From Naematelia aurantialba (lineage: Eukaryota > Basidiomycota > Tremellomycetes > Tremellales > Naemateliaceae): DNA of 64,000 bases. Shown here one piece after another: positions 1 through 64,000 of the stretch (positions within the stretch are counted from its first letter, which is position 1; the number at the start of each line of letters is the position of its first letter). The position numbers and the translations under genes were made by a program. Location of the stretch: assembly GCA_021527695.1 (NCBI GenBank), contig JAKFAO010000004.1, positions 1,529,001-1,593,000 of the forward strand. Direction: 5' to 3'. Below the pieces are notes generated by a model. That model did not search any database and was not told the DNA's origin. It was given only the letters and a program-made list of their open reading frames with translations.

Positions 1-2231
1 CCCCCCGGATGTTGCTCGGCTGCCCCTTTTACCCAGCCTATATCATCTCGCCATTGCCGCGGACAATGCTTCTTCGAGCCACTTGCAGCAAGCATTCATT
101 CCGACTGAGGTTAAAGTCCATTTGGACGCCGCATCACCATCTATAACACGCCGCGGCATCCCATACGTATCAGACCCGGCTGCAGCGTCAAAGGCGCTCG
201 GATTACAACTGTTCGCCCTGGACCTCTTGAAGCTCGGTCTAGATTCTGCCGCCCTTACAGATAGGGAGAAGGTCGCCTTCAGTCGCGAATTTGGTGTGAT
301 TAGTGGGAAGATCTTGGCAGTGAAGCACAAAGATGTACAAACTGCTCGTCTTGCACGCGATGCCGAGGAAACGGTCGCTGCGGCGGTAAGTATACAGGCA
401 TGTTCTATGCTCACATCCAGCTTATCATTGCTCGACAACACAGCTACCTAAATGGTGTCCAAAAAGAGCTTGAGATCATCAATGCTCGACTCGCTTTCTT
501 GCAAGTAGGTCTACGTCTGGGCGAGACTCACCTCCAGTCGAAGGAACATGTCGGCCAGCGCCTGATCCGTCAAGCATTGAAAGGGGCTGATGACGCTGCT
601 TATCGGTATCACCTCTATTTGTTGTCTCTGGACATGACGCCGGATCTTCAAGTGCTCTCGGAAATGCAGGTGAGTAGCCGCAGTCAAGTCAAGCTCAAGG
701 GAAGCGAGAAGCGCAACAGCGAGGGCATGTGCAGATCGTGCAATTGACGCAGCTCATCCGCCTTCGGCTGCTATTTCATCGTCGACTATGGGACTTGGTG
801 CCACACTCTTTGGACGACCTCGCCGAGTCGGTAGAATACTCTGACCTTGATGCGGAAGAACCTTCCGAACCGTGGTTGGCGCATCTCAGGTTGCAATACC
901 TGCTCCTTCGTATACTGTATGAAGGCCGGGCTGGCAACGACTCGACTGTGCGGCGGCTGTTGAAAAGGGCCTATTCGTTGATGGACACGGCTCTGGAAAT
1001 GGGGATTTTCGCTTCTCTCAAGGCAAGAGGAGGGTCCATTGATTTGGGTGTGGGAGAAACTGCTCATCTGTCGGTCCAAGCCACTCCGCCCAACATCACG
1101 TTTCTCCTTATCTACCTGGTCACGGTCGTCGCACGGCGAGACTATCTTGGGGCTGAATCGTCGTGCAAAGCCCTGGTACACCCAAGAGCCATGCAAGAAT
1201 TCGAAGATGTTGCGCGGGGGGATGATATGTGGGACCTGGATTGTAAGTCAGACCATCGGCATGCCTAATTTTAGTTTCTCGTCAGGGCCTCGCAGACGTT
1301 GCAGCTTTGCGCTCGCAGGTGAATGCCATACGCTGCGAGGCTATGCTGGAAGAGGCGACTGCATTCGTGTTTCGCAGTAATTTCGATGCAGCCGATAAAG
1401 TGAGTTGCACTCGAGCCAGGTCTCCCTGACATCAGGTCTTCCGGAAACTTATCAACATGATGTGCGGCGTCTTTGGTTCGCTGGGTCCTCAGCTTTGTCT
1501 TGTCAAAGCCCAGTACGCACACATTCTGGGCAGGCCCGCGGCTGCAGAGCGGTACTACCATGCTTGTGCCCGTCTTATCTTACCTGGAAGTGAGCTTGGT
1601 CAGATCACCGAGATCGGTCTGCTCAGTGCGCTCGGATCCATCGAGAGTGATCATAAGAGGAATGAGGTATTCCTGCTTGCCGAGAGGTGTCGAGCCAGTT
1701 CAAATATCGGTCTGGCGATGGCAGGATATCTATTGAGTAGCTTAGTTGACCCGAACAGGACAGCGTCTAAGTGAGCTGAGAAGCGGCTGCGCTGACGGTA
1801 GGAAATCATTAGCCCATGCCTACGAACTCGCCACTCGGGCTAGAAATGATGTCTTACGTTGCTTGATCTTCGCATTCACGACCAGTACCCACCTATACGG
1901 CGAAGAAGACAAAACTTTGAAGCAGCTCGAAACCGGCAAGGAATTGGCCATGCTATTGGGCGGAAGAGATCGAGAGGACAAGGTTGGGCAGACGCTACTG
2001 GGTCTTTGGTTCGCGTACAAACTCAAAGGTGGGTCTGGACCTGGACAAGGCTGATTGGTAGAACATCATCGTCGCGCCAGACGTATTCAAGAGGTAACGG
2101 CGGCTAGGGATTCTGTCGCCACTCACTTACGCCGACTGGACGAGATGAGGATGCGTGGTAGGGTGTTTGAGGAAGTCTCGCGGGCGATTGCACCGATATT
2201 GGATAGAGGCAGAAGCTTGAAGCCGTTGTAG
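1..2231 (+). CDS. Helical-repeat protein, possible cohesin loading factor (Mau2/Scc4-like), 5' partial
   Basis: The window opens inside this gene; 665 codons are visible. Exons: 2-385, 421-669, 735-1242, 1275-1399, 1436-1770, 1802-2028, 2062-2231 (TAG). Every splice phase closes, with introns of only 31-65 nt. The protein is almost wholly alpha-helical with TPR-like pairs, for example around the AERYYHACARL and ATRARNDVLRC stretches. The C-terminal layout (repeats ending in an LLGLWFAYKL-type helix and a short basic tail) resembles the Cohesin_load family (Mau2/Scc4/Ssl3), which binds Scc2 and loads cohesin on chromatin. That is a family-level resemblance and no diagnostic motif is visible. 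Another TPR scaffold, such as an APC/C subunit, is possible. It converges on the S8 gene, with 44 bp between stop codons. Confidence 0.55.
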
Positions 2232-2275
2232 AGTTGCGATTGGTCATACCTAGCATCTTGGCGATACCACTTGCA

Positions 2276-2770
2276 TCATGATACTCGACAAAGGATCTCT
2301 CCGCCCAATCCTCCACGCCAAGCTTCCCAGCCATCCATGTACACGTCTTTTCCTCCCTTGCCATGTTGTGTCCGTGTCCGCAATACCAGGATCTCACCCA
2401 TCCCTACTCCTGGCACCCGTTTCGCCCGCTTGCCCATAAGCAACCGCCCCAGCTCGTCGCGGTCCACTATCTGCCTGACGCTCGGCTTCGATATGAGGCG
2501 CATCTGCCGTAACACCGGAAGACCGTTTCTGTATTTGTGATAAACCCATATCCGTCGATCTCTTTGTGGTAAAGAGTTGAATGCGGCAGGAAGAGGTCCA
2601 TAGGGGGAGCCCAGAGTAAGGTTGGAAATCAGTCCGTGTCTGAGTAGGATGGATACGATGCCGAGCGATGCGGTATTGTGAGGAAGTGATGTGCGATGCA
2701 GATACGTTTGAGCGGTGTAAGATAGTTGCGAGCAGAGCGCATGCGGTGGACTTGGCCCTGTGTTGTGCAT
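2276..2770 (-). CDS. MRPS8: Mitochondrial small-subunit ribosomal protein uS8m
   Basis: A single uninterrupted exon of 164 codons. The protein has the S8 order: an N-terminal helix (PHALCSQL region), then a LGIVSILLRHGLIS helix-turn segment. A conserved GLPVLRQMRLISKPSVR block near residue 95 follows, and the C-terminus is GGEILCRVS, the usual S8 ending (GGE-[IV]-LC). S8 binds the central domain of small-subunit rRNA. Compared with bacterial S8, the spacing, the DRRIWVYHKYRNG motif and the missing ISTSKG loop fit fungal mitochondrial S8. The start at 2770 (MHNTG) begins at the conserved domain. In-frame upstream ATGs exist (for example MSKTSR, 17 codons earlier), so an N-terminal extension is possible. 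It is divergent from the Bot1-type gene at 3047, another mitoribosome component, with which it may share a promoter. Confidence 0.85.
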   Translation of the reverse strand: MHNTGPSPPHALCSQLSYTAQTYLHRTSLPHNTASLGIVSILLRHGLISNLTLGSPYGPLPAAFNSLPQRDRRIWVYHKYRNGLPVLRQMRLISKPSVRQIVDRDELGRLLMGKRAKRVPGVGMGEILVLRTRTQHGKGGKDVYMDGWEAWRGGLGGEILCRVS

Positions 2771-3046
2771 CGCCAGCTGAGCGGCTGTGAGTATGGCGGG
2801 CAAGCGAGACGTTTTGGACATGCTGGATGATTGTGACGGGACCGTCGTGATTGACTGTCCGAATGTCAAAGAGGAAACACTGAACAAGACACAAAAGAGG
2901 TGGGCTAGCAACTGCCACATCCGACGGATGAAGATAGTCCCGCAATAACGCCGCAGCGGTTCGGAGATGCACACCACCCTCTTGAACTTTTCGAACAGAA
3001 ACTACTCGCCCGACCATTGTTGCATTGTTCTGCAACGCTCGCTTCC

Positions 3047-4474
3047 ATGTCGTCGTCGATCGCTGGCCCATCACGGCTCCCTTGGACTGTTGCTCGACGT
3101 TCCCGTTCATTTACGTCTACATCTCAGTGTCGTGCTCGTGTGCCGGCGCAGGTGGATTCGGAAGAAGTTGTCCGGGCAAAGTTACGTGACAGGAGCTTTC
3201 ACTTGGGTGTAACGCGGTATTTGAATTCCCTCGGGGCAGAATTCGCACAACCCATACCGGGACAGAAAGCGAAATGGCTTGGAGGAAACATCGTGAGCCT
3301 CATCCATTTGGCTGAACTGACCGCAGCCGTTTCCCCTCAACCCTTCCTTCAGACCCCCTCCCCCGCTGGGGAACCAAACTCAGGACCAAATCTACTCGGA
3401 GCTCTGTAGGGGTACCAAGAATGCTGGAATGTTGGCAACCGAGTTCAACGTGTCCAAGGCAAGGATTGAGGCTGTACGAAAACTCAAGGAAGTTGAACAG
3501 GAGTTCATCAGACAGGTAAGTCTGTGCAGCTATCAAGGCCGTACGATTATCGATGCCTTTCCGGGATGAGACAACTATGACATTACCTTCGTTCTGAAGA
3601 CTCCTACATGGTTATCCTTTTTCTTCACTTTCTGAAAACCTTTGCCCTCCCTTGCTCTGTCGGATTGCGTATAGATCAACGCTGACGTTATTAGGTGAGT
3701 TGATTGTGCCTATTTGGCCCTCTCGGCTTTCTATGATGAGTATACGATTAGTCTTTAAGACTTCTACATGGTTCCTACCAATGCATGGCTTTCTGACACA
3801 CTTATCCATCCTACCTCTCCACGCGTACATCGGCTGATCACAAGTAGGGCCTGCCTCTTCAGCGGGCGTTCCTCGAAGGGATGGAACCGCTCCTGGGAAA
3901 TGCGCAGAAAGTCCGTAATGGTCACGCTCAACAAATGCACAATGATATCGCCGCTCGAGCGGAGGATCCTGCCACGATTTACGAGCTGGAAGAGGAACGG
4001 AGATTCGATGCCGGCATCGGCGACACCGGAGCTTTCGGTAACCCGGCTCAAGCCAGCAAGGAGGGTACCCAGCTTCAGGTTTTCGAATGGCGAGATGAGG
4101 ATCTATCAGTAGAGGTCCGGAATCAGCGATCAGTTGAAGCTAGGGAAGCGCAAACCGCTGCCGCAGTTGATAGCACAGCCGAGCCCAATCAAGGCGAGTT
4201 GACGGCCGAGCAACAGGCCTTCCTCAACCCAGGCTATCTCAAGGAGAAGCGTGACTTTACCAAACGAGAGGAGCGACTTCGACGTGCTGAAAAGGTGCTA
4301 CCGCAGAGGACCTTCACTCCTGCGTCAGGTCGTACTTGGCGTTTCGTAGATGTTGCTGGGGAAAAGCCACGGCAGGCAGGCGTGGTGCAGCGCCTGGCAA
4401 ACAAGAGGGAAAAGCAACGAGAGAAGAATCGGGAGAGGAGAGGAGAGATGAGGCGGGCGAAGGCTGGCACGTGA
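3047..4474 (+). CDS. Mitochondrial ribosomal protein of the Bot1/mS45 family
   Basis: Exons 3047-3292, 3327-3515, 3848-4474; 353 aa. The N-terminus is Ser/Arg-rich (MSSSIAGPSR...RRSRSFTSTS), typical of a mitochondrial presequence. Exon 2 carries the family core: PFPLNPSFRPPPPL, then QIYSELCRGTKNAGMLATEF and KARIEAVRKLKEVE, a helix-turn-helix-like stretch. Exon 3 continues with GLPLQRAFLEGMEPLLG, and then a charged, lysine/arginine-rich C-terminus. This order is that of the Bot1p family (fungal MRPS35/mS45 of the mitoribosome small subunit). The second intron (3516-3847, 332 nt) is about ten times longer than the other introns here and holds a duplicated motif described separately. The ATG at 3047 starts the presequence; an alternative in-frame start lies ten codons upstream. 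Confidence 0.8.
3570..3800 (+). ncRNA. Possible pair of intronic C/D-box snoRNA-like units
   Basis: Inside the 332-nt intron two related units follow each other. Unit 2 has a perfect C-box (ATGATGA, 3733-3739), a 17-nt block at 3757-3773 and a D-box CTGA at 3793-3796. Unit 1 repeats the 17-nt block (3597-3613, one mismatch) with CTGA at 3632-3635 at nearly the same distance, and a weaker C-box-like ATGACAT near 3577. Introns of ribosomal-protein genes are common snoRNA hosts. No convincing terminal stem and no checked rRNA target are visible, so this is a low-confidence inference. Confidence 0.3.
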
Positions 4475-4608
4475 CTTTAACGAGACCCAATAACAACCAC
4501 GTCCACGCATATGCAACGGTTTTTCTCCTCGAAGGCATTCGTATCTTTGTGTATACCGTTCATCCTCACCTGATAGCATGCCGCTCTCATCACAGAATTC
4601 ATAGCATC

Positions 4609-6425
4609 ATGTCCGAAGCGCGATACCAGCCCCTACCGGTTTATCCACCGACTTCGTCGGTCGACTCGCTGCCTCCGCGACCGTCCTCACTCCGCAGCAA
4701 TCCCGTCCTTCACTTGGGTCCCCCTTACCCTCTCAAACCGCCATCGTCTATAAACCTCGCCACTGCCGCCAAGTATGCACTTGAGGCTGTCCTTCTTCTG
4801 GTAATCCTTTACTATGCGTATATCGGAGCCCTTGCATCCTTTCGATCGCCTCTTCCGCTTGACGAGAAATATCGAGTGGCTCAAGCCCTTGACGCCGAGT
4901 TCCTTGCGCGCCTAGACCCCAATGCTGGTCAACCAGGAACCTTCTTCCGTGACGGCTATCCTCTGAGATCGATGGTAGCCTTTTGGGAGCTCGCTGAGAA
5001 GGAAGTGGCAGAGAGAGGTCTGGACACATGCGCAGGGCAGTTGGGCCGGGAACTGGTCGAGGCATATCACCGCCACCAGCTGTTATATTGTGGATCCGAG
5101 GAGATAAAGGTCGTCAATGTCTCGTCCCCGCTCTTGGACTCGACAGCCACAACTATCAGCTGCGCTCCTGTGCATCATGACGAGTTCTCGAAGTGGTGGC
5201 CGTACCCTGCTGCGCCTTGCATATCAACAAACATTCGAGCGGGAGAGGACGACCCGCGTAAATTCCTCGCGGCAGGATGTGAGATCACAAGTCAAGGTCT
5301 TAAGCTTAACCAAGAGATGGGCAAAGAGCGCTTCTTGGGGTCAGACATCGTCCGTGTTGACGTCGAGGAGTGTGGAGAGCATATCCTGCACACGGTGGTG
5401 GTCATTGGTAGGCAGGACCAGTGGAACCCGTAGGTCTTGCAATTTGTCCTGAGCTCACTTCAGGTTTCATGTCGCTGAAGATCTCATCACCACCCTGGTG
5501 TCGGTATTCATTGCGGTCCGTGCCGTACCGGCTCTGATCGATACACGGGTCCAGCTGGTCTTCACCGACGAATTCGGGATGGACAAAAATCATTTCACCC
5601 CTCTATGGGACAGGATCGGAGCCTGGCCCCCCAGAAGACTGGTCTTGGATCCTTGGGCCGAAGCCACATGCTGTACGGTGACTGGCCGATTGAGCTGATC
5701 GGCAGTGACCAATACCATTCATTCTGTCGGCGCTGGCGCATCCCTCTTATCGGCTATGGGAGTTGGGACTCCGTAGGTTTATCAGCTGCAAGAAAACTGA
5801 CAACAGTTACTCTTGTGCTTCGACCATCATTTGGGCTGCCTCACATTACTATCGTCACCTTTTTGGTCTTCTACCATCGTCTCTAGCCCAAAACGTGGCG
5901 CGAAAAGCGATCAATGTACTCTGGATTTCCCGTGCTAAGCTGGACGCATACGCTCAAAAGCACGATGATTGGTCGCCTTGGCGCGATGTACGACATATCT
6001 CCAACGAGCCTCAACTGATTCAGCGTCTGCATGAAGGTCTGAGCAGTATGTGCGACCAGGGCCAGTGCGTCTACACAGATGCTCGTGAAGAGCCTGATAA
6101 ATGGATATTACCATCCGGAGACGTGCAAGAGGTTCGGTTTGCTACTATCGACCCAACCGTACATGCATTAGAGACACAGATACAATTTGTCGGACACACG
6201 ACCATTCTCGTCTCCTCGCATGGTGGCGCACTGGGACTTGCTCTTTTCTTGCCTCCTGGCGAGGCAACGGTCCTCGAACTTCAAGTGCCGTCAGTCACCG
6301 GAAATTTCCATTTCCAGCACATGGCGTACGGAATGGGGCATCATTATCAGATATTGCAGATCACTCGAAAGGTGGACGTCGAAATAGTTTGGGAAGAACT
6401 CCGTCGGAAGATCAGTTTGCCGTAG
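4609..6425 (+). CDS. GT61-family (DUF563/EOGT-like) glycosyltransferase, type II membrane protein
   Basis: Exons 4609-5429, 5464-5672, 5706-5772, 5807-6425; 571 aa; introns of 33-34 nt. A short Pro-rich cytosolic tail is followed by one hydrophobic segment at about residues 55-75 (ALEAVLLLVILYYAYIGALASF), as in a Golgi/ER type II membrane protein. The lumenal part has the DUF563 order: a GDYL-like DEFGMDKNHFTPLWDRIGAW region, a conserved INVLWISR strand, and a late SSHGGALGLALFLPPG motif with the acidic LELQVP and NFHFQHMA blocks typical of GT61 enzymes. GT61 members transfer xylose, arabinose or GlcNAc; the donor and acceptor cannot be read here. It converges with PTPA. Confidence 0.8.
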
Positions 6426-6634
6426 AGTCAGGTGAGGCAAATTTGTTGTACGAAGTGCGATGTACAATGCATGGTTGACAGTCAGTACAACATCCGAAGA
6501 GGTACGGTGCGTAAATGGTGGGAATCGCAGTTGTTACAGTTTTCAGTCAAACGGTATTGGTTTCAGGCCGGGTCTCGAAGCCATAGCTTCACCGAACGCA
6601 GATGGGACTGGGGTCAGTCTGGTCCGCAACTAGG

Positions 6635-7795
6635 TCACCCACCCGATATGCCGCAACAATCCATGGCCCACCCTGTTACACCTTTCGCATGAACATGACC
6701 ATGCTCGTCGAGGTTCGTCTCTGCGGAAGGCAAGTCGTCGGGCGGCGGAAGAAGGCTCCCAAACAGCGCGTGCTGCATAACCGGGAGCTTGCCCAAGACT
6801 TCAGCCTCGTACATTTTCCTCATTCCATCATTGACTTTGGCCCATGTTTTGACGGCGGAGATGTCATCTAGCATGGGCGAGTGCCATCGAAGCGAAGCCG
6901 ACTTGATGCTGTTGATAAACGCGATACACGACAAGTACATGTAGTCTTCAGAAAAGGCATCGAGCACTTCAGGTTCACGGATTGATTTTGGTCGCAAGTG
7001 CTTATGGTCTGCGTACGTGAGTGCTAGGCAACGCTCAACTCACCTCGAAGTTGTCCAGCCCCCCAAAGGAAAGGGAGGAAGTGGTAGTCGTCGAGTCCCC
7101 ATACCCCATGCGATCCTGCCGGCTCTAGCCAGTACGTCGATTGTATGTACCGCATCACCTGGATGTACCTGGGACTTGTGAGCTGCGGGCTTGCCTGCTA
7201 GCGAAGACAGACCAACTTCCAAAAGACACCCAGCACCATGAAAGGGTAGTCTTCTTCACAGAGTGAGCCTAGCTTCACGAGACATAACCTTGAGAGACGA
7301 TCAGCTTGCGAGAACAAAAGCCAACTCACATCCAGCAAAGAAAATTCAGCTCCATCCCGCTTCCATAGTCTACCCTCTCTTTATTACCCCATGACTCTTG
7401 AAAGTAGACGACGACCTCAGGTATGGCATCATCAGGGATGAGGCCTTGGTGTAATTGCGGGGAGACTTCTCTGAGTCGGTCGTAAAATGTCTTGAACGCG
7501 GGATTGCCGAACCTCGAGAGCTTGTTGTCAACGGGGGGAGTTGCATGCGCAATGTCCAGCACGGCGTCGAGAATTCGCATGAGAGGTCGTGTTCGCTACT
7601 GTCAGCACGATAGCCAAGAGATCCTCTAACCTCGGAAGCGTCGCCAGCGTTCGTGAGCTTCTGCCCGATGATGCAGTGATTGAGCTTGTCAATAAATTCC
7701 AGGATCTCGTCATGTGTCTTTGAATGCTTGAAAGAGGTGAGATGAGCGTCGGAGAGGATCCGCTTGGTCGGTGGCATGTACGAGGTGGATGCCAT
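6635..7795 (-). CDS. PTPA: Phosphotyrosyl phosphatase activator (PTPA), PP2A-activating prolyl isomerase
   Basis: Exons from the 5' end: 7795-7631, 7595-7330, 7288-7217, 7168-7044, 7008-6635; 333 aa with all phases closed. Recognised PTPA blocks in order: [12 protein letters not shown] (N-terminus), [28 protein letters not shown], the [19 protein letters not shown] region across exon 4, [27 protein letters not shown] and the terminal [17 protein letters not shown] (yeast Rrd1/Rrd2) binds PP2A catalytic subunits and promotes metal loading and holoenzyme assembly. The last about 30 residues ([15 protein letters not shown]...) extend beyond the conserved core. It is divergent from IAH1. Confidence 0.93.
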
Positions 7796-8143
7796 GCTGA
7801 GTTTTGCAGCTGAGCGAGCAGAATCGAATATGCAGCCAGCAGAATGACAAAGAGTTCGAAAGAGGGACTACCGAAGAACCCTTTGACCGGGATCTTTTCT
7901 CTGTCAACAAGACGCCTGCTTTGAAAGGATACGATTCAACAAAGCATATGCAGGGCTGCGACATGGGGATTGGGCATACTGCAATGGAGCACTTGGCTCA
8001 CCCAAGAGAGCCACTGATACTTACACGGCACAAAGCGCGGTCCCCGGATCATCCGGCGCCAGCTCGATGGAGTTGCGCGTATTGACCCCCATTTGAGTAT
8101 ATACCTCTAATACGCGTCAGTCTACATTTGACACTGCATCGAT
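7796..8143. other. Intergenic, divergent promoter region between PTPA and IAH1
   Basis: 348 bp between two divergent start codons. It contains short open stretches on both strands but no recognisable protein, RNA or repeat. It presumably holds both promoters. Confidence 0.5.
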
Positions 8144-9056
8144 ATGTCGTCCTCAGAATATACCGATGCAATCCTACTGTTGGTGAGCCTTCCCTTGAGT
8201 GGACAGATCGATTGCGCTCATTCTCAAGGGCGACTCCCTCACCGAGACCAATGCCGCCGGCTCGCTGGCCCAGCGCATGGCGGAGATTTACCAGCGCCGA
8301 GCAGATGTACTGAATCGAGGCTTCTCAGGTGGGCATGCAGATGAATGATTGGCGCTCATCGGCCAGGATACACTACAGAATGGTAAAAGCCCCCTCTCTA
8401 GGCCCGATCTGACTCCAGGATCATTCCTGTCATACAACAGGTCTTTCCAGCCAGTGGCCCCAAGCAACGAGTCAAGCTCATGACGTTATGGCTGGGTGAG
8501 TGAGCCGTAGGTCTTGGCTGACATTAGGGGCGAACGACGCTTGTTTGCCTGGAGAGCTGCAGCATGTTCCCTTGGACCGGTATAAATCAAATCTCTCCCG
8601 ACTCATCTTCCATGTTCGCTCCCAGTCGCCCGAAACAAAGATCGTGGTCATCAATCCTCCCCCAGTCATCGTCGACCTCTGGCATAGAACATTGCGACAA
8701 AACTTCCCTTCTGCACATATCCCAAACCGTGACGCCGAAGTCTCCAAGAAATACTCTGATGCGTGCAATCAGGTGGCTTCCGAGGAAGGTCTTCCTCTAG
8801 CCGACGTGTATGCAGCCATTGCAAGTGCCGCTGGCGGCCTTGACGAGAACAAGTTGAAGACTTACTTTTCGTGAGTACTGGGCGCTCCGGAGCTTGTGCT
8901 GATGATAGCGATGGTCTCCATCTGACCGCTCAAGGGTACCAGGTCGTCTTTGAGACTGTGCGCGAGACGATTGTGTCCGCTTTTCCTGAGCTTGACCCTT
9001 GCAACATGGCCATGAGGATGCCAGCTTTCAATGCGACCCCCAACGGTCCATTCTGA
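8144..9056 (+). CDS. IAH1: Isoamyl acetate-hydrolysing esterase, GDSL/SGNH hydrolase
   Basis: Exons 8144-8182, 8229-8328, 8367-8382, 8419-8495, 8528-8870, 8909-9056; 240 aa. Residues 14-20 are GDSLTET, with nucleophile Ser16. The IAH1 blocks RRADVLNRGFSGYTTEW, WLGANDACLPGELQHVPL and INPPPV follow, and SDGLHLTAQGY gives the Asp193/His196 pair. IAH1 hydrolyses acetate esters such as isoamyl acetate. Exon 3 is only 16 nt and codes for GYTTEW across both its borders; without it the conserved GY-T-EW motif would be lost, so the microexon is well supported. Confidence 0.92.
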
Positions 9057-9230
9057 TTGAATAGTTTGTCTATAGTGAATGTAACCTACTGTAGCAAGTG
9101 TTTCAGCTTTGGTCCCGTGTCGTCTTAGCTTCCCGACGCGTTTTGGCCATTCATAACACTCGCCGATATTCCTCGGGCTGTCGCAGCAGTCACCTCGTCC
9201 CAGAGCGCTCGTCATATCTAGTCCACGATC

Positions 9231-10838
9231 ATGGCTGGATATCCTAACCAGGCCTCCGTCGCCGGTCCCAGTGATTATTATGGCAGGCCGGGATTGCCAA
9301 CTCCCGCTCCTCACTTGTCCCATCAACACCCCTTCTTAGAACCAATACCGGAACCCACAGCCAAAGCTGGCTACGAAGCGCCTGTATTTCGCACGTTTCA
9401 AGACCGTAGAAGGGCGAGGCCGATTTCGACGTCTTCACTGGGAGAGAATGCAGTTGGGGCTCCGATGAGTCATTCTCGTCGTCCTCTTCCACCTCCGCGC
9501 CCCTCGGCCGCACCGCCATTTGATGCAGCTGCTAACAACGATCTGTACTCACACCCGTCTGTGATACGAACTCCAGGCGTCATCACCCCGCCGGCCTCTT
9601 CCGGGCTATCCAGAGCTCCGCTTCCCAATCCACCGTTACATCCAACAAGCAACCTCTCTCGCACCGTCGCGTCCCCATCGATCTCTGCGTCTGCCCCCGT
9701 ATCCACAGCCGAGACGGCTTTGGAGCGCTCGGATACTGTGTCCAGCGTAAAGTCGTTGGATCGAATTGCCTTTGGCAGCCGACGTCCCCTGCCCAGGCCG
9801 CCGGGGGGAATCAACAGCTCGAAGAGCTTAGACCGCGGACTTCCCGTAAGAGGGGTAAAGACACGCCGACAGCCGTCTATAGTGGACGAGGAAGATGAAG
9901 AGATTGTGCCCAGCATTACAGTCGACAGTGGAGCATCCGTTCAGGATCCGAAGGCACTGCCGCCAACCCTCACCGAGATTGTGCCCAGCATTACAGTCGA
10001 CAGTGGAGCATCCAGTCAGGATCCGAAGGCACTGCTGCCGCCAACCCTCACCTTCTCGGGCTCGCCCTCCAACGAAGAATCCCTTGCAGGGCCGCGACCT
10101 CCTGTCGGCATCATCGTCGCCGAACCAAAAATTGCTGAACCACCCGCTCCGCTGGATGCAAACAGCGCTATCATCTGCACTGGATGTAACTTGCAGATTA
10201 TCGGACGTATCGTCAATGCCATTCAACAACGATGGCACCCACATTGCTTCAAATGCTACCAATGTGGCGAGCTCCTCGAGCACGTCAGCTCGTATGAGTG
10301 GAATGGGAAGCCTTATTGCCACCTGGATTATCATGATGTGAGCTGAAAAGAGGAAGGCGGCGACTGACAACAGAACTTTGCTCCTCGTTGTTTTCATTGC
10401 AAAACACCCATTGTCGATGCCCGATTCGTCACCCTCAATGACCCTACACTCGGAGAGCGTTACTATCACGAATTGCACTTTTTCTGTTGCGAATGTGGTG
10501 ACCCATTCCTGGATCCCTCCCAGTCATCCGCGCCAGGTGCGCACGCCTCTGAAGAGGAGACAAATGCTTTCGTCATCCAAAACGGTTATCCTTATTGCGA
10601 ACGCTGTCATATCCGGTTACACAAACCGAAATGTCGGGCGTGCTCAAAACCGATTCCTGATATCGCCATAGAGGCGATGGGATCAAAATGGCACCAAAAG
10701 TGCTTTACCTGCTCGGTAAGTTGTGCCACTGCTCAAGCAAACTAATTCCAGGCATGCGGCCACGAATTTGCCAACGGCCTGTTTTTCCCCAAGGATGGGG
10801 AAGCTTTCTGCCTTAGCTGCTACGAACAGGTCCTATAG
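9231..10838 (+). CDS. LIM-domain protein with three LIM zinc fingers, paxillin-like (Pxl1-type)
   Basis: Exons 9231-10337, 10374-10715, 10752-10838; 511 aa. The first about 310 residues are Pro/Ser-rich and disordered, with polyproline runs (RRPLPPPRPS, RRPLPRPPGG) that could bind SH3 domains. Three LIM domains follow: about 316-369 (CTGC...CFKC...YC..DYHD), 375-448 (CFHC...CCEC...YCERCH) and 455-509 (CRAC...CFTC...CLSCY). Each has the CX2C...HX2C spacing. The layout fits fungal paxillin-like or Rga-type cytoskeletal scaffolds. No RhoGAP domain follows, which favours the paxillin type. A 25-26 residue tandem duplication lies in the linker (see the repeat entry). Confidence 0.8.
9900..10052 (+). 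repeat. In-frame 75/78-bp tandem duplication in the LIM gene
   Basis: Unit 1 is 9900-9974 and unit 2 is 9975-10052. They are near-identical and code for two copies of a peptide starting EIVPSITVDSGAS and ending PPTLT. The length differs by one codon, so the reading frame is kept. The near-identity suggests a recent duplication in a disordered linker. Confidence 0.9.
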
Positions 10839-11311
10839 ACACCTTGTATGCGAGTCGTACGAGTGGACCAACACTCGGGTCATCCCTTCTTACCCTTCTG
10901 ATGATCAGCCAGCACTGTCCGCTGTCGCTACCTTTCCTCCCCAGCCATCCTGCACTTCTTGGAAGTCGTGTCCTTCCCCGAATTAGCACCAAAGGTTGGT
11001 GCATTGGTGCACTGCACAGCAGAGACTTCCTGTTACTAAATGGTGGTAGCGTGAGCAAGCAAGGGGATTCGAGACCGACATCAGGTACAACTTGGGCTGT
11101 GTGAAAGCTGATAAAGGCCTGCTTTGGGAGATTCAATCCAGTGTCTTGTTGAACCAGCTGCCGACGTGGGAAACGGCAGCGAATTGACTGTTGATGGTGC
11201 CAAGACGGGACCGCCCACCGCTCCGTATGACGATCACTTGCTTCTACCCATACAAATAGATACGCGCTTCCGCAGCTCGGAGTTTACCCATCTGTCTCTC
11301 CTGCTTCCAAT
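10839..11311. other. Intergenic, no gene seen
   Basis: 3' flank of the LIM gene. It contains only short spurious open frames and no repeat or RNA that I recognise. Confidence 0.4.
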
Positions 11312-11644
11312 ATGCTCTCTGTTTTCCTCACACCCCTGCCCCTAGCTGCATTTGCTTCGCCCGCGTCTCTGACAAGTGACTTCGCATCCATTGTGAGATC
11401 CGTTCCTCAAAATTGTCCCGTTGCAAGTGTCATATCGTTGAGTTTGCTTGCAGTCGCCACTGACAGCAGTGCTCCGACGACGGCAGATCCCTCAGCAAAC
11501 AGTACACCGCCATGTACATCTTTACCGATTAATCATGCATCTTTTGGAACCTCTATGAGATCCCAACCTTCAGGGTCGTCCCATATCTCACTCGCGAGCA
11601 CGGCTTCGACCACTAGATTGACATCCATGCCGAAGCCTAGATGA
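11312..11644 (+). CDS. Doubtful small secreted protein
   Basis: An ATG-initiated open frame of 110 aa starting with a signal-peptide-like segment (MLSVFLTPLPLAAFASPAS), followed by a Ser/Thr-rich tail with only two cysteines. Small secreted proteins of this style are common in basidiomycetes. However, the 3' third overlaps the coding end of the Atg14-like gene on the opposite strand (11533-11644), where that strand's protein is clearly conserved. Either the true end lies earlier, via an intron, or the frame is chance. No function is assigned. Confidence 0.25.
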   Translation: MLSVFLTPLPLAAFASPASLTSDFASIVRSVPQNCPVASVISLSLLAVATDSSAPTTADPSANSTPPCTSLPINHASFGTSMRSQPSGSSHISLASTASTTRLTSMPKPR

Positions 11645-12639
11645 GAGAGCAGCTTAGTTCCTGGCTCGTGTGATTGCACTCCGAGTCTAGGTGATTCCGC
11701 GGTGGCGATCAGTAGTGCTAACAGTTGTGTGGAGGCGAGGGTTGTGTCTGTGTCCAACGCCACCCCGATTCCGCCGACTCCTTGGGACCAGGCGAGGTAG
11801 GAAACGGAAAATGCGAGTAAGGCGAACGCGATGAAGAATGACCTATTCTTCTTCCTACTCGACATCCATAGTATATTTTTGTCGCGATATTTGGTCGAGG
11901 TGACAAATGGAGCATTGGCTCGTAGGGATGGCCGTCCTATATGTTTGACTGAAGCAAATGCCGGGGCAAATGGCAGAGCGATGGACAAATATCGAGTTAT
12001 CAGCCCCAGCAAATGCAACGTGTGTACCAAAGCCGCGTTGATGTGCGTAGCTTGGTGCACTGAAGGGTCAACACCATCAGACTGTCACCCACATCTAAAC
12101 ATTTGTGGTGGAGGTAATGGCAAACCCGCGATGAGGTCCCGTTGAACTCCAAAGACCGCCATAGCTTCACGGACCAATACGCATCGAGCATGGATCAAAC
12201 GCCGAGAAACATCATCTTGCTGTCGGCGGATCTGCAAAATGGCTTTGTCGATTGGGCAAGCGGGCGGGATCGGTCGGACGCGCGACTTTCGGACCGTAAC
12301 TGGAGTTAGCTGTGAAGTCATGGGCACACTCTCACCTTCAGGTAGGCCCTCGATGGCACTTCGAAGTCGCGCACATCGCTCTTCAGCATTAGCGACCTGC
12401 GTCCGCAGTCGACGCCAGGCATCACAGCCCCGCGGGTTTGCAATCAGAGATTGCGCCCTCTGCCCGCTGGCAGCAGATTGAGCACGGAAATCATTGGAAA
12501 GCTGATGATGCTTGGCGACCCTGATACCGTCTCAACAGGAGATCGGGCAGTCAACAGTGAGCATTACGTACCCTTCCGTAATGCAAGTTGCGCAATAAAG
12601 GGCTGTTTTGGCGCCCTGGCAGGCGTAGCAGTAAGACAT
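11533..12639 (-). CDS. Atg14/Vps38 (UVRAG-like) subunit of the Vps34 PI3-kinase complex
   Basis: Exons from the 5' end: 12639-12572, 12520-12093, 12059-11533; 340 aa. The N-terminus has two CXXC pairs (CYAC and CATC), as in Atg14 proteins. A charged coiled-coil region follows (about residues 60-130: WRRLRTQVANAEERCARL, then IRRQQDDVSRRL). The C-terminal half has the conserved ATHINAALVHTLHLLGLITRYLSIALPF block, the start of the UVRAG/Atg14 domain, then KYRDKNILWMSS and a hydrophobic helix. In complexes with Vps34, Vps15 and Vps30 these subunits direct PI3P synthesis to autophagosome or endosome membranes. The N-terminal cysteines favour Atg14 over Vps38. It is divergent from SHO1 (202 bp). 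Confidence 0.65.
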
Positions 12640-12841
12640 GGAGTGAAGAGATGACTTCGTTGGAGACCCATGGCCCAGCAAGGGTGCCAGTGGATGAAGA
12701 GTAAGATGCTGGAGTTAGGCGTGCACATAACATGATTGCCTAATAGCACGCCTACACATAACAAGCTTGTTTCATAATTTGCCGCCGACGGGGTGTTGGT
12801 TCATCAACAATAATCCTCCTCTTGCCGAAGACGATATAGCC

Positions 12842-13893
12842 ATGCTCAACAACTTTGATCCCAGATTTGTTTTCAGGCATCCACTCTTCCTGGTCACGTT
12901 CATCATCGCGATTCCAGCTTGGATCATAGCTTTTGCGGGGCAATGTGCTGCCGAGGCAAAGTTTGGTCGTACGTCTCTCACCCAACCCGCCCAGCTGATG
13001 GCAGGGAATTCCGATGGCACGCCTGCTGTGAGGTATCTCTGGTATAGCATCTGGATTCAACTTGCTTGCATCGTTCACCTATTGTAAGCCAACTATCTGA
13101 TTGAGCTTACGCGTAGCTTGGCGACTAGTACCGATGGCTTGGCTGTGCATAGGTTTCAGCTCGCCGTCATACTTACTATCGCCGAGGTCTTTGCGGTGTT
13201 CGGCACAGAATACATCTTTGCGTCGGAAGGGGCGTTCATTGCGGTTGGAGTCGGGTCACTCCTTTTGGCGATCGTCGATGTGAGAAGCCACCTTGTCTCT
13301 GCTGACAGCAGTTAATCTGGATCCTCTATCTCACCTCGGAAGAAGATACTCTCTTCTATGACATACTTAACTCCGGAGGCAATGGAGGACTTTCCGGGCA
13401 CTCTAGACGTGCAAGTCGTCGGGACTCGGCTGCAGCCTTTGTCGCGGGTGGGGAAACCGGTATCGGCAATACAACAGGATATCAAACCACGCCTCGAATC
13501 AATGGCTCATATAGCATGGGTTACGCCCCTGCCGCTACGGATACGACGCCACAGAAGAACCCGGCCAACTATGATCAAGCTGCACCCTCTGGCCCAGACG
13601 AGCAATACAGGCATCGAGCAAAGTAGGTTTGATGGTACCTCAGCTGATCACCAGGGCAATGTACGCCTACTCCGCATCCCCCGACGATCCTAACGAGGTA
13701 CGTACGCGTGACGACGAGGCTGATGACCTTCAGGTCTCATTCGCCAAGGGGGATATACTCGAGGTGGTGGACAACACGGGCAAGTGGTATCAAGTCAGGA
13801 CCCCTTCGGGCCAGACAGGGGTAAGTGGAAAGAAATGATGCGGTCAGCTGATTTTTGAAGATCGCACCTTCGAATTATTTATCAATGCTGTAG
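12842..13893 (+). CDS. SHO1: High-osmolarity sensor Sho1: four-TM protein with C-terminal SH3
   Basis: Exons 12842-13083, 13117-13279, 13312-13622, 13655-13697, 13734-13820, 13861-13893; 292 aa. Four hydrophobic segments at about 14-33, 66-82, 94-110 and 118-142 give the compact Sho1 membrane domain. A Ser/Gly-rich cytosolic linker follows, then an SH3 domain from about residue 240 (AMYAYSASPDDPNEVSF, GDILEVVDNTGKWYQVR, GIAPSNYLSML). Sho1 docks Pbs2 and Ste11 in the HOG pathway. The SH3 is divided over three exons, and the last exon encodes only the SNY-containing end. The acceptor of exon 3 could also be three bases earlier, adding one Gln. Confidence 0.92.
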
Positions 13894-13919
13894 GCTACAA
13901 ATGCATATGATGGTCATGA

Positions 13920-16247
13920 TCATTTCTTATTTTTCTTCTTCTTTCTCTTCTTGGGATTGCCTGATGAGGGTGACTGAGAGTGGTGTTCCAATCCATTGAC
14001 CTCAGCGTTATCACTGCCGTCCCCACCGTCTTCCCGGCCAGCCGCCTCTTCAGCGACCCCTTCAGCTTCACTACTACTATCCCGGACGGTCAATACATCC
14101 AGTAGTTCAGCTTCCGTCCGCTCCGTAATGACGATCGCTGGAGGGACCTCGGTGCGCTCAATTTCAGATAACGGCTCTGCAGAGGTGACCGTTATTTGCT
14201 TCTCATTATATCTCGTTGGTCCAGGTTTGTCGTTACCCGGCATTTCAGGAGTCGGAGCGATGGCGGGCGCGACGTCCTGCCCGGAGTTTTCAAGAACATC
14301 CGAGTCGTGGCTTACGGCAACACGTGGCAGCTTGGCCGCTACAGTCGGTCCGGTGTCGACTGCGTCGGGTATAGTAACTGGTGAATCGGGTGACATGCGC
14401 GGGGGTCCAGGAGGGAACGACAACGCAATTCGGGTCTTGGGAGGCGTTCGAGGTTGGTCATCGGCTTCCTGTCCCCCGTCGGCCCGAACAATCCCCTCTG
14501 TCGCATCAGCCGCCTTCTCCTCTACGCTTGCTAATTCGCTGGTACGCCTAGGCCCTGCGTGTACCTGTTGATCCAGCCATACATCCAGCTCAGTCAAGTC
14601 GATTGATGGCTCCGCCTCCTCAAAGATGCCGCCATGGAGTCCGGTACGTATTAGGAGGATGACCACACGCCAGGCCTCGGCGAATGCGATGCATATTCTC
14701 TGAGTTTCACGCTTCTTCGCAAATCGGACCTCGGGTGCAAGCAATGTCTCAGAATTACGTCTGAGGAGGTGTGCACGTGGAGACGAGGGCGTTCGGGCGT
14801 GTTTAGGTCGATTCCCGGTGGCGATTTCCAGGTCGACTTGCTTAAGATATTGGAGCACAGCGGAGTTCGCTGTGTCGATCGACGTTGCTTGAGCCGAAGA
14901 CAGCTTCCCAAGCAGAGCACTTGGTGCCATGAGCCGCAGCGTGTTCAAAGCCGACATATGGGCGTTCAAGAACAACGCCAAGGCTGGAAAGTGGGTTAGC
15001 CATGATGGTGGCTGGCTTGATTCCTTGATATCAACCGTCCCTGAAGGTATTGCCGAAACATCGTCTACGAGTACCTCGGAAGGAGGAGCGGCGTTTTTTA
15101 TGGCAGTCTTCAATGTCATTGCTAGCTGATTCGCAGCCGAATTGATAACCTGCGTGTATGTAGACAGAATTGCTCGTCCGAACGGTTCTCCGACTAAGAG
15201 GGCAAAGTCGAGGCCAACCCGAGAAAACGAAAGAGCGCAGTATCCGAGCTGAACCAAGACTGAGCTCAAAGAAGCGGAATCCGAAGAAATTTGGGGCACA
15301 TAGCTTGTGATCAGCTGCGCCAGGTCGGAAACGCAATGTGCTGCGAAGGACGACAAGTGATGGGACTCGCCAAAGATTGCCGTAAATTGCGATATGATGT
15401 CGTAGACATGCTCGCGGAAGAGATCGATATGTTTTCTCACATACCGAATCGGTTCCCCTCGTTCCCGCTCGACGGTCATCATTTGTACGCGATAGTTGTG
15501 CAGTCGACTCGTCAAGAAAAGAAGGCCAAGTTCCTCCTCACCTAAAGAGCCTAGACGTCGCAAAAATGTGACCGCCTTCACTAATGTCGGTAGTTTGACC
15601 GGCTCGCGGAGAATTGCCAGGAGTTGAGCGAGGAGGAGTTGACGCACTCCATCGACCTCTTTGGCGACATCATCAGTCAATGCGACACCACAGCGCAGGT
15701 TTAGATCTTCTGCGTGATTCGCCAGCTCCAAAGCCTCCTGATAATAGCCGTTTCGCACACAAGTGTCCATCAAATGAGGAATCTCCAGTAGATCTAGGAG
15801 CTTGTCCTGATGTTCCAATACCAAAGCTGCGCGGCCGCGAGCTGTTTGGATTCCCTGGGTGCTTTTGGCAAATAGCCTGCACTCGTCTTCCAATGCAGGT
15901 ACCGAGTTTAGAAGTCGACCAAGACTCCCTTCAAAATCGTCGAAGGCCGACTGAACAGCGGCCGAGCATTTGTGCACCGAGATGAATGTCGTGTACTCGC
16001 GATAGCACAGATTGACGAGTTCGGTTTCCACGGCCGTCGCCTCAGATGATATGATGGAAGGCTCCCTAAGCAGCTTTTCGAGGGGTAATGAGACTAGATG
16101 ACTAATATAGGAAGACGAGGGAGTATCAGCAAAGTCGGGAGCGAGCACTCGTCTTCCTCGTGCCGATTCTCCGAGGAGATCGACCAAGGTGGGTCCTGAT
16201 CATCAGCAAGGATCGCCGAATCAGAACTTACCGATCTCCTCTTGCAT
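13920..16247 (-). CDS. COG8: Conserved oligomeric Golgi complex subunit 8
   Basis: Two exons: 16247-16232 (16 nt, MQEEI plus one base) and 16195-13920; 763 aa. The N-terminal about 370 residues match the Dor1/COG8 family: YISHLVSLPLEKLLREP near residue 30, AVETELVNLCYREYTTFI, a helical region ending SVPALEDECRLF, and LLEIPHLMDTCVRNGYYQEALELANHAEDL. COG8 is a lobe-B subunit of the COG tether for retrograde intra-Golgi vesicles. The C-terminal about 250 residues are a long acidic/Ser-Pro-rich, apparently disordered extension ending in a lysine-rich tail (KKRKKKKNKK). The 16-nt first exon is needed because the long exon has no ATG before the conserved region. It is divergent from ILV3 (232 bp). 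Confidence 0.92.
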
Positions 16248-16479
16248 GTCGCCGAGATGGTGTATAAAGAATGATTGTGATGTAGCAAGGACTTTAACAA
16301 TGTCCAACAGTTGGATGATCGTTGACAGTAGTAGTAGCAGGCTGGGAAACACGAGCCCACCCCAAAAAGTCGCGTGCGTGGATTTGGTGCCTAGCCGATT
16401 GGCCAGTTCGCCGACTCTTCAAAATTATTTTACCCCGTCTAGGCATCTTTTGTCTTGTCTTTCGCTCTCTCTTCGCACC

Positions 16480-18600
16480 ATGACAATGGTTGTACAACGT
16501 GCAACGCTCATCAAGGGCGTACGCCCCCTCCATGCGACTTCATCGTCGCAGGCCGCTGCTCTCAACCGCACTTCTCGCATCATCACACAGCCTAAAAGTC
16601 AAGGCGCATCTCAAGTGAGGGTCACTGTGGGGTGAAGCTCACATCAGGCGATGCTCTTCGCGACCGAGGGTGTTGAGACAGATGAAGATCTTCAGAAAGC
16701 CATGGTCGGTGTGGCTAGTGTTTGGCAAGTCGCTCCTAGTCAGCCCAGCTAATGTCAGGTACGAAGGTAATCCTTGTAACCGGCATATTCTGGGTCTTGG
16801 GCAGCGAGTCAAGAAATCTTTGATGAACGCGGGACTCATTGGGTATCAGTTTGGGACTGTGGGCGTTTCGGATGGCATTTCTATGGGAACGCGAGGGAGT
16901 TAGTTGACGACGAGACGTCGCTGACGTCAGTGTCTTACTCGCTACAATCTAGAGACCTGATCGCCGACTCGGTCGAAACAGCCGCCGGAGGACACTGGTT
17001 GGACGGCATGGTCGTCATCCCCGGATGTGATAAGAACATGCCAGGAACCTTGATGGCATTGGGTCGACTCAATCGACCAGGCTTGATGGTGTACGGTGGC
17101 ACTATCAGACCCGGCACGTGCGGCGGCGGGACCACGGGTCGCCCGGCAGAATCTATCGATATTGTCTCCGCGTTCCAGAGCTACGGTCGTTTTCTACAAG
17201 AAGGTCAAACTGAGGAAGCAGAAAAGATACGCTACGACACGGTCCGCCACGCCTGTCCCGGCCCTGGAGCTTGTGGTGGAGTGAGTCCCCGTGATCCGGC
17301 CATTGACAACTTGCAGATGTATACGGCAAACACCATGGCATCGGCCACCGAGGCTCTTGGAATGACTCTACCCGGCTCTTCCTCGTTTCCAGCTGAATAC
17401 CCCGAAAAGTATGCCGAATGTGACTCCATCGGCCCCGTAATGCGAAGTCTCCTGGAGGAGAATCTTCTACCCCGTGACATCATGACCCGGCAGGCATTCG
17501 AAAATGCGATGGTATGTTTTCGATTGTGCTGTGCTAATGCTTGTAGGTGCTCACGATGGCCCTGGGGGGTTCCACCAACGCTGTTTTGCATATGCTGGCC
17601 ATCGCTCACTCGGTCGGGATTAACCTGACGGTCGATGACTTCCAAACTGTATCTGATCGTGTTCCTCTGCTTGCCGATCTCAAACCAAGTGGCAAATACG
17701 TGATGGAGGACATCAATACCATCGGAGGCATCCCAAGTGTCATTCACTATCTTATAAAGCTTGGGCTCATGACTGGAGACGAAATCACTGTGACCGGCAA
17801 AACTCTGGGGGAGAATTGCGACCGCTGGATTGAGGAACATGGAAGCAAATGGGAAGGCCAAAAGGTCATGCGGTCCTTGGAGAATCCCCTCAAGGAGACA
17901 GGACACATCAGGTGAGGAAATGGTAGCGATAATGCTGATTCCAGGATTCTCCGAGGCAACCTGGCTCCTGGAGGCGCCGTCTCGAAGATCACAGGCAAAG
18001 AGGGGCTTCGTTTCGTTGGGAAATGTCGAGCATTCGATGATGAGGAGAGTTTTGTGAAAGCGGTCGAGAGCGGGTCAATCAAGCAGGGGGAGAAAACAGT
18101 CGTTGTTTTGAGATATCTTGGACCTCAAGGTGGACCTGGTGAGTTTTTTCGGCGAGCAGTGCTGACCAATAGGCATGCCGGAAATGCTCAAACCAACCAG
18201 TTTGATCATGGGTGCCGGATTAGGATATGATGTTGCTTGTTTGACGGATGGCAGATTCTCAGGAGGGTGAGACAGTTGCTGCAATGTTCGGGCTGACGAG
18301 AGCTCGCATGGGTTTGTTGTTGGCCATGTGGTGCCGGAAGCCCAGGTTGGAGGTCCTATTGCTCTCGTGGAGGATGGGGACGTCATCTCGATTGACGCCG
18401 TGGCCAATACGCTCAGCGTGGATATATCAGAGGAGGAGATGGCTCGTCGGCGAGCTCTCTGGATACCACCTCCATTGAAAGTTTCGTCGGGTACACTTTA
18501 CAAATATGCTCGACTAGTTTCGGACGCGAGCAAAGGTTGCGGTGAGTTGCCAAAGTCTCTCATACCGTGTCTGCTAAGCGTAGCAGTCACCGACGCATAG
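16480..18600 (+). CDS. ILV3: Dihydroxy-acid dehydratase, mitochondrial
   Basis: Exons 16480-16614, 16648-16724, 16759-16898, 16931-17280, 17317-17511, 17547-17911, 17945-18138, 18173-18266, 18303-18541, 18587-18600; 600 aa. An N-terminal basic presequence ([20 protein letters not shown]) precedes the enzyme. It converts dihydroxy-isovalerate or dihydroxy-methylvalerate to the keto acids of valine and isoleucine. The Fe-S ligand motifs are visible: [21 protein letters not shown] and [11 protein letters not shown] followed by [23 protein letters not shown] and the C-terminal VTDA also match. Intron 2 (16725-16758) starts with GC instead of GT. The last exon holds only 14 nt. Confidence 0.96.
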
Positions 18601-18823
18601 CATATGTCATCTTGTAGACGAAGGGCTACGTAGGAATTCGAGGGTGTTGAGATAGATGTAGCAGGATATTGTGATTGTGGTGACTGAGAAAGATGCATAG
18701 CCGTGAAACCGCGCTTCGGTTGTAGCTCTCCCACGCCTGTCACTGATTGAGTGGCCAACTTTATAACGGCTCGTCTTGGTCTGTGTCCTCGCTAGATTGT
18801 ACAGTAGTACTTCATCTTCCACG

Positions 18824-22893
<4,070 letters not shown>

Positions 22894-23082
22894 ATGTGTA
22901 CTCTTTGACATGTATCTGTATGGCATACATGTTCCAGGTGTACAACCAAGAGTGCGAGGCAGGATCATTGACTACACTAAATTGCGACAACAGAGACCAC
23001 ACATCGATAACTAGTGTTAGTAATTAATTGTTGTGCAAGCTCGACTTGCAGGCATCCACATCCATCAAGTCGGAGCTCACTA

Positions 23083-23520
23083 TGACATTGTCGTGCCGGA
23101 CACGTCGTCGAGTCGTCACGTGACTGACCACACGATCGTCCCGGGGACGGCTGCATGGTTATTGTGTGCACTCCACGTGGTTCTGCAGAACTCGTGGAGG
23201 TTGGACGCGTGTCTACTCGCTCTCGACGAGAGTATACAGAGGTTACCAGTTTGTAGTGAGGTTCCCCAGCAATCCTCGATTGAGTCCCATAGTCTAAGGC
23301 CCAACGATCTCATTCTAACTTCGACGGGTCTACAACCACTCATCAGAGATCTTCTAGACCACCGACATCCAAGTCCACGTATCCACATCCAAGTCTCCAT
23401 CCCAAGTCAAGTCACACCCATTCTCTCAACGAGTTCTCACGGAACTCAACCAAGTCCAAGTCATTTGTTGTGCAGCGGACCCAGGTCGCCAAAGTTAGAT
23501 TAAATTTTTATCATAGAGGA
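23083..23520 (+). repeat. Degenerate solo LTR of the family of the right-hand chromovirus
   Basis: The segment is the diverged reverse complement of 58422-58834. Shared landmarks include the ACGTCGTCGAGTCGTCACGTG block at its left end (the revcomp of 58800-58830), the GTTCCCCAGC...TCGATTGAGTCCCATAGTC centre and the GCAGCGGACCCAGGTCGCC right end. No neighbouring internal region is present, so it is a solo or broken LTR. Confidence 0.7.
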
Positions 23521-23568
23521 GGGATTAGAGCTTTGCTGAATCATCCCTAAGCTGCTCATGTTACGACC

Positions 23569-23602
23569 CATCTTTGATTGGCCCGGAGGCCAATCAAAGA
23601 TG
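23569..23602. repeat. Perfect 15-bp inverted repeat (hairpin), loop CGGA
   Basis: The arms CATCTTTGATTGGCC and GGCCAATCAAAGATG pair perfectly around a 4-base loop. It lies just inside a TGTTACGACC block of a broken LTR element. It could act as a transcript hairpin or be part of a terminal structure. Confidence 0.8.
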
Positions 23603-24014
23603 AGTGATGTGTGGAAAGCTGCCGTTTACTTGGGTTGAGCTGAGTGCTCGGCGTCTTGTGACTGGATCAACAGTTGAATAAACATAATGAGCTTGCAAGG
23701 ATCCCGCAAGCCCAAGGGGGAAGTGTAGTGTTACGACCCTGTCAGGACACTGCCATCAACCAATTGGTTACGTAACAGGCTCGTAACACCTAGCATCCAT
23801 GTCCATGCCACCTGGCAACATACGGTGCCACCCTCGACCATATGGCACCACCCCCACCACGTGGGACCACCTGGCATGGCCTTTTTATTACTTATTGGAG
23901 TAACTGCCATACGGATGGGTGGAGTGCCAGCTGGTGCCAGATGGCAGGAAATGTGCCATATGGCGGGGACCTCCGAGTATATAAGACGCAGCGTACCAAT
24001 CCCTCCTGTCTTCT

Positions 24015-24472
24015 TGTCATGACCCGGTCCGGATTGTCATGACCCACACCGTGGTTTGGCCCATCGTGGAAAAGCTCATAGTAGCAAACCGTGGAAAGTA
24101 TCATCGTGGAAAAGCTCATAGTAGCAAATAGTGGAAAGTCTTATCGTGGAAGTACTTATCGTGGTTGAACCACGCGTGGAAGAGCCACAATGAGCGTGGG
24201 AGAGCCACGATGCCAGAGGTATAAAAGGATGCGCATTTTGTAGTTTGTAGTTCTCCAGTCTTTTATTTATCTCACATTCTTCCCTCACATTCTTCTCACA
24301 CTCATCTCGCACTCCTGGTCAACGCTACCTCGTCAACCAGGCTGGTCACCGCTTGCTGTCCAACCAATCCACAAGCTTCACGGTCTACACCCGTCAGACG
24401 TAGGCCAAGCTTAGTAAACCTTTGCGGTCCATCCTGTCTCAAGCCATCACTACTTGGGACAGGTTCGTGACA
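24015..24472 (+). repeat. LTR copy 1 (TGTCATGACC...TGACA family) with TATA box
   Basis: About 440-460 bp bounded by TGTCATGACCC (at 24015 and again at 24035) and TTCGTGACA. It contains a 41-nt internal direct repeat (from 24063 and 24104: TCGTGGAAAAGCTCATAGTA) and a TATA box TATAAAAGG at 24220-24228, with a likely transcription start about 30 bp downstream. Further copies lie at 25921-26291 (inverted) and 26519-26817 (direct, truncated). An exact target-site duplication was not found. Confidence 0.7.
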
Positions 24473-25090
24473 CATCTTCCCTAAGGATCAAATTATCATA
24501 GGTTACATAGTCACAGGCTCTCTCCTGTGTTCATAGACTAGACCATATATTTCGTGCTCGCCCCATCCAACTCTTTATGGGGAATCCTTCTGAGCTCTTG
24601 AGGTTGCGGCCTTCTCGCCACTCGTCCTGCTTCGACCCAACAGCCGTCGACCAAGTCACAAGTTTATGGATCACTAGATGTGATCCCAGTCCTCGAGTTT
24701 ACGACTCTCCCACCGTCGCTTTCCACGTCGTCTCCGGTTTTCAGCCTGCCGGGTACGAGTCGTAACAGGTAATGATGAGGTGTGGAAATGTAACTTTCGA
24801 TATTTGATTGTTGGGGAAGTGTTACGCATGGAAAACTAGAGAGTGACGAACTCTAGTCTCAGGGGACGATGGCGATTGGCAAAGAAAGCAAGCTGGAGAC
24901 GAATGGATGATGCCAACTGCCACTTTCAGACGAGTAACTTATGATATTTCATCGACAAAGAAGAGAGGAAAGTGCTATCTAACTTGTGTCTTATATACCT
25001 TGAGCATATACTGAGGACTAAGGCTTTGCTGAATCACCGCTTACTAAGCTGCTTATCAATCAGCCCGTTCCCACGGTCCTTGCTTATAAA

Positions 25091-25170
25091 TTTGCGAGAA
25101 AGATTACTAATCTGCGAGAAAGATTACTAATGTGTGGGAACGATTACTAAGGTGTGGGAAAAATTACTAA
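25091..25170 (+). repeat. Four tandem 20-bp units ending GATTACTAA
   Basis: Units at 25091, 25111, 25131 and 25151 share the frame NNTGNGNGAAARATTACTAA. The first two are nearly identical; the third and fourth diverge in the first half. It lies between LTR fragments. Confidence 0.85.
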
Positions 25171-25227
25171 TCTGAATATCCCACTGGTTACGGGACATAA
25201 CAGAAAGAACCACTTGTCTCCCCAACT

Positions 25228-25698
25228 GTTACGGCCGTGTCTCTGATGATTCGACAGAGGAGACGGGTAATCGGGCGATTCGACTATACCGAAATAGTCT
25301 CGAACCGGAAGCGGAAGGCTTTCGGCTGAAGATTTGTCAAACTATCGACAATCGAGGTGAATCGAGGAAATCGAAATGATATCGAGAGTAACATACGAGT
25401 AAGGCAGATCTATCTACTTATATATTGCAGCATCTTATCTATTTCCAATGCTGTTGTTGCCAATAGAATCACCTATTTCCAATATTATTACTAAGCATCA
25501 ATTCGAGGTTTTCGAGGAGGTTGAATTGAGGAATCGAGAGTAAACGAGTGACAAAGTAAGTTATCGAGATTTGAATGAGTGACGAAGAGAGTGTCGAGGT
25601 GATTCAAGTAATAATCGAGATAGATCCAGAGGTTGAAAAGGTTGAAAAGTAAGTCGAGAGTATTCGAGGTAAATCGAGGTGAGTCGGGTCATGACACC
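25228..25698 (+). repeat. LTR-like block with CGAGG/GTCGAG-rich 3' half
   Basis: It begins TGTTACGGCC and ends GGTCATGACA. The 3' half (25468-25698) recurs in inverted orientation at 26292-26519, with the shared stretch of AATAGAATCACCTATTTCC and CATCAATTCGAGGTTTTCG. Together they form inverted arms of about 228 bp separated by about 590 bp. Confidence 0.6.
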
Positions 25699-25920
25699 AA
25701 CGCCTGTCTTTCACACCTTGTTGGGGACGCATTCTCAGAAGGTGATTCAATCTGAAAGTCGTTCTGAGAGTTGCTGTCAGCAATTCTACGAGTGCCTCTT
25801 AGAGTGGAGCTCTATAAGAGAGGAGTGAGTTAGAGAGCACTTTCCTTTCTTCTCTGTGGTTTGGATATCTTACGTTAGTCGTCTAAAAGTGACAGTTGCC
25901 ATTGTCCATTTGTCTGCAGC

Positions 25921-26291
25921 TGTCACGAACCTGTCCCAAGTAGTGATGGCTTGAGACAGGATGGACCGCAGAGGTTTACTAAGCTTGGCCTACGTCTGAT
26001 GGGTGTAGACCATGAAGCTTGTGGATTGGTTGGACGACAAGCGGTGACCAGCCTGGTTGACAAGGTAGCGTCGACCAGGAGTGCAAGATGAGTGTGAGAA
26101 GAACGTGAGGGAAGAATGTGAGATAAATAAAAGACTGGAGAACTGCAAGACTACAAAATGTGCACCCTTTTATACCTCTGGCATCATGGCTCTGCCACAC
26201 ATAGGTTTAGACATGATAAGGGCTTCCACGATGGTACTTCCCACTGCTTGCTACTATAATCACTTCCACGATAGGACTTTCCACTATTTGT
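25921..26291 (-). repeat. LTR copy 2, inverted and truncated
   Basis: Reverse complement of most of 24015-24472. It starts TGTCACGAACCTGTCCC, has the TATA box on the minus strand near 26167, and breaks off at about 26291 where another LTR end (TGTCATGACCCGACTCG) begins. Confidence 0.7.
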
Positions 26292-26518
26292 GTCATGACC
26301 CGACTCGCCTTGAGTTACCTCGATTACTCTCCATTTACTTTTCAACCTCTCGATCTATCTCAATTATTACTTGAATCACCTCCACACTTTTTTTGCCACT
26401 CATTCAAATCTCGATAGCTTACTTCATCCCTTCTTCACTCTTGATTCCTCAATTCAACCTCCTCGAAAACCTCGAATTGATGCTTAGTAATAATATTGGA
26501 AATAGGTGATTCTCTTGG

Positions 26519-26817
26519 TGTCATGACCCGGTTCGGATTGTCATGACCCACAGCACCGTGGTTTGACCTAGTGTGGAAAAGCTCATAGTAGCCAACAGTG
26601 GAAAGTATCATCGTGGGAAAGCTCATAGTAGCAAATAGTGGAAAGTCTTATCGTGGAAGTAGTTATTGTGGTTGAACCTTCCTCGCACTCATCTTGAACA
26701 CCTGGTCGACGCTACCTCATCGACCAGGCTGGTCACCGCTTGTCGTCCAACCAGTCCACAAGCTTCATGGTCTACACCCGTCAGACGTAGTCCAAGCTTA
26801 GTAAATCTGCTCTAGAG
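26519..26817 (+). repeat. LTR copy 3, direct, with internal deletion
   Basis: It repeats both ends of 24015-24472: TGTCATGACCCGGTTCGG at the start, and the ACACCCGTCAGACGTAG...AAGCTTAGTAAA part at the end. The TATA-containing centre is missing. A GAGAC/GTCTC-rich stretch follows (26816-26960). Confidence 0.65.
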
Positions 26818-26960
26818 ACTGTTTCTAGAGACAGCTCTTGAGACTCTCACGGGACACCTCTTGAGACTCTTCTAGAGAGTCTCCCCGATACGTCTCCCCA
26901 ATATCTCCGATATGTCTCTATAAGGGTTATAGAGACGTCTCTAGAAGGGCTCGGATACCT
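26816..26960. repeat. GAGAC/GTCTC-rich degenerate repeat tract
   Basis: Within about 145 bp the pentamer GAGAC or its complement GTCTC occurs about a dozen times, often as TCTAGAGAC. This gives many short inverted repeats. No coding potential. Confidence 0.55.
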
Positions 26961-27251
26961 CGCGGGATGAGACACCCACAAGGTATTTAAGTTGCACCTT
27001 GGGGAGGGAGTCTGACTTCTTCCCGAAGGATCAAAATATCATAAGTTACATCGCTAGACCTCATTGCTGCCCAAGCACTCTAGTCACATCTTCATTTCCC
27101 CCTTGAGCTTGCCGGATCCTTCCTAGCTCATTACGTCTACCCTACTGTCGACCAAGTCACAAGGACCCGAGCACTTAGCTCACCCCTTGTAAACGACAGC
27201 TTTCCACACGTCTTTGATTAGCTTGAGGTCAATCAAGGACGGGTCGTAACA

Positions 27252-28099
27252 GATCCTGTACTTCCGTTCTGGTAGTGTCGAGTAAGATCATAGAAGTTCG
27301 GAGATGGAATCATATGATCACGGTTTCGATGGACCATATTCGAATTGGTGAACATGGCACATATCACCCTCAGACTTAACCTTAGTTTGACAAAAGTTAT
27401 CTTCTGGTCGGTACCCATACGTCCGATCGATTGAAGCTTCGTGACACTACCGCTGCTCATTGTCCACTAAGCATCGGAAGAACGTCCGCTAAGAACCAAA
27501 CTAGCCTGAAGTTTGGAGGAAGGCTGATTGGGTGGACCATGTTGGGCAATATTCCTGCACAGCGAATGTTAGCGTCATATCGCCCGGCATCCGCCGCGAA
27601 ACCAACTTGCGGATTGCTTGCAACAGCCAGGTTCGACCGCGACAGCTCGTTTCAGGCCCAGGATATCCGTTCGACACGTAGAACAATGGGAAGAATGGTA
27701 GGCGCTCGCGCCGCGCACCGGGCATGGTGCCAACTCAAGCTGCCGGAAGCCCAGCCATTGATAATCGGCGGAAAGTGAGCAATGCCGAGAGCGACAAGCA
27801 AACCGATTGGATGGGACGCGAATCACCACGTGTTAGCCATGCGGCTATCTACAGTCAAGTCATGCGGCGATCACCGCCCCGCAAAAAGCGGCGGCGTTTT
27901 AACGCCAAGGGCAAGTCCGAGCCCATCGTCTAAAAATGGTGACGACCCATCGGCGTGTCCCGTCGCATCATGCGATGTCGCCAGATTGAGTACGTAGAGT
28001 ACAACAACCCCCCTACCCATCGAGGCTTTCTCATAGGATGCAATAGATTGCTGCGTGGGACCAGGCAATACTCGACTGTCCTCTTTCTGGGAACCCGGC
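27252..28099. other. Region upstream of YOR1-like gene, nothing identified
   Basis: About 850 bp between the last recognisable LTR end and the ABC transporter start. Several short open frames on both strands overlap each other and resemble nothing known. GC content is higher than in the LTR graveyard. It may hold the transporter promoter and 5' UTR. Confidence 0.4.
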
Positions 28100-34385
<6,286 letters not shown>

Positions 34386-34452
34386 ATCCTGAGACCCCTC
34401 TACATCCCGAAGCAATACAAATGCATCGGAAAGTGTTGGTATATAACAGTGT

Positions 34453-36261
34453 TTAAATCCAATTCTTCAGTCTCCACAGAATGGGTATGTGAGCGACTAC
34501 CTCATTCGCGATTTGTCGGCACAAGAGGACAAGGTCGCTAGGTTTGTGAATCACACCAGTAGGGCTACCGGAGAGATATCGCACTTGAATAGAAGGAATA
34601 TATCCTCCACCCGGAATCCATTGCGAAGTCTGCTTGTCAGCCCAAACGAGGTCGACTTCGAGCCTGCGCGAAGAAAATGGGATCACTGATCGGCTCGTGC
34701 CTATCGAAGCTATGACTGTAATGACTATAGGGTTTTTTCCAGTAGAGATATGAAGGCGACGCGGGGAAATTGTGGATGACACGGTTCTTGCTTTGTAAGG
34801 GTATACATAAACTGGGCCTGCCGTGCCGGCCGACGTGTGTGATGTTGATGGGGGTGGTACAAGCGCCGTGATTTCAGGATCGGAAATCTCATTCAACTGT
34901 CCATTAGCATGGGCAAACTGAAGAGGAGATGCGTACTCACAACGATCTCGTCATCTGAGAACTTCGCCTGACCTCCATGCAGCTTCACTTCTGCAGCCTG
35001 GGAAGAGTTTCTTCTATGGGAGACGGCTCGCCCGAGCATGGGCCGCGAACGGGATTGTGGATAGGTCGGCAACGGGATCATCACGTCGGAGCTCGTCTCT
35101 GTTTCTTTGTTGCTCTCGAGAGCGGAAACATCGCCCAATTTCACTCGTGCACACGCAGTGGGCTCTTTGTCTTTGATGAGTTTCAGAGAGGCGGCTTTAA
35201 CTCCACCAGTCTCATCGCCAATTGTAGGAGGCAGTAAGATAGGAGTTGCGGCCTCGTTCGTCGCGGATTTACCTTTGGGTCGCTCAGTACGCATGACGGC
35301 ATGACCAGATGGCTGGAATCTGAGGGGCAAAGTCGCCAAGGTTGAGGTCGCTAAGGGGAATTGGTCGCCGCCTCGCTGGACTTGGGTTCTCTCTCTTATA
35401 CTCCTGCTGCGACTTCTCCATGTTTGCTCTCTCTCTTCTTGGCTTTTGAAATCCTCTGCGTGTTTTGGCACGCTGGACCTGTTCCCCCTTCCTTGATGCA
35501 CTGTGAAAGAGCTACTCGTCGGGGATACTTGTGCCGGGGGAGGGAGAAAAGCGAGGCCTCGACCAGAAGAGCTCCGTACAACGGTGGGCTGATGTATACG
35601 TGGCAGTGAGGGGACCGAAGTAGAGACGGTACTGTCGCGTGAGTGATGTGAGTCAGGCGACCCCGGCACGATTTTCATTTCAGGGGTACCAGGGTCCTTG
35701 TCTTGGTTGGTGGCCAAGCCACCCGACGAAGCATCGACAGAGGGTGTTCTTCGTAAAACAGTTGTAGAGCCATGAACCGTAGTTGGCTGGTTCTCAATCA
35801 GTGTCTGGAGTAAGGAAGCCGCGCCCAATGGTGGCGACGCAGGAGAGGTAGAGGAGTCAGAATCGCTAGTCATAGTTAGCATAAAAAAGGCTCAGAACTT
35901 ACCGTCTGGAACGCTTTTCATTCTTATGGGACGAATATACATCGATGCCATCTGAAATGTCCCGAAACCGCTCTTCCTCCAGCTGCTTTGCCCGACTGGG
36001 TGTGCCCGACGTGAGGAAATGGCCGACCACGCTATGCCTTTGAGGCAGGCCATCCGTATCAGCGTCGAGCGGTGGTGGAGTGGGAGGAAGACCAGCGAGG
36101 CTGAAAGACGAAGACGAGGCAACCAGAGGGACCGGTGCTGAAGCTCCCAGAAACAAAGATGGAGGCCGGGAGGCAGTGTGCCTGTTCTCTCGAGGTGGCG
36201 AGGGGGAGAATGGCCGAGTCGCTTTCGGAGTGGGGTGGTCTGATGCAGTCATTGGACGCAT
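34453..36261 (-). CDS. Unrecognised Ser/Pro-rich protein with a short C-terminal globular part
   Basis: Exons from the 5' end: 36261-35903, 35865-34941, 34896-34453; 575 aa. The start at 36261 is the first in-frame ATG; the frame stays open upstream without ATG, so an earlier exon is possible. Residues 1 to about 400 are low-complexity Ser/Pro/Arg. The region after the last intron is more ordered (IVITVIASIGTSRSVIPF, LVWADKQTSQWIPGGGY, SDLVLLCRQIANEVV). No family is recognised. It converges with the ABC transporter, with 67 bp between stops. Confidence 0.6.
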
Positions 36262-36561
36262 GAAGCGCCTAGTTTCGGTCGAAGTTTGTCTTGCTGCAAA
36301 GGGTATGGAAGGGGGTGCAGATGTCTGAACAGAATCCACTGTAGCAACGAGACGCGGATCGAAACGGTGACAAGCCCTGTTCGATGACGGGCGATCCTTT
36401 TATGATCGGGCGAACCCGAAGAGGGTGGCAGCCACGTGGGAGTGATATAATATGCGTATGCTATATGACAGAGAACCAGCAGACATCCTAGGGGCCGGTG
36501 TGCAGCTCGACGCAGAGAGACATCACCCATATCGCCGCCCTACCCAAGCGTTTATCTTCTT

Positions 36562-37641
36562 CTACAAATCACCACGTCGAACTATCCCTCCGAGGTTGTC
36601 CTGGTACCACTTAGCCGTATGTCGAACGCGATCAAAGTCTCTCCCTTCAGCTCCCACAATCAACGCAATGTCGGCCCACGACGAGACTCGGGTTCCTCCA
36701 ATGGTGCGGCCCTTGAGTAAGGACAGCAACGATCCCTGATTAAGAAGCAGCTCTGCTAATATTAGTACTTGTCGGCTCAGGGGGACAGCCAAACTCACGC
36801 AGAATATTGGCTCTCACAGCTGGAGCCAGGACTGTACTTCCGCTACCCCTACTACGACGGACATTATCACCCGTCTCGTACGCCCCGCATCTACAAGATC
36901 CACAGGCGCCGTTCTCCCAAACCCGAAGCGGCGTGCCCTCGTCTTCAAGAGAATCGATGTCGTCACCCTCGATTTCGCGAGGTTTTGCGTCAGGCGCTCG
37001 CATTTGTCCGATGTACTCTATTTCGGTCATGTTATCCTCGTCCAGCAGACTTGTATTGTCTGGATGAGACGAGAGATTGTAGTGCGCATCGACCGAAGGG
37101 TCTGGTAACGTTCGCGAGAGACGTTGCACGTTTGGACGAGTTGTCTGGATTCTCTCAGTGTACTCTCTAAGGAAGCACCACCACTCACAGAAATGACTCC
37201 TGATGAGCGATCCTCACTGAGGAACACCACGTCATCCTCCTCGGCCAGACTTTGTTGCTGTCGGACCTGTTGCAGTCCATTCTGATCTGCCTGATGATGA
37301 AGAAGAATGTGCGAGTCGATGCCTTTACCGCGACGGAAAACCAGGTCGTGCGACTGCCGCAAACCGCTCTTTCGTGGAGGCGACGGAGACCGCGCTAGGT
37401 CAACGATCAGATCTTTAACCCGAACACAGCCAATCCCTATAAGGGCCTGCTCATCTCGAGAATCGACTGGAGGAGACCCACTGGGTGAGTGCTCACGTGG
37501 GCATTGACGGCGTTTCTGCATGGTCTGTAATGTGAGATGAGAACACGGGGGGCAGATGTCAAGAGAAATGTAACGAGACTTTTGGTACGAGCGCATGTTC
37601 AATAGGGCAATGTGTCCCGCTTGGACCGTTTCTATCGCCAT
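36562..37641 (-). CDS. Unrecognised acidic/Arg-rich protein, 333 aa
   Basis: Exons from the 5' end: 37641-37189, 37153-36799, 36755-36562. The frames join as ...RSSGVIS-RIQTTRPNVQRL... and ...VRANIL-PELLLNQGSL.... The middle holds a CGSCRCGAY cluster after an acidic stretch. The C-terminus (GGTRVSSWADIALIVGAEGRDFDRVRHTAKWY) looks ordered and could be a small conserved domain I do not recognise. The start is uncertain: an intron-like GT...CATTACAG stretch precedes a second ATG at 37521, so the protein may begin there. It is divergent from the kinase gene. Confidence 0.55.
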
Positions 37642-38019
37642 GGCAACCTTTGCGGGCTCCTTTGAATAGATCTGAAGACTGAGCACCGGGACTGTTTTAC
37701 ATGCTTACAACTCGGTGACAAAGGACATATTGCATTGATTTATATAGAAGACATGATACCTTGCACAGCGCACATACAGAGTTTCATATGACAGACATAT
37801 CACAGTAGGGAACGGAGAGACAGAGAGGTTGCAGTTAGGCACGCAGTTAGGTGTCCCAACTGGGCCGCAAGCCTTCCCATAAACATTCAAGGTGTAACCT
37901 TTGAGATCACGTGGTTATCGTGTGGCATCCTCGTGGCGATAAGGTGTCACCCTTGTTGCCCCTCCTTTGCTCTCTGTTGGTGGTGCACATACATTATTCT
38001 TGCTGTACTCATCAAAGTT

Positions 38020-40199
38020 ATGTCCCGACGATCACCCTCCGGTCGCCCGATGCTCTTAAAGCCTCCGGAGACTATTGTATCTCCACCTTCACCTACAGAC
38101 CTGAAAATAGGACACCCAGCAGTCTTCGAGCAGTCACTCAGTCCAGAGGAGTATGCCGTCGATCCAGGGAGCAGGGGGAACGATAGACCGTCAGATGCAA
38201 GTACATCATCAGACCACCTCACACCGACGTCGATTTCAGACACGCCTCTCTCTACCTCTCCGCAGAGGGAGCCTGCATTGCTGCATCCCGATTCTCCTGG
38301 TCTGTCGAGCACCCCCCAAGCCTCTTCGTCGGGTAACGGGCCTCCATTGTCTCCGCGCTCGCCGTCACCATCCTCTCCTCAGTACCGGCCCAAGCCGTTG
38401 GGTCATAGGCGCACCAGCTCCACACACAAAGTACGCGAAACCACTGACGGGTCTCAAAGAAGTACGGACTCGGGCGAGCGAATGGTTAACCAGTATCGTA
38501 TCGGGAAGAGTCTAGGCAGGGGCGCGTATGCTACTGTTGAGTTGGCAGTGGATGTTGGGACTGGAGTGGAATATGTGTGTGAATGTGGAGATGCCGCTGA
38601 CCCAAGGCCATCAAAGAATTTTCGAAATCTCGCTTGCACTACCAGGCTCTTCAGGCCAAGCAACGTCAGAGTGCTCGGCGCCGAGGTCGCCGGTCTGAGG
38701 CAATGCCGCAGGCTCCGGTCCGTGATGGCGACCGACAATCCAACGATCAACCTCTAGGACATGAGAGAGGCACAGGTCCTTGGAAGACCGCTCCCAATGA
38801 GGACCCGTTAGGCTTAATCCGTCGGGAGATTGCCGTCATGAAAAAGCTCGAGTGAGCACTCGAGACCCGCTGATAATAGGAGACGAGCTCATGACTGATG
38901 CGTCTGTATAGTCATCCCAACATCGTCCACTTATACGAGGCAATCTCCATGCCAAATGCTGATGCGTTGTTCCTGGTACTAGAGTACATGCCCGGAGGAG
39001 TCTTGATGCAGGTTCACCTAGCCCCGACGGCAGAAAACGTTTCTCCGCCATTCGACATGGAGCAAAGCCGGGAATACTTCCGACAACTATGTCTCGGACT
39101 AGAATACCTACATGCCAACGAGGTCATCCATCGCGATGTCAAACCCGACAATGTTTTGCTATCTGAAGATCGCTCGATAGTCAAGTTGTGCGATTTTGGT
39201 GTATCTGAGATGTTCGTGGGGCGTGGAGACGACAGGATAAAACAATCAGGCGGGAGTCCAGCCTTCCTTAGCCCTGAAAGCTTCGCGTGTAAGCAGCGAC
39301 ACATTTGGCTCAACCTTCACTGATAATGTAGCCAATACTGCCGACGTGCATGGCAAGGCCGTCGACATCTGGGCACTGGGAGTTACACTCTACTGCATGT
39401 TGACAGGTAGATTGCCTTTCAACGTGGAGAATCCGATCGAGCTATTTGAGGTTGTTCGTCAGCAGAGGTATGCACATGGAGCGAATCCGACTAACTGTAC
39501 AGTCCTGAGCTGCGCGCGGAATGGGACGAGGATCTGAAAAATCTCTTGCACGGCATGCTCGAAAAGGACCCTGGGCATCGGATCGAAATGAATGTGATTC
39601 GGGAGCACCCTTGGACGACGGCCAGAGGTGAACTCCCGATGATCCCGATTGATGACAATCTGTATCACCTGGGCAAGCATGTGGAAGAACCAACACAGGA
39701 GGAGTTGGGGAAAGCAATCGGCAGTCTGCGCAGCATTTTGTGAGTGGAACCTGCCCGTACGCTGCTGAATACTCAGCACGGTTGTCCGCGCTGTTCAAAA
39801 GTAAGATAGACTCTATCCAACAGCTAACCAATCAGGATGCGGCGTCTCCAACTTCATCGGAAATCCATGACAGCTCAACCACCATCAAGCCCAGGCTCTA
39901 CGAATCTCTCGCTCACATCCGGCTCAATGGACTCATATGCGTCCAACCCTCCTGGCACCGAGCTCACATCGAATGGAAGTGACATGGAAGTTGATGCAAA
40001 GGGGGGGTTCCAAAGTCCCGAGCCAATAGACAGCCCTTCAACCGAACGACAAACGACGGATCCATTCGCGGCATTGACGCCCCTCAAGACAAACCTCCCG
40101 GGTGCTCCGTTTCAAGATCCCGACGTGAAGGATGGCACGCTTTGCGAGTCCCCATCAGATGAAGGTCAAGATTCTACACCAGTCTCACAAACCAGATGA
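38020..40199 (+). CDS. SAK1: Serine/threonine kinase of the CaMKK/Sak1 (SNF1-activating) type
   Basis: Exons 38020-38574, 38607-38851, 38912-39288, 39332-39467, 39503-39739, 39777-39800, 39836-40199; 645 aa. A disordered Ser/Pro N-terminus of about 155 residues precedes the kinase domain (about 158-450). Visible motifs: GRGAYATVELA (glycine loop), AIKEF with Lys188, HRDVKPDN (Asp342), DFG (Asp361), PAFLSPE and DIWALGVTLYCMLTGRLPF. A basic insert between the catalytic Lys and the alpha-C helix (QAKQRQSARRRGRRSEAMPQ, about 200-215) is the RP-insert-like loop of CaMKK/Sak1/Tos3/Ssp1 kinases. These phosphorylate the activation loop of SNF1/AMPK. The C-terminal tail is Ser/Pro-rich. Confidence 0.82.
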
Positions 40200-40360
40200 A
40201 AACCTGTAGGCTGTACATACCATGGCGTATATATTGTTAGACTGGACATGTTGGTATGGATGCGGATGTTCATGTCGAAACGGCCCTCGCTCCTGCCACC
40301 TCCATTCCCTGAAACTCTTGTTGCAGTTGCATGATCTTTGACTGTCAGCTTACCACATAG

Positions 40361-40902
40361 TTACCCACGTACTTCGTTCTTTTTCCTCAACACTTTTTCT
40401 TCACTCTCCTTTAGTTGACTTTCCACCCGTGTACTTTGTATGTCAGCGATGTTCTGGCGCAAGAAGAACTGCCCTCACGTCTCGGCTCTAATAAAGTCTA
40501 AGCGTTTCTGGACGTTCTGCCTGGCTTCTGCCTGCTCTTGAGGGACAAGGGACGGCCCGACCAATTTGAAGATAGTATTATGGGCTTTGAGCTGGGAAAA
40601 TTCCTAACAAGCATCAGTCTGATGTGAGACATTGTACTGACCTGCAAAACGAGCTCGTTCTCTGTGAGTTGGGAGTCCAGTCTTTGCCTCGCTTCGACGA
40701 CGCTCGCCAGTTCTGAGCATGACGTTAGCATGGTGCGTAGTAGTCGAGCACGAGGTAGCCATGAAAGCCACCCTGGCGCCGGCAGCTATGATCGCATGGG
40801 GTGAACACGGAGAAACGGAAACTGACCCGCTTCCAACTGCTGGAACGCCAGCGACGACGATTGCAGCTTGGCTTGCAATACTTCAGCCTTCTTGTCGGCC
40901 AT
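40361..40902 (-). CDS. YKE2: Prefoldin subunit 6
   Basis: Exons from the 5' end: 40902-40827, 40712-40642, 40603-40479, 40433-40361; 114 aa, exactly the usual size. The two coiled-coil helices are visible (LQAKLQSSSLAFQQLEA-ELASVVEARQRLDSQL and RQNVQKRLDFIRAETTRVESQLK). The linker hairpin between them is NELVLQEFSQLKAHNTIFKLVGPSLV. Prefoldin hands unfolded actin and tubulin to the CCT chaperonin. The first intron (114 nt, GTCAGT donor) is long for this window. Without the last exon the frame ends at a TGA at 40475, losing the second helix end, so the four-exon model is preferred. Confidence 0.93.
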
Positions 40903-41138
40903 CTTGCAAATTGGGTAGGCTCGCACCTCAGTCGCTACTGTATGATGATCAGTCCACAATGCTGAGAAGAATGGACATCCCAACGGAAGGAAAATCCTCG
41001 TTTTGATGCCGATTCCTGGATTCTTTCCTTACCTCCTGCACTACTGCTTGCCTTCCATTTCGCCCCGCACCTTTTCCCATCTCGGCCATCATGCTCCGCT
41101 TCTCATGCTCGCAACATGCTACGTGATAGTGCTCGGAC

Positions 41139-42261
41139 ATGTCACGACACGATAATCCTGGCGATACTCCAGGCAAGAAGGTGGTCCCCGTTTCCGCCTC
41201 GGCGTTCTCATTCAGTCTAAACACTTCGGCATCCAAAAAGCATAAGCTCGCATCAGAATTGGAGACTCCTTCTCTACCAAGGATCTTGAGTGATAACGCT
41301 GGACCAAGCAAAGCCCAGAAACTCGATGTACAGGCGCAAGATACTCCCCGGAAAAGAGTCTTGAAGCCTCTCGAGTCGCTCTCCATACCAAACGCCTATA
41401 GATTTGCTTCGACTCCCGTGCCATTGACCCCTCGACAACGCATCAGCTGTGTGGTGGACGAAACTTCACCCTTACGACTGATTGGGAAGCACAAATACAA
41501 GGAGGAAGAAAGCAAAGAAGGCAAAGTGCTTCGTCCCGTCGGTGACCTGACCAACGAGATACTGGTCGATCAAGTTGGAAAGCGTACCACCCAGGTCAAG
41601 GACGAGCATGAGGGGATTGGAGTCAGTCCAGGCAAGCGCCAGAGCGGCTTCAAGAGGTCCAACAGAGGGTAAAGTGTTTTTCCCGCGACAGATCATCCCG
41701 TGCTCATGGCACTACAGACCTCTCCTCGCAACCTTGCAGCTTCAACGATTACTGCACAGCCACGCGGCGTCGACATTGCTATTCTATGTGTCCACGCACC
41801 GAGCCCTCTCTGGTCCTGTCGCTTTACAGCGGAAACCAAAACGAATCCAGTCCCGTCCTACTGTCGAGGACCATATACTTACCGCTCCACTTGTTCTACG
41901 GATATTGGACACGATACCGGCAGTTGCACATACGGGTGTACTGGCTCATTGTCGGATTTTGGAACAGCCTCCTGCTTTACGTTCGGTCTTTGAGTGTGTC
42001 GATGCGGATGAGTCAGCCATGACTACAGAAACAATAGCCGTCCTCTTCGAACCGCCGCCGGCGGAGGCGCCACGCTTAGGCATCGATTGCCGCCTCCTGT
42101 CTAACAGGATCGAGGGAGACAGACATCTGAACGCTGGGGTCTGGGGCCCATGGTCCGAAATCGAATTGCCAGCTCGGATCGAAAATGATTTTTGCCAAGT
42201 TGCACGCACCAGGAGAGCCATGTTTGCCAGTCGGTACCTGATTGCCGAGGCGCCATCGTGA
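41139..42261 (+). CDS. Unrecognised basic protein, 357 aa
   Basis: Exons 41139-41668 and 41718-42261, joined in phase. The N-terminal half is rich in Lys, Ser and Pro with repeated TP sites (PGKKVVP, TPRKRVL, PLTPRQR), as in a nuclear CDK substrate. The C-terminal half is more ordered: LLATLQLQRLLHSHAAS, EDHILTAPLVLRILDTIP, ETIAVLFEPPPAEAPRLG, then GVWGPWSEIELP and CQVARTRRAMFASRYLI. I recognise no family. It is divergent from prefoldin 6 (236 bp) and converges with the next gene (88 bp). Confidence 0.65.
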
Positions 42262-42349
42262 TGTTGTAGACGCCCTCACATCATATGCAGTAGCATCTCT
42301 GATTTCACCATGTCATAGCGTATCAGCTGGTACTCGGCTGTCATGTGCT

Positions 42350-43056
42350 TCAAAATGGCACGCCATACTGCTCCGGTGAGCGCTCCTGGCGGAAGGTCTA
42401 CGACCAAGTCAACTCACCATCCCAGAGTACAGATATGGGGAACTCATCATGATTCCATATGGGTATCCGACACTCCTCATTCCAACCCCACCCCATCCCG
42501 TTCCGTAAAGCATCGGATTTATACCATACATCCCGCCCATCCCATGACCACCTGCAATGTGAGCTGGCATAGGTCATCACACTTACCCAGTCCCGTCACG
42601 TACGGTATTCCGAGACCCCCTGCATAGTAGGGGCTCATTATCTACCCGCCATATCAGCGAACAGGAGTGGAAACAGACGACTTACACCATACATCGATTG
42701 CGGACTCCAGTACCCTCCGTACATGTAGCGTCCCGGCTTCAGCGCGCGAGCGAGTTTGAAGCAATTCTGCGTGAGGATCCCGTCCAACGTTCCAGGGCAG
42801 AGTCAGCCGTGCAAGGGGACAAGATGGCTTTAACGGTATGCTCCGCAAGGGTATGCCGTGTGGGGGATCGATAGAAGAGGTTACGGCGAAGCCAAGTCGG
42901 CTCGTCGTAAAGACAGGGAAGGAGAGATGCGCAAAGGATGGAGGGAACCTCTGACGGCCAAGAAGGGGCCTGCCAGCGGGACCGTCGGTCAGGACAAAGG
43001 AGCCACACTGTTGTTTTGTTCCGCAGGGCTACAAGGACCTCTGGTGAGGAGTGCAT
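42350..43056 (-). CDS. Small Met/Gly/Tyr-rich protein, first exon uncertain
   Basis: Proposed exons: 43056-42835, 42766-42686, 42641-42587, 42551-42418, 42370-42350; 170 aa. The last four are well bounded by splice consensus and have strongly biased composition: NCFKLARALKPGRYMYGGYW, then SPYYAGGLGIPYV, GMGGMYGINPMLYGTG and SSPYLYSGMQYGVPF. Such Gly/Tyr/Met-rich tails suggest a cell-wall or condensate-forming protein. The first exon (MHSSPEVLVALRNKTT...) rests only on the single available ATG and phase agreement. It would start 42 bp from the stop of the PDI gene, which is tight. Confidence 0.45.
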
Positions 43057-43098
43057 AACCGTGATGTTTCACATGCATACGGATACTGTACAACATGT

Positions 43099-45378
43099 TC
43101 AGTCTAATCGAGATCCACTCATGGACTCTCTGCCTTCTTTCGGATCCTTCTTCATGTTCCGATATAACCACCACGTAAACACCACCACACTGCCGACAAC
43201 GCTGAAAAAAGCCACGAGTGGGTGATCCATCGAGACTTGCTGCACAAAATAAGCACTTTACATCAAGGCGAGACGCACAGATAGAGTGATCAATGTCATG
43301 GTCGCGCTGCGACTTCCCCATTGGAGTGTGGTTTCGGACCGTTTGGGTCGAAGGAAGTGTTGATAGAATCCTTCCAGTACTGAGAAGACGGAACTTCCGT
43401 CGAATGCAATGGACGTCCCTTCAATAGTCGTGTCGTAGTACTCGGACATCTGATATTCTTCAATGACATGATTAATCAAACAACGGACAAACTCACGGTT
43501 GGATCAATGACGACCACCGAAGGGAGATTTTTCTTCTTGATACCGTAGGCTTGCCTTAACCACGCACTCCAACGCTCGCCTTCGACCCATACAAACCAAA
43601 CTGGTTGAGAGAATGACCTTCCTCCGCGCTTCCAGGCTTTCGCAATCTGCTCCAGTCTTTGTCGCTCGTTCTCTCCTTCCGTCCCTTTATGAAGAGCTCC
43701 AAGGACCACAATAGCTCGAGATGGAGATCCCATGATCTCTTGATGGTTACTGGTAGATAGCTGGACAAGTGTAGGGAACCGGTGTAAGTTGACAAATCGT
43801 TCCAGTCGCTCCTTCGATGCTGGGAAAGCCAGTGTTCCAACGGGAAGTCGCTCGGAACCCGAAAAGGCCAGTAACGCGGAAGTCGGAGGAGGATTTGCTA
43901 TGGAGAGATTTTGGTAAAGAAGAGGATCAGAAGAGGTGTAGGCAGACACAGAACTGTGCAGGGGTTCCAGAACGGCTTGAACAGCTTCCTGAAACGCTTA
44001 GAACGGTCTGTCTCACTAGATTCCTGACTTACCAGATCGGCCACATCGGTGTCGAAATTCTGCAGGTACAGGAAGAAAGCATCATTTGTCTCCACAATGT
44101 CATCAAAATCTTCTCTTTTGATGGTTTGCAGAGTCACCCTTCATGTCATAAGTCAACCTTTGGCTCCTACATCAGAAGTCGATAGGGATCTGCTAACGTT
44201 TCAATCGCTTTGCTGGCAAATGCTTTCATTTTGTTGACAGTTCGTGGGCCATTATAATCGGTGAGCGTCTCATGGTAAAATCTGCATACATCAACAATCG
44301 CTATCGGTGGCGACAAGAGATGAACTCACAAACGAATAGTGGGGTAGCCCTGAATATTATGCTTTCGACAGTAAATTTTGTTGGCCTCGCAGTCGACCGC
44401 CGCTACATTTAGCTTCGATTTCAAAGCATTTGCAAGAGCCTCATAAACTGCACGGAGTGAGATACGCCTTGTTGACGGCTGTGACCTACGAGGTCGCAGC
44501 TTCTTGCAACTGCTGCGTCAGCGGGTGAAAAACACCTTAACCTTCAACTTACTGTCCGCACCAAGGGGCATAGAAGTCTACCAGAACTGGCCCATTACCA
44601 ATCAAAACCTCCAGACTGCTCTCATCCACATCTAGGACCTTGCCCTCTGGATTCGGCCGTCCAAATCCGCTGGACACGACCTCCTGCTCAGCCTTTGAAT
44701 CTGACAGTTGCCCACGGGCGTATAGTGTCGATTGCTCATCAATTAGCTTGGCGAGATCGGTATAGGATCTGTCCCCAGAGTATGCAGGGAGGGCCTGTCC
44801 GTTGGAGTAGCTGAAAGGTAAGCCTGGAGGAAGATTCCAACCGCTTACAGGACGAGCTGAGGATCTACCACCCAGGTCAGGGAAGCAAGTACGGAAGGGA
44901 AAAGATAGCTGACAGAATTTAATGCCGTTGGCGTTGCAGAGGTCTAGGGTGTCACGTTAGTTCTGAAGGCAACAGCCAGTAAATCTACTTGCCACCTTGC
45001 GCGAGGCAGTTCACCTGCGCCATGTGGAAGCCGGACAGGCGCTCTAAATGGCGTTTGTCCTTGGCCAGTCGTGTCCAGGTTGGTGCAAACGCGCGACAGT
45101 GTGAACCTAACATGCTCTTAGTGTGCTGTGTGCAGACGACGTAGCAGAGCCAAGACGGACATTTTGGGGAGTAGTGTTCGACAAGCCTGTATTCATGTTA
45201 GAATCATACACCAGGCGCCAGCAAGGCCGTACCAAAGGCCTTGGGCTACGCTTGCCCGAAAGTTGTCTTCTGTCAACTGTCGCAGCTCGAAATCCTCGTC
45301 ATCGACTGGTATAATTCCAGCTTGAACCGCTCGCAGTGACAGAGCCAAGCATACGAGGAAGAGCGGAGCGAGCCTCAT
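43099..45378 (-). CDS. Membrane-anchored protein disulfide isomerase (TMX3-like), two thioredoxin domains
   Basis: Thirteen exons from the 5' end: 45378-45233, 45186-45161, 45106-44996, 44943-44914, 44864-44849, 44810-44553, 44509-44490, 44447-44330, 44281-44198, 44138-44033, 43988-43497, 43449-43279, 43239-43099; 572 aa. A signal peptide (MRLAPLFLVCLALSLRAVQA) is followed by a first thioredoxin domain with active site CSHC (58-61). The second has APWCGHC (Cys194/Cys197). Long lumenal thioredoxin-like domains follow, and one membrane helix lies at about 532-553 (PLVAFFSVVGSVVVFTWWLY) with a short basic tail. No KDEL-type signal, so it is anchored in the ER membrane. The first active site is split over an intron with an unusual GTCCGT donor. 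Exons of 16 and 20 nt occur. Confidence 0.85.
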
Positions 45379-45533
45379 GGAGATATGTCTCTTGATATAA
45401 AGCTCTCCTTTGATCTAAAACAGCATAACGAGGTTTAAAGTGTTATTTTGGTGGCCCCTTTTACAAAAACCCCCTACAGCACTTATCCCGATACCAACCC
45501 TCATCTTTCTACACGTCCCCCGCTCGAGTCGTC

Positions 45534-46508
45534 ATGAACATCCTCGCAAGTCATCACCAAGACCGGCTAGGCGTTGTGCTAATGCGAGATTATACAGGAT
45601 ACACTATTCGGCCGCACTCTGACCCCCGCGGAGCGGCTACGGCAACATCAGCGATCGCTGCAGAAGGCTCAGCGCGAGTTGGAAAGAGAGAAGACCAAGC
45701 TTGAAGCTCAGGAGAAAAAGACGATGATGGACATCAAGAAGAACGCCAAGGCTGGTAATATGGTATGGCTACTCGAGTTGTCACTTGATGTGCATACTCA
45801 CAGGCGCTTAGAACGCCTGCAAGATACTTGCGAAAGATCTCGTCCGCACGAGAAGGTATATTCAGAAGTTTACACAAATGCGAGTGCAGCTACAGGCAGT
45901 ATCATTACGGATGCAAACATTACGGAGTAACGAGCAGATGGCGTCGGCCATGAAGGGCGCTACCAGGGCGATGGGACAGATGAATCGGAGCTTAAATCTA
46001 CCACAGGTATGCTGTTGCTAGCGCTAGCCGGGCCCCAATTCGGCAAAGACTGACCACGGTGCTCAGATTCAGAAGATCATGAACGACTTTGAGCGGGAAT
46101 CATCAACTATGGACATGAAGGAGGAATTGATGTCAGACGCTGTGGACGATGCCATGGAAGGGGAAGATGAAGGGGAAGGGGAAGAAGCCGAGGGTGATAA
46201 GATCCTGCGAGAAGTCCTGGACGAGATTGGTATGGGCATGAACGATGCAGTGAGTTCACACATGACTGAGCGCACATCAAAGTTGTGGCTTGTTCATAAT
46301 TATCCAGCTCGCATCTGCCCCCACCGCAAATCCCATCGGCAATGAGCCCGTCCTGACGACACGAGTGCCGGTGGCAGAGGGCCTTCCATCCATGCCAGCC
46401 GAGCCATCACGGCCTACAGGGGGTGCAGCGGGCAACGTTTTACCTGGGCCAGTGAGTGGTGAAGAGGCAGACTTGCAAAGAAGGCTGGACGCGCTCCGAC
46501 GAGATTAG
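45534..46508 (+). CDS. VPS2: ESCRT-III subunit Vps2/CHMP2 (Did4)
   Basis: Exons 45534-45545, 45598-45762, 45812-46006, 46067-46249, 46308-46508; 251 aa. The first exon has 12 nt (MNIL) and is followed by a GC-AG intron. The joined N-terminus MNILDTLFGRTLTPAERLRQ matches Vps2. Then come KAGNMNACKILAKDLVRTRRYIQKF, SNEQMASAMKGATRAMGQMN, the acidic DDAMEGEDEGEGEE region and a C-terminal LQRRLDALRRD, the MIM1 motif that binds Vps4. ESCRT-III drives membrane scission at endosomes. It shares a 155-bp divergent promoter region with the PDI gene. Confidence 0.94.
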
Positions 46509-47521
46509 AGATTTTACTTGGCTAGATGAGGTATACGATATACAGCGAGGTTCGTGTTGTATCACTTTGCTGCTCACTGTGTGATCTTCGCTTGTACGCA
46601 ACTCTCAAGTGGTTAATAACCAAGAGCATCACTTCATCAGGTACACAGTCTAGGTTGCAGCAGAATTACGCCGCTGAGGTAGGTGAAAGTTACGTTTGTT
46701 TGAGCCATATAGACGGCCATTGAGGTCTCAATGATGAGATGGCATGTGGCGGATCGTCTGGTGGACGGAAACGGTATTTACGGTTTCAAAGTCAGCTGGA
46801 CAACTGGGTTGGGTTATGGCGCATTTCTATTACAAACGTTTGAGTGGCTGACACTTTCACCGCCTCAATAATGGCGTCTCTCTTGCGCCTCGCCCGTGTG
46901 TGCAGGAGAGAGAGAGTGTGTGTGTGTGGGTGGGTGGGTGGGTGGGTGTGGATGTCTTGTGACAGCTTCCAAGCTACGGCAACCTTTTCTCTGACACGGT
47001 TCAGTGACCAACCAAACCAATGGACCGGCAACGGCACCAGATGGCTGCATTGCATTCCTGGGCAGTGCCCCGCATCCTCTCGCGCCTCGACGACGACCCC
47101 AAGCAAGGCAAAGTGCAGCTGACAGGATCAAAGAACCGCATGACCCATGTCACAGAGCATCTCTGCTCCCGCTTCGCTTGCCTGTCCAGCCCCGCCATCA
47201 TCGCCTCCTTCCTCCTGGCATCGGCCCCATGGTCGTTGGAGAATTTGTTCACCGTCGCTGCACGTTGCTTCTTACTTGACATACTCGAGTATGTCTCAGT
47301 CTTGACGACCGGTTGACCGATTCGCAACTGGTTGACCGCCGAGCCTCCTCTTTGGGAAAGGAGTGGTTCAGAACTGCTGACCGACCCGCATTGATGTCCG
47401 CTCCTGGCTGCTTACAAAAGGCGCGACACGCCATGGTCTTGCTTCTTCCATCCCCCAACCTGATCCGTAATCAACCGATTCAGAACCAAAGAGACCCGCT
47501 ACCTCTAGGCCAACTCACACA
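46509..47521. other. Intergenic, about 1 kb, with a GT/GGGT microsatellite
   Basis: No gene recognised. At 46910-46950 a (GA)n-(GT)n-(GGGT)n run occurs, purine/G-rich on the plus strand. The remainder is the 3' flank of VPS2 and the promoter of the lectin gene. Confidence 0.5.
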
Positions 47522-48842
47522 ATGCTCGTTCTTCTTGCCCTGATCCCTCTCCTTGCCGCGGCATCGCCTGTCCAGAAGCGCGCTACTGGCCAGCTGATCC
47601 AGGCGAGTCGGGACGGCCTTTGTCTGTCCGTCCAAGGAGATATCAAGACAGCCGGTAGCGGCACTCCCGTAATCTCGGTGCCGTGCAACCAAGCCTCTTT
47701 GTGGGACATCAGCCCGGGCAAAGGGTCCGTGATTGCAACGGGGACAGGCCTCGCGCTCGATGCCGGCTCCAACCCAGGTAACAATGGTCCGCTCAAGGTT
47801 TGGCAAAGCTACCCTGGACTGTACCAGCAAACGTGCGTGAACAATACAATAGTCTCCCGTCGCAACTGACGGAATTGGCAGATGGTTTTTGACAGGCGAC
47901 AATCGAATTGCCATCTACAACGGTAACCAATGCTTGGACGAGGGAACGGCTGGAATCCAGACTTACCAGTGCACGACGGGTAACACAAACCAGAGTCAGT
48001 GTTCCTTAGGTGGGCCTTCATGGATGTTGTTGACTCGTTTAGTTTTCTTCGTCAAGGCACCCGGCCCCAAGCCGTCCAGCTCGTCTTCGGCAAGTTCGGC
48101 CAGCGCTTCCCCCACGCCTCCCAGCAGCACACGATACAAGAACCAGCTCATCTACGCTGGTCGGGACAACCTGTGCATCACGCCCGATGTTGCGCTCACG
48201 GCAAAAAGCTCCATCACCGCGGGGACTGCTGTCGTTTCGCGTGACTGCAGCACTGCCTTCACTTGGGACATCTCGGATGGCTCCTCGAGCGTCATCCTAA
48301 CTGGCACCAACTTTGCTCTCGATGCCGGCTCCTATCCCGGCAACAACGGCGCACTCAAAGTCTGGACCAGCTACCCGGGACTTTACCAGCAGACGTGGTA
48401 CCTGACCCCCGACGACCGTATTGCAATCACTGGCGGTAACCAGTGCCTCGACGAAGGGGACAACGGAGTCCAGACGTACCAGTGCACCACCGGCAACACC
48501 AACCAGAGTGCGCAGCCCTTGGTCCACATGACCTTAAGAAGATACTGACGGGGTTTAGTATGGGGCCATAGAGCCGGTAGCCCAGCATCATCGAGCTCCA
48601 AGCCAGTTTCAGCTTCGTCCAGCTCGATGCCAGCTTCAGCTTCTTCCAGCTCCAAGACTGCTGCAGCTTCTTCCACCTCGAAGGCTGCTCCAGCATCTTC
48701 TAGCTCCATGCCAGCAGCTTCTTCCAGCTCGAAGGCTGCTCCAGTTTCTTCCAGCTCCATGACAGCTGCAGCTTCTTCCAGCTCAAAGGCTGCTTCCTCT
48801 TCGTCCTCGAAAGTAGGCGCCACGTCAATTCTCGGCAAGTAA
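47522..48842 (+). CDS. Secreted protein with two ricin-B-type (beta-trefoil) lectin segments
   Basis: Exons 47522-47832, 47882-47994, 48043-48507, 48559-48842; 390 aa. A signal peptide (MLVLLALIPLLAAAS) and a KR site are followed by two homologous lectin segments. They share the blocks WDIS, LALDAGS or FALDAGS, PGNNG, LKVW, YPGLYQQTW and QCLDEG with QTYQCTTGNTNQ. This QxW-like pattern is the carbohydrate-binding ricin_B_lectin fold; there is no toxin A chain. A Ser/Ala/Lys repeat tail ends the protein (about residues 300-390), possibly O-mannosylated. The introns after NTNQ sit at equivalent places in both segments, which supports origin by duplication. It probably acts in cell-wall or extracellular glycan binding. 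Confidence 0.85.
48595..48830 (+). repeat. Minisatellite coding the Ser/Ala tail of the lectin
   Basis: Imperfect repeats of about 18-30 nt of the type TCTTCCAGCTCCATGCCAGC or with AAGGCTGCTCCAG code for ASSSSKAAP/ASSSSMPA units. The array is in frame and close to the C-terminus. Confidence 0.75.
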
Positions 48843-49045
48843 TGCTCCAAGTAGCAAATATCAAGGGAACAAAACACAAGGACATTTTAGTGGGTCTCCT
48901 CACAGACACACAACGGACAATGGATAGTGGACAATTGAATTATGGACAATATTGGCATTCAGAACAGCATGTGGCACTGTACATGCATGTGTGGTGTATG
49001 CAAACCGCGCCGATTAGTCACGCTCCAGATTGATGTATCGAACAA

Positions 49046-52000
49046 TCATGAGACTGGAGTCTGAACTACTCCCGTCGTACCAAGAATTCCTAAAAAATCA
49101 GCATCGCAGTCCGCACAAACAAGCATGCCGGAATACTGACCGTCAATAAGGGCATTCCAATACTCATCGCTGCCTTCGCCAATACCTTCTCCCCCAGAAG
49201 GCGCCCCTCCCATCCCGAGTGCTACTCCACCAGTCTCAATCCCGGCTAATGTACCGGTAAACTGATTGGTTTGTGACATTCCATAGCCCCCGAGATCGTC
49301 TGTCCATGTGCTCAATGGCTGTACAGGAGGAATGAAAGTGGCCAATGAGGGTGTTGGCGGGGGAAAGGCAGTCGGAGGATGCGAGAGCGGCATGTAACTA
49401 CCTGTAGTGGGATCGAGGCTCGGCCCCGCCACGGAGAGCGCGGTGTTCGCATGCAGCCAGTGGTCAAGTCTACGGGAATTAGCTGGTGCGCCCCACATGC
49501 GATAGCGACATACAGTCGCTGAGAGTGATCGTCCTCTCCACCTGAGCTTGCAGGTGATTGCTGCTTTGATCCAGCCGTCGACAGCGGTGGCCATGGCATC
49601 CGTCCTACAGTGGGTAAGGTATGCCTCACCCCGCTTTGAGTGAAAGCAGGGGTATTTGGCGCCGAATGTCTTTCCGGGAATTGGTGACCTTCGCCAGTCT
49701 GCGACAGTGCGAGCAGGAGATTAACGGAATCTTTGTCGTGCGGCTTCAGATCATGTGGCCCAGCCGAATCCTCATAGATCTGCGCGGCACGTCGGGACAA
49801 AGTATGAATCTGCCTCTCTCAGTGCGTTTCTCGGCCACGCTAGAGGAGCTCACGATCTGCACTTCCTTTCTCGTTGTCTCGTCCTTATTCTTGACTGAGC
49901 TCCACGGATTCTGTTCCAGATACGTAGTCAAGATGAGCCGCATCTGGTCTGAATCGGCACCTCTCGGATCGATGATGGCCGAGATACCAGCGATCATGGC
50001 AGCGGAAAACATTTTGAACTGGCCTGTCAATGGGACAATACCAAAGTCCGGAACTTCGCGCTGGAAGTCTTGTCTCAGTGCAAAGTCCAGCTTTGCCGCT
50101 TCGAAGCATGCTGTTCGAGAGACCTAGTAGAGTGTGAGTACGGAAGCGGTCCGCTGTTGGGATGACGTACAGCGTAGCGATTGGTCGACAACTTTCTAAG
50201 GAGCCATGGTCTCTGTCGTCTGTCAGATTTTGCAGCCAGCCTAGTAGATAGGACTCACGTGAAGCATGATCGTCGTCACGAGGATCTGAATGACTCAGCT
50301 GGAACGAAATCTGGCTGGAATAGCAACAACAACTCACCTCCGTCAACAGCATAAATCTGTGTACAGGTAGCCAAGGCATCAAGCCGTCGAGGCTTTTGTC
50401 TGGATTGTGCATTCGGAAACACCTCGGGAGGTTCCCAACAAACTCGTCGAGCTCACTCTGGAGTCGCTCAACGTCCAGATACTGGGCTGGCTCATCCAAC
50501 TTCTGAAAGTGATGGACGATGCGACCTATGATTTGTGCAAGTGATTTGCGCAGGATGAGATATGAGGCGGTCGTCGGCTCGTCGAGCGGCTTAGGGGTCG
50601 GGGCGGGTATGGAGAGATTTGGATAAGGTGCCAGGTCGGACAGCTCGACATTGGACGGCGGGCTAGCTTCGTCAGATCGAGATGAGACGGAGAAAGTACA
50701 GCTGAAACGTACAGGGTATCAGTGTAGCTGTCAGATATACTAGGCGGACGGCCCAGTACTAGACTATAGAGTTTATCCGCATGATACAGGTAGCTCCATA
50801 TGCGTCGACGATACTCTGTCTGAAAAGGGTTCAGACCGAGCTTCGAGCCGTCTCGGTGGAGGCCTATGGCTTGGGCAGTCCGGAGCGAAGCGCCCAGTTG
50901 AGACCAACATTCCGTCAGACGTCGGTCGTGTATTAAGACGAGATACATGGCAGACTACCGCTTCAGCGGACTTAGCTGGGCATGGCACTCACCAAAAGAC
51001 GAGTCAAAACTAGCTCGAGAGATTCAGATTGGACGGCAGTGGCGATAAGAATGCTTCGGCGTGCTGATGTTGTCAGCGGCAGCCCGTGCGCACGTTGATG
51101 GAGCCATACATGACCAATACATCCTCAAGCTGGAGAGCTTGCGGGTCTGCTCGTCGCCAGCCCATTCTTCAGGTGCCAGTCGCACAGCTGTAGCGAGCAC
51201 AATGAATACCAGGGGAAGTGCCCGTACGTTGGTCGGATTCAGGTTTGTCGAGGGATTGTACAGATCCTCGTAGGCTGTACACAAGTCAGAACTGCGGTAG
51301 CGAGGCTCTTGTCAAACGCACAAGCTCGGAATAGTCGCTCATCGATTGGGTAGCGGATGTAGTTGATTTTGGCGAAAAACCAATCCAAGATCCGATCGGC
51401 AAATGCCTTTGGAGGAAGCTCCTGCACAAGCTCGGCGACCTGGTAGTGTGTTAGCGAGCTTTGATGTAGTTTACGAGGGTTATTACCTTGTGAGGAGAGA
51501 CACCGCAATCGGTGATGAGTCGTTGCAGATTTTCCGCCGGTGTCCCGTGAAAGTCGACCTGGATATTGACTTTTTCGTTGACGTCCAGCTGACTGGTTAG
51601 CCTTGCAGTTACGTTCTAATGCGCTTACCGATTGGGGGACACCCCTGTGGAGCTAAGTCAGCTTTGCCGTTGGCATCTTCATCAAAGTACTGACCCTTCT
51701 AAATCTCCAAGCCATCCCTTCCCCATGTGATCTTCAGTATGCATGGAGCCTTCGCGTCCATCTCTGGATGGCAACGTGCCCTCTGCGATTCCACTTCCAC
51801 CGGGCATTGTGTGGTCATGAGGTATGGACGCTAGAGCCATGTTCTTTCTCCGAGGACTTGCTGGGGTCGAGGCGCCCGAGGGGAATTTCCGCTGAAATGG
51901 ACCATCTATGGATAGTCAGAATGATGGATGGTCATTCAACAGCTCAAATACCTTCCATCCAATCTTTCACGTCCTTATAGCCCCATAAACCGCCGTGGTG

Positions 52001-52545
52001 ACGCACAACGACGGAGATAACATCCTCTAACCGCTCGAGGCGAAGTGCTGTTTGTGGATCTGGACCTCCATCGGGATGACGACTAGACTGAGGATTATAT
52101 GGTACCTGAGAGGATATTAGTGCACGCGACGTGCATCTGGGTGGCAGAAGAAACCGACGCATAGCTCTGGCACCTTGCGGGCAAGACAGTGCTGGCATGG
52201 AAACTCTCGATTGCACTTTTGCTTTCTCTTGGCGCCTGATGTAAATGAAAAGGTTAGCGGAGAGCACCAAGGTGGCGAACGTCCTGATGACATACACTGG
52301 GCACAGCTGAGGCTGATTCTCTTCTTCTTGCTATGGTCGCCGGCAACACTACCAGCGTCGAGACTGGGCTGCCTGCTAGGACCTTCGGCATGTATCGAAC
52401 GTTTATTTGGCACACTCGGCGAGGCTACAGTCGGCGACGCCATCGCAAGCGCGGCGGGAGTTAAAGGAGGATATGAATTTTGGCGCATGTGAGGATGCGC
52501 AGGCTGAGGGCGGATGGAAGTATGAGGGGAAGACGAAGAAGACAT
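49046..52545 (-). CDS. Zn2Cys6 transcription factor with fungal_trans domain
   Basis: Seventeen exons from the 5' end: 52545-52296, 52235-52159, 52105-51952, 51905-51695, 51652-51629, 51592-51487, 51439-51322, 51274-51110, 51063-50993, 50954-50713, 50662-50338, 50285-50259, 50212-50171, 50123-49854, 49815-49514, 49469-49141, 49089-49046; 918 aa. Residues 81-109 form CX2CX6CX5CX2CX8C (CAQCAKRKQKC...CQHCLARKVPELC), a standard binuclear zinc cluster. A linker follows, then the fungal_trans middle homology region (YYWS-like RMYWSSRRSILIATA, SQLGASLRTAQAIGLHRDGS, YRRRIWSYLYHADKLYSLVLGRP, MLHRPWLLRKLSTNRYA). The tail is Pro/Gly-rich. The target genes cannot be inferred. Confidence 0.88.
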
Positions 52546-53776
52546 TCACGAATGTGGTTTCGTTGGGGGTGCGCTGACGACGGGAAGCGAGATGATGGTG
52601 GATAGATGGCGCTTGTGATCATTCGGGCTGTTTTGCCGAGTCGGATGACACGATGATAATTTCGATCCCGAGAAGAGTGGGAAGGACGAGTGCTCAAAGA
52701 AAACTCCCCGGGAGCACCACAAGGTCGCCGCGAGAGACAACAGAGGGGGGAAGGGGGAGACAAGTTTATCTGATAAGTCGAAATTGGAAATCAACCCAAA
52801 AAAGGGCCAAAGGGGGACCCCTGTTCGCACTAATCCCGACTACCGCCGCCAGTGAAACCCCTCAATGTGGCACTCGACTCGTGGGGGCAATGGGGAGTGT
52901 CATGCAGCCAGCCTTGCCCTCTGCCACAACAAGGACACGGTATCCTCTCCAGTCACAGAAAAGGAACCCATATCCACCTGGAAAACCCCCTAGTCGTCCC
53001 CGCAAATCAATGAAACGCACATAGGCCTTTCTCCGCTCTTTATGTATGCCCCGCGAAAGGTAGTCTGCGCTCGACGTGGAGCAAGACGAGCCCCCACGAC
53101 ATGCTAGAGCATGCGTCATCTACACCACACTTTGAAAACTATACGCTAGTGATGGATTTGCTCCCGTTGTCAGCGTAAACTTTGACCAAAGTCGCTCTGA
53201 ATCCCCGACCGGCCGTGACAGCCTTTGGACTTTGATGAACAAATGCTCTCAGCCAAGTGCATCGGATGGAACGTCGCATACGCGGCTTTGTTGCAGTCGC
53301 ACCTTTGCATAAACCAGGTCTTGCTGCCACGGTTTGTGAAGGGAGAGTGTACTGGACCAAATCTCCCTGCCGAGTGGAGACTCTCTCATGGAGGCGGGGA
53401 AGAAGCCGGCGGCAACAGAAAGTTAGGCTTGTGGTTTGCATCCAGATAGGCTCGCAGGCCAAGCCGGAATACGTCACAAAACCCTTTGCAAGAAGAGACT
53501 ACTTAACTCCCAGTCTACCACTGGACCAATCTCTCATCCTGTAAGGTAAGTGCATCACTCCCCTGCCCCTTCCCCCCGCGGCCGGTCACCCTCTCCCACA
53601 ACCTCCCTTTCACCTTGCACGAGCCTCCCCGCCCATAAGTCTCATTCACCTTCCTTTGTCTTCCCCACACGCGCCATCATCAGAGCCGAGGAGCCACCCG
53701 CTTTCCTCTAGATCTTGTCACTTGCCTTCATTCTGCGGCTCGGCTGGACGAGCGCTGGGCTGACGTTCTGCTCGAT
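52546..53776. other. Long intergenic region between the regulator and the hexokinase
   Basis: 1.2 kb between two divergent genes, unusually long for this gene-dense window. It is C/T-rich near 53560-53660, as in strong fungal promoters. No coding, RNA or repeat feature recognised. Confidence 0.5.
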
Positions 53777-56206
53777 ATGCAGGCCATCACACCCCGTCTC
53801 ATTTTCACCATGGCGGACCCTTCCAATGCTCCGGTCAACCCCGGCACTCTCGCGGAACGAATTGCACAGATTGAACTGGAGACACCTCCTATGTCGCGAA
53901 CCAGCTCGCAGCCGGGCACACCGGGCGGCTTTGCCGTGTTGGATAACGGAACCAACCTCGGCTCAGCTGCAGGTCGCAAGCCGTCTATCGGCGGCCGAGC
54001 GAGCGTCGTCGAGAGGAGGGGCAGTATTCCTGTGGTGACACGCAGCCGGAGGGGTAGTGCAACCATCGTGTCTACCAGCGGAACACAATCCGCTTATCAC
54101 CATCGAACTCATGTAGGTGGCATGTTCACACTGAAACTGTGGCTGAGCCCTTATAGGAAGATGTCGAGTACCCCCATGCGGAAAGGAGTGTGTCCTTGAC
54201 AACATGAAGACAGACCAAGTGCTGACGGGGGGCACAGAAACCATGGCCGATCATCTGAGGAAGTTTGAAAGCCTGCTGACGCGTGGGTCTCATTTTGGAC
54301 CTTCCTTCTGTCGATTTTACTGACAGTTCTGGGTAATTTAGTCACCCCCCAACGGATGAGAATGATCGTACATGCTATTGAAGAGGCACTCGATAAAGGA
54401 TTGCAGAAAGACAACCAGGTCGTCCCTATGAGTGAGTTCCATTGGCACAGATTTGCAGGTCGGAATCAAACTTACTTGTTGTTCTAGTCCCAACTTTTGT
54501 GTTCGGTGTCAGTCACCCGATCGATACCTCTCAAATCTGCTGATGTCATATCAGTACCCTACCGGAGAAGAAGTCGGCGAGTATCTCGCACTAGACTTGG
54601 GAGGCACCAACTTGCGAGTTTGTCTGGTTACTTTGCAAGGGCGCGGGAAGTTCGAGGTGGCGCAGACCAAATACCGCTTAACTGAGGAGCAAAAACAAGA
54701 AGACGGTCAAAAATTGTAAATACCAATCCGTTTACGAGTCATGCTTACACCCTGCCTCCAGGCTGGACTTTTGCGCTGAATGCCTTGATCATTTCATCCG
54801 CGAGAGTCTCGGCCGCACAGAGAAAGACGGCATCCTCCCTCTCGGTTTCACGGTAAGGAGGACGCCGGCTGTGCTTGACATGACTGATGACTTCCCAGTT
54901 CTCATACCCCTGCTCCCAGCGCCGCATTGATCATGGAGGTTAGATTCATTGCAAAACTTTGAAATGCCTCCTACTTATGCTTCGATAGAGCTTATCCGCT
55001 GGACCAAGGGCTTCGGTGCGCCAAACATCGAGGGTCATGATGTGGCCGCTATGTTTGGCACGTCGCTGAAGCGCCTCGTAAGCCTCCATGCGTCATCACT
55101 CTGAGTACTCCAGTTGATTGCTGCAGGGCGTCCCTGCCGAGCTGACCGCCCTCATCAATGACACGACCGGTACGCTTATCGCTTCCAATTATGTCGATCC
55201 CAACGCAAAGATTGCGGTCATCTTTGGAACGGGCTGCAATGCTGCATATATGGAAACCGCCGAGAACATCCCCAAGATGGCGAACCTGGGATTGCCTGCT
55301 GGGCAAGGAATGGCCATCAACGTAAGTGCAGTTGCGGCGAATATATTCACCTAGCTCACCAATGGTAGTGCGAATGGGGAGCGTTTGACTCGTTCGAGCA
55401 CCAGCACCTCCGTAAGTGTCCTCGTGCATATCTACTAAATGTTTTGCTTATGCCTCTTAGCTCGAACAAAGTACGATATCATCATTGATGAATCTTCAAA
55501 CAAGCCAGGAGAGCAGGTCGGTCTGTACTCGTGTTTTCTTCTCTCGTACGCTCATATTGCCAGTCATTTGAGAAGATGATTGCTGGGCTGTATCTCGGCG
55601 AGGTGTTCCGCCTGATTGTATGCGATCTTATTGACTCCGGTGACCTCTTCCTGGGTCAAAATACCTACAAGCTGGAGAAGGCGTATGCGTTCGACACTGC
55701 ATTCCTGTCCTTGATGGAGAGGTGAGTAAAGGCGAGGGCAGTCTTGCAACTTCACTGAACTACGTCAGTGATGTCACCGACGAGCTCCTTACGGTTATTG
55801 GCATCTTCACTCACTTTTTCGGTGTGGAGACGACTATTGAAGAACGGCAATTCTTCAAAAAGCTCGCTGTGCTCATCGGTACCCGAGCCGCTCGCCTGTC
55901 CGCATGCGGTATTGCAGCAATTGTTAGCAAGAAGGGATACCTTGAGGACGGCTGCGCCGTCGGAGCTGATGGTTCTCTGTACAACGTGGGTTCTCTCCTG
56001 TTGTAAGTGCCGCATTGGGTCCTGACTACAGGTAGAAATACCCGAATTTTGCCAATCGTGTGCATCAAGCTCTTGTGGACATATTTGGCGAGAAAGGCAA
56101 GAAAATTGTAACACATCATGCCGAGGATGGGTCAGGCGTGGGAAGTGCTATCATTGCGGCCATGACAAAGAAGAGAAAGGATGATGGATATTTCGTGGAT
56201 TGTTAA
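53777..56206 (+). CDS. HXK: Hexokinase
   Basis: Fifteen exons: 53777-54112, 54157-54187, 54238-54282, 54342-54431, 54488-54507, 54555-54715, 54762-54852, 54899-54938, 54989-55077, 55127-55321, 55369-55411, 55461-55516, 55564-55721, 55769-55985, 56036-56206; 580 aa. Key blocks: IPTFVFGYPTGEE, ALDLGGTN (188-193, phosphate loop), LPLGFTFSYPCSQ, HGELIRWTKGFG (sugar site), NDTTGT with the catalytic Asp, FGTGCNAAYME, GAFDSFE and a C-terminal DGSGVGSAIIAAM. It phosphorylates glucose at position 6. The N-terminus has an extra about 90 residues of Ser/Thr/Arg-rich sequence compared with a typical hexokinase of about 485 aa. A second ATG at 53810 has a stronger context (ACCATGG) and would shorten the protein by 11 residues. 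Confidence 0.95.
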
Positions 56207-56793
56207 GTGCGCCTCAGCTCTTCTTCTTCCGCATGCATGCCTGAGGATCCCAGAGTCGGGTTTCCAAGAGTAGCTACGGTGCAGCCTGATGGACTCGCTG
56301 GTTGGTCACCGCTGGCCCCAGCCTCGTACATTGACATGAGCCTAGCGTGGCTTTCAATCTCCCTGCGAAACTTCCACAACAGAGACAAGACTCAGTTCGC
56401 CTTGCCTTCCGAGCACGATAGGCAGCTGCCTTGGCATGTGGGTTGGGGAGCACTGCTTGTATCGACTGTGCTTGGCAGCTCCGTACGCCAGCGAAGAGAG
56501 GGAAGTCGCGCAGAGGTCTAGCGGGACGACTGGCAAGGTGTCTCTGGCTATCCTTCTTGTCCTGAGTCCTTACCTTCTTGAAAGCCTGGCAAGAGTCGTC
56601 TCGGCTATCTCGGCTCTCCTAGTCGGAGTCCAGAACATGAGGGGCAACATTATTGAGCACATCTGAGTCTAGTCGCCTAGAGATGCCTGAGCTTGAAAGC
56701 ATCTAGGCGTACTGGCCGCTCCGTGCTCTTCCTCACGCGTGGTTGGTGTCCCGGGCCGCCAAAGAAGATCAGAAGCCTTAGCAACAAGCGTAG
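56207..56793. other. 3' flank of the hexokinase, no gene seen
   Basis: About 590 bp up to the first LTR. It contains spurious open frames and an imperfect inverted repeat (CGCCTAGAGATGCCTGAG...AGCATCTAGGCG, near 56675-56710). Confidence 0.4.
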
Positions 56794-57057
56794 TGTCACG
56801 GGCTGTGGTACGGGTTACGGCGGTGGTATACCTGGCGTGGACGAACGGTTTCTATATAGAACGGATGTATACTTGAGATGAGATGCGATACATTCGATGA
56901 GGATATCGAGACAGAGTTGATCTGCTATATACGAGGGACTACGTCACCCTACAGGGACTCATCGAATGGATTACTAAGGGACGGGGCACGTTCGGGGCGA
57001 TACGGGTTCCCTTAGACGATATATCCTAAAAGGGGAAGTGCGATGGATTCCATGACA
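56794..57057 (-). repeat. 3' LTR of element 2
   Basis: 264 bp from TGTCACGGGC to CCATGACA, giving inverted ends TGTCA/TGACA. Directly to its right, read on the minus strand, is a polypurine tract (AAAGGGGGGAGAG) ending at the LTR. That is the place of the plus-strand primer of an LTR element whose sense strand runs leftwards. The partner 5' LTR is not in the window. Confidence 0.65.
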
Positions 57058-57216
57058 CTCTCCCCCCTTTAAAGGACGTCTATAGCGCGAAGAACGAGAC
57101 CGGATTACCGATGAGATTGCCTGCTAAAACGTCGAGTCGATGCTTGAGTGGGACGATATATGCTCGTACTCTTGGTACGCCCCCCCGTCGTCTCTCAAAT
57201 TTGAATCGTTCTCACC

Positions 57217-58219
57217 ATGGCTCCCGTTCGTACTTATGAATTCCAGCTGGTTGGTGGGGTCGTTCTCGCGCCTGTCAAGAACGATCAATATAACGACTTG
57301 ATGGCGAAGTTGGAGGACAAGGTTGAGTCTGTTGCCCATCCCCAACAGTACATGACGGTACAGGCGGCCTTTTATGAGGAAACTCATGCGATCGTGACCG
57401 TTCTCCCTCCTCGAAAGTGTGTGAAGTGCGTGGATGCCTCGGGTGAGTGCATCGTGCCCATACCGAACGAGAATTGGGGGATTGGAGACGTGGTTCGGGA
57501 CAAGGCGCCCGTTCATGGGTAAGTTGTGGTACGATATCACGTATTCTGGAGTACGGTAACCGTGTAGGTGTCTACGGTGTGGAGTGCTGAAGGTGCCTTG
57601 CTCGTTGCGGATCGGTACGCGGACAGGTCGTCGGGGTCGATGGGTTCTGCCGGAGCCCGAAATCGATCAGTCTCTGGCATCTCTGGGTCGGTTCATCAAG
57701 CTGGCCAACGACATGCTGTACTCGCAGTACCGTCCTGAGGACGAGGTTCTCTTGTCTCGCCTGCGAGATGTCAACTTCGTCGTCTCCCGTATTCGAGAGG
57801 CGAAATCTCGTCGACCCCGGGCGAATCCCGAGCCCGTCGGTACGGTTCGCGAGCAGATGTCGGTGCTTTGGCGTGACCTGTTGGCCGTGGCGGAGGCTCC
57901 TCAATCGTCCGTTCCTGCTCCGTCTGTGGTTGGGCCGTCGTCGCCTGTTACGGGTCCCGTAGTGGCATCTACGGTTGTCGGTGGCTCCGGTACGACTGGC
58001 GAGGCCAACGTGACCACGGGGTTCGTTTCGGGGGGTACGGCCGGCTCGTCTTCCGGGCTTCATCTTCGGAGCGGTACTGTGGTTGCTCGCCAGGTCGCGA
58101 GTCAGGCGTCTTCGTTGTCTCCGGCTCCCGAGGCCGTTCGAGCGGCCAAGCGGGCAAGGGTGGTGGACGTGGAGGATGAGGACGAGGAGATGAGTAGGGA
58201 GAGTGAGGAGGTTCAGTAG
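57217..58219 (+). CDS. Accessory protein A: antisense gene in LTR element 2, paired CX2CX6C motifs
   Basis: Exons 57217-57518 and 57568-58219; 317 aa. ATG in good context (ACCATGG). After an N-terminal domain (VRTYEFQLVGGVVLAPV...), two identical-spacing cysteine triplets appear: CVKCVDASGEC and, across the intron, CLRCGVLKVPC. Both are CX2CX6C, like the halves of a Zn2Cys6 binuclear cluster but with a linker of about 27 residues. A helical stretch (EIDQSLASLGRFIKLANDML, LSRLRDVNFVVSRIREAKS) and a Gly/Ser/Val-rich linker follow. The end is basic-then-acidic (AAKRARVVDVEDEDEE). The gene runs rightwards, opposite to the LTR's transcription sense. No family name is known to me. Confidence 0.65.
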
Positions 58220-58421
58220 TAGTGGGTGGTGGTTCTGTGTATGTAATACCATTGGTCTGGGAGCATGTCCCTTCTTGTCGGGCGTCCGTACAAGGTATCG
58301 TGCATCTTGTCGTGTACGGCGCCGTCGTCGCAGTCAATCCTGCGATCCGTAGCTCTGGGTACGGTTTTCCGTGTCTTCCATTCCCGTGACCGTGGGATCT
58401 TCCACGGTGACCCATCCTTTC

Positions 58422-58834
58422 TGTCACGATGCTCCGGTCTAACTTCGGCGACCTGGGACCGCTGCACAACGACTGGCTTGGAAGTGGACGAGTTCCGCGG
58501 GAACTCGTTGAGAGAATGAGGAAAGCCTTGACTTGGGACGGGGACGTGGAGGTGGGGGGACGTGGACTGAGACCTGGGCGATCTAGAAGAACTCAGATGA
58601 GTGGTTGTAGACCCGTCGAAGTTAGAGCGAGATCGTTGGGTCTTGGACTATGGGACTCAATCGAGGATCGCTGAGGAACCTCACTACAATCCGGTAAATT
58701 CTATATACTCTCGTCGAGGCGAGTAGATACTCGCTCAACCTAGACGAGTTCCTCAAGCCCCACGTGACAGCCATGCCGCCATCCCGGTCGCGTGGATAGT
58801 CACGTGACGACTCGACGACGTCTCCGTCATGACA
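58422..58834 (-). repeat. 3' LTR of element 1
   Basis: 413 bp from TGTCACGATG to CCGTCATGACA. To its right on the minus strand stands GGTGGGCAGAG, a polypurine tract, so this is the 3' LTR of the element whose pol lies at 60332-64000. A diverged copy occurs at 23083-23520. The 5 bp left of it (CTTTC) could be the target-site duplication. Confidence 0.75.
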
Positions 58835-59070
58835 CTCTGCCCACCATTATGGTCGAGCTCCTGCGAGACTAGACCATTCCTCCCGTATGCACCACCATGC
58901 ACCATGGCGGCAAGCTATCAGTGGCACTGCCATCGCTGTCGCCGTCGCCATGCTTGCCACGCTCGACTAATCCCGAGAGTCGCCGTAGCGTAGATGGCAC
59001 GGTAACCTGGCGACAGCACAGACCATAAAGGACTCGGCGAGAACGAAACCACTCACCGTAGAACTCCCCA

Positions 59071-59085
59071 TCTCTCTTCTTTCTT

Positions 59086-59147
<62 letters not shown>

Positions 59148-59155
59148 TCTCTGTT
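59071..59155. repeat. (CT)n microsatellite
   Basis: About 85 bp of nearly pure CT dinucleotides with a few CCCT interruptions. It lies 75 bp upstream of the accessory gene B start, where a pyrimidine tract could be part of its promoter. Confidence 0.9.
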
Positions 59156-59229
59156 TCTCGTTCTCTACCACGTCAAATTTTAAGGTAAGACTCACTGACA
59201 CTTAGGTACTATCGACGAAATCTTCAAGG

Positions 59230-60230
59230 ATGCCCGCGACTCGACGAGATGCGTCCCGCCGTGCCAGTACGCAAACTCGTTTTGCTGGTCGGTTCGTCCA
59301 CGCGCACAACATTGCTGTGGTTCCCTACGGCGGCCCACGCCCCGTCGAGGTTGTGGTGGTGGAGGATTCGGATGATGAGATCGAGGAAATTGGGGCCCTA
59401 GGTGAGTACTCGACGAGGACTCACTAACTCGACCAGTTCCTTATGCGTCCGGTCAGAACCGGTTGCAGCCCCGTTCTCCCCCACCGCCCTACCACCAGCG
59501 GCAGCAGCCGCAGCAGCAGCAGCCGTCTCGTTCCGGGCCCACTTGGGCCACCGACAACTCGGACCCAGTCGTTGTGGAAGTCGACGAGATCTTCGACATC
59601 CGGACCCCTGACCACGACTCCTCTACTCTCCCGCCCGGAGAGCCCACTACCCCCACGCCCAACCCCGACAGCTCTGCCCGGGCCCGCCGCCGCAGCCGCA
59701 ACGAGACCAGAACAGATCAGTATATTTTGGTGAGCACTCAACGATTCGTCACAACTCTCAACGAAAATAGAAAGAACTCAGCTAATTCCCAGACTGCCTG
59801 GCCCTCTGCGACTCCTGGCGAGCCGAAATGTGATACTTGTCTGGCCGAATCGCGTACCTGTTGGCGAGTCTCGACTCATGTGAAGTGTTTGACTTGTGCC
59901 TCCAAGTATTGTTCGCTTTACTCTCGACCAAGTCGTCTCTTTCGCCAAGGCTCGGGACCTCCTCAAGCCTCGACGAGTTCTCCTACCTTTTCGACGACTT
60001 CGGGTGTTGCGTTGGGTGCTACTCTCCATGAGCTCTTCTCAGTTGTTGCCCTCGCCCGCCAGAACACGGGCATGACCCGGACCTATATGGTCCAGCGCGC
60101 TCGACGACTGGCGACGTCACTGGGTACGGATCTCGACGAGATCGTTGACGACTTTATTGGCGAGGGTGAGGCAGGTGGGTCTGGCACGGTGGGTGGGTCT
60201 GGTGGGAATACCGGGCCAGGCTCGGAGTGA
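59230..60230 (+). CDS. Accessory protein B: antisense gene in chromovirus element 1 with Cys-rich motif
   Basis: Exons 59230-59401, 59437-59729, 59793-60230; 300 aa. The second intron (59730-59792, 63 nt) keeps frame whether spliced or not; its branch site and acceptor (GCTAATTCCCAG) are good. The N-terminus is Arg/Ala-rich, followed by an acidic VVVVEDSDDEIEE motif and a Gln/Pro-rich linker. Then comes CDTCLAESRTC-X8-CLTCASKYC, i.e. CX2CX6C and CX2CX4C, similar to the triplets of protein A and of Zn2Cys6 clusters. A helical region (ALGATLHELFSVVALARQNT...VQRARRLATSLG) and a Gly-rich end follow. It is convergent with pol, with 101 bp between stop codons. Confidence 0.65.
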
Positions 60231-60331
60231 ATCTAGTCCCTGTAGCCTCTACATGTCTGTATCTTTAGTATTATCAATTAGCATCATCAGTCTGTACATG
60301 GTATATGGATTAGATTCGACGACTCAGCTGG

Positions 60332-63300
60332 TTATGGCCCAGGTTTCTCGGGATGATTCAAGTGGAACGCCTCAATGGTTTCCCGGGCCCCTTCACAATT
60401 CTCAGCCAACTCCCAAGTCACTGCCTCATCTGTTCCTTCATACCCCAACCATTCGACGAGATACTCAAGCTTGCCCCGCCGATTTCGACGAGAGTCAACG
60501 ATTCCTGAGATTTCGAACGAATCGCCCACTTCCTCGTCGATCTCGACAGGTCCTGGTGGTACATAACTTTGCCCTGGGAATTCAGCTGCTCTAAATGGAC
60601 GAAGCAAGGATACATGGAAGACATTGTGAATCTTCATACTCTCTGGAAGACTTAACCTATACGCTCTGGTCCCTACCTTGGCCATAACTCGGTATGGCCC
60701 TCCATATCGGATATCCATTTTCTTCATGGGTCGACGAGTCTTGACGTTTTCCAATGAAAGCATTACCAAATCGTCTACCTTGAAGGTTGGTCCCTCTTGT
60801 CGACGACGGTTATACTGCTTGGCATACTCCTGATTCGCCAACTCGATGTTCCGCTTACACAGGTCGTGAACCTCCGTCAGGGATTTGACCTTTTCGACGA
60901 CTGGTGGAACGTCGCTCTCGAACTCGTCGATTTCCTCGACCCATCGAGCGTTATAGCCGAAATTGGCGAAGAACGGTGACATCTTTATGGTCGAGTGAAT
61001 CGAGTTGTTGTAGGAAAAGGCCGCTCTGGATAGCAGACTCGACCAATTATCTTGATTGTAATCGACGAATACCCTCAAGTATTGCTCAAGGATTTGGTTC
61101 ACTCTCTCAGTCTGCCCATCTGTCTGGGGATGAAACGCAGTAGAGAGACAGACCTTAGTCCCCAATGCTTGATTCATGGCCACCCACAACCTGCTGGTAA
61201 ACTTGGAGCCCCGATCAGAGATGATACTCTTAGGGAAACCATGCTGGGTGACTACGTTGTCGATGACTAAGTCGACGAGTTTGGCGGTCGATAAACGAGT
61301 CGTTGTGGGAACGAATATGGCCCATTTCGTCAACCGGTCGACCACCACTAGGATTGAGTTGTAACCACTCGATTTTGGCAACTCCTCGATGAAATCCATG
61401 GAGATCGACGTCCATGGTCCATCGGCAATCTCCAGGGATTGAAGAAATCCATGGGGACTCTGCCGACTGGGCTTCGTTCGCTGGCACACCGCACACCCAC
61501 GAACGAATCGTTCGACATCTCGTCTAAGTCCAAGCCAACAGTACTCTCTTTGGACCAGTTCCAGCATTTTACTCACTCCCGGGTGGCCAGCCAGGCTTGA
61601 CTCATGGCGAGACTTGAGTATCTTCAACCGCAAGTCTTTATGGTTGGGAATGTATAACCTTCCCCCCACCCGGAGCAAACCTCGCCCCGACTGCTCGACC
61701 TTGGTACCATCTGGCATCCCAAGTCGACGACAGAATCCGGTGAGTCGACGAGTTCCTTCGGTACTCGACGAATCCTCCTCTGACTCGACAACCTCTGTAC
61801 TCAACTCGACTCTCACCTGCTCCAACTCGGGATCCTCATCTACTCCTTCGGCCACATCCTCGATGGATATCAAACCGCCGTCGTCGTCTCCAAGGGAATC
61901 CGCTTCGTGAGTCTCGTCGATGCCCTCGCCATCAACAACGTCCTCGTTGTTCCCATCATCATCAACCACTGTCAACGCTCTAATCATATGGGACAAGGAC
62001 GTTGTAACGGTAGAGGATTCGTTGAGACTCGGGAGGGCTTGGACGAGAGTCTCCTCCTGCTCGGCGAGTGGTCCAGGTTGGTAGTCGGGTCGTCGAGAGA
62101 GAGCATCTGGGTAGGTAGCATGTACCCCTGGACGATAGACAATATTGTAGTCGAATCCCGACAGTAGATCCACCCACCTGGCCTGCCTAGGATTAAGCTG
62201 CCTCGGCTCCATCCAATATGTCAAGTTCAAATGATCCGTGATCACAGTCGACTTGACCTGCATGAGCAGATGGCGCTTTCGACGAAAGGCCATCACGATC
62301 GCCAAGAACTCTTTCTCGGTCACTGTATAGTTAAGCTCAGACCCTTGAAACGCACCAGACTCGATTGCCACTGGATGCTCATGCCCCGTTTCCGAGTTGA
62401 TCTGCGAAATTACGAACCCCCATCCGTATAGGGATGCATCCGCCTGAACGATCGTCTCAAACTCGGGACTGAAGTGGGCGAGTACCGGTGCGGTCGTCAT
62501 GAGTCGTTTGATATCGTCGAATGCTGCCTGCTGTCCCTTTTCCCAGACGAATGGGACGTCCTTGCCTGTCAACTTATGGAGGGGTCCCGCGATCTTGGCA
62601 AAATGAGGGACGAATCGACGATAATAGCTTGCCATCCCCAGGAATCGTCGAACCTGCCGAACCGTTCGAGGTGCCGGGAAGTCGACTATGCCTTGAACAT
62701 ACTCGGAATTCGCTCCCACCCCGTTATTAGACACCACGAAGCCCAAGAATGTCACGCTCTCCTTTTCAAATTCGCACTTGCTGGCTTTCAGGAAGAGCGA
62801 CGTCTTTCTAACAATGTCGAATACTCGTCGAGTGAGATCACGTAACTCGTCGAGTGTCGACGCGTGGATAAGGATATCGTCGATATATATCGTAACTCCT
62901 CGCCCAATAAGATCTCGGAAGACTTCGTTGAGGAAATGTTGGAATACCGCAGGAGCATTCTTGAGACCGTCCCGCACCACCAGTGACTCAAACATTCCCA
63001 ATTGAGTCCTGAACGCTGTAAGATGTTCATTCCCCGGTGCCACCCTCAAGAGTTGGTACGCCCCCACCAAGTCTAACTTGGTGAAATACTTGGATTGGCC
63101 CAATTCGTTGATGATTTGGCTAATCAATGGCAATGGATACGCATCCGGGACGGTTGCCTGATTGAGTCGACGAAAATCGACGACCATTCGACTTCGTCCA
63201 TCTTTCTTGGGGACAAAGAACGTCGGCGATCCATATGGCGAGTTGCTTGGCCTAATTCGTCCAGCAGCCAATTCCCTCTCAATGGTTGATCTCAAAACCT

Positions 63301-64000
63301 CCACCTGAGACGGGTTCAGCTCGTACAATGGCGCCAGACGAAGCTTAGCCTCAGGTTTCAGCGAGAACTTCAAGTCATACTCCCTATGAGGTGGCAAGGT
63401 CTCGGTTCCCCATCTAGGATGGAATATATCAAGGTAACCTTGGTATGTCACGGGAACTTGACTTGTGATCTCGTCTAATTCCTCGGGAGTCAACTCGAGT
63501 TCACCGAAGCTCGGCAACGTCTCTACTCCGACGAAGGATTGGTCGAATTCTGGCGACTCGTCGACTGCACACAGTCGCTCGACGCTTTCCTCTCGATTTC
63601 CTGTAGGAGCGTCACGAGATATCCAACGACTAGGTTGTCTCACCGGTATGCTGTTAGGAAACCTGAGGACTCCTCCAGGAATCCTGACATCCGGGGTCAT
63701 TCCCTCCCTGAACCTGACCTTGGACCTTGAACGATTCGACGACTTGGACTTGAACGCGCTCTTGAGCTCGACGACTCCCTTGATGGAACCGAGCGACTCC
63801 TCGCGTCCCCTGAGCATGGGGGCTGGCTTGGAACTTGACTTGGGACTGGACGTGGACGTGGGCTTGGACATGGAATTGGACGAATCCAATGCTGGGACTG
63901 TGGCGATGGGGGTCTTAGCCTCGGGCATGGGCAAGGGCATGGATTTGCTCGGGGACGATGGTATTTTGACGACTATTGGTTCGTCACTCGACGAAAGCAT
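60332..64000 (-). CDS. Chromovirus Pol polyprotein: RT, RNase H, integrase, chromodomain
   Basis: One open frame of 1222 codons, with an ATG at the window edge; the true start may lie beyond. The N-terminal 150 residues are Ser/Pro/Lys-rich. RT about 240-430 with YIDD at 372-375; RNase H about 515-640 with Asp521 and TDH (588-590); an acidic linker about 676-745; the integrase HHCC zinc finger (His799, His806, Cys836, Cys839) and DDE core (Asp869, Asp929, Glu965). A chromodomain at about 1162-1215 (LEYLVEWLGYEGTDEAVTWE) may steer integration to marked chromatin. No protease motif was found in the visible part. The gene is intact and without stops. Confidence 0.93.
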   Translation of the reverse strand: MLSSSDEPIVVKIPSSPSKSMPLPMPEAKTPIATVPALDSSNSMSKPTSTSSPKSSSKPAPMLRGREESLGSIKGVVELKSAFKSKSSNRSRSKVRFREGMTPDVRIPGGVLRFPNSIPVRQPSRWISRDAPTGNREESVERLCAVDESPEFDQSFVGVETLPSFGELELTPEELDEITSQVPVTYQGYLDIFHPRWGTETLPPHREYDLKFSLKPEAKLRLAPLYELNPSQVEVLRSTIERELAAGRIRPSNSPYGSPTFFVPKKDGRSRMVVDFRRLNQATVPDAYPLPLISQIINELGQSKYFTKLDLVGAYQLLRVAPGNEHLTAFRTQLGMFESLVVRDGLKNAPAVFQHFLNEVFRDLIGRGVTIYIDDILIHASTLDELRDLTRRVFDIVRKTSLFLKASKCEFEKESVTFLGFVVSNNGVGANSEYVQGIVDFPAPRTVRQVRRFLGMASYYRRFVPHFAKIAGPLHKLTGKDVPFVWEKGQQAAFDDIKRLMTTAPVLAHFSPEFETIVQADASLYGWGFVISQINSETGHEHPVAIESGAFQGSELNYTVTEKEFLAIVMAFRRKRHLLMQVKSTVITDHLNLTYWMEPRQLNPRQARWVDLLSGFDYNIVYRPGVHATYPDALSRRPDYQPGPLAEQEETLVQALPSLNESSTVTTSLSHMIRALTVVDDDGNNEDVVDGEGIDETHEADSLGDDDGGLISIEDVAEGVDEDPELEQVRVELSTEVVESEEDSSSTEGTRRLTGFCRRLGMPDGTKVEQSGRGLLRVGGRLYIPNHKDLRLKILKSRHESSLAGHPGVSKMLELVQREYCWLGLRRDVERFVRGCAVCQRTKPSRQSPHGFLQSLEIADGPWTSISMDFIEELPKSSGYNSILVVVDRLTKWAIFVPTTTRLSTAKLVDLVIDNVVTQHGFPKSIISDRGSKFTSRLWVAMNQALGTKVCLSTAFHPQTDGQTERVNQILEQYLRVFVDYNQDNWSSLLSRAAFSYNNSIHSTIKMSPFFANFGYNARWVEEIDEFESDVPPVVEKVKSLTEVHDLCKRNIELANQEYAKQYNRRRQEGPTFKVDDLVMLSLENVKTRRPMKKMDIRYGGPYRVMAKVGTRAYRLSLPESMKIHNVFHVSLLRPFRAAEFPGQSYVPPGPVEIDEEVGDSFEISGIVDSRRNRRGKLEYLVEWLGYEGTDEAVTWELAENCEGARETIEAFHLNHPEKPGP

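Follow-up and report, generated by a model that had tools for sequence, protein, structure and literature searches.

The last part of the window (the whole stretch of 64,000 nucleotides analysed here) contains two LTR retrotransposons on the minus strand, A and B, each with a gene on the opposite strand. Both LTR units described in the initial annotation are real, but they are not separate: element B sits inside element A, which resumes beyond it, and the target-site duplication of B (CTTTC, 58417..58421) lies within A. The 3' LTR of element A (56794..57057, minus strand) is 264 bp long and that of element B (58422..58834, minus strand) 413 bp, the lengths originally given; both have TGTCAC...TGACA ends, and other copies of A have LTRs matching the A one at either end. 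The two LTRs of element B are 100% identical. The A copy in the window lacks A bases 39-1190 and has two solo B-type LTRs inside it as well, and 5-bp target-site duplications are present in both A copies checked (2/2). The polyprotein of element B (RT, RNase H, integrase and chromodomain) occupies 60332..64000 on the minus strand and continues past the window to C10:1593001 and beyond. A chromodomain was matched at the end of pol in B (Pfam, 2.5e-9) and in a third family, C (2.7e-13), and no Chromo match was found by Pfam in the 1662-aa A polyprotein; of the two units to which the label 'chromovirus-type' was given, it is thus shown for B only, no chromodomain being detectable in A. Read by eye, a pyrimidine tract adjoins LTR-A and LTR-B each, and the pyrimidine-rich stretch from LTR-B to gene B (58835..59229, plus strand) is a probable promoter/5' UTR. 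Genes A and B both lie intact between pol and the 3' LTR and both contain introns, in the order claimed, with the stated 101 bp between the stop of gene B and that of pol. Introns are able to persist in such genes because of their antisense position, the retrotransposed RNA being the other strand.

Gene A (57217-58219, plus strand) codes for 317 aa in two exons (57217..57518 and 57568..58219) separated by a single 49-bp GT-AG intron (57519..57567). Exon 1 carries a first cysteine triplet, C68-X2-C71-X6-C78 (about 57418-57450), and exon 2 a second one, C102-X2-C105-X6-C112 (57569-57601), together with a basic TGRRGRW stretch, predicted helices and a low-complexity tail. A diverged relative of gene A, here A', has no pol, adjoins a diverged LTR-A fragment and has its intron at the same position. 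Between A and A', dN/dS is 0.43 (bootstrap 0.31-0.57), against 0.58-1.58 in the other five frames; among the A copies, 17 single changes are synonymous and 8 non-synonymous. Gene A is under purifying selection, and all of its uninterrupted copies are open (6/6). We considered, and rejected, a third ORF on the sense strand facing gene A: over the codons aligned, frames on the opposite strand contain between 1 and 16 stops in each sequence, and their dN/dS is 0.58-1.53.

Gene B (59230-60230, plus strand) codes for 300 aa in three exons (59230..59401, 59437..59729 and 59793..60230), with introns of 35 bp (59402..59436) and 63 bp (59730..59792). Its cysteine cluster, CX2CX6CX8CX2CX4C (59829-59912), lies in exon 3 and is followed by three predicted helices. 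All 13 full copies are open (13/13), and the young ones show 3 synonymous and 9 non-synonymous changes, so that purifying selection is not seen among them so far; the proposal of a selected accessory gene is supported, with purifying selection shown for A and not for the young B copies. The single-exon structure model of B has a mean pLDDT of 56.3, with a block at 69-86 over exon residues 71-120 and values below 50 in the cysteine part, and that of A (single exon, single sequence) is poor, with a mean pLDDT of 48.7. The helices after the cysteine cluster of B are the sole part of the A and B models that is predicted with moderate confidence. As stated earlier, proteins A and B are not close copies; BLASTP similarity between them is not significant.

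Family C, found in this analysis, bears an antisense gene without an intron. Across A, B and C in this one genome, 20 of 22 gene copies are accompanied by a reverse transcriptase (RVT_1) that lies where expected on the other strand (12/13 full genes in B, 6/7 in A and 2/2 in C). The remaining genome matches comprise the two gene copies without RT, partial copies, A' and one chance-level match at E 0.68, and, the A' remnant aside, this genome yielded no host homologue of the antisense genes. Checked in their own genome, the homologues do not lie mostly in single-copy host loci, the distribution that the initial annotation had named as speaking against its proposal. Element D, which derives from C and was not counted as an independent family, has 100% identical LTRs and has lost most of its gene, a fact that we count against the reading favoured below. 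Two further elements, E and F, counted as one family (99% in pol), are the nearest pol relative of C among the elements compared (60%); they have no such cysteine motif in the scanned loci, no such word and no helical phasing of the kind described below.

The Zn2Cys6 binuclear cluster (PF00172) has the spacing CX2CX6CX5-12CX2CX6-8C. Gene C matches it exactly (CX2CX6CX8CX2CX6C); A misses it, its triplets being separated by 23 residues (C78 to C102), and so does B with the CX2CX4C of its second half. None of the three proteins reaches the Pfam cut-off: A and B have no Zn_clus match at all, and that of C is sub-threshold (11.3 bits vs a cut-off of 21, over 2-37 of 39 positions). Gene C also matches LEU3 (E 0.036) and LAC9 (E 0.99) weakly, with unrelated chains ranking ahead at 0.017, and hhalign of A/A' vs B or C gives P of 0.09-0.11, with the cysteine residues aligned and without significance. 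The paired cysteine triplets claimed for both proteins are real. When the first 56.7 kb of the window are translated in all six frames (113,396 residues), the half-motif CX2CX4-7CS does not occur; in the window plus eight loci, its matches are two copies of A, together with A', B, C and a single further place. In five further loci, the full or half cysteine pattern was met at three unrelated places, one of which is a tandem repeat.

What is new in this analysis is that every gene-bearing family is filled with its own symmetric, CG-containing dyad, coding DNA included: CCGTA-N8-TACGG in A, TCG-N1-CGA in B and CGA-N6-TCG in C. Exact A dyads lie within gene A (57957..57974) and farther along the element (58347..58364), and two more with 1 mismatch start at 57539 and 57560, 21 bp apart (57539..57577). 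Element B has 38 TCG[A/T]CGA sites in 58422..64000, for example at 59212, 59241, 59410, 59970, 59991, 60101, 60133, 61724, 61745, 61765, 62825, 62847 and 62877. The words are private to their families when compared among 12 elements, most of the controls not being close relatives of A-C, and 56.7 kb of the window. TACGG occurs 8.2 times per kb in A and at most 1.4 times in the other 11 elements, TCGACGA 6.9 times in B and at most 1.0 times in the other 11, and TCGAA 18.8 times in C and 17.4 times in D, with at most 4.0 in the other 10.

Our first nulls were trinucleotide Markov sequences and host DNA; we changed to synonymous-codon shuffles because the host comparison is uninformative for G-rich elements (H and L048-L051). 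The strict null keeps the protein, codon usage and dinucleotides, and for dyads it was run with 200 shuffles on ORFs only. Dyads exceed it clearly in A and B and narrowly in C. TCG-N1-CGA was found 44 times in B (null maximum 22); in A, CGT-N10-ACG was found 19 times (12), CCG-N12-CGG 14 times (11) and CCGTA-N8-TACGG with at most 1 mismatch 11 times (6), the exact dyad tying with the null (4 vs 4). In C, the excess of CGA-N6-TCG is marginal (16 vs a maximum of 14), and the other pairs do not rise above the null (TCGA-N6-TCGA 5 vs 7; TCG-N7-TCG 12 vs 13). In A, a spacer of 8 stands apart: when at most 1 mismatch is allowed, it gives 14 sites, and all other spacers from 0 to 29 give 0 to 5. One-mismatch neighbours are less enriched, all of them for the B word and most for the A word. 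A' retains the dyad: with up to 1 mismatch it has 2 sites where 0.03 are expected, and with up to 2 mismatches 5 sites where 0.74 are expected, and 0/100 shuffles reach either value. With dinucleotides kept, the A word has z 4.9 (null maximum 4.3), the C word equals its null maximum (4.5 and 4.5), and CGAAA in D, at 4.0, stays below its maximum of 4.5, the best D 5-mer being another word, CCTAG (4.8). Counted against our reading, the gene-less L049 (z 5.2 for a 5-mer) and L050 (z 4.2) beat null maxima of 3.9. L049, which has internal repeats, has 7-mers of up to 7.0, and L048, which is also gene-less and has one repeat pair, reaches 5.2 for a 6-mer (null maximum 4.2) and up to 7.6 for 7-mers under synonymous-codon shuffles. 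Triplet pairs in gene-less elements reach z of 12.3 (L048), 6.9 (L049), 6.0 (H) and 5.9 (L051), and a 4-mer pair scan in B is headed by its CT tract.

The sites are helically phased in B and C. Searched from 5 to 20 bp, the best period is 10.50 in both (jitter 0/2000 each), and 10.5 bp is the helical period of double-stranded DNA. In A, B, C and D alike, the 4-mer with the best phasing among all those tested is part of the family word; for plain 4-mers, the phasing in B (2.9) is barely over the best control (2.8). The exact sites of A show no phasing (479, 747 and 487 of 2000). In the ORFs of C alone, phasing is not significant (33/120 at 10-11 bp and 10/120 at 20-22 bp), so the phasing in C comes largely from non-coding DNA. 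Other motifs behave similarly: GAAT/ATTC, which overlaps the context of the C word, is also phased in C, AATT/ATAT is weakly phased there (49/2000), and D shows phased ATG-CAT.

The proposal that the antisense genes encode DNA-binding regulators has gained support from these predicted symmetric, family-specific sites, which run throughout each element and are helically phased in B and C. Our preferred reading, which we consider probable on the sequence evidence, is that the Ty3-type families A, B and C each encode an antisense zinc-cluster-like protein that binds as a dimer to the dyads of its own family, with anti-silencing as its most likely use. The gene would be transcribed from the 3' LTR side toward pol and would yield a family-specific DNA-binding protein; we infer that this protein dimerises on two CG-containing half-sites arranged symmetrically about a spacer whose length is specific to the family. 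Selection would have built up such sites along the whole element, protein-coding sequence included, and their helical spacing in B and C may align many dimers along the same face of the DNA. The protein would then recognise every copy of its own family and little else, and by analogy with VANC it may prevent the host from silencing the family by holding its chromatin open. The findings suggest that these elements mark and control themselves.

The same dyad evidence (density, strict nulls and phasing) would also be left by an antisense protein that binds the dyads and represses its own family, covering the element and its LTR promoter and limiting sense transcription as copy-number control. For such self-limitation, an antisense gene convergent with pol is in a good position, and D, with most of its gene lost and its LTRs identical, must have transposed recently. 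However, the sites extend across coding DNA and do not cluster in the LTR (in B, 4.8 per kb in LTRs vs 7.3-7.9 in pol), and it is not obvious that selection among copies in one genome would favour an element that represses itself; we regard this alternative as unlikely. Less probable still is a role in tethering, in which the protein would link cDNA or integrase to older members of its family and guide insertion to element-rich safe sites. Dense sites would turn old copies into landing pads, and B-type LTRs do lie inside or beside other elements at several loci, but the B insertion in the window entered an A element that is poor in B words (0.88 per kb), and the chromodomains of B and C could already supply targeting.

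Other explanations separate the words from the antisense genes. A mutation or composition bias in each family, with the genes serving another function, would account for C being broadly rich in TCGA/CGAA, for the part of the A and C signal that dinucleotides absorb, and for the enriched words or pairs in some gene-less elements; yet the words are private although all families share one nucleus, and bias would not predict the A spacer of 8, the letter specificity in A and B or the phasing in B and C, which makes it a rather doubtful account. It is quite improbable that the words act in the sense RNA, for packaging or structure: CCGTA-N8-TACGG could form an RNA hairpin, but TCG-N1-CGA could not, TACGG is about even between the two strands (26 and 30), and a period of 10.5 bp is a repeat of double-stranded DNA. 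We give least credence to captured host genes or chance frames without function for the element. The young B copies without purifying selection would fit them, but three otherwise dissimilar proteins have paired cysteine triplets in the same place, the intron position and dN/dS of A show conservation, and this genome holds no host homologue beyond the A' remnant.

If our preferred reading is true, selection on the coding sequence of a parasite is partly selection for a protein-binding address, readable from one genome, and how retrotransposons escape silencing, family by family, would have a concrete and testable answer. Anti-silencing would then have evolved in LTR retrotransposons, and A, B and C would each supply a factor/site pair whose spacer is known, ready for use.

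Several known systems share features with these families. Gal4 and Leu3 sites are paired CG-containing triplets with a protein-specific spacer, and the putative sites enriched here follow the same grammar. The antisense proteins resemble fungal Zn2Cys6 factors of the Gal4/Leu3 type (PF00172) in their paired cysteine triplets, with the exact spacing in C, and in the basic stretch and helices that follow the cluster; unlike those factors, they are retrotransposon-encoded, and the departures of A and B in spacing and the scores below the Pfam cut-off set them apart. Antisense genes of LTR retroelements include HBZ of HTLV-1 and antisense ORFs of plant LTR retrotransposons, which are likewise read from the 3' LTR side. 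HBZ belongs to the bZIP class, whereas the antisense proteins here have no bZIP match in Pfam, and to our knowledge a family-specific site code within the element is known neither for HBZ nor for the plant ORFs. LTR retrotransposons of bdelloid rotifers also carry a family-specific extra ORF, there named ORF3, for which the part of the report drawn on here describes no antisense gene or zinc cluster (PMC5408684). Fungal mobile elements with a likely anti-silencing gene are represented, in the portion of the work consulted, by the transposon-encoded TET/JBP dioxygenases, which are enzymes of DNA transposons (PMC12730594). There is also a likeness to the VANC proteins of Arabidopsis, which serve VANDAL (Mutator-like) DNA transposons and for which anti-silencing has been shown, according to the sections cited (PMC5735166, PMC10398659). 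There too, an element-encoded accessory factor goes with a short, member-specific motif that is dense in its own family and rare in other elements, as it is here across the 12 elements and 56.7 kb compared. In the same sections, the VANDAL motifs are placed mostly within tandem repeats of non-coding DNA and share one orientation (PMC5735166, PMC10398659), whereas the dyads described here are dispersed through coding DNA and helically phased in B and C, the elements are LTR retrotransposons, the gene is antisense with paired cysteine triplets, and anti-silencing is the use we infer. We tentatively suggest, on the strength of these sequence patterns, that fungal LTR retrotransposons may possess a self-recognition code, in which synonymous change writes a private symmetric address into the coding sequence along all of a family's genes, in at least two families on a single face of the helix, and a small antisense dimeric reader finds all copies that bear it and protects them from silencing, as a possible convergent counterpart of VANC.

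Two LTR units run leftward from 56794 in the window, and in each a gene of rightward orientation is placed between the 3' LTR and pol. Behind LTR-A (264 bp, from 56794), gene A occupies 57217-58219 on the plus strand, with one intron of 49 bp and 317 encoded amino acids; behind LTR-B (58422-58834, 413 bp), gene B occupies 59230-60230, also on the plus strand, with introns of 35 and 63 bp and 300 amino acids. The 101 bp that the initial annotation placed between the stops of gene B and pol were borne out. Neither protein had a Pfam match at E up to 1. A long (CT)n tract (window 59081-59150) between LTR-B and gene B is perhaps part of the antisense promoter. Element A hosts element B, whose LTRs are 100% identical and whose target-site duplication is CTTTC, and the rest of A resumes past B. 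This A copy is damaged (A bases 39-1190 are missing) and contains two further solo B-type LTRs. The A copy at locus L038 has both LTRs and a single open frame of 1662 codons, and 5-bp duplications were present in both A copies checked. Solo B-type LTRs also lie inside or beside other retroelements (L034 3444-3855 and 5445-5856; L039, L040, L044, L051); B may prefer element-rich chromatin. A putative multi-exon hexokinase gene (LDLGGTNLRV, by eye; window 53800-56210, plus strand) ends about 0.6 kb from LTR-A.

Across the genome (21.0 Mb in 15 contigs, with TTAGGGGG-like repeats, typical of Cryptococcus and relatives, at two contig ends), DNA matches to gene A comprise six full places, one place that a solo LTR divides into two rows and one diverged place, and those to gene B 13 full and two partial places. 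An opposite-strand reverse transcriptase (RT) stands in the expected place for 12 of 13 full B genes, six of seven A genes and both genes of a third family, C, or 20 of 22 in total, a lower bound given that placement was taken from the RVT_1 list. The window's A copy is included, its RT being farther away because of the intervening B; the two genes that lack such an RT are a B gene close to the end of a contig and an A copy on contig C1. All 13 full B genes and all six uninterrupted A genes are open. Protein searches of the same genome added only A', a diverged relative of gene A, the cut C gene of an element D and one chance-level match (E 0.68). The antisense genes A and B thus belong to the elements. 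The words "antisense" and "zinc" do not occur in the main text of either of two surveys of LTR elements in fungi (PMC2864245, PMC3248453). Among the literature matches listed for antisense ORFs with fungal gypsy elements (12 of 511), titles and abstract starts describe no such arrangement. The same holds, at that depth and within mainly open-access literature other than the original Tcn element papers, for additional ORFs, for Zn2Cys6 with retrotransposon and antisense in basidiomycetes, and for anti-silencing of fungal LTR retrotransposons.

Family C has two tandem copies near 533 kb of contig C11. Its antisense gene is convergent with pol (77 bp from stop to stop), lacks an intron and encodes 194 amino acids with the motif CX2CX6CX8CX2CX6C, which has the spacing of Zn2Cys6 clusters. 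Protein C aligns to positions 2-37 of the 39 of Pfam Zn_clus at 11.3 bits (cut-off 21), and a PDB sequence search listed LEU3 (E 0.036) and LAC9 (E 0.99), both behind a protelomerase (0.017). BLASTP among proteins A, B and C aligned B with C along a 34-residue stretch of the Cys region (E 0.001-0.002 in this three-sequence comparison). Element D (L042 425-6760, C15:929.4-935.8 kb), a relative of C, retains no more of the antisense gene than its last 58 residues, and its LTRs are 100% identical; D was therefore recently mobile without an intact antisense gene of its own, and C may provide the function in trans. Elements E and F form one family (pol 99%), the closest to C among those compared (60%). 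The paired Cys motif is absent from the E/F loci scanned, and no 3' LTR of F was found. The antisense ORF that F does carry (L045 4882-5904, C3:889.4-890.4 kb; 19 bp from its stop to the pol stop) has no paired Cys triplets; one near-full second copy is on C5, and there are partial ones.

The initial annotation had proposed that these genes have a selected accessory function. A' (L036 3370-4735, C15:69.87-71.24 kb) adjoins a diverged LTR-A fragment, has no detected pol within 9 kb, is open for 319 amino acids and shares the intron position of gene A; it may be a final remnant, or the host may have co-opted it. Between A and A', dN/dS is 0.43 overall (bootstrap 0.31-0.57); it is about 0.3 over the first two thirds and rises to 0.81 in the tail, and the remaining five frames give 0.58-1.58. 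Excluding two codons with more than one change, the A copies differ by 17 synonymous and 8 non-synonymous single changes. Purifying selection is thus shown for A, whereas none is visible among the young B copies (3 synonymous, 9 non-synonymous).

Each gene-bearing family also has its own word at high density. TCGACGA occurs 6.9 times per kb in B vs. at most 1.0 in elements of other families, TACGG 8.2 in A vs. at most 1.4, and TCGAA 18.8 in C vs. at most 4.0, with 17.4 in D, which is of C's kind (12 elements). The words are found on both strands, in LTRs, antisense gene and gag-pol, with none in the gap between gene A and its LTR. Against synonymous-codon shuffles, the best 5-mers reach z 6.6 in A, 8.5 in B, 6.5 in C and 6.1 in D, and 3.8-4.8 in seven gene-less elements, with 7-mers up to 7.6 in L048. 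Under a stricter null that also keeps dinucleotides (maximum of 120 shuffles), z is 10.8 for the B 7-mer (null maximum 5.1), 4.9 for A (4.3), 4.5 for C (4.5) and 4.0 for CGAAA of D (4.5); the gene-less L049 (5-mer, 5.2), L050 (5-mer, 4.2) and L048 (6-mer, 5.2) also exceed their own null maxima. In element E (L043 2046-7468), CTCTAGA occurs 16 times vs. 0.9 expected, both LTRs counted; since it is not among the top words of E's ORF shuffles, it lies mainly outside the tested ORFs.

Scanning every spaced triplet pair brought out symmetric dyads. CGT-N10-ACG is the best pair in A (24 vs. 3.9) and CCG-N12-CGG the third (18 vs. 2.7), TCG-N1-CGA is the best in B (56 vs. 8.2), and CGA-N6-TCG, picked after the scan was seen, is second in C (28 vs. 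10.3) behind CAG-N21-CTG (6 vs. 0.5). Maxima are at most z 4.4 in E, F, L050, L046 and four host stretches, and 6.0, 12.3, 6.9 and 5.9 in H, L048, L049 and L051; in H the likely cause is G-runs, in L049 and probably L048 it is repeats. L051 (C14:512.0-518.5 kb), an RT element in which no LTRs were found, has the symmetric TGC-N7-GCA (12 vs. 2.4 expected). The full A dyad, CCGTA-N8-TACGG, with at most one mismatch has 14 sites at spacer 8 and 0 to 5 at every other spacer from 0 to 29; the direct TACGG-N16-TACGG is also common (15). When only ORFs are counted and compared with 200 shuffles keeping protein, codons and dinucleotides, the A dyad with at most one mismatch occurs 11 times (null maximum 6; the exact form ties at 4 vs. 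4), the B dyad 44 times (22) and the C dyad 16 times (14). The A dyad is kept in the 1.4 kb of A' (2 vs. 0.03 and 5 vs. 0.74, each reached by 0/100 shuffles; 10 vs. 5.95 at three mismatches, 4/100), where at two mismatches spacer 13 also gives 5. Three of the eight TACGG sites of gene A recur at matching alignment positions in A'.

Sites of B and C are further phased. Of 23 distances up to 66 bp between B sites, 20 fall at 10-12, 19-22, 29-32 or 41-43 bp and three at 49, 52 and 55. The best period within 5-20 bp is 10.50 in both B and C (252 pairs in C; jitter 0/2000 each), and GAAT of C, which overlaps the C word context, is phased too. No such period appears for TCGA in host DNA, E or A, or for GATC and CTCG in B; exact A sites are not phased, and C phasing is not significant in ORFs alone. 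When no word is chosen beforehand, the 4-mer with the strongest phasing belongs to the family word in A (3.6), B (2.9), C (6.7) and D (5.4); the best scores among eight further elements and four stretches of host DNA are 1.0-2.8. A period of 10.5 bp matches the helical turn of double-stranded DNA, which favours DNA binding on one face.

Gal4 and Leu3 bind as dimers to paired CG triplets, and sequences beyond the cluster determine the spacing. By analogy, a zinc-cluster-like protein with paired Cys triplets followed by helices would sit as a dimer on paired CG triplets, and the spacer of the dyad would be set by the protein region following the cluster. One such gene and one dyad, with a spacer particular to the family, occur in each family; taken together, this is most simply read as the antisense gene product recognising its family's own address. 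Silencing through Piwi or DNA-methylase routes is plausible from the gene content, as both have matches above Pfam cut-offs in this genome. Because the sites cover the whole element, we infer that anti-silencing is preferable to self-repression and to tethering as the function of such a protein. With many sites per element, even a weakly specific protein could find the copies of its family by density. Recognition of family copies by site density in this manner is reported for VANC21 (PMC5735166).
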